From assembly GCF_007846085.1 (NCBI RefSeq), contig NZ_VOEJ01000001.1, positions 248,001-312,000 on the forward strand: a stretch of DNA of 64,000 bases, read 5' to 3'. The stretch's first letter is position 1; each line of letters begins with the position of its first letter. The notes beneath the pieces are model-generated. The model worked only from the letters and a program-made list of their open reading frames with translations. It was not told where the DNA came from and did not search any database. The translations under genes were made by a program, and so were the position numbers. Shown piece by piece: positions 1 to 64,000 of this stretch. Source of the stretch: Mucilaginibacter pallidiroseus. Lineage in GTDB: Bacteria; Bacteroidota; Bacteroidia; Sphingobacteriales; Sphingobacteriaceae.

Positions 1-680
1 TTACCCCAGTGCAAGCCATCGGGCGACTCGGCCAGCCAGATGTAATTACCCCCAATATCCACACTGCTTGGGCGGTGCAGGGCGTAATATTTGCCGTTTA
101 TCTTTTCTTCGAAAATGGCAACATCCTTGTTATGGGGGGGCAATATCATACCGTGATTTTCGAATGTTTTGAAGTCGGTAGTAGTGCGCATGCCTACGCC
201 TACACCACTGTCAGATACTGCAGTAAAGGTTAGGTAAAACTTATCTTCCAGTTTTGTCACGCGGCAATCTTCTATACCGAATGTTTGCAAGGGCCCTTTA
301 CCAAAAAGTTTTTGATAACCTTCCGGCTCATGAAAGTTTACGCCGTCTTCGCTGCAAAGCAATCGTAGGTGCGATAGGGTGGTAAGATAATCTACCCCTT
401 TATAGCGTACCACACGCGCATCTGTTGCAATTAGGTCTGCATCGTTCAGCGCAATTTCCATTATTTGCGTTTTGCCGGTTTCAGTGAGTATAGGAAATGA
501 TACGTGTATTTCAGATTGTGCAGGCCGCTCAGCTACGCGAAGCAATAGCCAGGTTTTTCCTTCAAATTTAAAAGCGCCGGGGTTGAGCAGGCAGGCAATT
601 TGAAGCCCATCTACCGTTGGCTTTAAATCTTTAGGGGAAAGTAAGGGGTTTTGAGGGAAACGTTTTGCTATATCTGCCAT
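1..680 (-). CDS. GH130 family beta-mannoside phosphorylase/hydrolase, truncated at window edge
   Basis: About 226 N-terminal residues are visible; the rest lies beyond base 1. No signal peptide is seen, so the enzyme is probably cytoplasmic. The translation has the GH130 five-bladed propeller pattern: an N-terminal NPLLSP segment, LNPGAFKF, then FGIEDCRVTKLEDKFYLTFT, which corresponds to the family G-I/V-E-D-P-R-V motif carrying the catalytic Asp, with Cys in place of the usual Pro. The segment KYYALHRPSS is also typical. Known GH130 enzymes phosphorolyse or hydrolyse beta-mannosides, including Man-beta-1,4-GlcNAc from the N-glycan core. That would suit the GH29/GH2/GH20/GH92 operon about 25 kb away, but the subfamily cannot be fixed from this half. 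The start at 680 is the first ATG; the Hint gene upstream ends 74 bp away on the same strand. Confidence 0.8.
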   Translation of the reverse strand, partial: MADIAKRFPQNPLLSPKDLKPTVDGLQIACLLNPGAFKFEGKTWLLLRVAERPAQSEIHVSFPILTETGKTQIMEIALNDADLIATDARVVRYKGVDYLTTLSHLRLLCSEDGVNFHEPEGYQKLFGKGPLQTFGIEDCRVTKLEDKFYLTFTAVSDSGVGVGMRTTTDFKTFENHGMILPPHNKDVAIFEEKINGKYYALHRPSSVDIGGNYIWLAESPDGLHWG

Positions 681-754
681 AACACATTTGCTGGTACACT
701 TTTTTAACAAAGCGCCCTGCAAATGGTTGTGACAAATTAAAATCGGCTAATAAG

Positions 755-1747
755 TTACTTCTGCATAACCATAACGCCATTCATCATAAAAGTGCTGCCG
801 CCGTCGGCTACAATGTTGTAAACCTTTTGGTTACCGCCTACATGTTCATTCTTAATAAGGACAGTGAATGGCTCATACTTGCCTGTTTGCTCGTTAAAGC
901 AAAGCACATCCTGACCTATTTCTACTTCACCGATTTTTTTATTGCCTTGTTTGGTCATCATCGGGTGGTTAGGTGTAGCCTGCAAAACTTTACTGTTAAG
1001 CAATACATTATGGCCATATGCAGTCAGTTCGTCATGCGCTGATACAAGCACCAGCTTAGTTAAAGCATAATTTTTAGGCTCGTGCGTGGTGAGCTCTTTT
1101 ACCTTTACAGTTGTTGCCTGTTTTGTGGCAGGGTCAACGGTAACAACCTCGTCGCCGGGCATGACATCTTTGAGCAACTTTTTACCACCGTTGGCCATTG
1201 CAACAACCTCAGTACCCGGGAAACAAATATCGTTGCCATAAGTGGCCGACTCTTCTTTCATATCCTTGCCGCCATTCAGCAATTTGTATTGCATAAAGCT
1301 AAACTCTTTTGACAGCACATACGATAGCTTTAGAATGAAATTGGTTTCAATCTTGTTGATGTTGTCAATATCTTCAAAATACTTTTCCCATACTTTACCA
1401 TCGGCGGTAAAGTTAGGTACAAGGGTTTTATAGATCTTGCCCTTCTCGTTGGTGTAAAACACCATGGTGCCAAGCTCCTGCATGCCTTCCTTTGCAACGA
1501 GTTTATACAAGTCGATACGTTTTTTTAAGCCATCGCTGCCCGTGATAAAGTAAGGTTTGCGACCTTCATAACGGTCAAGTATATAAACGTTCTCGAACTT
1601 TACGTAGGTATCCTTGTCCAGGTCGCCAATGCTGAATGTTTGTGCCTTTGTGTATTCGGCCATAGTAAGCGGCCTCGGGTTTACGGTTTGGGCATTTCCC
1701 AGGTATATCGTTCCCGCTAAAATTAAAGTAAGTGTAAATTTGCGCAT
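755..1747 (-). CDS. Secreted Hint-domain (hedgehog/intein-type) protein
   Basis: A 330-residue protein with an N-terminal signal peptide (about residues 1-19, ending GNAQ). Residues 21-174 form a region I do not recognise. Residues 175-330 look like a Hint domain: CFPGTEV begins with the candidate nucleophile Cys175; VMPGDEVVTVD follows at about 195-205; QATPNHPM at 256-263 gives the block-B T-x-x-H (Thr258, His261); and the end reads ADGGSTFMMNGVMVMQK. In Hint domains the Cys performs an N-to-S acyl shift. The C-terminal His-Asn pair used by inteins for Asn cyclisation is absent here (Met-Gln at that place), and no C-extein follows. I infer possible hedgehog-like cleavage or tethering of the N-terminal domain rather than splicing. 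It lies 136 bp downstream of the aminotransferase gene on the same strand. The biological role is unknown. Confidence 0.75.
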   Translation of the reverse strand: MRKFTLTLILAGTIYLGNAQTVNPRPLTMAEYTKAQTFSIGDLDKDTYVKFENVYILDRYEGRKPYFITGSDGLKKRIDLYKLVAKEGMQELGTMVFYTNEKGKIYKTLVPNFTADGKVWEKYFEDIDNINKIETNFILKLSYVLSKEFSFMQYKLLNGGKDMKEESATYGNDICFPGTEVVAMANGGKKLLKDVMPGDEVVTVDPATKQATTVKVKELTTHEPKNYALTKLVLVSAHDELTAYGHNVLLNSKVLQATPNHPMMTKQGNKKIGEVEIGQDVLCFNEQTGKYEPFTVLIKNEHVGGNQKVYNIVADGGSTFMMNGVMVMQK

Positions 1748-1883
1748 GGTAGTAACAGTTGTCAGTTGCTAGTTAGCAATAGACAGTTATTAGATGTTTT
1801 ATTTGTTTTAAAGTGATAAAAAGATGATTTTAAATTAAACGATTTTTGTCTTAATTCTTGACTCTGACATTTTGATTCTCAGA

Positions 1884-3053
1884 TCAAGATATTTCCTTAA
1901 ATGCAGCAGCAAAGGCTTCCATTTCATCCATGCGGCCAATGCTCACACGGCACCAGTCTTTGTCGTTAAATTTCCAGTTGCGGATGCCCACGCCGCGTTT
2001 CATCATCTCGGCAGAGAATTTTTGCCCGTCCATTTTTAGGGGAAACATTACAAAATTGGCCGACGACGGGATGTATTCATAGCCTTCTTTTTTCAATACA
2101 GCATACAAATACTCTTTCGATGCGTTCGTTTTCTTCAATGCATCGGCCAGAAAAGCTTCCTCGCGATAGGCAGCATTAGCAGCCGCTAAAGTTGGTGCGC
2201 TTACGCCAAAGCCACCGCTCGAGTATCTTTTAAGCTGCTTAATAGTATCTGGCTGGGCAATTGCATAGCCAAGGCGCAGGCCTGCAAAACCATACAGCTT
2301 TGAAAATGTACGAGCGATAATGATGTTGTTACCGGCCTTAATCTGGCTTATCATGCTGGCAGCCTGTGCGTCAGGCATGTAGTCGATATAGGCTTCATCA
2401 ACAAATACCATTGTTTTTTTGGATACCCGCTCACAAAACGATTTAAGTTTGGCCGTGTCGACAACGGTTGCAGTTGGGTTGTTGGGGTTGCATATATATA
2501 CAAGGCCCGTCTTGTCGTCAACCATAGCTTCCATGGCATCAAGGTCGAGTTTATAATCTGCAGTAAGCGGCACCTTTATCCATTTGCTTTCAAAATCCTC
2601 AGCATAGCTCGGCAGATCATCGTATGAGGGATCGCCGCTAATTACGCTTTTGCCACCTTTTGTATATAAGAGCGCCGCGGCGTGTAGTAACGGGGTAGAG
2701 CCCGCATCAACAACAATGGTGCGTTGGGAAATGCCTTCGTACTTGGCAATCTTTCCGGTTAGGTCTGATACTGACCTGAAAGGGTACTGATAGCTCAGGG
2801 CCATAGCATCTGTCATGGCTTTTTTCGCCGCTTCAGAAGGGCCAAAAGGATTTTCGTTTGCCAGCAAACGGGCTTTCATTTCAAACGGCGCTGTCGTTAA
2901 TGCTTCAGTATCAGTTAAGGCACGTGGCGATTTTTTAAATACCCGTGCAGGCATAGCGGCCAGTTTGTTTATAGTGCCCGAACAGAATGCCAGTCCTCCT
3001 GCTACAAAAGCGCTGGATCTGATCCAGTTTCTGCGGTTAATTGTGTTTGCCAT
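1884..3053 (-). CDS. Tat-exported PLP aminotransferase, HisC-like (class I/II)
   Basis: A 389-residue fold-type I aminotransferase related to histidinol-phosphate aminotransferase. The N-terminus (NRRNWIRSSAFVAGG, residues 6-20) is a twin-arginine signal with a hydrophobic stretch, so export with the cofactor already bound is likely. The catalytic set is intact: LANENPFGPS near 64-73, CNPNNPT at 188-194, DEAYIDY at 219-225 and the PLP-binding Lys252 in RTFSKLYGFAGLRLGY. True HisC proteins are cytoplasmic, and no other his genes are near, so I do not call it hisC. The flavin amine oxidase gene ends 33 bp upstream on the same strand, so the two are probably co-transcribed, oxidase first. The shared substrate is not evident. 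ATG start at 3053 is the only start that includes the whole Tat motif. Confidence 0.85.
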   Translation of the reverse strand: MANTINRRNWIRSSAFVAGGLAFCSGTINKLAAMPARVFKKSPRALTDTEALTTAPFEMKARLLANENPFGPSEAAKKAMTDAMALSYQYPFRSVSDLTGKIAKYEGISQRTIVVDAGSTPLLHAAALLYTKGGKSVISGDPSYDDLPSYAEDFESKWIKVPLTADYKLDLDAMEAMVDDKTGLVYICNPNNPTATVVDTAKLKSFCERVSKKTMVFVDEAYIDYMPDAQAASMISQIKAGNNIIIARTFSKLYGFAGLRLGYAIAQPDTIKQLKRYSSGGFGVSAPTLAAANAAYREEAFLADALKKTNASKEYLYAVLKKEGYEYIPSSANFVMFPLKMDGQKFSAEMMKRGVGIRNWKFNDKDWCRVSIGRMDEMEAFAAAFKEIS

Positions 3054-3086
3054 GGTTTTATCGTTTAGTTTTTTAGTTAGTCGTGA

Positions 3087-4670
3087 TTATTTTGGAGCGG
3101 GGTAATTGGAGCGCTGCTCGTTTACGCGTGCATGTATTGCCGCAACTGTATACCGTGCCGACTCAAAAGCGCCTGCCATCCAGGCATTTAAGTAAGTTAA
3201 ATGTTCTCCTGCAAAATACACATTCTTATCCGGCTTAGTTAAAACAGGGTATTGGTTTTTACGCGTTTCGGTACCATAAACGGCCCAGCCGCCCATGTTA
3301 TACTTAGTTTTATGCCAGCTTACCGAAAATGAGTTTTCAAACTCCTTATCGTATTGCGGGTGTATCAAGCGGCCTTTTTCCAAAGCAAATTTTTCCCGGT
3401 CCGCGTAAGTAAGAGCGCCAATCTTTTCGGCCTTTTCATTAAAGTTGTAATAGCCTATCAATATGCCCTTTTTGCCAAGGTAATCATACGATGGATAGAA
3501 GATCTGCGTCAAATCATTATTGGTGTGCGTTATTCCGCCATATATGTGCTCGTCTTCTTCCCAAAATCGGCGTTTAAACTGCAGGCCTATCTTTCCTGTT
3601 TTGTTATATTCAATATAATCGATTGCACGGCTTACATCGCCCGAAAAATTATTGCTAATGTTACTTAAAACAGGCAAAGGCAAGGTGCAAATACAAAGGT
3701 CGGCGTTAATTACCTGCTGGCCTTTGGCATCCTTGTAAGTGATTTTGACACCTTCTGGCAGGTTTGTAATGTCGGTAACCTCGGCGCCTGTTTTAATTGA
3801 CTGAGCTACCTTTTGCTCGAGCGCATGGGCAATCATATCCATGCCACCCACTGCCTGGAACATTGTCATCTGCAGTTCGTATGTATACTCTGCCACATTA
3901 TAAAAATCAGGATCCATCAGTCCCGAGTGTATCAGGTCGGCCAATTTATGCGCTTCGCCTATTTTACCGGGATGGTCGGCAGCGCCATACAGCTCACTAT
4001 AGCCGCGCCTGGCCGATGCTTTATATAATTTGTCAACATCTAAACCGCCTTCGGCTTTCAAATATTCGATTATTTTTTCGCCGTCTTCTTTGGTAAGGCT
4101 GCTATCGAGGGCACCATGATCAATACTTTTGGCCAGCATCTCGGTCATATACCCGCGAATGTCACTATGTACTTCGCGTACACGAATTTTTTTATTTGAC
4201 AGTGGCCCCTTGCCTTCGGCAAAATAAAAAGCACCCTCGTTTACGTTGTTGTATACCTGTATAGGTACTCCAAGCTCTTTGCAATAATGCAGCGTTAGTT
4301 CGTGGTTGTGGGGTATGCGTGACGGGCCTGCGTTGAAGTACTGCCCCTGATCAAAATTTGCTGTGGCAGTTGGTTGGCCGGATTCTGTTTGTGTGCTACC
4401 TTTGCGAATGCTCCAGCAACGGCCTCCGGTACGCTCACGAGCTTCCAGTATGGTACATTTGTAGCCGAGCTTGTTAAGCTCATATGCCGATGCCATGCCC
4501 GCCAAACCTGCACCTAAAATAACAATGTGCTTGCCGTTGCCACTGCCTTCCATATTAAATGCATGGGCAGGTGCGGGGCGTAAAAGTCCTAAAGCAAGCA
4601 TAGCAGGATACGTGCCACCTGCCAGCATTGCGCCTTTACCTAAAAAATCTCTTCGGGTAAGTGTTTTCAA
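3087..4670 (-). CDS. Tat-exported flavin monoamine/L-amino-acid oxidase
   Basis: A 527-residue FAD amine oxidase. The N-terminus has a textbook twin-arginine motif (TRRDFLGKG, residues 5-13) followed by a hydrophobic segment ending AHA near 36. The Rossmann dinucleotide motif is GAGLAGMASAYELNKLGY at 53-70, then LEARERTGGRC at 75-85. The C-terminal FAD signature is VYFAGEHLTYLNAWMAGA. Family enzymes oxidise amino acids or amines to imines with release of hydrogen peroxide; substrate preference cannot be read off. The start is TTG: an in-frame stop lies just upstream and the next ATG would delete the Tat motif. It is first in a two-gene unit with the HisC-like aminotransferase and is divergent from the alpha-galactosidase gene. 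Confidence 0.88.
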   Translation of the reverse strand: MKTLTRRDFLGKGAMLAGGTYPAMLALGLLRPAPAHAFNMEGSGNGKHIVILGAGLAGMASAYELNKLGYKCTILEARERTGGRCWSIRKGSTQTESGQPTATANFDQGQYFNAGPSRIPHNHELTLHYCKELGVPIQVYNNVNEGAFYFAEGKGPLSNKKIRVREVHSDIRGYMTEMLAKSIDHGALDSSLTKEDGEKIIEYLKAEGGLDVDKLYKASARRGYSELYGAADHPGKIGEAHKLADLIHSGLMDPDFYNVAEYTYELQMTMFQAVGGMDMIAHALEQKVAQSIKTGAEVTDITNLPEGVKITYKDAKGQQVINADLCICTLPLPVLSNISNNFSGDVSRAIDYIEYNKTGKIGLQFKRRFWEEDEHIYGGITHTNNDLTQIFYPSYDYLGKKGILIGYYNFNEKAEKIGALTYADREKFALEKGRLIHPQYDKEFENSFSVSWHKTKYNMGGWAVYGTETRKNQYPVLTKPDKNVYFAGEHLTYLNAWMAGAFESARYTVAAIHARVNEQRSNYPAPK

Positions 4671-4862
4671 TAGTAATTAAGGAAATGTGAAAATGATGTT
4701 ATAAATATAATTCATTTAAGGTTTTTATAAAATTTTGGTGGCCTGTTTTTAATTATGATAAAGAATATGTTACAAAGCGCGATTTTATAACCTGCGCTTT
4801 ATCGCAAAGGTTCATTGATTACCTTGCTGATTAATAGCATATTTGATTATTAATATAAATCT
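4671..4862. promoter_or_regulatory. Divergent intergenic region between oxidase and alpha-galactosidase genes
   Basis: This 192-bp AT-rich gap must hold the promoters for both divergent genes. A 7-bp inverted repeat with a 13-bp spacer (AAAGCGC at 4774-4780, GCGCTTT at 4794-4800) could be an operator or a weak hairpin. I see no exact TAnnTTTG box, so promoter positions are not assigned. Confidence 0.3.
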
Positions 4863-7055
4863 ATGCTAAACCTCAGAGTCTTCGCCCTTTTAATGATATG
4901 CGCATTGTTAGACGTTGGCAACCTGCGTGCACAAACAATTATTCCAATTGAAACCAATCGCAATGCCCTGGTGCTGCAGGTTGCAGCTAATAAGGACGTA
5001 AATGTTATTTACTTCGGCAAAAAGTTGGGCAACGTTGCTGACTATGCACTTGTACCGGGTATGTATAAACAGGCCGAAGACTATACAAGTTCATATAACT
5101 CTGCTTACACCCCGGCAGGGTCTCGTAATTTACTGGAGCCCGCTATAGCTATAACACATGCTGATGGTAATCAGTCGCTTGATTTAAAATATGTAAGCCA
5201 CTCGGTTAAAGCATTAAGTGACGGTGTAAGCCAGCTTAGTGTTGTTCTGAAAGATCCCGTTTATAATACGGCCGTAACGCTATATTACAAAGCATATTTT
5301 GCCACTGATGTAATTGAACAATGGTGCACTATCAAAAACCTGGAAAAAGGAGATATTACCCTGCAAAAGTTTGCATCGGCCAACTTGTACCTAAAGGGTG
5401 ATAATTATTGGCTAAAACAATACCACGGTGATTGGGCCAAAGAAATGCGGCCAGAAGAAAGCAAGCTTACGCATGGTATTAAAACGCTGGATACCAAACT
5501 TGGCACCCGCGCCAACATTTTCCAGCCGTCGGTATTTATGGTCTCACTTGGTAAGCCGGCTACCGAAGACGAAGGCAGCGTACTGTATGGCGGCCTTGAA
5601 TGGAGCAGCAACTTTAAGATTGACTTTGAGGTAGATCCGCAGGATAACCTGCGTATTATTGCGGGCATTAATAATCATCCATCATCTTACAAACTTAAAG
5701 CCAGCCAGGAGTTCACTACACCGGCATTTTGGTATGTATTAGGCAATAGTGGCAAAGGAGATTTGAGCCGGAAAGTACACAACTGGGCACGCAACTATAA
5801 AATACTTGATGGTAATGGGCAACGACGCACCTTGCTAAATAACTGGGAGGCTACTTTCTTCGATTTTAACGAGAGCAGATTATTTGAGCTGCTGAAAGAC
5901 ACCAAAAAGCTCGGTGTAGACTTGTTTTTGCTTGACGATGGATGGTTTGCCAATAAATATCCACGCAACTCGGACCATACCGGCCTTGGCGACTGGCAGG
6001 AAAACAAGCAGAAATTACCCAATGGCATATCATCGCTTGTAAAGGAAGCGCAGCAAAATGGCGTTAAGTTTGGTATTTGGGTTGAGCCTGAAATGGTAAG
6101 CCCCAAAAGCGAGCTATATGAAAAACACCCGGACTGGGTTATTAAGCAACCCAAGCGCGAGGAGTATTACTTTCGTAATCAGCTGGTGCTTGACTTGAGC
6201 AACCCAAAAGTTCAGGATTTTGTATTTGGCGTGGTGGACGGCCTGTTTGCCAAAAACCCGGCCCTGGCTTATATAAAGTGGGATTGCAACGCGGTAATTT
6301 ACAATGCTTACTCAGCCTATTTAAAAAAGGATCAATCGCAGTTTTATGTTGACTATACGCAAGGCTTATACAACGTATTAGAAAGGCTTAGGGGAAAATA
6401 CCCAACCGTGCCCATGATGCTATGCTCGGGCGGCGGCGGTAGGGTTGACTATGCGGCCCTGCAATACTTTACAGAATATTGGCCAAGTGATAACACAGAC
6501 CCATTAGAGCGCATATTTATACAATGGGACTATTCATACTTTTACCCGGCTATTGCCAGTGCCAACCATGTCACCGATTGGGGAAAGCAACCTATCAAGT
6601 TCCGGACGGATGTTGCCATGATGGGCAAACTTGGCTTTGACATTGTTGTGAGCAAATTAGGCGCCGCCGACCTTGCTTTTTGCCAGCAGGCTATTAAAAA
6701 TTACGACGCCGTAAAGGATATTATCTGGCATGGCGATCAGTTCCGCTTGGCCAGCCCGTACGAAGGCAGTGTAGCTTCGTTTTTATATATGAATAAAGCC
6801 AAAGCAAGCGGCATCATGTTCAGTTATCTGGTAAATAATCGCTATGGCGAAAAAAGCGCTTTACCTATTAAGATAACCGGTTTGGACACTGCTAAGAAAT
6901 ACAGGCTGACAGAGATAAATCTTTACGATAATGCAAAAACAAGCGTTAACAGCAACCAAATATACAGCGGCGATTTCTTGACGAAGGTAGGTTTCAACCC
7001 GGATATTAATACCCGCAGAACAAGCGTGGTTTTAAAGGTTGAGGAAGTAAAATAA
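4863..7055 (+). CDS. GH36 alpha-galactosidase, secreted
   Basis: A 730-residue clan GH-D enzyme with a signal peptide (cleavage near LRAQ, residue 24). An N-terminal beta-sandwich of about 300 residues precedes the TIM barrel. Landmarks are LLDDGWF at 356-362, WVEPEMVSP at 406-414, YIKWDCN with the nucleophile Asp474, CSGGGGRVDY at 521-530 and SDNTDPLER at 542-550 carrying the acid/base Asp. The length matches bacterial GH36 alpha-galactosidases, which remove terminal alpha-galactose from raffinose-type sugars or galactomannan. GH27/GH36 relatives can act on other alpha-linked sugars, so galactose is inferred from the family. It is a single gene; its stop codon is separated by one base from the stop of the convergent thioredoxin-like gene. 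Confidence 0.88.
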   Translation: MLNLRVFALLMICALLDVGNLRAQTIIPIETNRNALVLQVAANKDVNVIYFGKKLGNVADYALVPGMYKQAEDYTSSYNSAYTPAGSRNLLEPAIAITHADGNQSLDLKYVSHSVKALSDGVSQLSVVLKDPVYNTAVTLYYKAYFATDVIEQWCTIKNLEKGDITLQKFASANLYLKGDNYWLKQYHGDWAKEMRPEESKLTHGIKTLDTKLGTRANIFQPSVFMVSLGKPATEDEGSVLYGGLEWSSNFKIDFEVDPQDNLRIIAGINNHPSSYKLKASQEFTTPAFWYVLGNSGKGDLSRKVHNWARNYKILDGNGQRRTLLNNWEATFFDFNESRLFELLKDTKKLGVDLFLLDDGWFANKYPRNSDHTGLGDWQENKQKLPNGISSLVKEAQQNGVKFGIWVEPEMVSPKSELYEKHPDWVIKQPKREEYYFRNQLVLDLSNPKVQDFVFGVVDGLFAKNPALAYIKWDCNAVIYNAYSAYLKKDQSQFYVDYTQGLYNVLERLRGKYPTVPMMLCSGGGGRVDYAALQYFTEYWPSDNTDPLERIFIQWDYSYFYPAIASANHVTDWGKQPIKFRTDVAMMGKLGFDIVVSKLGAADLAFCQQAIKNYDAVKDIIWHGDQFRLASPYEGSVASFLYMNKAKASGIMFSYLVNNRYGEKSALPIKITGLDTAKKYRLTEINLYDNAKTSVNSNQIYSGDFLTKVGFNPDINTRRTSVVLKVEEVK

Positions 7056-7056
7056 C

Positions 7057-7650
7057 TTACTCTGCGGCCAGCTTTTGTAAGTAGGCAATTACTTTTTCAT
7101 TATTATAATCCGCCACGCCCTCGTGTTTAAATACCAGTTGGCCCTTTTTGTTGATAATAACCGTGGACGGAATGCTGTTGCCAAGCATACTTTCGGGAAT
7201 GGATGAGGTGGGGGCGTAAACATGTAAATTGTAACCTTTGTTTTGTATAAAAGGGGCAGACTTGGAAAGATTTGCATCAACGTCTACCATCATGATAACA
7301 AAGTTTTTATCAGCCTTTATTTTGTTGTTCAGCGCGTTTATGGACGGTATTTCGGCAAGGCATGGCGGGCACCAGGTGGCCCAAAAGTTTATAAAAACTA
7401 CTTTTCCCTTTAATGATGCTAAGCTAACCTGGTTATTAGCGGCATCGGTAAATGTTAGATTCTCGGGAATGGCAGACGGATTGTCTTTGATAGATACTCC
7501 AGGCTGAAAAAGACCTATCTTTATTAATCCCTGCAACAGTAATGCCTTAACGGTGGGGTTAAACAGCACCAATAACAAACCGCCTGCAAATACAAGGTTA
7601 AGTAAGGTGTTCTTACTTAAAATGCTTGGTGGTTTAGTGCTGGTTTTCAT
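7057..7650 (-). CDS. TlpA/ResA-like membrane-anchored thioredoxin
   Basis: A 197-residue protein with one N-terminal membrane segment (about residues 18-40) and a periplasmic thioredoxin domain with the active site WATWCPPC (cysteines at 94 and 97). PPC instead of GPC is common in TlpA/ResA proteins, which reduce disulfides in cytochrome maturation or other exported proteins. The first in-frame start is TTG at 7653; the adjacent ATG at 7650 is preferred. The gene starts 10 bp after the stop of the mechanosensitive channel gene, so the two are likely co-transcribed. Its specific redox partner is unknown. Confidence 0.85.
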   Translation of the reverse strand: MKTSTKPPSILSKNTLLNLVFAGGLLLVLFNPTVKALLLQGLIKIGLFQPGVSIKDNPSAIPENLTFTDAANNQVSLASLKGKVVFINFWATWCPPCLAEIPSINALNNKIKADKNFVIMMVDVDANLSKSAPFIQNKGYNLHVYAPTSSIPESMLGNSIPSTVIINKKGQLVFKHEGVADYNNEKVIAYLQKLAAE

Positions 7651-7660
7651 CAAACCAAAA

Positions 7661-10021
7661 TTACATTATTTTAATTTGCTCCTGCGTAAAGCGTGAAATC
7701 AATTGATTAAATATCATGCTTTTGAATGCCGGCTCTATGTAAATGCTTTCTATCCAAACGGTAATTTTTAATTCAACGGCGTCGGCCGCTACTGAATTAA
7801 TGAGTACTTCGGCCTGCATATTTTTAACGGTATGCTCTGCCTTGTCTACCTCCTCCTGTATCAGCTTAGAAACTGCGTTTAAATCTGCAGCAATATTTAC
7901 CTTAAACAGAATTTCCGATTTAATATAGGCAGAGTTCAGCGTCCAGTTAGTAAGGCGGTTTGACAGCAGATCGCCATTGGGAATAATAACTTGCGACCCT
8001 TGCTGCGTAAGCATTTTGCTCGAGCGGATGCCAATATCCTGGATCTTTCCCTTTTTATCAGCCAGTTCAATATAGTCGCCAATTTCGAAGGGCTTCTCAA
8101 ATATCAGGATAATGCCCGACACAAAATTATTTACGATGTTTTGCATCCCCAAGCCAATACCAACACTCAGGGCACCCAAAACCACTGTCAACTTATCAAG
8201 CGGTATACCCGACGCTAAAACCGCCAGCAACACGCCAACTATAGTAATCACCAACCTTATCAGCGTAAGCTTCGAGCTTTTGTGTTCCACATGGTTGCTG
8301 AACGTAACTGATTTTTCGCCAAACAATACGCCAATATGCTTTTGCAAAATGTTTGACACATAAACTATCACCGAAAAGAATAGGATGTTGCTTAGCGTAA
8401 AGCTCACCTTGCCAAAAGTGCGGGGCTTAACCAACACCTGCTGTACAAAAGCAAATACACCACCTGCTATGCTCAGGTTAATAAAAAACACCAGTACCCA
8501 TAAAATTATTGCCAATACAGCAAGTGCCTTTTTGAATGATGCACGCGTTTTGGCAACATCTAACCGGGCAAACAGGCCGCCCCTGCACGAGCTGACTTTT
8601 ATTTGCAATTCAAGCGCATCGCTAAGTATTTGTATGAACACGGCTAAACCAATAATTTGTGTAAGCCCAATGGTTGCCGTAAGCGTGTAGACCTTTGCCA
8701 GCGTGATGCGGCCAAAAGCGTTCAACAAAACAGCCAGCAAATTAAGTATCATGTAAATGATAAGAATAGGCTTAACCAGTTTTTTGGAGATGTTGATTTC
8801 CTTTAGCCGCTGGTAAAATTTAAAACCAACGTATAACGAGCCTATATTTATTGCCATTAATAACACCCTTAAAAACACGGCATCATGTACGGTGGCGGTA
8901 ACAAACATAATTACCATGTACATGCCCACAATTACCAGCCAGTGCCGCATGTCTTTTGATGGTATTCGCTTCCAGAAATGCGCGCTTAGCACAAGCAGCA
9001 AGGCAAACTCAACCAATTCAATATACAGCGAGGGCGAGTCGGGCTCAAACAGTGGGGTAAGGTTTAATATGAATATAAGGGCCGGTAAAATGGGCAGGTG
9101 AGATATGTACTTAAGGTCTATCTCACCGATCTGTTGCCTCAGATCAGGCTTTTGTGCCCGCCTGTAGTTTATATTTATCCATAAAAAAAAGACGCCGCCC
9201 AACAGGATAAGTAGCACGCGGTTATCCCAGGTAGAATTAATAAAGTAACCTAATATTTTATTTTGCCCAATGTAGGTCGACTTAAGCATTGCACCAATGT
9301 TATCGTCGTTCTTTTCCGTAGGTGCCGACCATATATAAGGCGACTCTTTACGAAAAGCGCTTTTGCCGGATGTCTGCATCCTGTCCGTTATGCTGGCTTG
9401 CAGGTCGGCCGTTTTAAGATAAGTTTCAGAAACATCGGCAAGTAAACGGCTTACAGTGTCGAGATTAGCAGTAGTGAGTTGGCCCGCTGCCTGCAGGCGT
9501 TGCTTTATATCTATCAATTGCTTGGTATAAAGCGTGCGTGCTGTAGTATCATTTTTACCAACATTTAACAGCGAATCATTACTTAACTCAACCACCTGGT
9601 TGGACATGGTTTGCAAATCGTTACTAAACTTTGATAGTGTTTTTTGCAACGCAGTAAGCCGCTCTTGCGAGTTGTTTAGTATTAAATTATAGCTGATGAG
9701 TGTTTTAGGGTCAATTATTTTGCCCCGCACACCAAGATCGGTTTGTATGGGGGCAACGTTATTTTTGATATCAACTATTTCGCTTCGTACCTTTTCTGCA
9801 GCGTAGCCCTTTTTATTTGCTGCATTTATTTGCGTTACAACTCCCTGGGCTTTTTGTAATTTAAAAAGCAGGGTATCTGGTATGCTCGTCCCGGAGTCGG
9901 TTTTTAAACCAACTGTTGTTTGCGCAAAGGCATTATTGTAGCCAATGCTCGCAAAGCTTATTGCGAGCAAAATTAAAAATGAATATTTGATGCGTTTTAG
10001 TTTGGTTTTATTATGGATCAT
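7661..10021 (-). CDS. Large mechanosensitive channel, MscS/MscK type
   Basis: About 786 residues from the chosen start. A signal peptide (about 30 residues, ending NAFAQ) is followed by about 220 residues of helical, probably coiled-coil periplasmic domain. A series of around ten hydrophobic helices comes next, then the MscS core: GIGLGMQNIVNNFVSG corresponds to the pore helix TM3, and FEKPFEIGDYIEL with VIIPNGDLLSN are the conserved beta-domain segments. This architecture is that of MscK/MscM-size channels that gate on membrane tension during osmotic downshock. Upstream in-frame alternatives are TTG at 10060 and ATG at 10042. I prefer ATG at 10021 because it gives a compact basic n-region (MIHNKTKLKR). 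It is followed by a TlpA-like gene 10 bp downstream. Confidence 0.85.
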   Translation of the reverse strand: MIHNKTKLKRIKYSFLILLAISFASIGYNNAFAQTTVGLKTDSGTSIPDTLLFKLQKAQGVVTQINAANKKGYAAEKVRSEIVDIKNNVAPIQTDLGVRGKIIDPKTLISYNLILNNSQERLTALQKTLSKFSNDLQTMSNQVVELSNDSLLNVGKNDTTARTLYTKQLIDIKQRLQAAGQLTTANLDTVSRLLADVSETYLKTADLQASITDRMQTSGKSAFRKESPYIWSAPTEKNDDNIGAMLKSTYIGQNKILGYFINSTWDNRVLLILLGGVFFLWININYRRAQKPDLRQQIGEIDLKYISHLPILPALIFILNLTPLFEPDSPSLYIELVEFALLLVLSAHFWKRIPSKDMRHWLVIVGMYMVIMFVTATVHDAVFLRVLLMAINIGSLYVGFKFYQRLKEINISKKLVKPILIIYMILNLLAVLLNAFGRITLAKVYTLTATIGLTQIIGLAVFIQILSDALELQIKVSSCRGGLFARLDVAKTRASFKKALAVLAIILWVLVFFINLSIAGGVFAFVQQVLVKPRTFGKVSFTLSNILFFSVIVYVSNILQKHIGVLFGEKSVTFSNHVEHKSSKLTLIRLVITIVGVLLAVLASGIPLDKLTVVLGALSVGIGLGMQNIVNNFVSGIILIFEKPFEIGDYIELADKKGKIQDIGIRSSKMLTQQGSQVIIPNGDLLSNRLTNWTLNSAYIKSEILFKVNIAADLNAVSKLIQEEVDKAEHTVKNMQAEVLINSVAADAVELKITVWIESIYIEPAFKSMIFNQLISRFTQEQIKIM

Positions 10022-10131
10022 TAAAAGCGTATTTGGTGCCATGCTGCAAGCAGCAGGCAACGTTAACTATTAATAAAACCCGGTTACACCTATTTGTTTT
10101 ACGATTTTGAATATGATATATGATCCGCCAT

Positions 10132-10164
10132 AAAAAAAGGCGCGTCATACTTAGTGTCGCGCCT
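10132..10164 (-). terminator. Rho-independent terminator of the SnoaL-like gene
   Basis: Read on the minus strand: a 7-bp GC-rich stem AGGCGCG/CGCGCCT with a 13-base loop, followed by a run of seven T. It lies 27 bp past the stop codon at 10191. Confidence 0.75.
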
Positions 10165-10190
10165 GTCTGTTAACCAATAACTAAAGCCAG

Positions 10191-10625
10191 TTATTTGTTA
10201 TCTTTTTTAATTAGGGAAAACCAATCCTCGAGATGCCAGGTATGCGTAAGCTTCCCATCTTTCAGGTAATGAAACTCGTGAAGGGCCACAGATACTTTTT
10301 TACCGCTTGGCGGGATGCCCAATATTTCTGCATTGTGCGTGAAATTAATTACGGCCCTCACGCCGGCCCGCTCGTGGCTGCCAAATATTTCGTGGATTTC
10401 GATCTCTACATCAGGGCATTGCATTATAAAGTAATTGATGATATCCTTAAGCCCTTGCGGCCCTTGCGCCTGGCCCGGGCCAAGGGGAATGTCTTGCCAA
10501 TCGGATGTTACAACATCGTCCAATAGGTTGGGCTTTTTAAGTTTCCAGGCGCTGTAAAAGGTAATTATGGAATCTATTTCCTGTTGGGTAAGGGGCTTTA
10601 AACCAGTATTATTCGGTAGTTTCAT
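10191..10625 (-). CDS. SnoaL-like (NTF2-fold) protein
   Basis: A 144-residue cytoplasmic protein without a signal peptide. The pattern TFYSAWK..DDVV, then DVEIEIHEIFG, GIPPSGKKVS and a closing FHYLKDGKLTHTWHLEDWF is that of the SnoaL-like polyketide cyclase/ester cyclase group of the NTF2 fold. In this group GIPPSGK and HxWxxxD are the usual landmarks. Most bacterial members have no assigned substrate, and no polyketide genes are near, so no reaction is proposed. It is monocistronic, with its own terminator downstream. Confidence 0.8.
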   Translation of the reverse strand: MKLPNNTGLKPLTQQEIDSIITFYSAWKLKKPNLLDDVVTSDWQDIPLGPGQAQGPQGLKDIINYFIMQCPDVEIEIHEIFGSHERAGVRAVINFTHNAEILGIPPSGKKVSVALHEFHYLKDGKLTHTWHLEDWFSLIKKDNK

Positions 10626-10713
10626 TTTGTCGATATTTTAAACGACAAATGTATTGCGACAGGGGAGTGCCGAGATGGTAAGTATTTCCTGAAAAATGGT
10701 AACTATTTAAGTA

Positions 10714-11112
10714 TTATTCTTCGAGTTCTATCTTTTTAACTTCTTTTTCAGCTTTCTCTGCTTCGGCTTTTTCCAATTTTAGTCCTTGCCTTAGCAAACC
10801 AAAAAGCGTCATGTAAAAATTTGCGATCCAAACAACGGAGAACCCCGCTATGATGTATCCGCGCCAATCGGGCATTAAAAGCTTGTAGCCGGTTAGTATT
10901 ATAAAAGCCAGGGTCACATAGTGGCTAAAGCAATACTCGCAGGTAAACAGGTAAAAGAATTTGCGTTCGGCAATAGTCTTTGCTTCTTTGCAACGTTTGC
11001 CGCAGTATTGCCTTGGCTCTCTAAAAACCTCTTCGTGTGTAACGGTCCAGGCAATGCAGGCAACGGGTAAAGCAAGCAGGAAAAGCCAGTCAATTTGTTG
11101 AGTGAGTGACAT
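10714..11112 (-). CDS. Small membrane protein with paired cysteine motifs, unknown function
   Basis: About 132 residues from the chosen ATG (MSLTQQIDW); an upstream in-frame ATG at 11142 would add ten residues. Three hydrophobic segments are visible (LFLLALPVACIAWTV, VTLAFIILTGYKLL and YIIAGFSVVWIANFYMTLFG). Between the first two is a soluble stretch with YCGKRCKEAK and FTCEYCFSHY, a C-x3-C and C-x2-C pair that could bind a metal or form a disulfide. The C-terminal 25 residues are a Glu/Lys-rich tail. I do not recognise the family. It is divergent from the GH78 gene. Confidence 0.7.
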   Translation of the reverse strand: MSLTQQIDWLFLLALPVACIAWTVTHEEVFREPRQYCGKRCKEAKTIAERKFFYLFTCEYCFSHYVTLAFIILTGYKLLMPDWRGYIIAGFSVVWIANFYMTLFGLLRQGLKLEKAEAEKAEKEVKKIELEE

Positions 11113-11289
11113 ACGCTTGTGTAAACATTGGTAGTAATGCATTGTTTGTTAAGCGTTGCGGATAAATAATTGGATTTATACACGCAACCTGAATGAGCTT
11201 TATAATTTACTTTTTCTCCCATCATTATGCCTTAAGGCTTATATTGCAGATTAATATTCGGCTTCTATTTCCAGCATACAACATCTACA

Positions 11290-13995
11290 ATGCGTTTTAC
11301 TTGTTTTAACCAAAACCGCTTAGCCTTCGCCATTACCCTAATTGCGTCGGTGCTTTTCACCGGTAATATTGCCAGTGCCCAGACAGGGGCAACACTCCTA
11401 AAATGTGAGCATCTCAACTCGCCTATGGGCGTAGATGAAATGCACCCACGCCTTTCCTGGCAAATGAATGATCGCCACCAGGGCGCTGCGCAAACGGCAT
11501 ATGCCATCATCGTATCGAAGGACTCGATGCAATTTAGTAGTGGGCCGGCAGTTGTATGGAACTCTGGGAGGGTCAGGTCGTCTGCCAGCCTGGTAAACTA
11601 CAGCGGTAAAGCGCTTGAGCCGTTCACCCGTTATTACTGGAAGGTACGGACTTGGGATAATAAGGGCGCGTTATTGACCGATAGCAAAACCGCCTGGTTC
11701 GAAACAGGCATGATGGATATGGGCAACTGGACAGGAGCCTGGATAAGTGATGGTGGCAGCATAGCCAAATTACAGGCGCCTTATTTTCGTAAAAAGTTCA
11801 ATGCAGGCAAGAAGATCCGATCTGCCCGAGCTTATATTGCAGTAGCTGGGTTATATGAACTATTTATAAACGGACATAAAATAGGCAACCACCGGCTCGA
11901 CCCTATGTATACCCGGTTTGATAGGCGTAATTTATATGTGACCTATGATGTTACTAATCAACTTCAAAATGGCGATAATGCCATTGGCGTGGTATTAGGC
12001 AACGGTTGGTATAACCACCAGTCGCTTGCAGTGTGGAACTTTGACCGAGCGCCCTGGCGGCAAAGGCCCACATTTTGCCTGGATCTGAAGATAACTTACG
12101 AGGATGGTACCAGCCAAACAATATATACTGACGAAAGCTGGAAAACGCACAGCGGCCCAATTGTATTTAACAGCATTTATACCGGCGAACATTACGATAG
12201 CCGCCAGGAAATACCTGGCTGGAACACGGCTAACTTCGATGATAGTAAGTGGAACGGCACAAGTTTTCGTGCTGCACCATCAAAAAAGATAGTGAGCCAG
12301 GTAATGGTGCCAATACGTAATGTAGAAGAGATTGCCCCAAAATCTGTAGTTAAATTCAGCGATAGCAATTATGTAGTTGATTTGGGCCGTAACATAGCAG
12401 GCGTAACCAAGGTACGATTAAACGGCGATAGCGGAACCGTTGTGCGCCTAACCCATGGCGAAAGATTATTTACGAAAGATCCTGCAAAAAAAGGGCACGT
12501 AGATATGTCGAACATTGATGTGTATTACCGCCCTAAAGACAATACCGACCCTTACCAAACCGATGTTGTGATACTAAACGGTAAATGCCCAGTTGAGTTT
12601 ATGCCGAGTTTTAATTACAAGGGTTTTCAATATGTAGAGGTGCGTAGCAATAAACCTATCAAGTTTGAAAAAGAGGACATTAAAGGTTACTTCATGCACA
12701 GCGATGTGGATCAGGTCGGCAGGTTAAGCTCGTCGAACCCTTTGGTAGATAACCTGTGGCGGGCTACAAACGCCTCTTATCTGTCAAACTTAATGGGCTA
12801 CCCTACAGATTGCCCCCAACGGGAAAAAAATGGATGGACAGGCGACGGCCATTTTGCTGTTGAAACGGGTTTGTTCAACTTTGATGGTATAAGCGTTTAC
12901 GAAAAGTGGCTGGCCGACCACCGCGACGAGCAGCAGCCAAATGGTGTATTGCCGGATATTATACCAACGGGCGGTTGGGGTTACGGCGATGCCAACGGTA
13001 CCGACTGGACAAGCACCGTTGCCATCATCCCATGGAACTTGTACATGTTTTACGGTGATAGCAAAGCGCTGAAAGATAATTACAGCAACATAAAAGCCTA
13101 TGTAAATTACGTAAACAAGATTAGCCCTACAGGCCTTACAACCTTTGGCCGCGGCGATTGGGTGCCGGTTAAAACAAGCTCATCATTAGAATACACCTCT
13201 TCTATATATTTTTATGTTGACGCCAACATCCTTGCAAAAGCAGCAAAGCTATTCGGCAACAAAAAAGATGAATTGTATTATTCGCAGCTGGCTTCCAAAA
13301 TTAAAAAGGCTATCAATTACAAGTACTTTGATAAAGCTGCCATAAATTATGACAAAGGCACGCAAACCGAAATGAGTATGGCGCTGCTTTGGAACATTGT
13401 ACCCGATCAGTATCGCCTGAAATTAGCAGAAAACCTGGCTAAGCGTGTAGCGCAGGATAATATGCATATTGATGTTGGTGTATTGGGAGCGAAGGCTATC
13501 CTGAACGCCCTGAGCGAAAATGGACAGGCCGAAACTGCTTACAAACTGGCATCTCAAGACACTTATCCTTCATGGGGCTGGTGGATTGTAAATGGTGCTA
13601 CCACACTTTATGAAAACTGGGATATCGATGCCGCGCGCGATATATCATTAAACCACATGATGTTCGGGGAAATTGGCGGCTGGTTCTTTAAAGGCCTTGG
13701 CGGCATAAAAGCCGATGAGCGGCAGCCCGGTTTCAAAAATATCCTGCTTAAACCAAACTTTGTATCCGGCTTAGATTTCTTTAACTCCAACCATGTTGGC
13801 CCTTACGGCCCCATCACATCATCATGGAGGCGTGTTAATGGTAAGGTTATGTATGATGTGGTTGTGCCTGCAAACTCAAGCGCTGATGTAAGCTTTCCGA
13901 CGGGTACAAAAAAAGTAATACTATCGGGCAAAAATATCACAGCCGCAAAAGCGTATCATGTGTTGGCAGGATCATATCGTTTTGAGATAGAATAG
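11290..13995 (+). CDS. GH78 alpha-L-rhamnosidase, secreted
   Basis: A 901-residue enzyme with a signal peptide ending ASAQ near residue 31. The order is typical: an N-terminal Ig-like domain (ATLLKCEHLNSPMGVDEMHPRLSW), beta-sandwich domains including the ARAYIAVAGLYELFING and GNGWYNH segments, then an alpha/alpha barrel. The barrel starts near 480, with the catalytic acid region DCPQREKNGWTGD at 507-519, the ENWD segment in the second half and a C-terminal beta domain. GH78 enzymes remove terminal alpha-L-rhamnose from rhamnogalacturonan, arabinogalactan or flavonoid glycosides. It is a single gene, convergent with the GH43-type gene across a bidirectional terminator, and both could act on plant cell wall glycans. 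Confidence 0.9.
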   Translation: MRFTCFNQNRLAFAITLIASVLFTGNIASAQTGATLLKCEHLNSPMGVDEMHPRLSWQMNDRHQGAAQTAYAIIVSKDSMQFSSGPAVVWNSGRVRSSASLVNYSGKALEPFTRYYWKVRTWDNKGALLTDSKTAWFETGMMDMGNWTGAWISDGGSIAKLQAPYFRKKFNAGKKIRSARAYIAVAGLYELFINGHKIGNHRLDPMYTRFDRRNLYVTYDVTNQLQNGDNAIGVVLGNGWYNHQSLAVWNFDRAPWRQRPTFCLDLKITYEDGTSQTIYTDESWKTHSGPIVFNSIYTGEHYDSRQEIPGWNTANFDDSKWNGTSFRAAPSKKIVSQVMVPIRNVEEIAPKSVVKFSDSNYVVDLGRNIAGVTKVRLNGDSGTVVRLTHGERLFTKDPAKKGHVDMSNIDVYYRPKDNTDPYQTDVVILNGKCPVEFMPSFNYKGFQYVEVRSNKPIKFEKEDIKGYFMHSDVDQVGRLSSSNPLVDNLWRATNASYLSNLMGYPTDCPQREKNGWTGDGHFAVETGLFNFDGISVYEKWLADHRDEQQPNGVLPDIIPTGGWGYGDANGTDWTSTVAIIPWNLYMFYGDSKALKDNYSNIKAYVNYVNKISPTGLTTFGRGDWVPVKTSSSLEYTSSIYFYVDANILAKAAKLFGNKKDELYYSQLASKIKKAINYKYFDKAAINYDKGTQTEMSMALLWNIVPDQYRLKLAENLAKRVAQDNMHIDVGVLGAKAILNALSENGQAETAYKLASQDTYPSWGWWIVNGATTLYENWDIDAARDISLNHMMFGEIGGWFFKGLGGIKADERQPGFKNILLKPNFVSGLDFFNSNHVGPYGPITSSWRRVNGKVMYDVVVPANSSADVSFPTGTKKVILSGKNITAAKAYHVLAGSYRFEIE

Positions 13996-14013
13996 ATAGA
14001 CCCTGACTATATT

Positions 14014-14048
14014 AAAATGGCACCGCTTTCTTAAGCGGTGCCATTTTT
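14014..14048. terminator. Bidirectional terminator between GH78 and GH43-type genes
   Basis: A perfect 12-bp stem ATGGCACCGCTT/AAGCGGTGCCAT with loop TCTT is extended by flanking A and T runs on both sides. It serves the convergent gene ends at 13995 (+) and 14056 (-). Confidence 0.85.
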
Positions 14049-14055
14049 GTAACCT

Positions 14056-15594
14056 TCATTTACCGGCGGTTATAAATGTCTCAAATTTCAAAGCCTGCCC
14101 TTTTTCGATGATAAAAGGCTTATCATTTCCTGCACTTTTTGCAGATACACCACCTTTAAAATTCGTCAGCTCACTTGCTTCAACACCGTATTGGCCTTTT
14201 GTGCTTGCCGTGCTCAATACCAGCGCATATTGCCTGCCTTTAACCAATCTTAAATTAGGATTGATCATTACATTTTTAGGTGACCAGCCAATGTTGTTTT
14301 CTGGAAAGGCTTTGTTGTAACGCGATTTTCCTATGGGTAAACCATTATCATCAGCGGCATAAATGCTTATTTCAAGGTTTCCGTCGGGGTTATTGTTTTT
14401 AAATACGGTAATACTTGCCTTGCTGAGTTTGCCTGTGCGGCTTGCGGTAAATGATTGTGAACGTTTCGTTGTAGAATTGATATCGCCTATCCAATTAAAG
14501 TTTTCGGTGCCGGTTGTATTGTCAATGCCCGGTTTAGCAAAGGGGGTTAAAGCTTTAGGTTTGGCGTAGGTTTCCCCGCATACAAGCGGATTAATGGAGC
14601 CATCAGCGGCAAAGGTTAGCGGTGCCCAATAATAGTTTGCAAGCGCTTCGTTTTTGGCCGCGTTGTTCCATAGGTCGCTGCCATAAAGGTAAACGGTTTC
14701 TGAATCGATTTTGATGGTTGACACAAACGACGGTTGCCCGCCGCAAGAGTTATCGCTTATCTTTTTACCCTCGCTCCATGGCCCAAGCGGAGATTTTGCT
14801 GTGCGATAGGAGCTACCCGTACCAGAGCAGTAACCGCAGTTTGGGTCGGAGTATACTACGTAGTAAATGCCGTTCCGCTTAAACATGCCGGGCGCTTCGG
14901 TTTTTCCGTTGGTAACGGCTTTCACATGTTCGCCTGTGCCTGTTAGGTAATCGGCGCTTAGTTTTTCAATAACTATGGTTCCTTCCGTACGCCAATCTGT
15001 GTAGGCGAGGTATGCTGTGCCGTCATCATCAATAAAAGTATCATGGTCGCCATTATTAAGCCCCGCTGCCGGCATCGTGCTGTTTACAGCCAATTTTGGC
15101 TCAGCAACTTCAGCAAAGGGCCCAACGGGACTGCTGCTCGTAAATACGCGGTAGCCAACTACATTGTCGTATACGTTTATCCAAAGCACGTACTTTTTTG
15201 TTTTGCTATTATAAACCACATGCGGGCGAAAGCATCCGTAAGTTTTGCCATCACAATGTGATTGCCAAACGTCGGTCTTTGCATTGAAAAGGTAACCGCG
15301 GTCTGTCCACGTAGAAAGGTCTTTAGAAGAGTAAACTTTGAAGCCACAAAAGGGTGCGCCTTTATTGCCCCATTGAAAGCCGCAATCGTAACTGGTACCA
15401 TAAAGATAGTATGTGCCGTTAAAGTGTGCTATTTCACCATCGTGCGCATCTATTGCATCGCCGGTGGTACTAAATCTTGTTACCTGTTTGCCATTTTTGT
15501 CAAAGTTTTTGATCTGTGCGGATGCCGGATCAGATAACGTAACAATTAAAAATAAAGTTAAAAATTGAGCAATTTGTCGGGATAATGTTTTCAT
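14056..15594 (-). CDS. GH43-type five-bladed propeller glycosidase with C-terminal beta-sandwich domain
   Basis: About 512 residues with a signal peptide (ends near PASAQ). Residues about 30-340 form a GH43-like propeller: AIDAHDGEIAHFNGTYYLYG, GCFRPHVVYN, FIDDDGTAYLAYTDWR and EAPGMFKRNGIYYVVYSDP, the last resembling the region with the catalytic acid Glu. The pattern is closest to the subfamilies that include exo-beta-1,3-galactanases, but I cannot fix the subfamily. The last 150 residues form a separate domain (QSFTASRTGKLSKASITVF onward) resembling secreted beta-sandwich or carbohydrate-binding modules. The first in-frame start is TTG at 15600; ATG at 15594 is preferred. It is monocistronic between two hairpin terminators. 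Confidence 0.78.
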   Translation of the reverse strand: MKTLSRQIAQFLTLFLIVTLSDPASAQIKNFDKNGKQVTRFSTTGDAIDAHDGEIAHFNGTYYLYGTSYDCGFQWGNKGAPFCGFKVYSSKDLSTWTDRGYLFNAKTDVWQSHCDGKTYGCFRPHVVYNSKTKKYVLWINVYDNVVGYRVFTSSSPVGPFAEVAEPKLAVNSTMPAAGLNNGDHDTFIDDDGTAYLAYTDWRTEGTIVIEKLSADYLTGTGEHVKAVTNGKTEAPGMFKRNGIYYVVYSDPNCGYCSGTGSSYRTAKSPLGPWSEGKKISDNSCGGQPSFVSTIKIDSETVYLYGSDLWNNAAKNEALANYYWAPLTFAADGSINPLVCGETYAKPKALTPFAKPGIDNTTGTENFNWIGDINSTTKRSQSFTASRTGKLSKASITVFKNNNPDGNLEISIYAADDNGLPIGKSRYNKAFPENNIGWSPKNVMINPNLRLVKGRQYALVLSTASTKGQYGVEASELTNFKGGVSAKSAGNDKPFIIEKGQALKFETFITAGK

Positions 15595-15652
15595 AGGCAA
15601 ATTAGTGATTGCCTAATATCTGTAAAAGCACCGGCTTTTAAAGCCTTAAAAT

Positions 15653-15691
15653 AAAAAAGAGGAATTGGACAATCGCCAATTCCTCTTTTTT
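15653..15691. terminator. Strong hairpin terminator after the haloperoxidase gene
   Basis: A 16-bp stem (AAAAAAGAGGAATTGG paired with CCAATTCCTCTTTTTT) with a 7-base loop. Read on the minus strand it ends the FG-GAP/haloperoxidase transcript 15 bp after its stop and insulates the GH43-type gene downstream. Confidence 0.85.
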
Positions 15692-15706
15692 ATTTTAAAA
15701 TTGTCC

Positions 15707-17050
15707 CTACTTTATAAAGGGCCTAATTCCTGCTTTTTTAACTTTAGCTAAAATACCATTGGCAACGCTTTTACCTTGTTCGTTGCCTTGCTCAATACTA
15801 TCCATGTAATGTATGCCACCATAAAAGCGAGACATTGATGCCTCTGCAGCCGCCTGCCTGAAAGATTTAAAATCACGCTGACTGCTCCCAAATGGAATCT
15901 CGGTATTATCTGTGTAGGCAAAGTTATCGCCAAGTAAATAGGTCAGCAATTCTGCCGACGCGTTTGATATCACGGCGTGCCCGCTGGTGTATTCAGGGAA
16001 GGGCGGCGTTTGTAAAACAGGTTGCCATTTTATATCCATATAGCGGTTTATGAAAGTTTCGGGGCGTATACGGTTGCTCGCAAATTTCTCTTCCCAGCAG
16101 CTTATAAACGCATCCATTATGGTTGCGCCCTCCAATGTTAGTACCACTACAGATTCATCGAACCCAAGGTTGGCCTGCTTTGTAACCAAACCGGCAACGT
16201 GCATCCAGTGGCCACCCGGGCTTATTTTCTTATATCCGATGGCCATGTGCCCCGATGTGGTTACAGCAAAAGGGTTACAATCCCAAAAAAGGGCCATATC
16301 TGTCTGTTCGGGCGTTAAGTGTTTCGAAGCGTTGTAAACATCTTTTACCAAACTATAAAATGCAGAGGTACTATCTTTACTAAATTTGGTCAACGGCTTA
16401 GGTTTATACTGTTGTGCCGAATCGATGATCATTGTCCGTACCGTTTTCCAATTCGGCTCAAGGGCTTCCATGTACGCAGGCGGGGTAGGGTACCATTTAC
16501 CGTCTTCCTTAGATGGGGTATAACGTTTTAATGCACTTATTTGGCTGTAATGATCGGTTTTCGATAGGACAACTATCGCTGTAGATGCCTCCTCAGCAAC
16601 TTTTACCGAATTTTTGATCAGATTTTTTTCAACGCCGGTTTTTTCCAACAACTGCACAAAAGCATCCTCGTCATCCTTAAGCATATAACCTGATGGCAAA
16701 AGCTGTTTTGATGTCTCAAGTATGCTGTAGTATGCAGCTATTTTGTAATCATACTTAATATCGGCTACATTAAACTTTACTGGTTTGTAGCTTGCCACAA
16801 GTGTGTTCAACGCGGGCACATTCTTGTTATTGGCTGCAACAATATTGTATGCGCCCAACATAGCATAGGCATAGTATCTCCCGGCTACAGGCGGCCCAAC
16901 AACATCATGCACCATAACCATAGTAACCGCGTTTACTGCATGGTCGGGCTCAAGGTAATCAGGATAGGCGGGTGCCGGTGCTTTTTGTGCCACTGCAATT
17001 TGTGAGGTACACAGCAACAGCATACTAAAGTATTTAAACTTCATTTTCAT
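15707..17050 (-). CDS. Vanadium-dependent haloperoxidase / PAP2-type enzyme, secreted
   Basis: A 447-residue protein with a signal peptide (ends near VAQK). The C-terminal third has the PAP2/vanadium haloperoxidase anion-binding motifs: K-x6-R-P as Lys322...Arg329-Pro330; TSGH at 355-358, where the family usually has PSGH; and SRFYGGIH at 407-414, giving the catalytic His414. Family members either bind vanadate and oxidise halides with hydrogen peroxide or hydrolyse phosphate esters; the sequence does not decide which. Its ATG overlaps the stop of the FG-GAP gene by 4 bp, so translation is probably coupled. Homologues beside FG-GAP and SusCD genes are, to my knowledge, common in Bacteroidota, but the role is unproven. 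Confidence 0.85.
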   Translation of the reverse strand: MKMKFKYFSMLLLCTSQIAVAQKAPAPAYPDYLEPDHAVNAVTMVMVHDVVGPPVAGRYYAYAMLGAYNIVAANNKNVPALNTLVASYKPVKFNVADIKYDYKIAAYYSILETSKQLLPSGYMLKDDEDAFVQLLEKTGVEKNLIKNSVKVAEEASTAIVVLSKTDHYSQISALKRYTPSKEDGKWYPTPPAYMEALEPNWKTVRTMIIDSAQQYKPKPLTKFSKDSTSAFYSLVKDVYNASKHLTPEQTDMALFWDCNPFAVTTSGHMAIGYKKISPGGHWMHVAGLVTKQANLGFDESVVVLTLEGATIMDAFISCWEEKFASNRIRPETFINRYMDIKWQPVLQTPPFPEYTSGHAVISNASAELLTYLLGDNFAYTDNTEIPFGSSQRDFKSFRQAAAEASMSRFYGGIHYMDSIEQGNEQGKSVANGILAKVKKAGIRPFIK

Positions 17051-20000
17051 TCGGCATAAAATTTTAATGGACTATCACTCGTGCCAATTAATAAGTGCGG
17101 CGTCTTATTTACCTTAATTTCCAAAGCCGATTTTACGTCGCCCGTAACAGACAAGCCTGAATGCGGCTGGCTAACATAAACAAAGCCGCCTTTGCCATCG
17201 CCCTTGAGTAAACAGCCATAGTTGGCATCCATACTACCCAGCTTTAGGCGGTTATCGGCGTGGTTGCCCAAGAGCAATAGGTCGGTTTTGCCGTCATGAT
17301 CAAAATCGTTTGTCAGTATTTGTGTTACCGGCGCAAACTGTGCCTGCATAGGCAAGGTTGCCGCGACAAACTTTCCGTTTTGATTGATGTAAAGCGTGGT
17401 TCGTGTTTCGTTGATAGCAAGCTTTTTCGCTGTGGCCAACTCGGCTGGTGTAAAAATATCTGTTATGGTTGCATCAGCGTAAGCCTTGTATGATGCAAAA
17501 CGTCTGCGCATTGGGTATATCTGCTCATTTATTTCATCGCGACTCACAAAAGGGTAGCTTTTGCCCTGCATGTAGAATGTAAAAAATGGATCAATAGAGC
17601 CGTTATTGTCAAAATCGGCATAATATAATTCAGCCGGCTCTTTATCTGTTGCCCTAAACTGCGTATTCAAACCGATGTTTCCTGCAACAAGGTCAGGCTT
17701 GCCATCGCCGTTAACATCAGCAAATGCTATTTTAAACCACAGGCCCGATTGCGGTACATCAAAATACTGGCTTGTTTTGTCAACAAAACCTGCTTTGGTA
17801 TTCATCAAAACAGTTATTGGCATAAACTCTCCGCAAATAATAAGGTCTTTGCGATTGTCGCCATCAAGGTCAATCCATTGCGCGTCGGTAACCATACCTT
17901 GCTTATTGTAGGCGAATGGCGCAGGGCTAAATTTCCCTTTGCCATCATTAATCAGCAAGTAACTTTCGGGCGTTACCGGGTATTTGCCTGGAATTATACG
18001 GCTGCTTACAAAAAGGTCTATGTCGCCATCGCCGTCAAAGTCGCAAGGTTTAACACAACCCTTACTTGCCGCATTCAAAACAGGCAAGGCACCGGGCGAA
18101 AGTACAAAACGATTGTTGCCTTCATTTACATAAATCTCGTCCTGCAAATCGGCGCTTCCTGCTTCATAAAGCGAATAGCCACCTTTTGCAAGGTATAAGT
18201 CTGGTTTGCCATCGCCATTCGCATCAAAGAAGTTCGCCGCAGCTATCGATCCCATGTTGTCATTGTTGCCACGTATAAGGTTTACAGGTAAAAAGCTGCC
18301 GCCTGCCTGCTGCACATACAATTTGCCGGGGCTGTCTTTCTCGCCGCTTATGTATAAATCTTCAAGGCCGTCATTATTTATATCTGCCTTAACAATCACG
18401 GGCGCCGTACGCGAGTACATGTAAAGCATCAGTAACTGGCGCTTAAAATCATTAATGGTTATTTCTTCGGGCTTAAAATCAATAGGCGCTTTCGTACTTT
18501 TAAATATGGTTGCCAAAGGCTTAGTGCTTTGAGGCAATGGTTTCTCCTTTTGATACTTAACTGTAAGCAGTTGATTGAGCTTTACATTCTTAAGCAACTC
18601 TGCAGACTGATCCGGCCAAATTATGCGCACAGAATCGGCAGTAGTTGCAGCGCCTAAGCCAAAGTTTAGATTGGTGGACATGCATGAAAGGTAGCCACGA
18701 TTAGGGTTAACTTCCTGGTATTGGGTATTGCCAGCGCTGTACACATACACTTTTGCGCCTATGGCGTTGGTGTTTTTACCTGTACCTTTCAGCTTTATGG
18801 TTAAGTAAGAAGTTTTATTGACTTCGCTTGCTGTATTTTGATAAATAGAAGCGGGTTCATTAATATTATTAACAATCAGGTCAAGATCGCCATCATTATC
18901 GAGGTCGACATATACCGCGCTGCTGCTTATGCCTTGCTGATCCAGTCCCCAATCTTTCTTTTTATTGGTAAAAGTGAGATCGCGATTGTTTTTAAATCCA
19001 TAATTACTAACCGGGGTAGACGGCATGGCCATCACCAGATCCATTAATAAGAACGGTTCGGCGGCCATGGCCTTTTTAATTTTATAGTCGCCCCAATAGC
19101 GCAAAAAATCCTTGTTGGTATAATCGCGCAGGTAACCGTTGCTTATGAAAATGTCCTTATAACCATCGTTATCAAAATCAGCTATAAGCGGGCACCAGCT
19201 CCAGTCGGTGTTTGACAAGCCTGATAATTGCGCAATTTCACTAAAAGTGCCGTCGCCGTTGTTTAGCTGCAGCATGTTACGCATGTACTGGTTATACAGA
19301 CCCTGGCTTTGCATTAAAGCAAACGACTCGTAATTTTCCTGCAGCTGTAATGATTTTTGGCGATGGTTATCCTCAGGCATCATATCCAGGGTCAAAATAT
19401 CTGGTAGCCCATCGTTATTAAAATCGGCAATATCAGCACCCATCGAAAAGTGCGACATATGCCGAACCATGTCTTTAGATTGTTCGGCAAATTTGCCGTC
19501 GTGGGTATTTATGTAAATATAATCGGGTTCGTTATAATCGTTGGTTACGTAGATGTCTTGCCAGCCATCTTTATTGATATCTGCAATGGCTACGCCCAGG
19601 CCAAAGGTTAGCGGATTTTGGATGATGCCGGCTTCTTTTGATACATCTGTAAATTTATTGTTGTCGTTACGGTAAAGGCGGTTACCTGCAAGTTGGTCGG
19701 TTTCATTTTTGTACCGGGCCAGTTCCATGTTGTCAATCTTTTTGATGTTATGATTGAGCAGGAACATGTCCAGATCACCGTCATTATCATAGTCAAAAAA
19801 AGCAGCCTGGGTGCTATAGCCTGGGTCGGCAAGGCCATAGGCTTTGGCCTCTTCACTAAATTTATTGTTGCCTTTATTTATAAATAGCTGGTTGCTGCGT
19901 GTTTCATTATCAGTTTTGCCTGAGTAGCAAATGTAAATATCGAGCAAGCCATCGCCGTTAACGTCGGCCATGGTAACGCCTGTTTTCCAGGCACCGGCGC

Positions 20001-20361
20001 GGCCTTCCAAAAGGGGAGAAGCATCGCGGGTAATGTCTTTGAATTTTAAGCCACCTAAATTAAGGTAAAGCTTGTTGGGTTTCATGTTGGCCGTAAAAAG
20101 CAAATCGGGCAGGCCGTCATTATTGATGTCGCCGGTGGCTACGCCGCCGCCATTGTAAAAGTACTCATATGATAATACGTTGAGCGACTCCTTTTCAACA
20201 ATATCGTTGCTGAATTTAACGCCGGTTTGCGCCTGTGGTAAAAGTTTAAAGAGCGTTTGCTGTGCAAATGCGCCTGTATGAGCCAGGCAAAAAGCAGCCA
20301 GAGAAGTATAAAAAGCCCTGACATAAGGGCCCGCTGAACAACATTTAAAGAATAGCGCCAT
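17047..20361 (-). CDS. FG-GAP/VCBS-repeat protein with ASPIC/UnbV domain, secreted
   Basis: A 1104-residue secreted protein (signal peptide ending GAFAQ, residue 34). Many D-x-N/D-x-D-G-x-x-D calcium-binding loops recur, for example at 78-86, 133-141, 190-198, 261-269, 313-321, 395-403 and 487-494, marking integrin-like beta-propeller repeats. An ASPIC/UnbV segment lies at about 535-600 (NAIGAKVYVYSAG to VRIIWPDQSAELL), and a second propeller set fills 630-1060. Such proteins are non-enzymatic scaffolds or binding proteins as far as known. The gene starts 118 bp after the susD stop, beyond a hairpin terminator, and overlaps the haloperoxidase gene by 4 bp. It could be the partner that presents a substrate to, or docks, that enzyme; this is inference. 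Confidence 0.85.
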   Translation of the reverse strand: MALFFKCCSAGPYVRAFYTSLAAFCLAHTGAFAQQTLFKLLPQAQTGVKFSNDIVEKESLNVLSYEYFYNGGGVATGDINNDGLPDLLFTANMKPNKLYLNLGGLKFKDITRDASPLLEGRAGAWKTGVTMADVNGDGLLDIYICYSGKTDNETRSNQLFINKGNNKFSEEAKAYGLADPGYSTQAAFFDYDNDGDLDMFLLNHNIKKIDNMELARYKNETDQLAGNRLYRNDNNKFTDVSKEAGIIQNPLTFGLGVAIADINKDGWQDIYVTNDYNEPDYIYINTHDGKFAEQSKDMVRHMSHFSMGADIADFNNDGLPDILTLDMMPEDNHRQKSLQLQENYESFALMQSQGLYNQYMRNMLQLNNGDGTFSEIAQLSGLSNTDWSWCPLIADFDNDGYKDIFISNGYLRDYTNKDFLRYWGDYKIKKAMAAEPFLLMDLVMAMPSTPVSNYGFKNNRDLTFTNKKKDWGLDQQGISSSAVYVDLDNDGDLDLIVNNINEPASIYQNTASEVNKTSYLTIKLKGTGKNTNAIGAKVYVYSAGNTQYQEVNPNRGYLSCMSTNLNFGLGAATTADSVRIIWPDQSAELLKNVKLNQLLTVKYQKEKPLPQSTKPLATIFKSTKAPIDFKPEEITINDFKRQLLMLYMYSRTAPVIVKADINNDGLEDLYISGEKDSPGKLYVQQAGGSFLPVNLIRGNNDNMGSIAAANFFDANGDGKPDLYLAKGGYSLYEAGSADLQDEIYVNEGNNRFVLSPGALPVLNAASKGCVKPCDFDGDGDIDLFVSSRIIPGKYPVTPESYLLINDGKGKFSPAPFAYNKQGMVTDAQWIDLDGDNRKDLIICGEFMPITVLMNTKAGFVDKTSQYFDVPQSGLWFKIAFADVNGDGKPDLVAGNIGLNTQFRATDKEPAELYYADFDNNGSIDPFFTFYMQGKSYPFVSRDEINEQIYPMRRRFASYKAYADATITDIFTPAELATAKKLAINETRTTLYINQNGKFVAATLPMQAQFAPVTQILTNDFDHDGKTDLLLLGNHADNRLKLGSMDANYGCLLKGDGKGGFVYVSQPHSGLSVTGDVKSALEIKVNKTPHLLIGTSDSPLKFYAE

Positions 20362-20433
20362 AAGTTAATTAGGGGTTACTTATGATAAGAATCAGGGACT
20401 TAAAGATAATATTTGTTGGGCAAATGAAGTATA

Positions 20434-20461
20434 AAAAAAGGAGGCCTGAGCCTCCTTTTTT
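20434..20461 (-). terminator. Hairpin terminator after susD-like gene
   Basis: On the minus strand: GGAGGC/GCCTCC stem, loop TCAG, flanked by A and T runs of six or more. It lies between the SusD-like stop at 20480 and the FG-GAP start, so downstream expression would need readthrough or a second promoter. Confidence 0.8.
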
Positions 20462-20479
20462 CAAAAGTATCAGCAAATA

Positions 20480-22084
20480 TTATTGCTTATCCCACCAAAC
20501 ACGGGTAGCAAAGTTATCTGCACCTTGAGCCGAAACAGCAGCAGAGTAATTAGCTCCGTTGGTTTGTGGCAAGGTAATAGGGTAAGGCATTCTGCGTGGC
20601 ACTGCACCGCTGATGTATTGACCTAATGTAGGGTAAGAAACCGGGGTTAATACAGGGAAACCTGATCTTCTCCAGTTTGCAAACGTTTCATTAAAGTTAA
20701 ATGTAGCTGATGTGTGTACCCAGTACTCCATATTGATTTGCTGTAAAGCAGTCCCTGGCAATAATGGATGCGAAGCAACATAAGCAGCGATGTCACCAGT
20801 TGCAACAGTAGCAACAGGAGTGTTGTTCAGTTGTGCAAGTGTTTGCATATCTGCAGTTAAAGCATTTGCAAAGTGAGTTGCAGCGGCACCGGTATTCCAG
20901 CCTCTTGAAGCAGCCTCGGCTAATAATAACTCAGACTCGCCGTATGTGTAAACGATGTTAGCACTGTTTCTGTCGCCATAAACAAGCAAACGTGGGCGTG
21001 AGTATTTACCAACCGGTGCAGGTGCATCTTTAGCATCTGCAGCTGGTGTAGCGCCAGGGTAACCCGGTGCTTTTGAAATATCGGTAGCACCACCTAACAA
21101 ATCATAACCATTTGGCATACCAATTTGGCTGGCAAAAGCGCTATTACCTGCTGTACCACGGTCTTCGTTAGCTGTTTTACCGTTACCAACGGTAACCTCA
21201 GCAATAGCAGATACACGAGGGTCATTGTTTGCTTTCATGTAATCGATAAGCGTTTTAGCCCAACGTACTTCTCTGAAGTCATCAGTTACCAATAAAGCAG
21301 CGGCGTTATCATTGCTGTTACCGTTAGCGTTATCAGCTAAAACTTTAGCATTATCAGAAATGCTGGTCATGGTACCGCCTGCGTAAGCTCTTTCGGCCCA
21401 GGTACGAGCAGTATTGGCGTCAACTTTAGTTAAACGCATAGCTACACGCAGCATTAACGAATAACCAAGTCTTTTCCATTTAGCTACATCGCCACCGTAA
21501 AATAAGTCGGCTGTTGGGCCAGGCTGTGAGGTGTTTAATGCAGCAGTAGCGGTTTGCAACTGATTAAGCATTGCGGTGTAGATATCTTGCTGGCTGTCAA
21601 ATACAGGCGTAAATACACCTGATTTTGCCTGGCCCTCTTGTGAGTATGGTGCAGCACCATACAAATCGGTAATACGTTGCATGTATAATACGCGCAAAAT
21701 AGTACCGCAAGCATCAAGGTTAGCGTATTGTGCCTTGTCTTTGATAAGGTTTTTCATCTCATCAACAAGGGTAAGTGCGCTGTAACCACGGTTCCAGGTA
21801 CGGTTGTAGTAACCTGTACCGCTACCGCCTAATACGTATTTATCGCCGTTTGAGTAGTAGCTGTATGTAGACGCTAAAGACTGTGTCCACATGCTTTGAA
21901 ACAAAAGCTGATCGTAACCAGTTTGCGAAAACGTGAATTGCGACTGAGACAACAAGTAATTTGGGTTAAATATAGCCTCAGTAGCTTTATTTGGTTGAGT
22001 GTTGACCTCGTCAAAATTCTTCGTACAGCCGGCCATGAAAGTAGCTCCTGCAATCAGGAAGCCGTATATATATCTTTTTTTCAT
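20480..22084 (-). CDS. SusD-like glycan-binding lipoprotein (SusD-like 2 / RagB group)
   Basis: A 534-residue outer-membrane lipoprotein with lipobox TFMAGC (Cys20) following a basic n-region. The early segment CTKNFDEVNTQPNKATE and the downstream helical TPR-like pattern (YMQRITDLYGAAPYSQEG, LLLAEAASRGW, NFNETFANWRRSGFPVL) are those of the SusD-like 2 group. SusD proteins form the lid over the SusC barrel and bind the substrate on the cell surface. The gene starts 4 bp after the SusC-like stop, so the pair is one operon. The ligand is unknown; the neighbouring N-glycan operon is a candidate supplier. Confidence 0.92.
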   Translation of the reverse strand: MKKRYIYGFLIAGATFMAGCTKNFDEVNTQPNKATEAIFNPNYLLSQSQFTFSQTGYDQLLFQSMWTQSLASTYSYYSNGDKYVLGGSGTGYYNRTWNRGYSALTLVDEMKNLIKDKAQYANLDACGTILRVLYMQRITDLYGAAPYSQEGQAKSGVFTPVFDSQQDIYTAMLNQLQTATAALNTSQPGPTADLFYGGDVAKWKRLGYSLMLRVAMRLTKVDANTARTWAERAYAGGTMTSISDNAKVLADNANGNSNDNAAALLVTDDFREVRWAKTLIDYMKANNDPRVSAIAEVTVGNGKTANEDRGTAGNSAFASQIGMPNGYDLLGGATDISKAPGYPGATPAADAKDAPAPVGKYSRPRLLVYGDRNSANIVYTYGESELLLAEAASRGWNTGAAATHFANALTADMQTLAQLNNTPVATVATGDIAAYVASHPLLPGTALQQINMEYWVHTSATFNFNETFANWRRSGFPVLTPVSYPTLGQYISGAVPRRMPYPITLPQTNGANYSAAVSAQGADNFATRVWWDKQ

Positions 22085-22088
22085 TTCC

Positions 22089-25000
22089 TTAGTTTTTAAA
22101 TTTAAAGTTAACGTTTATACCATAGGTCCTGGTCATAGGCAAGCTTGTACCTTCAATACCTGCGTAGTTAATGGTGTTAGAGAAGCCAGACTCCGGATCG
22201 ATGTTATCAGTATGTTTCATGATAGTCCACAAGTTACGGCCAACAAGCGAGATACCGATACCACTGAACGGTGTACTGCGCAATTTAGCTGCAGGGATTG
22301 TATAACCAACAGTAACCTGACGTAATTTGATAAAGCTACCATCTAACACGTTAAGTGCAGATATACGGCGAGCCAACTCCTGGTAGTAAGTTTGAGCAGG
22401 TACGCTTACAGTATTAGCTGCACCAGACTCTGTTACACCTACAGTTACACCAGTTTCGCGGCCTTCAAGCGTCATTTTGTTTAAACCACGGAAGATGCTG
22501 TAGTAGTTTGTAGCTGATAACACTTTGCTGCCGAAACGGTAATCAACAAGGAAGCTTAAGTTAAATTGTTTGTAGTTGAAGTTGTTATTAAAACCACCAT
22601 AAATTTTAGGAATAACCGAACCCATTGGTTTTAAAGCACCCTGAATTGGGATACCAGAAGCATCAACAACAATCTGACCAGCTGCATTGCGTACATAGTC
22701 GTTAGCCATGATCTGTGGACCAGCCAAGCCTACAACAAGCGCAGTGCTTGCGTTAAGCGGGCGGTAAGTACCGAAGCTTACGTTTGAGTTGGTTGCAGGA
22801 TCTGTTTGAACGATTTTGTTTTTAACGTAAGTAAAGTTGAATGACGGAGTCCAGCTGAAGTCTGAAGTTCTAACTGGAGTACCGTGTAACTCAACCTCCA
22901 CACCTCTGTTTTGTGTTGAACCAGTGCCGATGTAGCTGTTTGTATAACCTGTAGACCAGTCGATGGTGCTGTTGATAATCTCGTTTTTAGTTTTACGAGA
23001 GAAGAAAGCAACGTCGAAGCCTAAACGGTCGCCAAACATTTTCATTTCTAAACCAGCCTCAAGCTCTTGCAGTCTGAATGGTTTCAGGAACAAGTTTGGT
23101 AACTGGCTGCCCATGCTGCCGGTTGGTACACCATTAATTGAGTTATTGATGTTATAATAAACAGTATTAGCAAATGGATTTGGAGCACCGCTGGTTTGTG
23201 CATATGACAAACGTACTTTACCCAAATCAACATTGTTCATTTTGTACAACTCAGAGAAGATAAAGCTACCGGATACTGATGGTGCAAATATACCGCGACC
23301 AACCTCGCTTGACACGCTGCTATATACGTCATAACGGCCTGTTGTGCTCAATACCAAGAAGTCTTTAATTGAGAAGTCTGCAGAGTAGTAAGCCGAGTTA
23401 ACCTGTTGTTTTGATAGCTCACCAATCGGACCGCTGTTTCTGCTTGGGAAGTTTGTTAAGCTGTAGAAGTAAGGAACAATCAAGCCGCCGTTACCGTTGA
23501 TGAAAGTACCGTTATAGTCACTTTTACGGATGTTACCACCGATGGTTAAATCTAAGTTTAACAAGTCTTTAACGATATCATGTTTACCATTAATCAAAGC
23601 GTCAACGTTAAATTCGTTGGTTTGCAATGTCTGGGTGTTCATGTTACCGTTTGTAGTTAAGTATGCGGTACCTGTCGGCTCGATGTTTAGGCGTTGGTCA
23701 TTGATGTTATCATAACCTACACGGCCTTGTGCATAAATCCATTTGGTGATATCATACTTAGCAGTAATTGCCGATATCAAACGTTTCCTTTCAACATTGT
23801 TTACAAAATTGTAGGCTGCAAAGTAAGGGTTTGTTACATAGGTATCGTTTGTAAAAGTTTGTTCTTTGCCAGAAGCTAAAGTACCCGGAGAAAGGATGCT
23901 TTGCGACTCGTTAGGAGCAAGGAAAGTAACGTTGTTCGGGTTACCCGGACCATCGCTCAAACCCGACCTGTTTTTTGAGTTTTCGATAACGTAGTTGGCA
24001 AGTACAGTTACATCTAATTTTGGCGTAACTTTTTGGTTGCCGTTAAAGTTAAAGGTTTTCCTGTCAAGGTAGCTGTTTGGTACAATTGAGTTTGCACGTA
24101 AATCAGACAATGACAAACGGAATGAGCCATCCTGGCCGCCACCTGTTAATGAAACGGTGTTGGTAAAGCTTGGCGCAGTACGGTAAAACTTCAGGTAGTT
24201 ATCTTTAGTAGGAGAGTAAGCATAAGTGTTACCATCAAACTGAATAACTTGTGAGCCGTCCATTTTAGCGCCCCATGCAAGGTTACCTGAAGCCAAAGCC
24301 GCATCAACAGTGGTTGGCTTAGCGCCCAACTGGCCCTGGCCGTATACTTGTTGAAAATCGGTATTGTCCATCGCTTTATCAATCTGCGCGTTTGTATTAA
24401 ACTCAACGCCAAAGCCTGAATTCTTTTTACCAGATTTAGTGGTGATCAAGATAACACCGTTTGCAGCACGAGTACCATAAAGTGCAGAAGCCGACTGACC
24501 TTTCAATACAGTCATGCTCTCGATGTCATCAGGGTTGATGTTTGAGATACCATCACCATAGTCAGCACCGCCCCACTCGCCAGACGAACCACGTTGTGTG
24601 TTATCAATTGGCACACCGTTAATAACATATAGTGGAGAACTTGCAGAGAAACTGGTTAAACCACGTAGTAACACCCTTGCAGATGAACCCGGTCCACCGT
24701 TTGACTGGCCTACACTTAAACCTGCAACGCGGCCGGTTAATGCAGCCGCAACGTTTGTTTCTTTTGCTTTATTTAAGTTGTCACCGTTAACAGTTGATAC
24801 AGAGTAACCCAGTTTTTTCTGATCTTTTTTGATACCTAAAGCTGTTACAACAACCTCGTTAAGGCCTTTAGATGCAGTTGCCATCCTCACGTTGATAACA
24901 GGTTTGCCGGCAACAGCTATTTCCTGGTTTTCGTAACCAAGGAACGAGAATACCAACACTGCATTATCAGGCGCGTTAATGGTAAAGTTACCGTTAACGT

Positions 25001-25283
25001 CAGTTGATACAGCTTCATTGGTACCTTTGATTTTTACCGTAACGCCTGGTAAGCCAGCGCCGGTTTCATCAACAACTTTACCTTTTACAGTTGCAGCTTC
25101 ATTTATTTTAGCTAAAGCTACAACGGGATTTGTGTTGAAGTTTGCTTTGTTTTTGGCGTTTACATTCGCCATTGATTGTTGACTAAGTGCTACCGTTAAA
25201 ATTACGGTAGATTTCATTATCAAAACCGGCTTTGTAAGCCAAGATTTATCCCTTACACCTCCTGGGTGTTTAAAATATTTCAT
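22089..25283 (-). CDS. SusC-like TonB-dependent outer-membrane transporter
   Basis: About 1064 residues. An N-terminal carboxypeptidase-regulatory-like domain (KGKVVDETGAGLPGVTVKI to VFSFLGYENQEIAV) is followed by the plug, with VTALGIKKDQKKLGYSVS and the SusC signature region PLYVINGVPIDN, NPDDIESMTVLKGQSASALYG and AANGVILITTKSG. The 22-strand barrel ends in an aromatic-rich YGINVNFKFKN, a typical outer-membrane terminus. There is no STN domain, so direct signalling to an anti-sigma factor is unlikely. The first in-frame start is TTG at 25331; ATG at 25283 is preferred. It imports oligosaccharides with its SusD partner and is divergent from the GH29-GH92 operon. Confidence 0.93.
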   Translation of the reverse strand: MKYFKHPGGVRDKSWLTKPVLIMKSTVILTVALSQQSMANVNAKNKANFNTNPVVALAKINEAATVKGKVVDETGAGLPGVTVKIKGTNEAVSTDVNGNFTINAPDNAVLVFSFLGYENQEIAVAGKPVINVRMATASKGLNEVVVTALGIKKDQKKLGYSVSTVNGDNLNKAKETNVAAALTGRVAGLSVGQSNGGPGSSARVLLRGLTSFSASSPLYVINGVPIDNTQRGSSGEWGGADYGDGISNINPDDIESMTVLKGQSASALYGTRAANGVILITTKSGKKNSGFGVEFNTNAQIDKAMDNTDFQQVYGQGQLGAKPTTVDAALASGNLAWGAKMDGSQVIQFDGNTYAYSPTKDNYLKFYRTAPSFTNTVSLTGGGQDGSFRLSLSDLRANSIVPNSYLDRKTFNFNGNQKVTPKLDVTVLANYVIENSKNRSGLSDGPGNPNNVTFLAPNESQSILSPGTLASGKEQTFTNDTYVTNPYFAAYNFVNNVERKRLISAITAKYDITKWIYAQGRVGYDNINDQRLNIEPTGTAYLTTNGNMNTQTLQTNEFNVDALINGKHDIVKDLLNLDLTIGGNIRKSDYNGTFINGNGGLIVPYFYSLTNFPSRNSGPIGELSKQQVNSAYYSADFSIKDFLVLSTTGRYDVYSSVSSEVGRGIFAPSVSGSFIFSELYKMNNVDLGKVRLSYAQTSGAPNPFANTVYYNINNSINGVPTGSMGSQLPNLFLKPFRLQELEAGLEMKMFGDRLGFDVAFFSRKTKNEIINSTIDWSTGYTNSYIGTGSTQNRGVEVELHGTPVRTSDFSWTPSFNFTYVKNKIVQTDPATNSNVSFGTYRPLNASTALVVGLAGPQIMANDYVRNAAGQIVVDASGIPIQGALKPMGSVIPKIYGGFNNNFNYKQFNLSFLVDYRFGSKVLSATNYYSIFRGLNKMTLEGRETGVTVGVTESGAANTVSVPAQTYYQELARRISALNVLDGSFIKLRQVTVGYTIPAAKLRSTPFSGIGISLVGRNLWTIMKHTDNIDPESGFSNTINYAGIEGTSLPMTRTYGINVNFKFKN

Positions 25284-26132
25284 ATTTTTTATTTGATTTA
25301 AGGAAGTTTGTTTAATTGCAAAGCCCTGCAAAGCAGGTATTTGCTTTGTTAATTAACAGGTCTTAATTTTGTTGCGTGAAGCACCGTTGGCCCTCGACGC
25401 TGTGGGGTATGTAAAGGTTTTTTTAATTCATAGGCCTAAACGAATTAATTAGAGGGTTAATAAATATGTATGGTTTCAATTTGTACGTAGTGCTTATATT
25501 AAAATAATGTTATCCGCTATAGTTCCATAGTACAGGCTACATAACTTGTAGCAGGCAGCACTGGCTACAATCAATGCTGCATAATCACTTAGTTTTTTGA
25601 GATGATTTCAATCATCTCTGGTTGTTCATTTATTGGTTGCGGCGAAATTAAAGATTGCAAGTAATGTTTAAAAAAAAATTTAAAAAGGTTTTTTCAACAT
25701 TAACGCAAACAATATTTAATTGCCAAACGCGCAAATTGCCGCTACGATTATCGTATTAACATAATTTACACATTTTATCGATCAATTACCAAATGCATAA
25801 AATACTTTCAAAAACAGTCGCTTCTTATTAAAAAGCTATCATTGATATCATTTATTAATGTTGCCTTGACAATTGATAATGCAATGTAATAATTCTGTAA
25901 CACAAAGCAACATTTTATTTAACTTTCATAAAAAAAATTAAAAAATACCTCACATTTTAAATTTTTTTAAGAAGTAGCGTGCTAATTCGAATAAAAAATT
26001 GCTAATTAGACGATTATTAAATGTAATTATTACGTTTTTTGTATCTAATTGTAAAATAGTAATGTTTACAACAGGAATTAATGGTGTATAAAGTACACAA
26101 AGGCTTGAATTTCTTCTCCTAATTTAATTTAT
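25284..26132. promoter_or_regulatory. AT-rich divergent control region between susC-like gene and the GH29-GH92 operon
   Basis: This 849-bp stretch has no convincing ORF or RNA gene. It must hold the promoters and any regulator site for both divergent transcripts. The part next to the GH29 gene is very AT-rich, and a palindrome lies at 25599-25618. I found no exact TAnnTTTG box in either orientation, so promoters are not placed. No regulator gene (HTCS, sigma/anti-sigma, LacI or AraC type) is adjacent. Confidence 0.4.
25599..25618. repeat. Perfect 20-bp palindrome, possible operator
   Basis: GAGATGATT, two bases, then AATCATCTC: a 9-bp inverted repeat centred 325 bp upstream of the susC-like start. 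On neither strand is it followed by a T run, so a terminator is unlikely. A dimeric regulator site is an inference from symmetry and location. Confidence 0.4.
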
Positions 26133-27569
26133 ATGAAAAAACTCTCCCTAATGCTCTTTTTCGTTTTACGCTTTAACGCTTTAATAGCTCAGGAGCATGA
26201 AATGTCTAAAGATTATGTAGCACCTACAGATCAATTGGTTCAAGCAAATCTCAAGAAATGGCAAAACTTAAAATTTGGCCTTTTTATGCATTGGGGCACA
26301 TATAGCAGTTGGGGAGTTGTTGAGAGTTGGAGCATTTGCCCTGAAGATGAAGGATGGACACAGCGCAAAGGCCCATACAGTGCAAACTACAATACTTATG
26401 TAAAAGCCTACGAAAATTTACAAACTAAATTTAACCCGGTAAAATTTAATCCCGATAATTGGGTAAAAGCTGCCAAAGATGCCGGGATGAAATATGTTGT
26501 TTTTACAACCAAGCATCACGATGGCTTTAATATGTTTGATACCAAACAAAGCGACTATAAAATAACAAGCGCTAAAACGCCTTTTTCATCGAACCCTAAG
26601 AGCAACGTTACAAAAGAGATATTTAAAGCTTTCTCTAAAGAAAATTTCATGATAGGTGCCTATTTTTCAAAACCCGACTGGCACAATGAAAATTACTGGT
26701 GGCCGTATTTCCCGGCAAAAGACCGTAATGTAAACTATGACCCTGCAAAGCACCCAGAACAATGGCAAAAATTTAAAGATTTTACCTATAACCAAATAGG
26801 CGAACTTATGACCGATTACGGTAAAGTCGATATTCTTTGGTTAGATGGTGGCTGGGTGCGCCCTAAAAATACTATTGATACGGCTGTTGACTGGCAAAAG
26901 GCAATAACCTTTAATCAGGATATTGATATGCCGAAGATTGCTGCTATGGCGCGCCAAAAACAGCCCGGCCTTATAGTGGTTGACCGTACCGTTGCCGGCC
27001 AGTATGAAAACTACACTACGCCAGAGCAAACTGTACCAACCAAACCGCTCGATCACCCTTGGGAAAGCTGCATAACAATGGGCAACTCATGGAGCTACGT
27101 ACCCGGCGACAAATACAAATCAGCTAATGAAATTGTAAATCTGCTTATAAAGATCGTTTCACGCGGCGGCAACCTGCTAATGAACATTGGCCCTGGTCCG
27201 GATGGCGACTGGGATCCCGTCGCCTACAGTCGCCTAAAACAAATAGGCGCCTGGATAAAAATTAACGGCGAGGGCATTTACAACTCAACCGCTGTTGCGC
27301 CATACTCAGAAGGTAGTATTTATTATACAAAAGCTGCTAATAGCAATACTATATATGCCTTTGCTACATCAACTACGGATGCCGTTACCTTACCATCAGA
27401 TATCGCATTGCACTTGACCGGTATTAATAAGGTTAAAAGCGTAACGCTTTTGGGTGGCAAGAAAGTGAAATTTACCGCTGATAATGGTATTATTAATATA
27501 AAGGTGCCCGCAGGGTTGCAGAGCAATAACGGCTTGAGCCACGCTGCGGTATTTAAAATTCAATATTGA
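26133..27569 (+). CDS. GH29 alpha-L-fucosidase, type A-like, secreted
   Basis: A 478-residue enzyme with a signal peptide (ends near LIAQ, residue 20). Family landmarks are FGLFMHWGTYSSW at 48-60, TTKHHDGFNMF at 125-135 and LWLDGGW with candidate nucleophile Asp238. SRGGNLLMNIGPGPDGDWD follows, then a C-terminal beta-sandwich. GH29 enzymes release alpha-fucose with retention; the LWLDGGW form resembles the broad-specificity group. It is the first gene of a five-gene operon (GH29, GH2, GH20, GH29, GH92), with the next ORF 23 bp downstream. It differs clearly from the second GH29 of the same operon, which suggests different fucose linkages. Confidence 0.9.
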   Translation: MKKLSLMLFFVLRFNALIAQEHEMSKDYVAPTDQLVQANLKKWQNLKFGLFMHWGTYSSWGVVESWSICPEDEGWTQRKGPYSANYNTYVKAYENLQTKFNPVKFNPDNWVKAAKDAGMKYVVFTTKHHDGFNMFDTKQSDYKITSAKTPFSSNPKSNVTKEIFKAFSKENFMIGAYFSKPDWHNENYWWPYFPAKDRNVNYDPAKHPEQWQKFKDFTYNQIGELMTDYGKVDILWLDGGWVRPKNTIDTAVDWQKAITFNQDIDMPKIAAMARQKQPGLIVVDRTVAGQYENYTTPEQTVPTKPLDHPWESCITMGNSWSYVPGDKYKSANEIVNLLIKIVSRGGNLLMNIGPGPDGDWDPVAYSRLKQIGAWIKINGEGIYNSTAVAPYSEGSIYYTKAANSNTIYAFATSTTDAVTLPSDIALHLTGINKVKSVTLLGGKKVKFTADNGIINIKVPAGLQSNNGLSHAAVFKIQY

Positions 27570-27592
27570 TCTGTAAATCTTAAAAAAGTAAA

Positions 27593-30277
27593 ATGTTCCG
27601 GAATTTATCCTACAATTCAATTAAACCCCAAAAACTGGTATTTGGGCTTTCTGTATTGCTGGCTGCAACTACGTATAATAATAAAGCTAATGCGCAAAAT
27701 AGCTATGAGCTAAACTCTGGCTGGAAATGCGCTCCAATTAAAAGTGTCAATGTTGATGGTGCAAAACTTTCCGAACCATCGTACAACACCAATAGCTGGA
27801 TGCCCGCAACCGTGCCGGGAACGGTGCTTACCACTTTGCTGAACAATAAAAAAGTTCCCGATCCTTTTTATGGAATGAACAACGAGCGCATCCCGGACAT
27901 TTATAAAACCGGTGCCGACTATTATACTTACTGGTTTGTAAAGGAGTTTAAGGAAGCACCTGCAACCAATGGCAACCAGGTTTACCTAAACTTTCGTGGC
28001 ATAAATTACAGCTGCGATGTTTACTTGAACGGGCACAAGCTGAATAAAACCATTCAGAAAGGGATGTTCCTGCGTTTTACTTACAACATAACGCCTTATT
28101 TAAGCAAGAGCGGCAACAACAAGTTAGCAGTTATCGTCCACCCGCCTGATGTTTTGGGTAATGCAAACGGCGGGCAGGGCGGCGACGGTACCATTGCCCG
28201 CAATGTAGGCTTGCAATACACCGCCGGTTGGGACTGGATCCAGCCCGTGCGTGACAGAAATACCGGGATATGGGATAAGGTTACCATCCAAAAAACAGGC
28301 GCCGTGCGGCTTAAAGATGTGCATGTAATTACAAACGTGCCGGGCGTGCGCATGCCTGATGGCGCTCAAAAACCAGCTATTATAAAGTTGGAAACAGAGG
28401 TGAGCAACCCAACTTCGGCTCCCGTAAGCGGCAACTTGGTATATGAAATAGCCGGTACATCGATATCTAAATCTGTTACGGTTAAAGCTAATTCAACCTT
28501 GCCCGTAAAACTTGCCGACTACACCCTGCAAAATCCAAAGCTTTGGTGGCCAAATGGCTACGGCCCGCAAAATATGTATGATGTGAAGGTGAAGTTTGTT
28601 ACAGGCAACAAAACCGTTTCCGATCAGGAGATTGTACATGTTGGGGTTCGCGAAATCACAACGAAATGGAATGCGCATACGGGCAGCCGGGAAGTTGCTG
28701 TTAATGGGCAAAAGATTTTTATTAAGGGAGGTAACTGGATCATATCTGATGCAATGCTTCGTCTGTCGGACATGCGTTATGATGCCGAGGTGCGTTTCCA
28801 TCGCGATATGAACCTGAACCTAATACGTGTTTGGGGCGGCGCTATGACCGAGCGCCCGGAGTTTTATGATGCCTGTGATAAATACGGTATGCTTGTTTTC
28901 CAGGATTTTTGGGGATCCGGCGATTGCAATGGCCGTTGGGTTGACCCAATGAAAAAAGATGATCAATGGACCCGACGAAAATACCCGGATGACCACAACC
29001 TTTTCCTTCGCTCGGCCGAAGACCAGATCAAGATGGTGCGAAACCATGCCTCATTGGCGATGTGGTGCGGCGGTAACGAAATCACCCCGCCCGAAGATCT
29101 GTTGATCGCGCTAAAAGAAGATATCCTGCCAAGGCTTGATAATACCCGTTGGTTTATAGATTATTCGAACTCCGAAGAGATGTCTGACAACAGGCTTGGT
29201 GGCAACGGCGATGGCCCTTATGGCATACAACCACTTAATGTGTTCTGGAACTTTAAAACATATCCTTTCAATTCTGAAGTTGGCTCGGTAGGGGTAAGTG
29301 ACTACGAGGCGCTTAAGCGATTTATGCCAACCGAGAATATGGTGGCACCCGAGTATAACGAATCTACAAGGAAGAGCAAGGTAGACAGCGTTTGGGATTA
29401 CCACAAATACATTGGTTACGATACCAGCATCAATAAATATGGCAAAGCAAAAAATGCTGAGGACTTTACCCGCAAAGCACAACTGGTAAATTACGACCAG
29501 TACCGCGGCCTTGCCGAGGGCTTTACCTCGCACATGTGGGATTGGTATACAGGTTTTATTATCTGGAAAACTCAAAACCCATGGACAGCAATGCGCGGCC
29601 AGATGTATGATTATTATCTCGACCCGAATGCCTGTTTATATGGCCTGCGTAATGGCAGTGAGGCGCTGCATGTTATGTATAACCCGGTAAGCGGCATGAT
29701 ATCGTTGGCAAACAATACCTTTAAACCGCACCGCAGTATGATGCTGGTTGTGAAGGCTTATGATATGAACGGTAAAGTAAAGGAAATCACCCAGGTTTTT
29801 TGCGATATTGTAGCGACATCAACCAAGAATGTAATGTCGGTAAAACAGGTATTGGATGAGATGGCGGCTAAGGAAGGTGCTTTTCTTTCATTGCAATTAT
29901 TGGATACTGATAAAAATGTGCTGTCTGAGAACCTTTATTGGGTAGCAGACAGTAAAGGCGAATATAGCGGTCTGCAAAAAATGAAGACCGACGAGTTGGC
30001 TACTACTGCACGTTTTGTAAAGCCCGGCCAGGTAGAAGTTACGTTGACCAATAAACAAAACTGTGTGGTTTCGTTCTTCAACCGCGTGTCTTTAGTTGAC
30101 GCTACAACAAAAGATAGGGTGCTGCCTGCATTTTATGATAACAACTATGTTTCAATATTGCCTGGCGAGCAGCGCAAGGTAATTATCGATTACTCTGCAA
30201 CTACCAAAACCAACCTGGCCGTTGATGTTGATGGCTGGAACGGGAACAAAGGCAAAATAATTAGCATAGCAAAATAA
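27593..30277 (+). CDS. GH2 exo-glycosidase (beta-mannosidase or exo-glucosaminidase-like), secreted
   Basis: An 894-residue GH2 enzyme with a signal peptide (ends NANAQ, residue 35). The sugar-binding domain includes YWFVKEF and FRGINYSCDVYLNGHKL at 134-150, followed by an Ig-like domain near 240-355 and a TIM barrel. NGQKIFIKGGNW is at 371-382, LIRVWGGAMTERPEFYD at 410-425, and MWCGGNE at 490-496 supplies the acid/base Glu496. NSEVGS at 560-565 gives a candidate nucleophile Glu562. The overall form matches the GH2 branch with beta-mannosidases and exo-beta-glucosaminidases rather than LacZ. In an N-glycan operon, cleavage of the core beta-mannose is the attractive role, but specificity is not proven. 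Its stop overlaps the GH20 start (TAATG). Confidence 0.85.
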   Translation: MFRNLSYNSIKPQKLVFGLSVLLAATTYNNKANAQNSYELNSGWKCAPIKSVNVDGAKLSEPSYNTNSWMPATVPGTVLTTLLNNKKVPDPFYGMNNERIPDIYKTGADYYTYWFVKEFKEAPATNGNQVYLNFRGINYSCDVYLNGHKLNKTIQKGMFLRFTYNITPYLSKSGNNKLAVIVHPPDVLGNANGGQGGDGTIARNVGLQYTAGWDWIQPVRDRNTGIWDKVTIQKTGAVRLKDVHVITNVPGVRMPDGAQKPAIIKLETEVSNPTSAPVSGNLVYEIAGTSISKSVTVKANSTLPVKLADYTLQNPKLWWPNGYGPQNMYDVKVKFVTGNKTVSDQEIVHVGVREITTKWNAHTGSREVAVNGQKIFIKGGNWIISDAMLRLSDMRYDAEVRFHRDMNLNLIRVWGGAMTERPEFYDACDKYGMLVFQDFWGSGDCNGRWVDPMKKDDQWTRRKYPDDHNLFLRSAEDQIKMVRNHASLAMWCGGNEITPPEDLLIALKEDILPRLDNTRWFIDYSNSEEMSDNRLGGNGDGPYGIQPLNVFWNFKTYPFNSEVGSVGVSDYEALKRFMPTENMVAPEYNESTRKSKVDSVWDYHKYIGYDTSINKYGKAKNAEDFTRKAQLVNYDQYRGLAEGFTSHMWDWYTGFIIWKTQNPWTAMRGQMYDYYLDPNACLYGLRNGSEALHVMYNPVSGMISLANNTFKPHRSMMLVVKAYDMNGKVKEITQVFCDIVATSTKNVMSVKQVLDEMAAKEGAFLSLQLLDTDKNVLSENLYWVADSKGEYSGLQKMKTDELATTARFVKPGQVEVTLTNKQNCVVSFFNRVSLVDATTKDRVLPAFYDNNYVSILPGEQRKVIIDYSATTKTNLAVDVDGWNGNKGKIISIAK

Positions 30278-32565
30278 TGGGTTTATCACATAAAATAGCA
30301 TTAACAGCCCTATTTGGCGCTTGCCTGTTAAAGGTCGGCCCGGTAATGGCGCAGCAAACAACTTATCCAATTATTCCGTACCCAACGTCGCTTAATGCAG
30401 GTACTGGTAGTTTCAACATTACATCTGCTACGCGCATAACTGCCGATGCCAGGTTTGCCAATGAGGTTTTTCAATTAAATAAGCTGATAAAGAACGGCTT
30501 AGGTGTCGCCTTAACTAAATCTGCAAGCGGCGCGTCTATTGCTTTTAAATATGATGCCGGTATAAAAGCAGAAGAAGGTTATAAGCTTGATATCAACTCG
30601 AAGGCTTTAACAATAACTGCCGCTACACCAACAGGTGCCTTTCGCGCGGTTGAAACCATCAGGCAATTGCTGCCTGCGGGTATAGAGGGGGCGGGAATCA
30701 AACAGAAGCAATTGAGCTTGCCTGCGTTGAATATCAGCGATCAGCCAGCTTACGCATGGCGCGGTATGCACCTCGATGTTTCTCGTCACTTTTTTTCAAT
30801 AGAGTACTTGCGCAAATTCATCGATATGATGGCTTTGTATAAAATGAACAAGTTTCACTTGCATTTGACCGACGATCAGGGTTGGCGAGTTGAGATAAAA
30901 AAGTATCCAAAGCTAACTACAGAGGGTGCCTGGCGCACTTTTAATAACCAGGATACCGCCTGTATGAAATTGGCTAAGGACAATCCTGACTTTATTATTG
31001 ATCCTAAACACATCACCAAAAAAAACGGGAAAACACTTTACGGTGGCTTTTATACGCAGCAGCAGCTTAGGGATCTGGTAGCCTATGCAGCTACAAAGCA
31101 CATTGATATCATCCCCGAAATTGATATGCCGGGGCACATGATGGCGGCAATAAATTCGTATCCATTTCTAACCTGTAATGGCGAAAATAAGTTTGGTGAG
31201 CTTTTCTCATTGCCTATATGCCCGGCTAACGAAAGTACATACGAGTTTGCGCAGAATATATTCACCGAGATAATGGATATCTTCCCATCAAAGTATATCC
31301 ACATTGGCGGCGACGAAGTTGACAGGAGCGATTGGGGCAAATCTGCCGCTGTAAAGGAATTCATGGCGAAGGAAGGCATCAAGGATCTGCCGGGTTTACA
31401 TAGTTACTTCATCAACCGGATGGAGAAATTCTTTAACTCAAAGGGGCGTAAATTGATAGGCTGGGACGAAGTTATTGAGGGTGGAATAAGCCCTACGGCA
31501 ATCATTATGTACTGGCGCGGCTGGGTGCCCGATGCACCTGTTAAAGCTGCCAAAAACGGCAACCAGGTTATTATGACACCGGGCGAGCCGCTTTACTTTG
31601 ATAACTTTCCTGATCAGTATTCCATTTCAAAAGTTTATCACTTCAACCCAATCCCGGCTAAGCTAAATGCTCAGGAAGCTAAGGCTATTATTGGTGCACA
31701 GGCAAATACCTGGAGTGAACGCATACCTACCGAGCAGCGTGCCGACTACATGGTTATGCCGAGGATGACAGCGCTTGCAGAGCTGTTATGGACGAATAAG
31801 GATGAATACGATTCATATCTTAAACGCCTGCCTATGCACTATAAGCGTTTAGATAACCTGAAGATACACTACCGTTTGCCCGACCTTCCAAACATGGTAA
31901 CCGAAAATGTTTTTACAGATGCAGATACCCTGAGCATTAAAAAACCGATGGCCGATATGCAAATCCGTTATACCACGGATGGAAGCCTGCCAATGGCAAC
32001 ATCTAAGGAAATTACTGCGCCGTTAATAATAAAAACACCACAAACCATAAAGGTAGCTGCGTTTACACCAACAGGATCGCGCGGGGATATTTATACACTC
32101 AACTACAAACAGCAGTCGTACGCAAAAGCGGTCAATCCGGCTTCGGTAAATGATGGTTTGATAGCAAATTATTACAAGGCATTTTTTAAGCAAACAAGCC
32201 TGATAAGCAAAGCAAAAGTTGATAGTACGTTTACCACCAATAGCATATCGGTACCTAAAACTGTAAACGCTCCATCATTCGCTATAACTTACAGGGGATA
32301 CATCAACCTGCCTGCAACGGGTGTTTACACATTTTACCTAAATTGCGACGATGGCGGCATCCTTAAGATCGCAGACCGCATGGTGGTTGATAATGATGGC
32401 AATCACTCGGCTATTGAAAAGAACGGGCAAGTAGCTTTAAGCAAAGGTTTGCAACCCTTCGCGCTTGATTTTATTGAAGGCGGCGGCGGATTTGCGCTTG
32501 GCCTTAAGTACAGCATAAATGGCAGCACACCTGCTGAGGTACCATCACCATGGTTTAAACATTAA
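30277..32565 (+). CDS. GH20 beta-N-acetylhexosaminidase with C-terminal PA14-like domain, secreted
   Basis: A 762-residue enzyme with a signal peptide (ends VMAQ). Residues about 28-155 are the GH20b N-terminal domain; the barrel begins at AWRGMHLDVSRHF (160-172), with HLHLTDDQGWRVEIKKYP at 194-211 and the catalytic Asp346-Glu347 pair in HIGGDEVDRSDW. The C-terminal side carries a chitobiase C-terminal-like beta domain (IRYTTDGSLP, about 565-605) and a PA14-like module (DGLIANYYKAFF to FYLNCDDGGILKI, about 625-755). Family enzymes release terminal beta-GlcNAc or GalNAc. It starts on the TAATG overlap with the GH2 gene, indicating translational coupling, and is followed 6 bp later by the second fucosidase. 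Confidence 0.92.
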   Translation: MGLSHKIALTALFGACLLKVGPVMAQQTTYPIIPYPTSLNAGTGSFNITSATRITADARFANEVFQLNKLIKNGLGVALTKSASGASIAFKYDAGIKAEEGYKLDINSKALTITAATPTGAFRAVETIRQLLPAGIEGAGIKQKQLSLPALNISDQPAYAWRGMHLDVSRHFFSIEYLRKFIDMMALYKMNKFHLHLTDDQGWRVEIKKYPKLTTEGAWRTFNNQDTACMKLAKDNPDFIIDPKHITKKNGKTLYGGFYTQQQLRDLVAYAATKHIDIIPEIDMPGHMMAAINSYPFLTCNGENKFGELFSLPICPANESTYEFAQNIFTEIMDIFPSKYIHIGGDEVDRSDWGKSAAVKEFMAKEGIKDLPGLHSYFINRMEKFFNSKGRKLIGWDEVIEGGISPTAIIMYWRGWVPDAPVKAAKNGNQVIMTPGEPLYFDNFPDQYSISKVYHFNPIPAKLNAQEAKAIIGAQANTWSERIPTEQRADYMVMPRMTALAELLWTNKDEYDSYLKRLPMHYKRLDNLKIHYRLPDLPNMVTENVFTDADTLSIKKPMADMQIRYTTDGSLPMATSKEITAPLIIKTPQTIKVAAFTPTGSRGDIYTLNYKQQSYAKAVNPASVNDGLIANYYKAFFKQTSLISKAKVDSTFTTNSISVPKTVNAPSFAITYRGYINLPATGVYTFYLNCDDGGILKIADRMVVDNDGNHSAIEKNGQVALSKGLQPFALDFIEGGGGFALGLKYSINGSTPAEVPSPWFKH

Positions 32566-32571
32566 TAAGCG

Positions 32572-34650
32572 ATGAAGAGCAATATACTAATGACCGCTTT
32601 ACTGGCAACCGGTTTGGCGGCAAACGCACAGCAGGCACCTAAGCCATACGGAGCCCTGCCCACGCAAAGGCAATTGAGCTGGCAGGAAACTGATATGTAC
32701 AATATTGTGCATTTCAGTATGGCTACTTACACCGATAAGGAATGGGGCTACGGGGATGAAGATCCGAAGATATTCAACCCGAAAAACTTTGATGCCATGC
32801 AAATTGTGGGCGCTGCAAAAGCGGGTGGCTTTAAAGGCATTGTGGTTGTTGCCAAGCATCACGATGGCTTTTGCCTTTGGCCTACAAAAACAACCGAGCA
32901 TAACATCAGCAAAAGTCTTTATAAAAACGGAAAGGGCGATATTTTAAAAGAATACCAGGTAGCCTGCCAAAAGTTAGGGATGAAAATGGCGGTATACTGC
33001 TCGCCGTGGGACAGGAATAGCCCGCTTTACGGCAGCCCCGCGTATGTCACCAAGGTTTATCGTGAGCAGTTAAAAGAGCTTTACACTAACTACGGTAATG
33101 TGTTTATGTCATGGCACGATGGTGCCAATGGAGGAGACGGCTATTATGGTGGCACCCGCGATGTAAGAAAGATTGACAGATCTACCTATTATGGCTGGGA
33201 TGCCAATTGGGCCTTAACACGCGAAATGCAGCCCGGTGCAGCCATTTTTGGTGATGTTGGGCCGGATGTGCGCTGGGTTGGTAATGAAGAGGGCCATGCG
33301 GGCGAAACCTATTGGGCAACTTATACCCCACACGCACCTGAAGAAGGGAAAATACCGGCCAACGGTTTTGTTAAAGATTATGAAGGCACCGAAGGTACGC
33401 GCAATGGCAAGTACTGGATGCCTGCCGAGTGCGACGTACCCATGCGCAGGGGCTGGTTTTACCACGAATCGCAGGATGGGCAATCAAGATCGGCATACAC
33501 CCTGGCTGATTTGTATTATAAAAGCGTAGGCCGCGGCGCATGCCTCGATTTAGGGCTTTCGCCTAATAAAGACGGCGTAATAACCGATGAAGATGTAAAG
33601 ATCCTGAAAGAGTTTGGCAGCATTTTAAAGGCTACGTTTGCCGTTAACCTGGCCAAAGGCGCAAGCTTTAAGGCAAGTAACATTCGTGGTAACAACAATG
33701 CTAAGTTTGGCACAAGTTTCCTTACAGATAACAGCAGGTATACCTATTGGGCCACAGACGATAACGTTACCAAACCAAACCTTGAAGTTGACCTGCACAC
33801 TGCAAAAACGTTTAATGTGATTCGCCTGCGCGAGAATATTAAACTTGGCCAGCGCATTGAAGGGGCTGCGTTTGATGCCTGGCTAAACGGCGGCTGGAAG
33901 GAAGTTGCCACCGTGCCAAGTGTAGGGGCAAACAGGTTGGTTAGGTTGCCATACAATATCACTACAAATAAATTACGGGTACGCATCACGGCATCCTCGG
34001 TAGCAATTGCTATCAGTGATTTTGGCTTGTTTAAAGAGCCTGTGCACGTTGTTGCCCCGGTAATCAAACGGAATAAGCAGGGCGAGGTAAACATTTACAC
34101 CGAAGCACCGGTGAGCAGCATCCACTTCACAACTGATGGCACCACACCAACGCAAAAATCGCCGGTGTATGATAAGCCATTTATGCTGGCCAACGGTGGC
34201 GAAGTAAAAGCCGCAAGCTTTGATAGCAAGCAAAGCGAAACCACCATTGCCCGTTTCGGTCTTGCTAAACAGAAATGGCAGCCGGTAACAAAATCAGACG
34301 ACGCCGCAAAAGCTATTGATGAGAATGAGAATAGTGTCTTTGTCTCAGGATCAAACTCATTTGCAGTTGATATGGGAGCGGAGCATGCGATAACAGCATT
34401 CACTTATTTGCCTCGTCAGGATAAAAAGACAGACGTATTGATAAGCGCTTATAGTTTTGCAGTGAGTATTGATGGTACTAACTGGCAAACAGTGGCCGAT
34501 GGCGAATTTTCAAACATTAAATCAAACCCGGTTGAGCAGGTTAGCCAGCTTAAAACGCCGGTAAAGGCGCGTTACTTTAAAATTATTGCTAACAAAGTAA
34601 TAAGTGGGGAAGGCATTAGCATAGCCGAAGTAGGGGCGCAGGTTAAATAA
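32572..34650 (+). CDS. GH29 alpha-L-fucosidase, type B-like, with chitobiase-C and F5/8-type modules
   Basis: A 692-residue enzyme with a signal peptide (ends ANAQ, residue 20). The barrel shows VHFSMATYTDKEWG at 46-59, VVVAKHHDGFCLWPTKTT at 91-108 and SWHDGANGGDGYYGG at 180-194 with candidate nucleophile Asp183. This W-x-D-G-A form resembles GH29 enzymes acting on alpha-1,3/1,4-fucose of Lewis-type structures. Past about 360 come a beta domain with coagulation-factor-5/8-like features, a chitobiase-C segment (IHFTTDGTTPTQKSPVYDKP) and a second F5/8-like module at the end. These would bind glycans or anchor the enzyme. It lies between GH20 (6-bp gap) and GH92 (14-bp gap). Confidence 0.88.
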   Translation: MKSNILMTALLATGLAANAQQAPKPYGALPTQRQLSWQETDMYNIVHFSMATYTDKEWGYGDEDPKIFNPKNFDAMQIVGAAKAGGFKGIVVVAKHHDGFCLWPTKTTEHNISKSLYKNGKGDILKEYQVACQKLGMKMAVYCSPWDRNSPLYGSPAYVTKVYREQLKELYTNYGNVFMSWHDGANGGDGYYGGTRDVRKIDRSTYYGWDANWALTREMQPGAAIFGDVGPDVRWVGNEEGHAGETYWATYTPHAPEEGKIPANGFVKDYEGTEGTRNGKYWMPAECDVPMRRGWFYHESQDGQSRSAYTLADLYYKSVGRGACLDLGLSPNKDGVITDEDVKILKEFGSILKATFAVNLAKGASFKASNIRGNNNAKFGTSFLTDNSRYTYWATDDNVTKPNLEVDLHTAKTFNVIRLRENIKLGQRIEGAAFDAWLNGGWKEVATVPSVGANRLVRLPYNITTNKLRVRITASSVAIAISDFGLFKEPVHVVAPVIKRNKQGEVNIYTEAPVSSIHFTTDGTTPTQKSPVYDKPFMLANGGEVKAASFDSKQSETTIARFGLAKQKWQPVTKSDDAAKAIDENENSVFVSGSNSFAVDMGAEHAITAFTYLPRQDKKTDVLISAYSFAVSIDGTNWQTVADGEFSNIKSNPVEQVSQLKTPVKARYFKIIANKVISGEGISIAEVGAQVK

Positions 34651-34664
34651 ATTATACAGGACTA

Positions 34665-36929
34665 ATGAAGAACAAATTTAAGCTCACCATCTTGCTGGCC
34701 GCTATTGCCGGGCAGGTGTCGGCTCAAACAGTAAAAAAAGCTAAGCCAGCAACAGCGGGTTTAACACAGTATGTAGATCAATTGATAGGCACGGGCTTCC
34801 ACGGGCACGTATTTGTAGGCGCAAACGTACCATTTGGTGCGGTGCAATTAGGCCCAACGCAACTATCACAAGGCTGGGATTGGTGCTCGGGCTATCATAT
34901 ATCAGACTCAACAATTGTTGGTTTTCAGCATACCCACCTAAGTGGCACTGGTATAGGTGATTTAGGCGATATTTCTTTTATGCCCACAACAGGTAAAGTG
35001 ATCGTTAATAAAGGCACTTTGAAAGACCCTGCGGCGGGGTACTACTCGCTGTTCAGCTACAAGGATGAGGTAATGAGGCCGGGTTACTACGCTGTAAAAC
35101 TCAAAAAATATAATATCGGCGTACAGCTTACCGCATCAAACCGCGTAGGCTTTCATCAGTACAATTTTCCTAAGGCAAGTAACGCAAATGTTATTATTGA
35201 CCTTGTCGAGGGAATAGCCGACAGACCAACCGAGACATACATCAAAAAGATAAATGCAACTACTATTGAAGGCTACCGTTTCTCAAAAGGTTGGGCGGCG
35301 GCGCAGCGTATCTACTTTACGGCTGTATTCTCTAAACCCATCAGCAAGTTTGCTGTGTATGACAGTACTGCCCTGCAAAACGGCATTGTGCTGAAAGGGA
35401 AAAAGGTTAAAGGCGTTTTAAGTTTCTCTACAACGGAAGGCGAAAAAGTATTTGTAAAGGTTGGTATATCGCCGGTTAGCAGTGCCAATGCTTTATTGAA
35501 TATAAACACCGAAGTACCAGGCTGGGATTTTAACAAGGTGGCCGCAGCTGCTGCAGCACAGTGGAACAAAGAGTTGGGCCGGATAACCGTCAAGACCGAT
35601 TCCTTGTCACAATTAAAGAAGTTTTACACGGCCATGTATCACACCATGATAGCGCCATCAACCTTTAGCGATGTTAACGGCGAGTATTGGGGTACCGATA
35701 AAAAAGTGCATAGAGCTACAGATTTTAAAAATTTCACCACCTTTTCGTTATGGGACACCTACCGCTCGGCTAATCCGCTTTACACCATTATGGCTCCTGA
35801 GCGAGTTCCCGATATGATTAACACCATGCTGAACATTTACAAACAGCAGGGTAGGTTACCCGTTTGGCATTTAATGGCTAATGAAACCAACACCATGGTT
35901 GGCAATAGCGCCGTGCCAATTGTGGTTGATGCTGTATTAAAGGGCTTTAAAGGCATTGATGAGAACCTGGCTTATGAAGCCGTAAAAACAACACAGATGC
36001 AGGATCTTAGGGGTCTAAAGTATGTAAAGTCGTTAGGTTATATTCCGGCCGATAGTACCCGCGAAAACGTGGCTATGGGCCTTGAATACTCCATCAATGA
36101 TTTTTGTATTGCGCAATTGGCTAAAAAGTTGGGCAAAGCCGACGATTACCAGTACTTCCTGAAACGATCTAAAAATTATCAGAACTATTTTGATAAAGAA
36201 ACCCGCTTTATGCGCGGCAGGGTGTCGGCCACAAAATGGCGAACGCCTTTTAATCCGTTCGAATCGCGCCATGAACAGGACGACTTTACCGAAGGCAACG
36301 CATGGCAGTACACCTGGCTGGTACCACATGATGTGGAAGGCTTGGTAACACTTTTAGGTGGCGAAAAACCATTCATTCAAAAACTTGATTCGTTATTTAA
36401 GGCTGAGGGCGACTTGGGTAAAGAACACTCGCCGGATATTTCGGGTCTAATAGGCCAATATGCGCACGGTAACGAGCCGAGCCACCATATTGCTTACCTG
36501 TATACTTACGTTGGGCAGCCATGGAAAACGGCCGACAAGGTGCGTTTTATACTTGATAATTTTTACACCACTAAAGCAGATGGTATAATTGGTAACGAGG
36601 ATGTTGGCCAAATGTCGGCCTGGTATGTTTTGTCGTCGATAGGCATATACCCTGTTAACCCCGTAAACGGCATGTACGTATTTGGTAGCCCGGTGGTAAA
36701 TGAGGCAACCATTAACCTGCCTGCCGGTAAAAAATTCCATGTGGTGGTTAAAAACAACAGCAGCAAAAACAAGTACATTCAAACTGTTACCTTAAATGGC
36801 AAGCCATATTCTGTGAACTACCTTGCGCATAAGGATATTGCAGCAGGTGGGGAACTGGTCATAACAATGGGCGGCCAGCCAACAACATTTGGCACTACCG
36901 TGGCAAGCAGACCACATTCGATAAACTAA
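34665..36929 (+). CDS. GH92 alpha-mannosidase, secreted
   Basis: A 754-residue enzyme with a signal peptide (ends QVSA, residue 20). Family landmarks are YVDQLIGTGFHGHVFVGANVP-type N-terminus, GFQHTHLSGTGIGDLGD at 86-102, FSLWDTYRSANPLY, LPVWHLMANETNTMVG, FTEGNAWQYTWLVPHD with the catalytic acid Glu, and GNEDVGQMSAWYV carrying the catalytic Asp pair near 640. GH92 enzymes are calcium-dependent exo-alpha-mannosidases, chiefly alpha-1,2/1,3/1,6 on N-glycans. It is the last gene of the operon; a strong terminator follows 11 bp after the stop. It is the clearest indicator that the operon targets mannose-bearing glycans. Confidence 0.93.
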   Translation: MKNKFKLTILLAAIAGQVSAQTVKKAKPATAGLTQYVDQLIGTGFHGHVFVGANVPFGAVQLGPTQLSQGWDWCSGYHISDSTIVGFQHTHLSGTGIGDLGDISFMPTTGKVIVNKGTLKDPAAGYYSLFSYKDEVMRPGYYAVKLKKYNIGVQLTASNRVGFHQYNFPKASNANVIIDLVEGIADRPTETYIKKINATTIEGYRFSKGWAAAQRIYFTAVFSKPISKFAVYDSTALQNGIVLKGKKVKGVLSFSTTEGEKVFVKVGISPVSSANALLNINTEVPGWDFNKVAAAAAAQWNKELGRITVKTDSLSQLKKFYTAMYHTMIAPSTFSDVNGEYWGTDKKVHRATDFKNFTTFSLWDTYRSANPLYTIMAPERVPDMINTMLNIYKQQGRLPVWHLMANETNTMVGNSAVPIVVDAVLKGFKGIDENLAYEAVKTTQMQDLRGLKYVKSLGYIPADSTRENVAMGLEYSINDFCIAQLAKKLGKADDYQYFLKRSKNYQNYFDKETRFMRGRVSATKWRTPFNPFESRHEQDDFTEGNAWQYTWLVPHDVEGLVTLLGGEKPFIQKLDSLFKAEGDLGKEHSPDISGLIGQYAHGNEPSHHIAYLYTYVGQPWKTADKVRFILDNFYTTKADGIIGNEDVGQMSAWYVLSSIGIYPVNPVNGMYVFGSPVVNEATINLPAGKKFHVVVKNNSSKNKYIQTVTLNGKPYSVNYLAHKDIAAGGELVITMGGQPTTFGTTVASRPHSIN

Positions 36930-36940
36930 ATAAATTTGAA

Positions 36941-36974
36941 AGCCGCTCTGATAAATACAGAGCGGCTTTTTTGT
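36941..36974 (+). terminator. Terminator of the GH29-GH92 operon
   Basis: A perfect 10-bp stem AGCCGCTCTG/CAGAGCGGCT with loop ATAAATA, followed by a T run, 11 bp past the GH92 stop. Confidence 0.92.
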
Positions 36975-36983
36975 ATGTCATAA

Positions 36984-37205
36984 TTTTACTTATATGGGCT
37001 AAATAAAAAATCAGCACAAGCGCCCCCAGTGCTTGCTGGTGCTACAAGGGTATATAATGAAAAGTTTAATGCAAATACATATAGCTTCACTACAAAAAGC
37101 CCTGATAATACAAAAAATGCAATGCAGATATTTCTGCCAAAGCGCCCTGTAAAAATTGTAGTAACCGATATGGATAACAAACCAATTATGGCAGATAATC
37201 AATGA
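36984..37205 (+). pseudogene. Possible 3' remnant of a protein gene, no start codon
   Basis: An open frame of about 73 codons runs from a stop at 36981 to TGA at 37203-37205. It has no ATG until 37122. The translation is protein-like (ATRVYNEKFNANTYS, then MQIFLPKRPVKIVVTDMDN). I do not recognise a family. It may be the decayed 3' end of a lost gene or chance; a 64-codon ORF on the other strand covers the same bases but looks less protein-like. Confidence 0.3.
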
Positions 37206-37331
37206 AATGCCGCAAGAAAAACTGCTTTATTAAAACACGCTGATCAAAGCAGTGGCATAAAAGTGGTTATCAGTTATTGATAAATGTGAAGGTATGTTAA
37301 TAAATTATTATGGAGCTCTGATAAAAAATAG

Positions 37332-37339
37332 TACATTTG
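37332..37339 (+). promoter_or_regulatory. Bacteroidota -7 box (TACATTTG) upstream of the tRNA-Lys pair
   Basis: An exact match to TAnnTTTG, 33 bp before the first tRNA. A clear TTG-type -33 element at the right distance is not seen. Confidence 0.45.
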
Positions 37340-37372
37340 CAGCCCCTAAGGAAGGAACATACCAACCATTAC

Positions 37373-37445
37373 GACTCCGTAGCTCAGTTGGTAGAGCAAC
37401 AGACTCTTAATCTGTGGGTCCTGAGTTCGAGCCTCAGCGGGGTCA
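37373..37445 (+). tRNA. tRNA-Lys(CTT)
   Basis: A 73-nt cloverleaf. The acceptor stem GACTCCG/CGGGGTC has one T-G pair; the D arm contains AGTTGGTAGA; the anticodon loop CTCTTAA gives anticodon CTT; the T arm contains GTTCGAGC. CCA is not encoded. It is followed 43 bp later by a second lysine tRNA. Confidence 0.95.
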
Positions 37446-37488
37446 CAATTAACCTACCGGGTTAATTTGACGACGATAAATGTAAAAT

Positions 37489-37561
37489 GATTCCGTAGCT
37501 CAGCCGGTAGAGCATAACACTTTTAATGTTGGGGTCCTGGGTTCGAGTCCCAGCGGGATCA
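37489..37561 (+). tRNA. tRNA-Lys(TTT)
   Basis: A 73-nt cloverleaf. The acceptor stem is GATTCCG/CGGGATC; the anticodon loop CTTTTAA gives anticodon TTT; the T loop contains GTTCGAGT. CCA is not encoded. Together with the preceding gene it supplies both lysine isoacceptors from one transcript, ended by a hairpin just downstream. Confidence 0.95.
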
Positions 37562-37566
37562 CTTAA

Positions 37567-37595
37567 AAGCCTCTTAGTTTACTAAGGGGCTTTTT
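37567..37595 (+). terminator. Terminator of the tRNA-Lys pair
   Basis: An 11-bp stem AAGCCTCTTAG/CTAAGGGGCTT with one G-T pair and a short TTTA loop ends in a T run, starting 6 bp after the second tRNA. The remaining sequence up to 37819 shows nothing I can assign. Confidence 0.88.
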
Positions 37596-37819
37596 GCTTT
37601 ATTAATCATTTAGTTTGTAATCCATGATTGCTTATAATAGTTTATTTGCGAGGATTTAAAAGGCGGAATTAGCCTTCGGCTTTTAAAATTAAGCTGCTAT
37701 CTTTTCTCATTTAAGAACAAGTCTGTCGCAGCCACCTTTTTATTAAAAACACACAATAAAGCACTAACCTCGCTTCAAAAAATTACTTATTTTAGTAGCC
37801 CAAATCCGCTATTACAGAT

Positions 37820-39814
37820 ATGCCAGACGCTCCAATTAATGCTAAAGAGCTAAAGAGAATTGAAGCTTTAAAGTCATATAACATACTTGACACGGCTACA
37901 GAAAAAGATTACGACGAGATCACAGAACTTGCAGCTGCAATTTGCGGAACGCCCATTGCCCTCATAAGTTTCATAGATAAAGATCGGCAGTGGTTTAAAT
38001 CAGCCAAAGGTGTTGACGTAAGCGAAACTGACCGCCTTTATTCCTTTTGCGCACATGCTATCAAAAAGCCCAACGAATTGATGCAGGTTGAGGACGCGCA
38101 TGCCGACTCAAGGTTTAAAAACAACCCTTTAGTAACGGGTGCCCCTCATATAACATTTTACGCAGGCATGCCTTTAGTAGATGATAAAGGCCATGCATTA
38201 GGCTCGCTCTGCGTGATCGATAGCATCACAAAAAAACTTAACGACACGCAACGCAAGGGGCTCGAGATATTGGCAAGCCAGGTTGTAGATAAATTGATTC
38301 TCAGAAAGCACCTTATAACATTAGAATCTGCCAACCAACGGGTAAAGCGCCTTAACGACTTGCTTAAAGAGAAGGAGGGCGAAGCCATGCAGATTATTAA
38401 GAACACGCCACTGGCTATGGCGTTGCACACCGGCAAGGAAATGGTTATTAGATTTGGTAACGATCTTATGCTGAAAGCCTGGGGAAAAACGGAGGCCGTA
38501 TTTGGATTGCCGTTTAATATGGCGTTGCCGGAGCTTGCAGCACTAAACTTTCCGCTTACAATGCAACGTTGCTATTATACTGGAGAATCATACTCACAAA
38601 CAGAGGCACATATGTCTTACGTGCACAACGGAGTATTGCGAGAGTTTTATTACAACTATTCCTTTACACCTTTAAAATCCGCTGATGGAACCGTTTGGGG
38701 TTTGCTGAACACCGCGTTGGACGTGACTGAGCTGGTTAAAAACAGATTGGCCATCGAACGAGCTGAAGAACAGTTGCGTGTAGCCGTACAATCGGCAAAC
38801 CTGGGTACATGGTTTATTGATGCTAACACCCGTGAATTTATTCCATCCATTCGTTTAAAAGAAATATTTGGCTTTAATCCTGATGACGCAATGCCATATG
38901 AGGCAGCTCTTAATCAAATACCGGAAGTCTATAAGCAAACGGTTACGCAAGCCGTTGAGGACGCAATATCTACAGGCAAACCTTATGATATCGAATATCC
39001 GGTAGTTGGTTTTCATGATGGGATGACACGGTGGGTAAGAGCAACCGGGAAAATGTTTCCGGGCGACGAAACGCATCAACCGAATCTTTCCGGAACTATG
39101 TTGGATATTACAGACCGTAAACTGGAAGAACAACGCAAGCAAGATTTCATAGGCATTGTGAGTCATGAACTAAAGTCGCCATTAACCTCTTTAAAGGGTT
39201 ATTTGCAAATTCTTGAAGCAAAAGCAAAAAAGTTAACTGATGTAAGTTTACTCCATTTAACAAGTAAGGCTTTGTCGCAATCAAATAAAATGAATGCACT
39301 GATTACTGGTTTTCTGGATGTGGCACGTCTCGGCGACACCAAAATAAAACTTAATCGCACCACTTTTGATATGGCAGATCTTGTCAAGAACTCTGAAAGC
39401 GAATTGTTATTAAACGTCAGCACGCACACCGTTATTTACGCGCCCGTTAAACACACACTTGTCCATGCAGACCAGGACAAAATTGAGCAGGTAGTGATTA
39501 ATTTTATTAATAACGCCATTAAATATTCGCCAGACTATACCACAATTAAGGTGGATTGTGTTACCAAAGGGTCTAATGCCTTTGTAACAGTTAAAGACGA
39601 GGGGATGGGTATATCCGAAAAAGACAGACTGCGCGTGTTTGAGCGTTTTTACAGAGCAGAATCAAAAGACATCAATCATATCAGTGGTTTTGGCATCGGC
39701 CTGTACATATGCCAGGAGATTATCCGTGGGCATGGTGGCAAGATTGGTGTTGATAGTCAGTTAGGAAAAGGAAGTACGTTTTGGTTCGAGATACCATTAG
39801 CTGACGCTGACTAA
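37820..39814 (+). CDS. Soluble sensor histidine kinase GAF-PAS-PAS-HisKA-HATPase
   Basis: A 664-residue protein with no membrane segment. Residues about 25-165 are a GAF domain (LISFIDKDRQWFKSAKGVD, FYAGMPLVDDKGHALGSLCVID). Two PAS domains follow at about 185-305 and 318-435, the second ending in a PAC-like GTMLDITDRK. HisKA has the phospho-acceptor His449 in FIGIVSHELKSPL; the ATPase domain has NNAIKYSP (N box), DEGMGI (G1) and GFGIGLYICQEI (G2). It senses a cytoplasmic signal, possibly redox or light; GAF domains of the form with FCAHAI are common in Bacteroidota kinases. No response regulator is adjacent, so the partner is unknown. Confidence 0.92.
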   Translation: MPDAPINAKELKRIEALKSYNILDTATEKDYDEITELAAAICGTPIALISFIDKDRQWFKSAKGVDVSETDRLYSFCAHAIKKPNELMQVEDAHADSRFKNNPLVTGAPHITFYAGMPLVDDKGHALGSLCVIDSITKKLNDTQRKGLEILASQVVDKLILRKHLITLESANQRVKRLNDLLKEKEGEAMQIIKNTPLAMALHTGKEMVIRFGNDLMLKAWGKTEAVFGLPFNMALPELAALNFPLTMQRCYYTGESYSQTEAHMSYVHNGVLREFYYNYSFTPLKSADGTVWGLLNTALDVTELVKNRLAIERAEEQLRVAVQSANLGTWFIDANTREFIPSIRLKEIFGFNPDDAMPYEAALNQIPEVYKQTVTQAVEDAISTGKPYDIEYPVVGFHDGMTRWVRATGKMFPGDETHQPNLSGTMLDITDRKLEEQRKQDFIGIVSHELKSPLTSLKGYLQILEAKAKKLTDVSLLHLTSKALSQSNKMNALITGFLDVARLGDTKIKLNRTTFDMADLVKNSESELLLNVSTHTVIYAPVKHTLVHADQDKIEQVVINFINNAIKYSPDYTTIKVDCVTKGSNAFVTVKDEGMGISEKDRLRVFERFYRAESKDINHISGFGIGLYICQEIIRGHGGKIGVDSQLGKGSTFWFEIPLADAD

Positions 39815-39837
39815 CAAATAAAATTGTATATGATCCA

Positions 39838-39874
39838 TTCAACAAAGCCTCAGCAAAGCTGAGGCTTTGTTGAA
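39838..39874. terminator. Perfect 17-bp hairpin between convergent kinase and permease genes
   Basis: TTCAACAAAGCCTCAGC, loop AAA, then its exact complement. It lacks a separate T run beyond the stem, but the symmetric location between convergent stops at 39814 and 39892 supports bidirectional termination. Confidence 0.75.
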
Positions 39875-39891
39875 TAAGGAAGTCAATCTTT

Positions 39892-40974
39892 TTAATCGTT
39901 TTTCTCTATTACGGCTTCAGTTTCACTTTTGCCTTGTTTTTTTACGTAAAGTTCATCAACCAGTACCATCACAATGGCCAAGAGTGGTGTTGCCAGTAAT
40001 ATACCTAATACACCGGATAATGATCCCATAAGTAATTGCGCAATGATTGTCAAGGCTGGCGGTAGGTCAATCATTCGTTTCTGCACCATTGGGGTAATTA
40101 CATTGCTCTCGAGCGTTTGTATAAGTATGTACATTACAGCTATGATAATAGCTGTGTTTGGGCCTACCGTTAAGCCAAGCAATACTGCCGGCACCATTGC
40201 TATAAGCGGGCCGAAGTTGGGTATGAAATTTAGGAGACCAGCCATAAGTGCAAGGGTGAGCGCCATAGGGATGCCCAAGATAGTAAGTCCGGTTACGCTT
40301 AATATAGCTATGAGCAACATTGCCAGCAACATACCTTTTAACCAGCCTTTTAATACCAGGCTGATCCGGTCAAGAACAACACGGGTATCTTTTTTAGCGC
40401 TGTTTGGTGAAAGTATTATGATGCCATCTTTATAAATAGATGGACTAACCGTAAAAAATATCCCTAAAAACAGGATGATATATAAATCCCCCAAAACACC
40501 AAAGCTGGTGCTGAATACTCCCTGGGCTTTTGACATTACCATTCCCGAATCTATCCGGTTTATTTTTTCTATTATAGACCTTCCGATATCGCTTTTCTCA
40601 AGCTGCGTTTTGCCTTTTTCCACAAGCACCGGAAAATCATCGCTTAAAGCTTTAACCTGCGATTGGATGGTTGCACCCATAAACCAAAATAAGGCGATCA
40701 GTATCAAAAATGACCCTATAACGGAGATAGCCATTGCAGCTGGCCGTTTAAGTTTTGTTCTGCGTTGTATAAAATCGCCAAGCCCATGGAAGAACACCGC
40801 AATAAGCGATGCTGCGAAAACCATTAAAACGATGTTGAACGCTACCCTTAAGATGAGGATGAGGCACACGCTGAGAGCAAGTATACCAACAACTATCCAT
40901 ACTTTTTTGGCGAAGTTTCTCAATTCGCCCGGTGCAGGCTTTTTTGTATCAGAATTTGTATTTGTAGTAGACAT
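39892..40974 (-). CDS. AI-2E family transporter (PerM-like permease)
   Basis: A 360-residue inner-membrane protein with about eight hydrophobic helices. The first pair follows a short charged N-terminus, then a soluble stretch (about 105-155) precedes the C-terminal membrane half. GLLNFIPNFGPLIAMVPAVLLGL-like helices with the conserved N-F-I-P-N-F-G-P segment and the later LPPALTIIAQLLMGSLSG are hallmarks of the family. Members have been linked to export of autoinducer-2, other small molecules or Na+/H+ exchange; the substrate here is unknown. It is a single gene. Confidence 0.9.
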   Translation of the reverse strand: MSTTNTNSDTKKPAPGELRNFAKKVWIVVGILALSVCLILILRVAFNIVLMVFAASLIAVFFHGLGDFIQRRTKLKRPAAMAISVIGSFLILIALFWFMGATIQSQVKALSDDFPVLVEKGKTQLEKSDIGRSIIEKINRIDSGMVMSKAQGVFSTSFGVLGDLYIILFLGIFFTVSPSIYKDGIIILSPNSAKKDTRVVLDRISLVLKGWLKGMLLAMLLIAILSVTGLTILGIPMALTLALMAGLLNFIPNFGPLIAMVPAVLLGLTVGPNTAIIIAVMYILIQTLESNVITPMVQKRMIDLPPALTIIAQLLMGSLSGVLGILLATPLLAIVMVLVDELYVKKQGKSETEAVIEKND

Positions 40975-41224
40975 ATATATCTACAATGGTAGTTAAGCTA
41001 TAATGTTTACATGAAAGCGCTTTAAATTTAAAAGAGTTGAGATATTGTCTCGCTTTGATACATCGTTATTCAAACAACTTGATTAGCAAGTCCAGGTTAT
41101 TATCCCCATCAAAGTAACTTGGAATATTTTAAGTAGCGGCCTTGTTATTCGCCTCAATTATATTTAACAATTTTTAACGTAAGCTGTAGCAGATGCTTTT
41201 TATCTTAGTGCAAACCTTAACACG

Positions 41225-42406
41225 ATGAGCGATAAAAGTATCCCTAAGCATTCGTCAGCTCTTATTATCATAATGTTTTGCTTGCTGCAAGTCGCCTCTG
41301 CGCAAAAGCAATTCAATGTTACTATAAAGTTAGATTCAAGCCTTATAGCTAAAAAATTAAGGTTTCAGTACGACAGTGGCAAAACCATAGTTTTTTTAGG
41401 AGACTCGGTTTACAAGTCGGAAACCGTTGTCGTTCAAGGGAATTACTTTTCAAAGTTTGCATCGCTCGACGTAATTTATATTAATAAGGATGGAGCCCCA
41501 TATTTTGGCAGCTATCTCGTCGGTGATAAGCCCGCACAAATTAATTTAGGATATAAATCAAATGATTACCAATCATTAACACATACAAGTTTAATTAACG
41601 CTGTTGATACTTACGACACTACATATAACAAATTTTATCATGAATTAGTAAAGTATAACAAAAAGCAAAATTTGGAAACCTGGAAATTTGTCCAATTACA
41701 TAAGGATAGTTTAAACAGAAATGATTCGCTGAAAACACTTTACTACAAGATGGTAAATGAAACCGAACAGCGCACATTAAATTTTCTTAGGAGATATCCC
41801 GATAACTATTTAGCGTTTTGGTACTACAAAACTAATATCGCGCAGCGTATCCTTAACAACCAACCTGGCAGGGCATCGTTAAAATGGCATTTGGATTATC
41901 TTCAAAACACTTTTTCGCGCGATATAAAACAAAGTTTTGAAGCAAGTGAACTGATGCGGGTATTTCAATTACGTATTGCTCCATTAAAGGTTGGTGAAGC
42001 AGCTCCGCCTTTTAAAATTAAAACATTAGATAACACCATTTTAAATTTAACCAACTTAAAGGGCAGATATGTTTTGGTCGACTTTTGGGCTACTTGGTGT
42101 GGACCTTGCCTGCGCGAAATTCCCTATGTAAAATCGCTACGCAAAAAATATCCTGAGCAAAAACTTACAATTATTGGCATTAGCGCTGACAAAAAACTCA
42201 ATCATATGATAAAAGGTGTTAAAGACAATCAGATGAATTGGTCCCAATATTTTGATAAAGACTCGGATCTATCAAGGCTATATGGTGTACACAGCTATCC
42301 AAGTTACTTTTTAATAGATCCTGCAGGTAAAATAATTTACCGCTCAGATGAAATTAAGTCTTATACCATTGATTTAGATAAAATATTGAGTAAGGAACTT
42401 ATGTAG
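41225..42406 (+). CDS. TlpA-family thiol-disulfide protein with N-terminal DUF4369-like domain
   Basis: A 393-residue secreted protein (signal peptide ends near ASAQ, residue 27). Residues 30-110 are a beta-rich domain of the DUF4369 type seen in Bacteroidota TlpA proteins. A helical linker runs from about 115 to 250, followed by a thioredoxin fold at 255-393 with WATWCGPC (Cys292, Cys295) and a later cis-Pro loop SYPSYFLID. It probably reduces or isomerises periplasmic disulfides. It is a single gene ending at a hairpin shared with the convergent ABC-F gene. Confidence 0.87.
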   Translation: MSDKSIPKHSSALIIIMFCLLQVASAQKQFNVTIKLDSSLIAKKLRFQYDSGKTIVFLGDSVYKSETVVVQGNYFSKFASLDVIYINKDGAPYFGSYLVGDKPAQINLGYKSNDYQSLTHTSLINAVDTYDTTYNKFYHELVKYNKKQNLETWKFVQLHKDSLNRNDSLKTLYYKMVNETEQRTLNFLRRYPDNYLAFWYYKTNIAQRILNNQPGRASLKWHLDYLQNTFSRDIKQSFEASELMRVFQLRIAPLKVGEAAPPFKIKTLDNTILNLTNLKGRYVLVDFWATWCGPCLREIPYVKSLRKKYPEQKLTIIGISADKKLNHMIKGVKDNQMNWSQYFDKDSDLSRLYGVHSYPSYFLIDPAGKIIYRSDEIKSYTIDLDKILSKELM

Positions 42407-42425
42407 ATAAAACAAGTATTGTAAC

Positions 42426-42460
42426 AAAAAACGCCCTGCTAATTTAATAGGGCGTTTTTT
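42426..42460. terminator. Bidirectional terminator between TlpA-like and ABC-F genes
   Basis: A 12-bp stem AAAAAACGCCCT/AGGGCGTTTTTT with an 11-base loop; T runs lie on both strands, suiting the convergent ends at 42406 and 42480. Confidence 0.88.
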
Positions 42461-42479
42461 GTTTGTTGTTTAAAATGAT

Positions 42480-44114
<1,635 letters not shown>

Positions 44115-44387
44115 CTATATTTCGTGCAAAAATACGGCTAATTACTCATATAATCGATATGTATCTCAGAAATGGGTTGATGAACCGAAATTAAGTCGGC
44201 GTGTAGACTGACTTGTGATCAATAGTATCTGCTTGGGATGAATTATTCCCAATTGTGGGGAAAAATAACCCATAAACATAATAGCTATACGATTTTTTAC
44301 GTTAAATTAATTTTGGAATAACATTTGCTTTCCTTTCACCGTACTACACAATAACCAATTATACCAGTAAACAGTTATACTACTAAA

Positions 44388-44468
44388 ATGGCAGCAGTTG
44401 TTATCGGCCTCGTTATTATCAATGCAATTATTATGTTGCGTGATGTTAAGACCTACAGAGATTTTTAA
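44388..44468 (+). CDS. Candidate 26-residue membrane microprotein
   Basis: A short ATG-to-TAA frame encodes one hydrophobic helix (AAVVIGLVIINAIIML) followed by a charged tail RDVKTYRDF. A TAATTTTG sequence (44308-44315), matching the -7 consensus, lies 72 bp upstream, and the frame ends 4 bp before the convergent SRPBCC-like gene. The composition suits a small single-pass membrane peptide, but a frame this short can arise by chance. The rest of the 44109-44387 gap shows nothing else. Confidence 0.35.
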   Translation: MAAVVIGLVIINAIIMLRDVKTYRDF

Positions 44469-44472
44469 TATT

Positions 44473-44874
44473 TTATTTGGCAGCTAATATGGCTGAAAGA
44501 CGCCTGGTTTCCTCATCGGCTAATTTTTGAAGTGGAGCCGAGGCCAGCATTTTCATCATCATGTTTAATTGAGCGTTGATTGTGAACGTGACAGCCGTAG
44601 AGCTACCATTGCCTATCAATGACCAAAAAAGCTCCATTTCAAAAGGAGGTTGTTGCGAAGGTAGAATACGCACCGATGTATTGGTGACCCGCTCTTCGAT
44701 GCGCAATGAAAGTGAAGTGATGTTTTGAATTTCAAAACTTGCTTCGTCCGCAGTAGATGACCAATTAATTATATTATCGGGCATTAGCTGCCCCTGGTTA
44801 TTCATATCCGCTAAAAAAGCGTAAACAGCACTTACGGGCTGCTCCACCGATACGCTACTCAAAAATAAACTCAT
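44473..44874 (-). CDS. SRPBCC (START-like) family protein
   Basis: About 133 residues from ATG 44874. The start VEQPVSAVYAFLADMNN, the central NITSLSLRIEERVTNT and the closing amphipathic helix (MMMKMLASAPLQKLADEETRRLS) fit the Bet v 1/SRPBCC lipid- or ligand-binding fold often named polyketide cyclase-like. No substrate is known. An in-frame ATG at 44919 would overlap pyrE by 32 bp; the start 13 bp after the pyrE stop begins exactly at the fold and is preferred. It is likely co-transcribed with pyrE. Confidence 0.82.
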   Translation of the reverse strand: MSLFLSSVSVEQPVSAVYAFLADMNNQGQLMPDNIINWSSTADEASFEIQNITSLSLRIEERVTNTSVRILPSQQPPFEMELFWSLIGNGSSTAVTFTINAQLNMMMKMLASAPLQKLADEETRRLSAILAAK

Positions 44875-44887
44875 ATCGAATTTTAGA

Positions 44888-45532
44888 TTATTGCTGGCCC
44901 CATGTTTCAGGTTGCTCACGCCATTGCTTTAATACGGCAACATCGGCAGCAGCAATAAACTGGTGTTCCTCTGCATATTTTAACAGGGCGCTATAATTTG
45001 ATAAGGTAAAATAAGGGCACTTGGCGTTCTTAAAGTTTTCGTCGGCTATATCAAAACCGTAAGTGAATATTGCCGCAAGGCCTGCAACGGTATAACCGGC
45101 TTCGCGCAAAGCATCAACTGCCTGCAGGCTGCTTTTGCCGGTAGATATTAAATCCTCAATAACCACAACACGCTTGCCGGGCGATAACTCCCCTTCAATC
45201 ATGTTGCCGCGTCCATGTTCTTTTGGTTTGGCACGCACATAAATAAACGGAAGGCCTAGTTCCTGCGCTACAAGCGCGCCTTGTGGTATACCCGCTGTAG
45301 CAACACCGGCAATACACTCAACAGAGCCGTACTCTTCCTGTATAACAGAGGCAAGTTTGTGCCTTATGTATGTACGAATGGTTGGGTATGACAGGGTTAC
45401 GCGGTTATCGCAGTAAATTGGAGATTTCCAGCCAGATGCCCAGGTAAAAGGATTATTAGGTTGTAATTTAATTGCTTTAATTTGCAGCAAAAATTCGGCA
45501 ACTTGTTGTTCGGTTTCACTATTCGTAAACAT
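44888..45532 (-). CDS. pyrE: Orotate phosphoribosyltransferase
   Basis: A 214-residue enzyme of de novo pyrimidine synthesis that converts orotate and PRPP to OMP. Landmarks are PFTWASGWKSPIYCDNR (substrate loop region), VATAGIPQGALVAQELGLPF, the flexible-loop region RAKPKEHGRGNMIEG and the PRPP-binding motif VVVIEDLISTGKSSL. Length is normal. Its ATG and the ATG of the divergent Nudix gene share the tetranucleotide CATG at 45530-45533, so the two genes have no intergenic space and their promoters must lie inside each other. Confidence 0.95.
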   Translation of the reverse strand: MFTNSETEQQVAEFLLQIKAIKLQPNNPFTWASGWKSPIYCDNRVTLSYPTIRTYIRHKLASVIQEEYGSVECIAGVATAGIPQGALVAQELGLPFIYVRAKPKEHGRGNMIEGELSPGKRVVVIEDLISTGKSSLQAVDALREAGYTVAGLAAIFTYGFDIADENFKNAKCPYFTLSNYSALLKYAEEHQFIAAADVAVLKQWREQPETWGQQ

Positions 45533-46169
45533 GGCTCAAAAATACAGAATTTATATTAACGAGAAAGTGGTTTTCATCACTTCAGATTACCCTGCTGACA
45601 CAAAAAAGGAACAAATAATTGAGGATGAGGGCTTTGATCTGAAATTGATTTATTACTGGACAGCTAAACAAAAGGCCGACTGTTTTTACGTTGTTACCAC
45701 CGACCCCAAAGCGTTACTAAAACAAATACGCAAAAGCGTTACCGTTATTGACGCCGCCGGCGGGCTGGTAAAAAATACCGATAGCAAATACCTTTTTATT
45801 TTCCGGAACGGTAAGTGGGACCTGCCGAAGGGTAAAATCGAGAAGAAAGAAAAAAATAAAGTTGCCGCAGTGCGCGAGGTGGAAGAGGAGTGCGGTATAA
45901 AAGTAAATAAGCTTGAAGAAAAGCTTTGCAAAACCTATCATACCTATGTTTACAAAGGCGAGGTAGTATTAAAGCGTTCGCATTGGTATAGCATGCGTTA
46001 TAAAGGTAAAGCTAAACTGGTGCCCCAGTTAGAGGAAGGCATTACTGATGTGCGCTGGTTTGGCAAAGAGGAGATACCTGCATTGGTTACCAACACTTTC
46101 CCGTCAATAATTGATGTGCTTGAAAAAGCCGGTGTTATTGAAGAAAAGGTATGGCCTCTTTTGGGATAA
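45531..46169 (+). CDS. Nudix hydrolase with N-terminal extension
   Basis: A 212-residue protein. Residues 1-80 form an extension with no recognised domain; the Nudix fold follows, with a perfect box G-x5-E-x7-R-E-V-x-E-E-x-G at 101-123 (GKIEKKEKNKVAAVREVEEE start). It hydrolyses a nucleoside diphosphate linked to a further moiety, identity unknown. Its start codon overlaps that of pyrE on the other strand, and its last 35 bp overlap the 3' end of coaD. Both overlaps are antisense. Confidence 0.9.
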   Translation: MAQKYRIYINEKVVFITSDYPADTKKEQIIEDEGFDLKLIYYWTAKQKADCFYVVTTDPKALLKQIRKSVTVIDAAGGLVKNTDSKYLFIFRNGKWDLPKGKIEKKEKNKVAAVREVEEECGIKVNKLEEKLCKTYHTYVYKGEVVLKRSHWYSMRYKGKAKLVPQLEEGITDVRWFGKEEIPALVTNTFPSIIDVLEKAGVIEEKVWPLLG

Positions 46170-46599
46170 ACTGGCTTACATCGCCATTGTAACGTATTAT
46201 CTCCCTTACAATGCTCGAGCTGATGGACGAGTAGCCCGGTTTGCTCACTATAAAAATGCTTTCAATCTCAGGCTCAAGAGCATGGTTCATCTGGGCTATG
46301 GCCTTTTCATACTCAAAGTCCGACACGGTACGTATGCCCCTTATCATATAGTCGGCACCTATGCTTTTACAAAAATTTACGGTAAGCCCCTCGTAAGCAA
46401 TAACGTGTATGCGCTCATCATGCTTAAATACTTCTCTTATCATATCCTCGCGTTTGCCAACGCTTAAAAGCCCTTGCTTGTTGCTGTTGACACCAATACC
46501 AATATACAATTTGTCAAACAGGCTTACCGAGCGTTTAACAATATCTACGTGCGCTTTTGTAATTGGGTCAAACGAGCCTGGAAACAGGGCAATCTTCAT
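46135..46599 (-). CDS. coaD: Phosphopantetheine adenylyltransferase
   Basis: A 154-residue enzyme for the penultimate step of coenzyme A synthesis. ALFPGSFDPITKAHVDIVKRS at the N-terminus carries the nucleotidyltransferase T/H-x-x-H motif; YMIRGIRTVSDFEYE and the C-terminal YSSISSSIVREI are also diagnostic. Length matches the family. The 3' end overlaps the convergent Nudix gene by 35 bp, and the nudK-like gene lies 38 bp upstream on the same strand. Confidence 0.96.
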   Translation of the reverse strand: MKIALFPGSFDPITKAHVDIVKRSVSLFDKLYIGIGVNSNKQGLLSVGKREDMIREVFKHDERIHVIAYEGLTVNFCKSIGADYMIRGIRTVSDFEYEKAIAQMNHALEPEIESIFIVSKPGYSSISSSIVREIIRYNGDVSQFIPKEAIPFLQ

Positions 46600-46637
46600 A
46601 AATCAGGTTTTGATGCTTGCTCAAAAATAGGCATTAA

Positions 46638-47219
46638 TTAAAAGGCCAGCAAATTGTTTATCTGCGCATATTGCAGTAGCATAATGGTTTTGGCGTCCTT
46701 TATCTCACCTGTCTTTATCATTTCAAAAGCAGCCGTAAATGGCATTTCCAACACCTCTATGTTTTCGTCCTCGTGAGCCAGGCCACCGCCTTCGCTAACC
46801 TTCATGTCCTTATTGTATTCGGCTGTAAAAAAGTAAAGTATTTCGGTTACTGATCCGGGCGACATGTACACTTCAAAAACCTTTTGCACCGATGATATTT
46901 TATAACCAGTTTCTTCTTCAGTTTCCTTGCGTATGCAATCTTCGGGATTGTCCTTATCTAACAAACCTGCACATGCTTCAATAAGGTAACCATCCGGGTT
47001 GCCGTTTAAGTACGATGGCATCCTGAATTGCCGGGTTAACACAACTGTTTTAATTTCCGTATTGTACAGCAATATTACGGCACCGTTGCCGCGATCATAA
47101 GCCTCGCGCGAATGAGTTTCTACATCGCCATTGGTATTAGTGTACTCGTAACTTACTTTTTTAAGGGTGTACCAGTTATCAGAAAGAATTTCTGTATTAA
47201 TAAGTTTTAGGTTTTTCAT
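46638..47219 (-). CDS. nudK: Nudix hydrolase, GDP-mannose/ADP-ribose pyrophosphatase type
   Basis: A 193-residue protein. Strands SDNWYTLKKVSYEY and SREAYDRGNGAVILLYN are followed by the Nudix box beginning GLLDKDNPEDCIRKETEEETGY and the segment YMSPGSVTEILYFFTAEY. These resemble NudK-type GDP-mannose pyrophosphatases, which also cleave other NDP-sugars. The name is by resemblance; ADP-ribose pyrophosphatase is the alternative. It sits in the coaD, nudK, rsmD, DUF3822 run on the minus strand. Confidence 0.85.
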   Translation of the reverse strand: MKNLKLINTEILSDNWYTLKKVSYEYTNTNGDVETHSREAYDRGNGAVILLYNTEIKTVVLTRQFRMPSYLNGNPDGYLIEACAGLLDKDNPEDCIRKETEEETGYKISSVQKVFEVYMSPGSVTEILYFFTAEYNKDMKVSEGGGLAHEDENIEVLEMPFTAAFEMIKTGEIKDAKTIMLLQYAQINNLLAF

Positions 47220-47250
47220 GCCTTAAATATACACTAAAGCTTTGTTGTGT

Positions 47251-47796
47251 TTACTCGGATTCTGCTAATCTGAAAAATGAAAACGACGAGTGGCCGTATT
47301 TGCGCTGCTCTACAAATGCAGGGTGATTGCTTAGGTTCTGCATCGACTGATGCTCTACTATAAGCAGCCCGCCGGGTTTAAGCAGGTTTTTATCAAACAC
47401 TATCTTAGATATCTCGGGGATCTTATTAAGGTCATACGGTGGGTCGGCAAATATCAGGTCGTATTGCTCGGTCTCTATGGCCAGGTATTTAAAAACATCG
47501 GCCTTAAAAGTTTTAATTTGGGTTAAGCCATGCTGGCGCGATACATCATTAAGATAGTTTACACAATGCACGCTGCGGTCAACCCCGATAACCTTTTCGG
47601 CCCCGCGCGATGCAAATTCCATTGCAATGTTACCCGTGCCGCTAAACAAATCAAGCACGGTGATGCCTTCAAACTCAATCTGGTTTTGAAGAATGTTAAA
47701 GAGAGCCTCTTTGGCAAGGTCTGTAGTAGGGCGAACGGGAAGATTTTTGGGCGGGTTAAGCCTTAATCCCTTTAATTTTCCTCCGATGATGCGCAT
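47251..47796 (-). CDS. rsmD: 16S rRNA (guanine-966-N2)-methyltransferase
   Basis: A 181-residue Rossmann methyltransferase. MRIIGGKLKGLRLNPPKN is the typical start; RPTTDLAKEALFNIL, the SAM motif VLDLFSGTGNIAMEFASRGA and the catalytic D-P-P-Y (FADPPYDL) are all present. It methylates G966 of 16S rRNA during 30S assembly. The start overlaps the end of the DUF3822 gene by 25 bp, so the two are translationally linked. Confidence 0.95.
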   Translation of the reverse strand: MRIIGGKLKGLRLNPPKNLPVRPTTDLAKEALFNILQNQIEFEGITVLDLFSGTGNIAMEFASRGAEKVIGVDRSVHCVNYLNDVSRQHGLTQIKTFKADVFKYLAIETEQYDLIFADPPYDLNKIPEISKIVFDKNLLKPGGLLIVEHQSMQNLSNHPAFVEQRKYGHSSFSFFRLAESE

Positions 47797-48584
47797 AGTG
47801 AAAGGGCGGCTAAACTCAAAACTTTGTGTAACTCCAGTTGCGGCGGTATGTCCAGCAGTTCTATCAGACTCAGCCTTACCGACCGGAAAAATTGCTCAAG
47901 GTAACTTACATACATATCTGTACGGTTAACATCGCCGCTTATAATAATGTTGGTATCGGCCGGGGTGAGGTCAATTTGCTGCGCAACAAGTGCCGAGTAA
48001 TAGGCAAGCTCTTCGTGGCCTGCAAACTTAAACACGTTGTAAAACCGCAGCTTACCGTCATTAAAGTAAGCAAACTGTACACGTTCATTATTGACGTTAA
48101 GATACAGGGTAGGGTTTGATGCATGGTCGTTGGCAAGTGCCTGTAACCAACCTTTTGCTTTGTAATTGATATTACTGTTATCTACATTGGTTATAGCGGT
48201 AATAAGCGCCTTATCAACCTTGTAAATAATCATATTTTCGGCATCCAGTTCTTGTGCAAATACCTTTTCGTTGTCGCGCACATCAAGCAGCCTGGCAACA
48301 TCGGCAACCCGGCCGGCCTCGTAAAGGCCTGTCGGCAACAGTGTAAAACCTGTTGATGTTACGCCCGTTATAACCTGTTTGTAATTGGCTGTAAGGATAT
48401 CCTTTAGTTCTTCAGGATCGTGCAGTTCGCTGATGGGGTTATTTATTGCCCAGGCCATTAATTCCTGGCCACTAGTAACAATATAACTGAATATGTTTTG
48501 CTCTACCTGTAACAGTAAGTTATAACTGTGTGCCTGGTCAAGGTTTAGGCCGGGGTTGGTGTATGAGTATCTCTGTTCAATCAT
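47772..48584 (-). CDS. DUF3822 family protein
   Basis: A 270-residue soluble protein resembling DUF3822, a family found next to rsmD in Bacteroidota. Alternating beta and helical segments (TLYLNVNNERVQFAYFNDGKLRFYN, IDLTPADTNIIISGDV) hint at an actin/Hsp70-like ATPase fold, but I see no phosphate-binding loops that prove it. Function is unknown. It overlaps rsmD by 25 bp in another frame. A TACTTTTG box (48595-48602, minus strand) lies 10 bp before its ATG, which would imply a very short leader. Confidence 0.85.
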   Translation of the reverse strand: MIEQRYSYTNPGLNLDQAHSYNLLLQVEQNIFSYIVTSGQELMAWAINNPISELHDPEELKDILTANYKQVITGVTSTGFTLLPTGLYEAGRVADVARLLDVRDNEKVFAQELDAENMIIYKVDKALITAITNVDNSNINYKAKGWLQALANDHASNPTLYLNVNNERVQFAYFNDGKLRFYNVFKFAGHEELAYYSALVAQQIDLTPADTNIIISGDVNRTDMYVSYLEQFFRSVRLSLIELLDIPPQLELHKVLSLAALSLCASSEEN

Positions 48585-48644
48585 GCGTTGTAAACAAAAG
48601 TAATATATTTATCAATTACATAATTAATTTACTTATTCCCATTT

Positions 48645-50078
48645 TTGTGGGTGCCTTCAACAGAATTTATATCCCAGGCTTTTCCGCATACACCCACGCC
48701 ACAACAGCAGGAGCTTTTTGGTAAGATCCATGCCTTTTTATTGGCCGACGACGGCGATGAGTGTTTTGTACTGCGTGGTTATGCAGGTACGGGTAAAACA
48801 ACCATTGTTAGCGCATTGGTTAAAGCCCTGCCGCAATACAATTTTAAATCGGTGTTGCTTGCGCCTACGGGCCGCGCCGCCAAGGTGATAACCAATTACT
48901 CGGGCCGTAAAGCTTTTACTATACATAAACGCATCTACCGTAAAAAGTCGGCCATGAATATGGACGAAGGTTTTGCCACAGGCGAAAACATGAGCACCAA
49001 CACCATATTTATTGTGGATGAAGCATCCATGATTGCCGATGAGAGCGGCTATAACCACAATTCGCTGCTGCATGATTTGGTTACATACGTTTATAACGAG
49101 CGTAATTGTAAACTGATGCTGGTTGGCGATACGGCCCAGCTGCCGCCTGTTGGTGCCGATGATAGCCCGGCCTTAGATATGAAACTGATAAAAGACCAGT
49201 TTGGGCTCTCGGTATTTGGTTACGAGCTTACCGATGTGTTGCGCCAGCAAAAGGACTCCGGGATATTATTTAATGTAACCAACGTGCGCGATATCGTTCG
49301 CCAGGGCAAGGAGGTAATGCCCCGCATTGTTACAAAGGGCTACAAAGATGTTTTCAGGATGCGCGGCGATATGCTGGAAGAAGGGCTTAACTACGCTTAC
49401 AGCAAATACGGTCACGATGATACGCTGATTATTTGCCGCTCCAACAAAAATGCCAACCTGTATAACCGGCAAATACGCGGGCGAATTTTAATGCGTGAAG
49501 AAGAGCTTACCGGCGGCGACCAGTTGATGGTAGTACGGAACAATTATTTTTGGCTGCAGGATCAGGAAGAGGGCAGCACTGGCTTTATTGCCAACGGCGA
49601 TATTTGCCGAGTAAAAAGGGTGCGACGTATAGAAGACATGTACGGCTTCCGGTTTGCCGATGTGCAGCTGGAATTTATAGATTACGCCGAAGACCCAGTG
49701 CTCGACTGTAAGATATTGCTCGACACCTTGTACTCCGAGGCGCCGGCCTTGGTGCAGGACGATCAGAAGCGCTTTTACCTGGAGGCGATGAAAGATTATG
49801 ATCACATACTTAACAAGCGCGAGAAGCATAACGAACTTAAAAAGAACCCATACTATAACGCCTTGCAGGTAAAGTTTGCCTATGCCATTACCTGTCACAA
49901 AGCACAAGGTGGCCAGTGGGGAGCCGTATTTGTTGACCAGGGTTACCTCACCGAAGAAATGGTAAACACCGACTTTTTACGTTGGTTTTATACCGCCTGT
50001 ACCCGTGCCACCAACGAATTGTTTTTAGTAAACTTTAATGAGAAATTTTTTGTTGATGCGCCAGCGGATGCATTTTAA
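48645..50078 (+). CDS. RecD-like ATP-dependent helicase (SF1)
   Basis: About 477 residues. The helicase core shows the Walker A GYAGTGKTTI, LLAPTGRAAKVITNYSGR (motif Ia region), FIVDEASM (Walker B), LVGDTAQLPPVG (motif III) and the C-terminal UvrD_C_2-like YAITCHKAQGGQWGAVFVD. It unwinds DNA 5'-3' by family analogy and lacks RecBC partners here. No ATG is available at the N-terminus: an in-frame stop is at 48621-48623, and the candidates are TTG at 48645 or GTG at 48651, the latter just before the conserved FISQAFPHTPTPQQ stretch. It is divergent from DUF3822. Confidence 0.9.
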   Translation: MWVPSTEFISQAFPHTPTPQQQELFGKIHAFLLADDGDECFVLRGYAGTGKTTIVSALVKALPQYNFKSVLLAPTGRAAKVITNYSGRKAFTIHKRIYRKKSAMNMDEGFATGENMSTNTIFIVDEASMIADESGYNHNSLLHDLVTYVYNERNCKLMLVGDTAQLPPVGADDSPALDMKLIKDQFGLSVFGYELTDVLRQQKDSGILFNVTNVRDIVRQGKEVMPRIVTKGYKDVFRMRGDMLEEGLNYAYSKYGHDDTLIICRSNKNANLYNRQIRGRILMREEELTGGDQLMVVRNNYFWLQDQEEGSTGFIANGDICRVKRVRRIEDMYGFRFADVQLEFIDYAEDPVLDCKILLDTLYSEAPALVQDDQKRFYLEAMKDYDHILNKREKHNELKKNPYYNALQVKFAYAITCHKAQGGQWGAVFVDQGYLTEEMVNTDFLRWFYTACTRATNELFLVNFNEKFFVDAPADAF

Positions 50079-50166
50079 GATGAAAGTTGACTTATAACTA
50101 ACGCTGTATAGTCGGAATTATAATTTCTTGCTATTAACTGTTGGCTATCATCTATTAACTGATGGC

Positions 50167-51498
50167 TTATTCCGCTTTCGGTAATTCAATTCTGAACGTG
50201 CTGCCTTTGCCTTCTTCGCTGGAGGCGCTTATTTTGCCACCGTGGGCGGTTACAATGTCTTTTACAATACTCAGACCTATGCCTGTAGATTGTTCGCCTT
50301 TTAACCCTGTGCGGCCCGCGCCCGAAAAGCGCTCAAAAATGCAGGGCAGCATTGCTGCGGGGATACCAAGCCCTTTGTCTTTTACTTCAATAACGTATTT
50401 GTTTTTTAATGCGTTCAAATGTATCTCAACCAGGTCGCCATCTTTAGAAAACTTGAGCGCATTGCTGATCAGGTTATCCATAACACGCGGAAATTTTTCG
50501 GTGTTAATCATCACATAAGCATCCTTTACATTGCTCAGCAATGCCACATTGGTTTTGCCGCCTTGCTGTAGCTTCCAGCCGTTTATTATGCCCTTAAGGC
50601 AATCGTTAAGTTCTGTACGCTGTGTTATCAGCATTGCAGACGATTCATCGCGCGCGGCCTCTAATAAATCATCAATTATGGTTCGGGCCTTAACGCACGA
50701 TTCGCGCATCATGGTAAGGCTATCCTGCGTGTCTTCATCAATATCTTCGAGTTCCATCATCATAGCCAATGATTCAACCGCAGCTATTGGGTTGCGCAGG
50801 TCATGGGCAACAGTGCCCAACACCTGGTTTTTAAATACGTTAGCCTTTTCAATCTCAGCGCTTTTTTGGCGTATCTCAACTATCTGCCCGTAATAGCTGG
50901 CCTTGTATGAGAAAAAGTAACGTGATGTGAGGTAAAAGCAGCTCAATAAAGTAACAGAGATAAGCTGATTGTGCGTCATCTCCGTAGGGCCGGCCTGTGC
51001 ATAAAACAGCATTATTGTAAACAGCATTTCTATCCCCGCAAGCATTACCAAAGTTTCATACCATTCAAAAATAAACAGGAAACTTACGATGCTTAAAGCA
51101 ATCAGGTAAAGTGTAAGGGCATTGCTTGGGTCGGACGTGGATATGAAACTGGCGTACATGCCGCAGCAAATGATATACAGGCTGAAAACAAATACCAACA
51201 ACGACATATCAGCCGATGCGATTTTAGAAACCCTTAGCCTTTGTATTGCCAGGTGGCTCAGCAAGTAAAAAACAGGCGTAACAATAATGAACACCCAGTT
51301 GATGAAATTAAATTCAGGGAAGTTTTGCGCTTTTGTAAGTGATGCGGGCAAAGCGTAATACAATATCCGGATTACCAGGTTAAGCGTAAGGAATATAAAA
51401 CTGGCCGTACGTACACTCAACAAATTTTGAAAAGTGTAGTAATTGCGAAAAGCAATTGCGTGCCGTGGCTGCAGCTTTGTAAAAAAGTGGGTTTCCAA
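50167..51498 (-). CDS. Membrane sensor histidine kinase
   Basis: A 443-residue kinase. Six hydrophobic helices span about 31-200, followed by a short coiled linker and HisKA with phospho-acceptor His232 in LGTVAHDLRNPIAA. The ATPase domain has NALKFSKDG (N box), DKGLGIP (G1) and GIGLSIV (G2). The signal is unknown; there is no periplasmic domain, so sensing by the membrane helices is likely. The start is TTG: an in-frame stop lies two codons upstream and the next ATG is at residue 98, inside the membrane region. No response regulator is adjacent. Divergent from clpB. Confidence 0.9.
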   Translation of the reverse strand: METHFFTKLQPRHAIAFRNYYTFQNLLSVRTASFIFLTLNLVIRILYYALPASLTKAQNFPEFNFINWVFIIVTPVFYLLSHLAIQRLRVSKIASADMSLLVFVFSLYIICCGMYASFISTSDPSNALTLYLIALSIVSFLFIFEWYETLVMLAGIEMLFTIMLFYAQAGPTEMTHNQLISVTLLSCFYLTSRYFFSYKASYYGQIVEIRQKSAEIEKANVFKNQVLGTVAHDLRNPIAAVESLAMMMELEDIDEDTQDSLTMMRESCVKARTIIDDLLEAARDESSAMLITQRTELNDCLKGIINGWKLQQGGKTNVALLSNVKDAYVMINTEKFPRVMDNLISNALKFSKDGDLVEIHLNALKNKYVIEVKDKGLGIPAAMLPCIFERFSGAGRTGLKGEQSTGIGLSIVKDIVTAHGGKISASSEEGKGSTFRIELPKAE

Positions 51499-51680
51499 TG
51501 GTTAAATATGGATGGTGATCAAAAGCGTTAAATCAGGATATAACGCGAATTTAAAATGATTACGACAAGTTGTACCAATACAATTCAAAATTGTTGACAA
51601 AATGTCGTTTTAAATAAAATTGACTTGCCAAATCTTCATGATTTAACCTATGGCAAAAGTTTTGAAGGTAACTGAGTACT

Positions 51681-54278
51681 ATGAATTTCAACAACTTTAC
51701 CATAAAAGCACAAGAGGCCGTACAAAAGGCCTCAGAAATAGCAACCGGTAATCAACAGCAGGCTATTGAAACAGCACACCTGTTAAAAGGGCTGTTACTG
51801 GTTGATGAAAATGTTATAACCTACTTACTAAAAAAGCTAAATGTTAACCTTAACAGGTTAAACACTATACTCGACGAGCAGATAACCTCATTCCCCAAAG
51901 TGAGCGGCAGTAATGTCTATTTATCTTCAAGTGTAAACTCGGCTTTGCAAAAGGCTCAAGGTTACTTAAAGGAGTTTAAGGATGAATTTGTATCTGTAGA
52001 GCATATCTTACTTGGCCTTTTATCTGTTAACGATAAAACTTCAACAGCGCTTAAAGATTTTGGCGTAAACGAAAAGGACCTTAAGAAAGCCATTGTGAGC
52101 CTGCGCGGGGATACCAAGGTAACCGACCAAAATGCTGAAGCAACTTACAACGCACTCAACAAATATGCACGCAACCTTAACGAGTATGCCGAAAGTGGCA
52201 AGCTCGACCCGGTTATTGGCCGTGATGAAGAGATACGCCGTGTAATACAGATTCTTTCTCGGCGTACAAAAAACAACCCAATATTGGTGGGCGAGCCTGG
52301 GGTAGGTAAAACAGCCATTGCCGAAGGTATTGCTTTCCGTATCATTAAAGGCGATGTTCCCGAAAGCCTTAAAACCAAAACCGTATTCTCTTTGGATATG
52401 GGCGCTTTGGTGGCTGGCGCAAAATATAAAGGGGAGTTTGAAGAGCGCCTTAAAGCTGTTATCAAGGAAGTGATCCAGAGTGATGGCGAGATCGTACTGT
52501 TTATAGACGAGATACACACCCTTGTTGGTGCCGGTGGCGGTGAAGGCGCTATGGATGCGGCTAACATCCTTAAACCGGCCCTTGCCCGTGGCGAACTGCG
52601 CTCGATAGGTGCAACCACGCTAAACGAGTATCAAAAATATATCGAAAAAGATAAGGCACTTGAGCGCCGCTTTCAAAAAGTAATGGTTGATGAGCCGGAC
52701 ACTGCCGATGCAATATCTATCCTTCGCGGATTGAAAGAACGTTATGAGGCACACCATAAAGTGCGTATCAAAGACGAAGCAATTATAGCTTCGGTTGAAA
52801 TGTCGCAACGCTACATATCTGACAGGTTTTTGCCCGATAAAGCGATCGACTTAATGGACGAGGCTGCATCTAAACTGCGTTTGGAGATGGATTCGGTACC
52901 GGAAGCGGTTGACGAATTGGAACGCCGCATTATGCAGCTTGAAATTGAGCGCGAAGCCATTAAACGTGAAAAGGACGACCACAAGGTTAAAGAACTAAGC
53001 GAAGAAATAGCTAACCTGTCGTCAGAGCGCGACTCATTACGTGCCCGCTGGAAAGGCGAGAAAGATTTGGTTGATGGCATTAACCAAAAGGTTGAGCAGA
53101 TCGAGAACTATAAGCTCGAAGCCGAGCAAGCCGAACGCGCCGGAGACTACGGTAAGGTTGCCGAGCTACGCTACGGTACAATTGTACAGGCACAAAAGGA
53201 AGTGGAAGACTTAAAGGCGGCATTGCAGGAAAATCAGCAGGATAGCCGCATGCTTAAGGAAGAAGTTACTGCAGATGATATTGCAGGTGTCGTTTCACGC
53301 TGGACAGGTATCCCGGTTAGTAAAATGATCCAGAGTGAGCGCGAAAAGTTGCTAAACCTGGAGGATGAACTGCACAAACGTGTAGCCGGTCAGCAAGAGG
53401 CTATTGAAGCAATTAGTGATGCCATACGCCGTAGTCGTGCAGGTTTGCAGGACAAACGCAAGCCAATTGGATCGTTCATATTCCTGGGTACAACAGGTGT
53501 AGGTAAAACCGAGTTAGCGAAAGCTTTGGCAGAGTACCTGTTTAATGATGAAAACTCGATGGTGCGGATTGATATGAGTGAGTACCAGGAACGCCATGCC
53601 GTATCACGATTAATCGGCGCGCCTCCGGGTTACGTTGGTTATGATGAAGGCGGGCAGTTGACCGAGGCAGTACGCCGTAAACCTTACAGTGTGGTTTTGC
53701 TTGATGAGATTGAAAAGGCGCATCCGGATGTGTTTAACATACTGTTGCAGGTACTTGATGATGGTCACCTAACAGACAACAAGGGCCGTGTTGTGAATTT
53801 TAAAAATACCATCATCATCATGACCTCAAACATTGGATCCAACCTTATCCAGGAGAATTTCCAGGATTTTGAGGATAGCGATAAAGAGCAGGTAATAGCT
53901 AAAACTAAAAATGAGCTATTTAATTTGTTGAAGCAAACCATACGGCCTGAGTTTTTAAACAGGATTGACGAGATCATAATGTTTACGCCGTTGAGCCGTA
54001 ACGAGATCACTGATATTGTTAAGCTGCAATTTAGGCAGGTGCAGCAAACACTGGCAGAAATGGGTGTAAGTATTGAAGCCACTGAAGAAGCACTTGATTG
54101 GCTTGCCCAGTTGGGTTACGATCCGCAGTTTGGCGCAAGGCCACTTAAACGTGTTATACAGAAGAAAATACTTAACGAATTATCTAAACAGATACTGGCT
54201 GGCAAAGTTGACCGCGACAGCAGGATAAAGCTGGATATGTTTGATAACAACTTTGTTTTTTTAAATGCAAATGATTGA
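51681..54278 (+). CDS. clpB: Chaperone ClpB (protein disaggregase)
   Basis: An 865-residue Hsp100 protein. The N domain (1-145, [20 protein letters not shown] start) is followed by NBD1 with [13 protein letters not shown] and the Walker [13 protein letters not shown]. The M-domain coiled coil lies near 400-525, and NBD2 has [17 protein letters not shown] and [12 protein letters not shown]; the C-terminal domain contains [13 protein letters not shown]. It dissolves protein aggregates together with DnaK. The upstream gap holds a short palindrome GACA-AAA-TGTC (51596-51606) of unknown meaning. A hairpin terminator lies about 90 bp past the stop. Confidence 0.97.
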
Positions 54279-54370
54279 TAGGTGAAGTTGAGAGCCGGCG
54301 GCATGTTATGGCTATATGCTGATTGATTTGTTAGTCGCCGGTGTAAGCATTTAAACAAGCATGTTCAGGC

Positions 54371-54400
54371 AAAAGGGCCTCCCATTGTGAGGCCCTTTTT
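54371..54400. terminator. Bidirectional terminator between clpB and lipoprotein genes
   Basis: An 11-bp stem AAAAGGGCCTC/GAGGCCCTTTT with a 7-base loop and a T run, placed between convergent ends at 54278 and 54419. Confidence 0.9.
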
Positions 54401-54418
54401 GTTAATGTTAAGTTATTA

Positions 54419-55201
54419 TTATTTAGCCTTGATGTACTTATACTCGATCACGGTTTCCTTAGATCCAGCGGAGTTGGTGCGGCGTTGTAAACCTTTTGTT
54501 GGGTAACCATCCTGATTATAGGCGTATGTATATGTGGTTGTAGAACTACTGCCGTTATTTAAGCTTGTTTCTGTCAAAATCTCATTTTTATTGGCGTAAG
54601 GAACATCCGGTAATTTCCATTTGTTACCTGTGTTTAAATATGGATTATGGTTTGTCCCAAAGTCATAGCTTATGGTTTGGTTGTATGAACTGGTTTTGGA
54701 TTGAACACTTTCCTTTATCAGGTTTTGCTCGTTGTATAAAAAGCTTGTTATGCCGCCGTCGCCATTTGGCGATGTGGTTTCTGAGACAGATACCTTATCA
54801 TTTTGCACTGTTATTTTGGTAGTGAAAGTTGCCGGCGTTTCTGATGTATTAGTATAATCAACCACCGTTGGTATGTTATTTTGGTAATTGTAATTAAAGG
54901 TAGCAATTGAAGAACCCCTTGTAATAACAGACTTAACCAGGTTGTTTTGAGCATCGTAGGTGTAAAGGTGTTTAACTACACTTGTCGAGTAGCTATCACT
55001 TTCACTTTCGTACGCTGCGATTAAATTGTTATTGGAATCATAATCGTAATCGGTAACGATTTTGCCAGATGTGGTGTATGTTATCACTGAGTCGAGTAAT
55101 AATTTATTTGGCTCGGTATTGACATCCGGTTGGGTGTCATTATTTTTAGTGCAGGCCGAGAGCGATAGGGCGACAATGGCTAAAGCCATAAAATTTTTCA
55201 T
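54419..55201 (-). CDS. Lipoprotein with YD-type repeats
   Basis: A 260-residue lipoprotein (lipobox LSLSAC, Cys17). The mature part is a chain of beta-strand repeats with the pattern Y-D/N-x-x-N-N-L: YDSNNNLIAAYE, YDAQNNLVKS, YNYQNNIPTV, YNEQNLIKES and YNQDGYPTKG. These resemble the YD/RHS-like repeats of DUF4595-type surface lipoproteins. Function unknown; a binding or structural role on the outer membrane is plausible. Single gene. Confidence 0.82.
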   Translation of the reverse strand: MKNFMALAIVALSLSACTKNNDTQPDVNTEPNKLLLDSVITYTTSGKIVTDYDYDSNNNLIAAYESESDSYSTSVVKHLYTYDAQNNLVKSVITRGSSIATFNYNYQNNIPTVVDYTNTSETPATFTTKITVQNDKVSVSETTSPNGDGGITSFLYNEQNLIKESVQSKTSSYNQTISYDFGTNHNPYLNTGNKWKLPDVPYANKNEILTETSLNNGSSSTTTYTYAYNQDGYPTKGLQRRTNSAGSKETVIEYKYIKAK

Positions 55202-55401
55202 GATTGTGATTGCGTTTGGTTTAGCTAAAATAGCCTATAGTTTTTGTATTCCGGCTTTTTTGGAATGTGTTTTTGAAAATCCGTCTGATTATCAAGAGGC
55301 TAAAAAATAGATTTTAGTAAACCGTTGGTTTCAAAACTTTAGGCACGTTTTTGGGTTTACTAATTATTGAAAACTTTAATCACTAAGTAAAACTACATAC
55401 C

Positions 55402-55746
55402 ATGAAAAATTTTGAAACTTTAGTGGATGCCACTAACGACCTGACCAAGAGAGGTTACGATGCTAACCTTAGCCTGGAGGGAGATACAATAGACGATAAA
55501 GCACAAGATATACATATGACTGCAGACGATTTCGAAATTGATGAATTTTATCGTTTTGAAGGCCAGAGCAATCCTGACGATATGTCTATTGTTTACGGTA
55601 TAAGTTCGCGTAAATACAATCTTAAAGGCATTTTAGTAAATGCTTATGGTACATATGCAGATGATAGCTCATCAGCCATTGCAGCCAAACTACACCATCA
55701 CCAGGTAAGCGATAACTTGCATGGCGATGATAGGCCAACTCAGTAA
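55402..55746 (+). CDS. Small conserved Bacteroidota protein (often mislabelled phosphoribosylpyrophosphate synthetase)
   Basis: A 114-residue soluble protein. The start MKNFETLVDATNDLTKRGY, the centre DEFYRFEGQSNPDDMSIVYGIS and the end GILVNAYGTYADDSS are a recurring pattern in Bacteroidota. Databases often carry the PRPP-synthetase label for it, but it is far too short and has no PRPP motif. Acidic; function unknown. Single gene, with a hairpin shared with the convergent frameshifted gene downstream. Confidence 0.8.
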   Translation: MKNFETLVDATNDLTKRGYDANLSLEGDTIDDKAQDIHMTADDFEIDEFYRFEGQSNPDDMSIVYGISSRKYNLKGILVNAYGTYADDSSSAIAAKLHHHQVSDNLHGDDRPTQ

Positions 55747-55769
55747 TTTAATTGCGACGAGGTCGCAAA

Positions 55770-55803
55770 AAAAAGCCAGGATTTACAGAAATTCTGGCTT
55801 TTT
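55770..55803. terminator. Bidirectional hairpin, overlapping the end of the frameshifted HEAT-like gene
   Basis: A 15-bp stem (AAAAAGCCAGGATTT with AAATTCTGGCTTTTT, one G-T pair), loop ACAG. The stem also encodes the last six codons of the convergent pseudogene in its restored frame. Confidence 0.85.
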
Positions 55804-56372
55804 ACTTTTGGTGTGTAAACTATTAATAATCTTTTTTCCTCTCAATTGTATAGCAGCTGTGCCGTCGCGCATCATAAACACAATTTGATTTTCCAGTTCT
55901 GCTGCAATCCAATCGTAACGATCGGTCAGGCAATATAAGATGTCGGCAGCCAAGGCCTTAACAGCTACTTTTACATTCGGGCTAATAAGCCAGTCAAAAC
56001 ATTTCTCAACTACCTCGTCAAAGTTATTTCAGTTAGCGAATGTTTGATTTCCATAGCGACTTTTGGGTTAAGGTATGCAGTTAGTATCCGAGCAAAGTGT
56101 CGTTGGCAACTTGGGTTAGTGACATCTTTAAACCTGTCAATAAAGTAAGGCAAATAAGTTATATATGCCTGCGGATGAGTAGTCATGATGGTGTCGAGCA
56201 GCCAGCAAGCCCTAAAACCTATCTGTTTGTCGTTATGAAAAGTAAGATCGATAAGTTGATTGATACATCCATTTCTATTCAAGAACTGGAGAGCGATGCG
56301 GTCGATAAAGCCCTTATGCCTGTCGTCCAAGAGGGCTTCAACAATGTCGTCGGCAGTAATACGCACGTTCAT
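55783..56372 (-). pseudogene. HEAT-like small protein, split by a single-base deletion
   Basis: The intact frame runs from ATG 56372 to TAG at 56010 (120 residues, ending KHSLTEITLTR). Beyond about 56026, the -1 frame continues as NFDEVVEKCFDWLISPN and VKVAVKALAADILYC to a stop at 55783-55785. The joined product, about 195 residues, resembles a Bacteroidota family of helical-repeat proteins sometimes mislabelled adenylosuccinate lyase. Adding one A in the run at 56024-56026 restores a continuous HSLTEINFDEV sequence. I see no slippery heptamer, so this is a frameshift mutation or a sequencing error rather than programmed shifting. Confidence 0.75.
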
Positions 56373-56448
56373 TAAATGTCAAAAATAACATTATAAAAAC
56401 TTTCCCTCTATTTAACTATTCTTAAATATTAGTGAATTGTGAAAAAGT

Positions 56449-56754
56449 ATGGCAACCAAACGAAAATCTAAGCAGGTGACCAGGAAATGGTCGGCAAAAG
56501 TAACTGAGACCAGTGATGCGCTCGACTTAAAGAAAAATGTTTTTAAGCAAAAGGATCCCGAAAAGATTGCAGGATCGCTTAAAGACTCGGCCGAGCACAG
56601 CAAAAGGCGCAAGGCTTCGTCTTTTCAAAGCGCTATGTCAATGCTTAACTTTTATATAAACAGGGCTGGCAAAAATCTCCCGAAAGCTCAAAAGCGTCAC
56701 CTGGAAAGCGCGAAAAAGAAATTGAGAAAGCTGTATGATAGGCCAGCGCAATAA
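56449..56754 (+). CDS. DUF3175 domain protein
   Basis: A 101-residue very basic protein. The sequence KWSAKVTETSDALDLKKNVF, then DPEKIAGSLKDSAEHSKRRK, SAMSMLNFYINRAGKNLP and a Lys-rich end match the DUF3175 pattern. Its charge suggests nucleic-acid binding, which is inference; function is unknown. Single gene upstream of the M16 pair. Confidence 0.85.
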   Translation: MATKRKSKQVTRKWSAKVTETSDALDLKKNVFKQKDPEKIAGSLKDSAEHSKRRKASSFQSAMSMLNFYINRAGKNLPKAQKRHLESAKKKLRKLYDRPAQ

Positions 56755-56806
56755 AAACGCTGAAAAACCATAGAGCGATTGAGCATACACGTTTCAACAA
56801 AAATTA

Positions 56807-56814
56807 TACATTTG
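56807..56814 (+). promoter_or_regulatory. Bacteroidota -7 box (TACATTTG) for the M16 peptidase pair
   Basis: An exact TAnnTTTG match 24 bp before the ATG. A TTG at 56779-56781 is the nearest -33 candidate, with a spacer of 25 bp, somewhat long. Confidence 0.45.
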
Positions 56815-56838
56815 CTATCCGTACTTAATTAAATTTAC

Positions 56839-58113
56839 ATGGTTAAATTCAACCGCTTTACTTTAGACAATGGCCTGCGTGTTATTGTTCATGAAGATAA
56901 TACTACCCCAATGGCTGTGCTTAACATTCTTTACGATGTTGGCGCCCGCGACGAAGACCCAGAACAAACCGGCTTTGCACATTTGTTTGAGCACCTGATG
57001 TTTGGCGGCTCGGTTAATATACCCAATTACGATGGCCCGCTGCAGCGTGTAGGCGGCGAAAATAATGCCTTCACCAGCAACGATATCACCAACTATTACA
57101 TCACGTTGCCATCCGCCAATATTGAAACTGCTTTTTGGCTGGAGAGCGACCGTATGCTAAGCCTTGCTTTTAGCGAAAAAAGTCTTGAGGTGCAGCGCAA
57201 TGTTGTTATTGAAGAATTTAAACAGCGTTACCTTAACCAGCCGTATGGCGATGTTTGGCTTAAACTGCGACCGCTGGTTTATAAAACACACCCATACCGT
57301 TGGGCTACCATCGGCAAAACCATAAAGCATATCGAGGACGCGAAGATTGAGGACGTAAAGGCCTTTTTCAAAAAGCATTACAATCCGCAAAACGCCATAA
57401 TGGTAGTAGGCGGTGATGTGAAAACCGAAGACGTAAAACTCATGGCCGAAAAATGGTTTGGCTCTATACCTGCCGGCGAGAAGTATGTACGCAACCTGCC
57501 CCAAGAGGAGCCTCAAACCGAGGCGCGCCGCGAAACCGTAAACGCAAAGGTGCCCCTAAATGATCTTTATATTGCTTTCCAGATGGGCGCGCGGACAGAT
57601 GCCAGCTATTACCCGGTAGAGCTGATGTCCGATATTTTATCAAGAGGAAATTCGTCACGCTTGTACCGCAAACTGATTAAGGAAGAGCAGTTATTTAGCG
57701 ATGTACACGCATATATTACCGGCAGCCTTGATAAAGGCATGTTTATATTGCAGGGTAAGCCGGTAGAAGGTGTAAGTATTGAACAGGCCGAGCAGGCGCT
57801 ATGGGCCGAACTGGAGCGTATGAAAAATGATGATGTATCAGTTGATGAGCTTACCAAGGTGCAGAACAAAACCGAGTCGACCATGCTATTTTCAGAAATG
57901 TCGTTGCTTGATAAGGCTATGAATCTTGCCCAGTTTGAATTGCTTGGCGATGCTGCAGAATTAAATAATGAAACGAGAAAATTTTTGGCTGTTACCGCCG
58001 CTCAGATCAAAGAACAGGCAAACGCCATATTCAGAAAAGAGAATTCATCAACCCTGGTATACCTTGCCGAGAAGGAAGAAGCCGAGCCGATGCTGGCAGC
58101 ATCAGAAAACTAA
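56839..58113 (+). CDS. M16 zinc peptidase, catalytic subunit
   Basis: A 424-residue pitrilysin-family peptidase without a signal peptide. The inverted zinc motif H-x-x-E-H is HLFEH (48-52) in GFAHLFEHLMFGG; NAFTSNDITNYYI at 76-88 and the downstream helix with NVVIEEFKQRYLNQP carry the third ligand Glu. The C-terminal half has the DILSRGNSSRLYRKL element of the family. It cleaves peptides inside the paired clam-shell chamber. The next gene, 47 bp downstream, is the non-catalytic partner, so the product is probably a heterodimer. Confidence 0.95.
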   Translation: MVKFNRFTLDNGLRVIVHEDNTTPMAVLNILYDVGARDEDPEQTGFAHLFEHLMFGGSVNIPNYDGPLQRVGGENNAFTSNDITNYYITLPSANIETAFWLESDRMLSLAFSEKSLEVQRNVVIEEFKQRYLNQPYGDVWLKLRPLVYKTHPYRWATIGKTIKHIEDAKIEDVKAFFKKHYNPQNAIMVVGGDVKTEDVKLMAEKWFGSIPAGEKYVRNLPQEEPQTEARRETVNAKVPLNDLYIAFQMGARTDASYYPVELMSDILSRGNSSRLYRKLIKEEQLFSDVHAYITGSLDKGMFILQGKPVEGVSIEQAEQALWAELERMKNDDVSVDELTKVQNKTESTMLFSEMSLLDKAMNLAQFELLGDAAELNNETRKFLAVTAAQIKEQANAIFRKENSSTLVYLAEKEEAEPMLAASEN

Positions 58114-58160
58114 AAAGTACATCTGCCGGGTGTTTGTAAGCCCGGTTTGTAAATAAATAT

Positions 58161-59444
58161 ATGACTCAACTTGATCGTAAAACGGCACCGGCTTTTAACG
58201 GTGTAGATAATATAAAGCTGATAAAGCCGCAGCACAAACAATTAGATAACGGCTGCAACCTTTACACTTTTAATGCCGAAGGGCAGGAACTTGTACGTAT
58301 CGAATTTATATTCAGTAACCTGCGCTTTAATCCGGCAAATCCTTTGCTAAACGTAGCGGTAAACAGTATGCTTACCGATGGTACCACAACACTTACGGCA
58401 GCACAAATTGCCGACAAGGTTGATTACTACGGCGCATTTTTGCAGGTAGACTACAACTATGATCAATCGCAGGCTACCTTGTACAGCCTAACCAAGCACT
58501 TGCAACATACGTTGCCTGTAGTAAAGGAAATACTTACCGACTCCATTTTCCCGGAGAAGGAATTAAATACTTACGTGCGTAACCAGCAGCAAAAGCTACA
58601 GGTAAGTCTTCAAAAAAATGATTTTGTTGCCCGCAGGCTTTTTAACGAGGCACTGTTTGGCAAAACTATTTACGGCCTTGGCGCAACGCCCGATGATTTT
58701 AATGCGCTAACCCAGGATAGCATGCAGCAGCATTTTAGCGCTATGTATCAACCTGCCAACTGCACAATTATCGTAGCCGGGCAGATTGATAATGTTTTGG
58801 TACAGCAGCTTACTAATACGTTTGAAGGAAGCTGGCGGGCAAATCAGCCGGAAGCAGATACATCGCAGCCGGAGATTGAAACAGCTGCGGGCCGGTTTAT
58901 CTACCAGGAAAAGGCAGATGCCCTGCAATCAGCCATACGTATAGGCATGCCTTTCATCAATCGTAAACATCCGGATTTTGCTGCCTTTCAGGTATTGAAT
59001 ACCGTGCTTGGCGGTTACTTTGGATCAAGGTTAATGGCCAATATCCGCGAGGATAAAGGCTATACATATGGCATTGGCTCGGGCATGGGTTCGTTCAAGC
59101 AAACCGGAACATTTTTTATAGCATCGGAAGTTGGGGCGGATGTATGTAAATCTGCAGTGGCCGAAATTGAGAAGGAGATCAACTTGCTTAAAACAGAATT
59201 GGTGGGCGATGATGAGCTTTCGTTGGTGCGTAACTTTATGCAAGGCGCTTTATTAGGCAGCCTGGAGAACATATTTTCTCACGCCGACAAATTCAAGAAC
59301 CTTTACTTTTCTGGTTTAGATTACGATTACTATGATAAATACGCTGATGTAGTCAAAAACATCACCGCCGAGGAAGTGAAAGCGCTTGCAAATAAATACC
59401 TTGATTTTGAGAACTTCTACAAGGTTGTAGTAGGGAAATATTAG
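58161..59444 (+). CDS. M16 peptidase, non-catalytic partner
   Basis: A 427-residue M16-fold protein lacking HxxEH: the region that should hold it reads AVNSMLTDGTTTLTAAQI. The substrate-binding C-terminal half is well kept (VLNTVLGGYFGSRLMANIREDKGYTYGIGSG), as in the inactive beta subunits of heterodimeric M16 peptidases. It likely forms the second shell and helps bind substrate. Same operon as the catalytic subunit. Confidence 0.93.
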   Translation: MTQLDRKTAPAFNGVDNIKLIKPQHKQLDNGCNLYTFNAEGQELVRIEFIFSNLRFNPANPLLNVAVNSMLTDGTTTLTAAQIADKVDYYGAFLQVDYNYDQSQATLYSLTKHLQHTLPVVKEILTDSIFPEKELNTYVRNQQQKLQVSLQKNDFVARRLFNEALFGKTIYGLGATPDDFNALTQDSMQQHFSAMYQPANCTIIVAGQIDNVLVQQLTNTFEGSWRANQPEADTSQPEIETAAGRFIYQEKADALQSAIRIGMPFINRKHPDFAAFQVLNTVLGGYFGSRLMANIREDKGYTYGIGSGMGSFKQTGTFFIASEVGADVCKSAVAEIEKEINLLKTELVGDDELSLVRNFMQGALLGSLENIFSHADKFKNLYFSGLDYDYYDKYADVVKNITAEEVKALANKYLDFENFYKVVVGKY

Positions 59445-59451
59445 CTTTTGA

Positions 59452-59637
59452 TGCGCGGATGTGCAGATTTCAGATGTGCAGATGATTTTGATTGAATAAT
59501 CCAATTTCTCAATTTGCGCATCTGCACCTCTGAGATGTGAAATCTCAACATTATTTTGTCATACTTGTTCAATTTTACATCTGCACATCTGTAATCTTCA
59601 AATTTGCTTATTTGCATACTTGCACATTTGCTCATCT
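59452..59637. repeat. Degenerate TGCACATCT-type repeat cluster
   Basis: About 186 bp between genes holds many copies of short units such as ATGTGCAGAT on one side and CATCTGCACAT or TTTGCACATTTGC on the other, so the two halves are imperfect inverted repeats. Units are of 8-11 bases with irregular spacing. It is neither coding nor CRISPR-like. Its right end contains the -33 element assigned to guaB. Confidence 0.65.
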
Positions 59638-59650
59638 AAACGTATCTTTG
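59620..59650 (+). promoter_or_regulatory. guaB promoter
   Basis: The -33 element TTG (59620-59622) and -7 box TATCTTTG (59643-59650) have a spacer of 20 bp. This fits the Bacteroidota consensus TTTG-N17-23-TAnnTTTG, and the box ends 35 bp before the guaB ATG. Confidence 0.6.
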
Positions 59651-59676
59651 CCCGGCAAATAATAACTCCAAAATAA

Positions 59677-61155
<1,479 letters not shown>

Positions 61156-61180
61156 TAGCAGTAATTTAAATATTATATTA

Positions 61181-61217
61181 CAGCAGGTGGTTTATTTAAG
61201 CCACCTGTTGTGTTTTA
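61181..61217 (+). terminator. Possible terminator after guaB
   Basis: A 10-bp stem CAGCAGGTGG/CCACCTGTTG (one G-T pair), loop of 10, followed by TGTTTT. The T run is short, so it may be partial. Confidence 0.5.
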
Positions 61218-61225
61218 AATCAATC

Positions 61226-61516
61226 ATGACGTTAGACAATTTCCTTAATCGCCTCAAGCACGAGTATAGCACGCTCGATTATCTTACGCCCTCTACTTAC
61301 TACGGCTGCCTGTCAACCATATTTGTGCTGCTAGAGCTGGATGGCAACAGATTAAACGCCGAGTATGAGTTAGGGCTCGACCAGCTGCTGGAGAAGATGG
61401 AAGAGATTTATGAGGAAGAATTGGAAACAGATCTTCCGGCAGATGAAATAAAAGCGGTTGCCCAAAAAGTTAAAACCGGCCTGGGCATCATTATCAGTTT
61501 AATAGAAGCAGAGTAA
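61226..61516 (+). CDS. Small acidic helical protein, conserved hypothetical
   Basis: A 96-residue protein; ATG at 61226 is chosen because the longer frame upstream runs into guaB in another frame. The sequence is helical and acidic (LDQLLEKMEEIYEEELETDLPADEIKAVAQ), with a C-terminal hydrophobic GLGIIISLIEAE. I recognise no family. It lies between guaB and the LOG gene, ending 8 bp before the latter, so the two are probably co-transcribed. Confidence 0.65.
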   Translation: MTLDNFLNRLKHEYSTLDYLTPSTYYGCLSTIFVLLELDGNRLNAEYELGLDQLLEKMEEIYEEELETDLPADEIKAVAQKVKTGLGIIISLIEAE

Positions 61517-61524
61517 CTATAAAA

Positions 61525-62116
61525 ATGGATATGAAATCTATTTGTGTTTTTTGCGGGGCCAATTTCAATGGTGACCCTGCACTACAATTGGCAATTGAGC
61601 AATTAGCTGGCCTGATGGCTGCCAAAAATATAACGCTTGTTTACGGCGGTGGTAAGGTTGGAGTGATGGGATTACTGGCCGATGCGGTACTCAGTAGGGG
61701 CGGCAAAGTGGTAGGCGTTATTCCTCAGTTTTTGATGGATAAAGAGGTTGGCCATACCGGCTGTACCGAATTGCACATTGTTAAAAACATGCATGAACGC
61801 AAACAGCTGATGAGCGACTTAAGTGACGGTATCATCATGTTACCGGGCGGCTTTGGAACGCTTGAGGAATTCTTCGAGGTACTTACCTGGTTGCAGTTGG
61901 GCTTGCACAGCAACCCGGTAGGTGTAATGAATGTTGGTGGTTTCTACGATAACCTGTTAAAGCAGATGGATGTAATTGGTTGAGCAGCGTTATCTTAAGC
62001 CTGCAAACCGAGCATTAGTACTAACTTCTCCGGATGCTGACGACCTTATAAGCCAGATGGAAAACATCGATATAAAACCCGATGAAGTTTGGTTTAAGGA
62101 CAGGAATCTTTTATAG
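61525..62116 (+). pseudogene. LOG-family phosphoribohydrolase gene with single-base insertion
   Basis: The first frame gives 152 residues with a good LOG domain: ICVFCGANFNGD, YGGGKVGVMGLLAD, ERKQLM (88-96 region) and PGGFGTLEE (107-115). It stops at TGA 61981-61983. In the next frame the missing C-terminus continues (VEQRYLKPANRALVLTSPDA, DEVWFKDRNLL) to TAG at 62116. Deleting one G of the pair at 61978-61979 joins MDVI to VEQRYLKP and gives about 196 residues, the usual LOG length. LOG enzymes release the free base from cytokinin or other nucleoside monophosphates. It is either a real frameshift or a sequencing error; the catalytic motifs are upstream of the lesion. Confidence 0.85.
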
Positions 62117-62130
62117 GAATTCAGTGAAAT

Positions 62131-62168
62131 AAAACAAAACAGCCGCCTTAGAGCGGCTATTTTGTTTT
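62131..62168 (+). terminator. Terminator after the LOG gene
   Basis: AGCCGC/GCGGCT stem with loop CTTAGA, extended after one mismatch by an A-rich arm pairing with ATTTTGTTTT. It lies 15 bp after the restored LOG stop, supporting that stop as the true gene end. Confidence 0.82.
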
Positions 62169-62215
62169 GATATCTTTTGAATCTTAAAATACTATGCATG
62201 CATAATAAATATTGT

Positions 62216-62223
62216 TACATTTG
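62216..62223 (+). promoter_or_regulatory. Bacteroidota -7 box (TACATTTG) for the carboxyltransferase gene
   Basis: An exact TAnnTTTG match 51 bp before the ATG; no convincing -33 element at the right spacing. Confidence 0.45.
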
Positions 62224-62274
62224 GCTAACCAAGGTAATTTTTACTAAAATTACACAACCTATTATAAACGCATC

Positions 62275-63903
62275 ATGGATTTGGAGTTCAATAAAAACGA
62301 GGATGCCAACAAACAACTCGTATTTCAATGCAATGCAAGGCTAAATAAAATATACCAGGGCGGTGGTGAAAAAGCTGCTGCCAAACAAAAAGAAAAGGGC
62401 AAAATGCTGGCTCGAGAGCGCATTAGCTATTTGATAGATGATGACAAGCCATGGCTGGAGATTGGCGCCTTTGTAGCCGATGGCATGTATGCCGAGCATG
62501 GCGGTTGCCCAAGCGGTGGCGTGGTTTGTGGTATTGGATACATAGCTGGTCGGCAATGTGTTATAGTGGCTAATGATGCTACCGTAAAAGCAGGAGCGTG
62601 GTTCCCTATCACGGCCAAAAAAAATCTTCGCGCACAGGAAATTGCAATGGAAAACCGCTTGCCGGTGATTTACCTCGTAGATTCGGCAGGGGTATACCTG
62701 CCATTGCAGGATGAAATATTTCCGGACAAAGAGCACTTCGGTCGCATATTCAGGAACAATGCCATAATGAGCAGTATGGGCATCGTTCAAATATCCGCTA
62801 TCATGGGCTCATGCGTGGCCGGTGGTGCTTATCTGCCTATCATGAGCGACGAAGCCATGATTGTTGATGGCACAGGCTCGGTTTTCCTGGCGGGTTCATA
62901 CCTGGTAAAATCAGCCATTGGCGAGGATGTAGATAACGAAACGCTCGGCGGTGCCACCACGCAGTGTGAAATATCAGGCGTTACCGATTATAAACACCCT
63001 AACGATAAATCCTGCCTCGATTCTGTCCGTAACATCATGAGCAAGGTTGGTGATTATAATAAAGCGGGCTTTGATAGAATTGCACCGTTAGAACCAAAGC
63101 TTAACCCGAAGGATATTTACGGCATACTGCCGGATAATAGGGAGAAGGCATACGACATGATGCAGATCATACTACGATTGCTGGACGATTCTGACTTTGA
63201 AGAATACAAAGCAGGTTACGGGCAAACAATTATTTGCGGGCTTGGCCGTATTGATGGCTGGGCCGTGGGTATTGTGGCTAACCAGCGCAAGGTGGTAAAA
63301 TCTAAAAAGGGGGAGATGCAGATAGGTGGGGTTATCTACTCTGACTCGGCCGATAAGGCAACGCGCTTTATAATGAATTGCAACCAAAAGAAAATACCAT
63401 TGGTGTTTTTACAGGATGTTACCGGATTTATGGTAGGCAGCCGCAGCGAGCATGGCGGTATTATTAAAGACGGTGCTAAAATGGTAAACGCGGTATCAAA
63501 TTCTGTAGTGCCTAAATTCACCATAGTTGTGGGTAATTCATACGGCGCAGGCAATTATGCCATGTGCGGCAAGTCGTACGATCCAAGGTTGATTTATGCC
63601 TGGCCATCTGCTAAAATTGCAGTTATGGGCGGGGCGCAGGCTGCGAAGGTTTTAGTGCAGATGCAGGCGGCAGGCCTTAAGGCAAAGGGCGAAGAAGTAG
63701 ACGCCCAAAAGGAAGCCGATTTGCTTAAGGAAACCACAGACCGATACAATGCGCAAACCACACCATATTACGCTGCAGCAAGGCTTTGGGTAGATGGCAT
63801 TATTGACCCGCTTGAAACGAGGAAAGTCATTTCAATGGGTATCGAAGCTGCCAACCATGCACCTATAAAGAAGCCTTTTAACGTTGGTATTATCCAAACT
63901 TAG
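62275..63903 (+). CDS. Acyl-CoA carboxylase carboxyltransferase (beta) subunit
   Basis: A 542-residue crotonase-fold carboxyltransferase of the propionyl-/methylcrotonyl-CoA carboxylase type. The N-half has KMLARERISYLIDDDKPWLEIG and GGCPSGGVVCGIGYIAGRQ; the centre has LPVIYLVDSAGVYLPLQDEIFPD and IMGSCVAGGAYLPIMSDE, the latter as in MccB. The C-half has FLQDVTGFMVGS and VVGNSYGAGNYAMCGKSYDP. It transfers CO2 from biotin to an acyl-CoA. The LPLQDEIFPD and AGVYLP segments resemble methylcrotonyl-CoA carboxylase, which would put it in leucine breakdown. The biotin subunit is not in the window. The last 97 bases after it show no gene. Confidence 0.9.
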   Translation: MDLEFNKNEDANKQLVFQCNARLNKIYQGGGEKAAAKQKEKGKMLARERISYLIDDDKPWLEIGAFVADGMYAEHGGCPSGGVVCGIGYIAGRQCVIVANDATVKAGAWFPITAKKNLRAQEIAMENRLPVIYLVDSAGVYLPLQDEIFPDKEHFGRIFRNNAIMSSMGIVQISAIMGSCVAGGAYLPIMSDEAMIVDGTGSVFLAGSYLVKSAIGEDVDNETLGGATTQCEISGVTDYKHPNDKSCLDSVRNIMSKVGDYNKAGFDRIAPLEPKLNPKDIYGILPDNREKAYDMMQIILRLLDDSDFEEYKAGYGQTIICGLGRIDGWAVGIVANQRKVVKSKKGEMQIGGVIYSDSADKATRFIMNCNQKKIPLVFLQDVTGFMVGSRSEHGGIIKDGAKMVNAVSNSVVPKFTIVVGNSYGAGNYAMCGKSYDPRLIYAWPSAKIAVMGGAQAAKVLVQMQAAGLKAKGEEVDAQKEADLLKETTDRYNAQTTPYYAAARLWVDGIIDPLETRKVISMGIEAANHAPIKKPFNVGIIQT

Positions 63904-64000
63904 TAGAAAAGTAATATCTCATCAAAAAAGTGGTTTCCAGTGGACTGATGGTGTATTTGGGTTACCAAGCGCCGGGCTTTGCAAGGACTTGACTATGCTA

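Follow-up and report, generated by a model that had tools for sequence, protein, structure and literature searches.

The 330-residue protein encoded near the start of the window, the 64,000-nt stretch of DNA analysed here, is best explained as a secreted, BIL/Hedgehog-like autoprocessing protein that serves as the substrate-side member of a three-gene module directed to the periplasm, a reading to which we assign a probability of roughly 0.6. The protein joins a signal peptide and a conserved N-terminal domain to a C-terminal Hint domain (Table 1), and its gene travels with those of an L-amino-acid oxidase and an aminotransferase. Judging from the signals, the precursor would be exported by Sec and both partner enzymes by Tat. 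Once the Hint domain has folded, Cys175 together with Thr258 and His261 would turn the Ile174-Cys175 bond into a thioester, a step that we infer from the strict conservation of machinery known from inteins and Hedgehog. The thioester would be resolved without splicing, with His222 probably helping a nucleophile to attack; this could be water or an amine (for example ammonia, an amino acid or the side chain of a lysine), and the product would be the N-terminal domain ending in TYGNDI, either free or conjugated at its C-terminus. The exported oxidase and aminotransferase may produce the amine, keto acid or adduct, or act on it, to go by gene linkage, and the neighboring genes suggest that the nucleophile or the product is an amino acid, an amine or ammonia. 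Conservation of the active-site residues could also reflect a binding role without cleavage.

Table 1. Features of the Hint protein and its partner enzymes in the window (window positions; roles of residues are predicted)
Feature	Position	Strand	Details
Hint protein gene	755..1747	minus	330-aa ORF, ATG start; coordinates include the stop codon
Sec-type signal peptide, residues 1-19	1691..1747	minus	read from the sequence: MRKFTLTLILAGTIYLGNA, followed by Q
N-terminal domain, residues 20-174	1226..1690	minus	beta-sheet and two long helices; tail E166..TYGNDI
Hint domain, residues 175-330	758..1225	minus	PF01079; Foldseek matches to 6Y75, 1AT0, 2LWY and inteins
Cys175, N-terminal nucleophile	1223..1225	minus	predicted scissile bond Ile174-Cys175; invariant 72/72, also in L096-L098
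His222, position of Hedgehog D46/D303 (second-step base)	1082..1084	minus	invariant 72/72
Thr258-Pro-Asn-His261, block B TxxH	965..976	minus	invariant 72/72
Blocks F and G, residues 307-330	758..829	minus	ends M328-Q329-K330 = G:6, G:7, +1
PLP aminotransferase, HisC-like	1884..3053	minus	PF00155 E 8e-51; 4R2N/3LY1; Tat-type signal NRRNWI; PLP Lys252
FAD L-amino-acid oxidase	3087..4670	minus	PF01593 E 7e-56; Tat-type signal TRRDFLGK; R118, Y407 conserved

The initial annotation had proposed a Hint fold and suggested structure prediction as a check, and the fold is borne out. The protein matches the Pfam Hint family PF01079 with 36 bits (E 7e-9; Pfam cut-off 29.7), all 40 Hint domains of one alignment match the same family, and the closest sequence match in the PDB is Sonic hedgehog, across the CFPG motif. 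An AF2 model built on the alignment has a mean pLDDT of 88 and contains two domains separated by a flexible linker near residues 165-167; its best Foldseek match in the PDB is Tetrahymena BIL2 (6Y75, E 1.3e-9), and further matches are inteins, the Clostridium thermocellum BIL domain 2LWY, Hedgehog 1AT0 and the D46H mutant of the latter, 6TYY. Taken together, the profile score, the 40 of 40 matched domains and the structural matches argue that the Hint assignment is not due to chance. A match to an AI-designed TIM barrel (7MCD) in the HMM alignment was rejected as a repeat artefact. The Hint domain does not appear to belong to the PT-HINT type: PF07591 is absent among the protein's own Pfam matches, no domain follows the Hint domain, and a profile search of the protein's own genome gave no PF07591 match. 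A plasmid search with the Hint protein also returned no match. The residues named in the initial annotation, namely Cys175 in CFPGTEV, the T-x-x-H at 258-261 (T258-P-N-H261) and the Met-Gln at 328-329, all lie in the reading frame at the positions given there, with the stop codon directly after Lys330. Signal cleavage probably falls between NA and Q, as the sequence reads, and the signal ends in AxA before Q, or something like it, in many homologues.

A search for related loci with the Hint protein yielded 60 loci, and a six-frame search of genomes found it in 33 of 150 relatives; it occurs, together with the enzymes, in sporadic genomes of several Bacteroidota families and neighboring lineages. 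All conservation counts refer to an alignment of 72 non-redundant full-length proteins. The seeds of the contig scan include NHPMMTKQ and MMNGVMVM and may favor members conserved at these places, but the six-frame genome searches, which are free of this seed bias, agree with the contig scan on conservation. In the Hint domain, C175, F176, P177, G178, H222, T258, P259, N260, H261 and P262 are identical in all 72 proteins, as are Q307, V309, Y310, Q329 and K330. Because Cys175, His222 and the TPNHP stretch at 258-262 are invariant, the N-terminal reaction centre appears to be under selection, and its description as intact holds for Cys175, Thr258 and His261 in 72 of 72 members. Three more distant proteins recovered by profile search at about 30% identity (L096-L098) retain the first Cys, a His corresponding to His222, TxxHP and the Lys at the end. 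The second Cys of the Hint domain, C283, is Cys in 68 and Ser in four of the 72; as a class-3-type nucleophile it was dropped, since its position is not F:4 and L096-L098 lack it. In two loci (L034 and L082) the Hint reading frame looks frame-shifted or truncated, with an early stop at 237 aa or a shifted C-terminus, perhaps through sequencing error or decay.

A further conserved residue of the Hint domain is His222. Positions 1-48 of the Hint profile align with residues 1-46 of 6TYY, which places His222 on residue 46; against wild-type 1AT0, the profile match ends at 37. In Hedgehog, D303 (D46) deprotonates cholesterol for the second step, and the D46H/D303H variant stays active with His serving as the base (PMC9163320). 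BIL2, the Hint domain of 8W20 and other bacterial Hints also carry a His aligned at the place of His222, so a His at position 46 is not specific to Hedgehog, and its presence, shared as it is with BIL-type domains, does not establish that the thioester is passed to an outside nucleophile. The earlier label "hedgehog-like" stands in part: His222 at the position of the second-step base speaks for it, and a sterol-recognition region is lacking. The C-terminus is of a non-splicing type.

The C-terminal end departs from that of inteins. An HMM alignment to the Mtu RecA intein sets residue 328 at G:6 (intein His), Gln329 at G:7 (intein Asn) and Lys330 at +1. Across the 72 homologues, G:6 is M, L, R or K and the block G His of inteins is absent, the F:13 His is replaced, mostly by S, T or N, and F:4 is Asn or Ser. 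With both of these His residues missing, efficient cyclisation is unlikely. Some inteins are documented to have Gln, Asp or Glu as an alternative at G:7 (PMC4031507), and the Gln329 equivalents of L096, L097 and L098 are Asp, Glu and Asp. The chain ends exactly at the Lys in 61 of the 72 proteins and one to four residues beyond it in the other 11. Three other Hint proteins from the same search (L100, L102 and L103) end in His-Asn, which indicates that the Lys ending marks this Hint group. The C-terminus had been described as a lost reaction centre; this is right for the two assisting His residues, but G:7 holds an alternative known to function in some inteins and +1 an invariant Lys, and the end is not decayed, Gln329 taking the place of the intein Asn and Lys330 that of the +1 residue. 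No sterol or adduct recognition region was found in any of the 72, whose chains stop zero to four residues past block G, and the proposal that the N-terminal domain might be lipid tethered finds no support. The Lys ending also occurs outside the present architecture: two loci (L099, contig G309:C1, ORF 280-1977 on the plus strand, and L140) encode a Q-rich secreted protein whose N-terminal region is unrelated and which carries a Lys-ending Hint domain (VGAK; Ala-Lys as the end of L099), and neither has oxidase or aminotransferase neighbors.

The secreted N-terminal domain is, as had been supposed, of an unrecognised kind. Following its Sec-type signal, the copy in the window has no Pfam match at E<=1, and a fold search against the PDB and BFVD gave no match at E<=0.001; modelled alone by AF2, the domain reaches pLDDT 89.8 and pTM 0.85. 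The N-domains of other members gave scattered, inconsistent and weak Pfam matches (best E 0.002). Similarly scattered and weak fold matches to deformylase and endonuclease V were dropped for TM<0.3. The domain has many residues invariant in the 72 proteins: Y32, D44, Y48, K50, P65, T69, G70, D72, K76, R77, D79 and Y81; G93, Y98, T99, E101, P111, W120, YF123-124 and DI126-127; and LKLSY139-143, S146, E148, T169, Y170 and I174. Among 395 genomes of the phylum it was never found without Hint, being fused to it in 11 of the 11 genomes that have it, and in this it is unlike an extein that also occurs without its intein.

Fifty loci, the window's own among them, have sufficient flanking sequence, and in every one the gene order is oxidase-aminotransferase-Hint, both enzyme genes preceding the Hint gene on its strand with gaps that are mostly short; the next commonest neighbor family beside the module occurs in 7 of 50. 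A loose twin-Arg pattern, counted on the oxidase and aminotransferase copies, gave 48 RR and 2 RK of 50, and 48 RR and 3 RK of 52. Within the genus set (G000-G036) the same 15 genomes carry all three genes, and the sole mismatch in co-occurrence across G000-G054 is G038, where the oxidase is found at the edge of a contig. More distant relatives retain the aminotransferase: L137 and L138 carry the complete set in the order aminotransferase-oxidase-Hint. A third divergent locus (L139) has aminotransferase-Hint alone, the only oxidase of that genome being elsewhere and 28% identical, which indicates that the module does not depend strictly on both enzymes. Pairwise divergences of the three proteins correlate (r 0.86-0.91; 0 of 1000 permutations), a pattern that fits joint inheritance but ordinary shared ancestry too, and that would also arise from three proteins sharing a pathway without contact. 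The linkage to the oxidase and aminotransferase and the invariant +1 Lys, neither of them remarked on in the initial annotation, point to nitrogen chemistry, of an amine or amino acid, rather than sterol chemistry. In the collection of papers searched, which did not extend to subscription literature, none joins Hint domains with L-amino-acid oxidases, and those on Hint and Bacteroidetes look irrelevant by title and abstract. These data point to an undescribed three-gene module, and the protein itself would be a Hint/BIL-type protein with altered features, of which we did not find the operon described. The aminotransferase genes of the module are tandemly duplicated in L054 and L141, and L037 possibly has a second aminotransferase directly downstream of its Hint gene.

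How the putative thioester is resolved can be read in several ways. The thioester might simply be hydrolysed, as in BIL domains, freeing the N-domain while the enzymes merely share its pathway or regulon; the fold match to 2LWY and the mainly cleaved products of BIL domains that lack a +1 nucleophile (PMC7664689) make this a credible minority view, but it leaves the invariant Gln329-Lys330 and the very tight linkage to two enzymes unexplained. Alternatively, Lys330 might itself be the resolving nucleophile, its side-chain amine attacking the Cys175 thioester to give an isopeptide-branched protein; should Gln329 then cyclise, the N-domain would leave with an isopeptide-linked Lys. The released Lys would have a free alpha-amine, and in most members a free alpha-carboxyl too, and could be a substrate of the oxidase and aminotransferase. 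This is consistent with the invariance of Lys330, which L096-L099 keep even as Gln329 gives way to D, E or A, with the alignment register that places it at +1, with the acceptance of Q, D and E at the cyclising position (PMC4031507), and with the chemistry of BIL2, the best fold match, which forms an isopeptide bond with the side chain of a Lys (PMC8616854). The missing F:13 and G:6 His residues that assist Asn/Gln cyclisation and the residues beyond Lys in 11 of the 72 members stand against it, and the Lys might be structural, so we consider it unlikely. A more elaborate form, which we regard as a long shot, is ATP-independent tagging, in which the Hint domain, by way of the +1 Lys or an external amine, would put a nitrogen-linked amino-acid group on the C-terminus of a secreted carrier domain of new fold, and the co-exported oxidase and aminotransferase would then act on this bound amino acid.

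Two further readings were weighed. An inactive, degenerate intein retained as a passive domain would account for the missing C-terminal catalytic His residues, but is highly improbable given that the N-terminal centre is invariant even in strongly diverged copies and that no intein-free N-domain turned up among the 395 genomes. These bacteria do not usually contain sterols, and Hedgehog-type transfer of a sterol-like lipid, which the CFPG motif and the base at position 46 would otherwise favor, is scarcely credible for a chain that ends so soon after block G with no region for sterol or adduct recognition.

In bacteria, the Hint domains on record are mostly those of inteins, polymorphic toxins and hypervariable BIL proteins. 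The one described here is tied to one secreted domain that lacks a known fold and to two amino-acid enzymes that are likewise exported. The autoprocessing protein that we favor resembles the Hedgehog Hog domain (Hint plus SRR; 1AT0, 6TYY) in fold (TM 0.80 on 1AT0), in the CFPG nucleophile motif, TxxH, the base at position 46 and the lack of the intein His-Asn, and in having a secreted domain upstream of Hint; it differs in being bacterial, in lacking the sterol-recognition region, in its His for Asp at position 46, and in its Gln-Lys end, unrelated N-domain and enzyme operon. With BIL domains (A/B; 2LWY) it shares the fold (TM 0.82), the Cys nucleophile and an altered C-terminal catalytic end, and cleavage rather than splicing would be expected. 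Its end has no conserved His-Asn, unlike type A, which keeps it; the motif pattern is compatible with type B, with N-terminal motifs kept and the C-terminal motif divergent. BILs sit in the hypervariable parts of variable proteins (PMC7765530); this Hint domain, in contrast, stays with a single conserved N-domain and a single operon. Tetrahymena BIL2 (6Y75), from the BUBL1 polyubiquitin locus, shares the placement of the His between blocks A and B and has, upstream, a domain that might be passed on to Lys, but it lies between two ubiquitin-like domains, whereas the N-domain here matches nothing ubiquitin-like and no domain follows. Class 1 inteins have hosts that also occur intein-free, whereas this N-domain came with Hint in every genome that has it (11/11); nor is there a class 1 C-extein, with His-Asn and a Cys, Ser or Thr at +1, the end being M/L/R/K-Q-K with a C-extein of at most 1-5 residues. 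A secreted bacterial Hint-like group (Buerglin 2008, PMC2362128, Additional file 16), compared by description, likewise joins a Hint-like domain at the C-terminus to an N-region that is conserved, but that N-region has two conserved Cys and the N-domain here none. The locus offers a small system for studying the purpose of a bacterial Hint domain that does not splice, the possible role of the +1 Lys as a nucleophile, and the question of a bacterial, amine-using counterpart of Hedgehog-style thioester transfer.

The partner enzymes are clear homologues of known proteins, the oxidase being closest to the Rhodococcus opacus LAAO 2JAE (E 2e-104) and the aminotransferase matching the HisC-like 4R2N and 3LY1. 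Key residues are retained: the PLP Lys252 of the aminotransferase, and R118 and Y407 of the oxidase, which we take to be the carboxylate-binding residues of LAAO. The two enzymes differ from these relatives in their Tat-type export signals and in their constant linkage to Hint in the examined loci. Directly downstream of the Hint gene, a partial gene on the minus strand (window 1-680) reads like a GH130-type glycoside phosphorylase; it lies next to the module without being conserved there.
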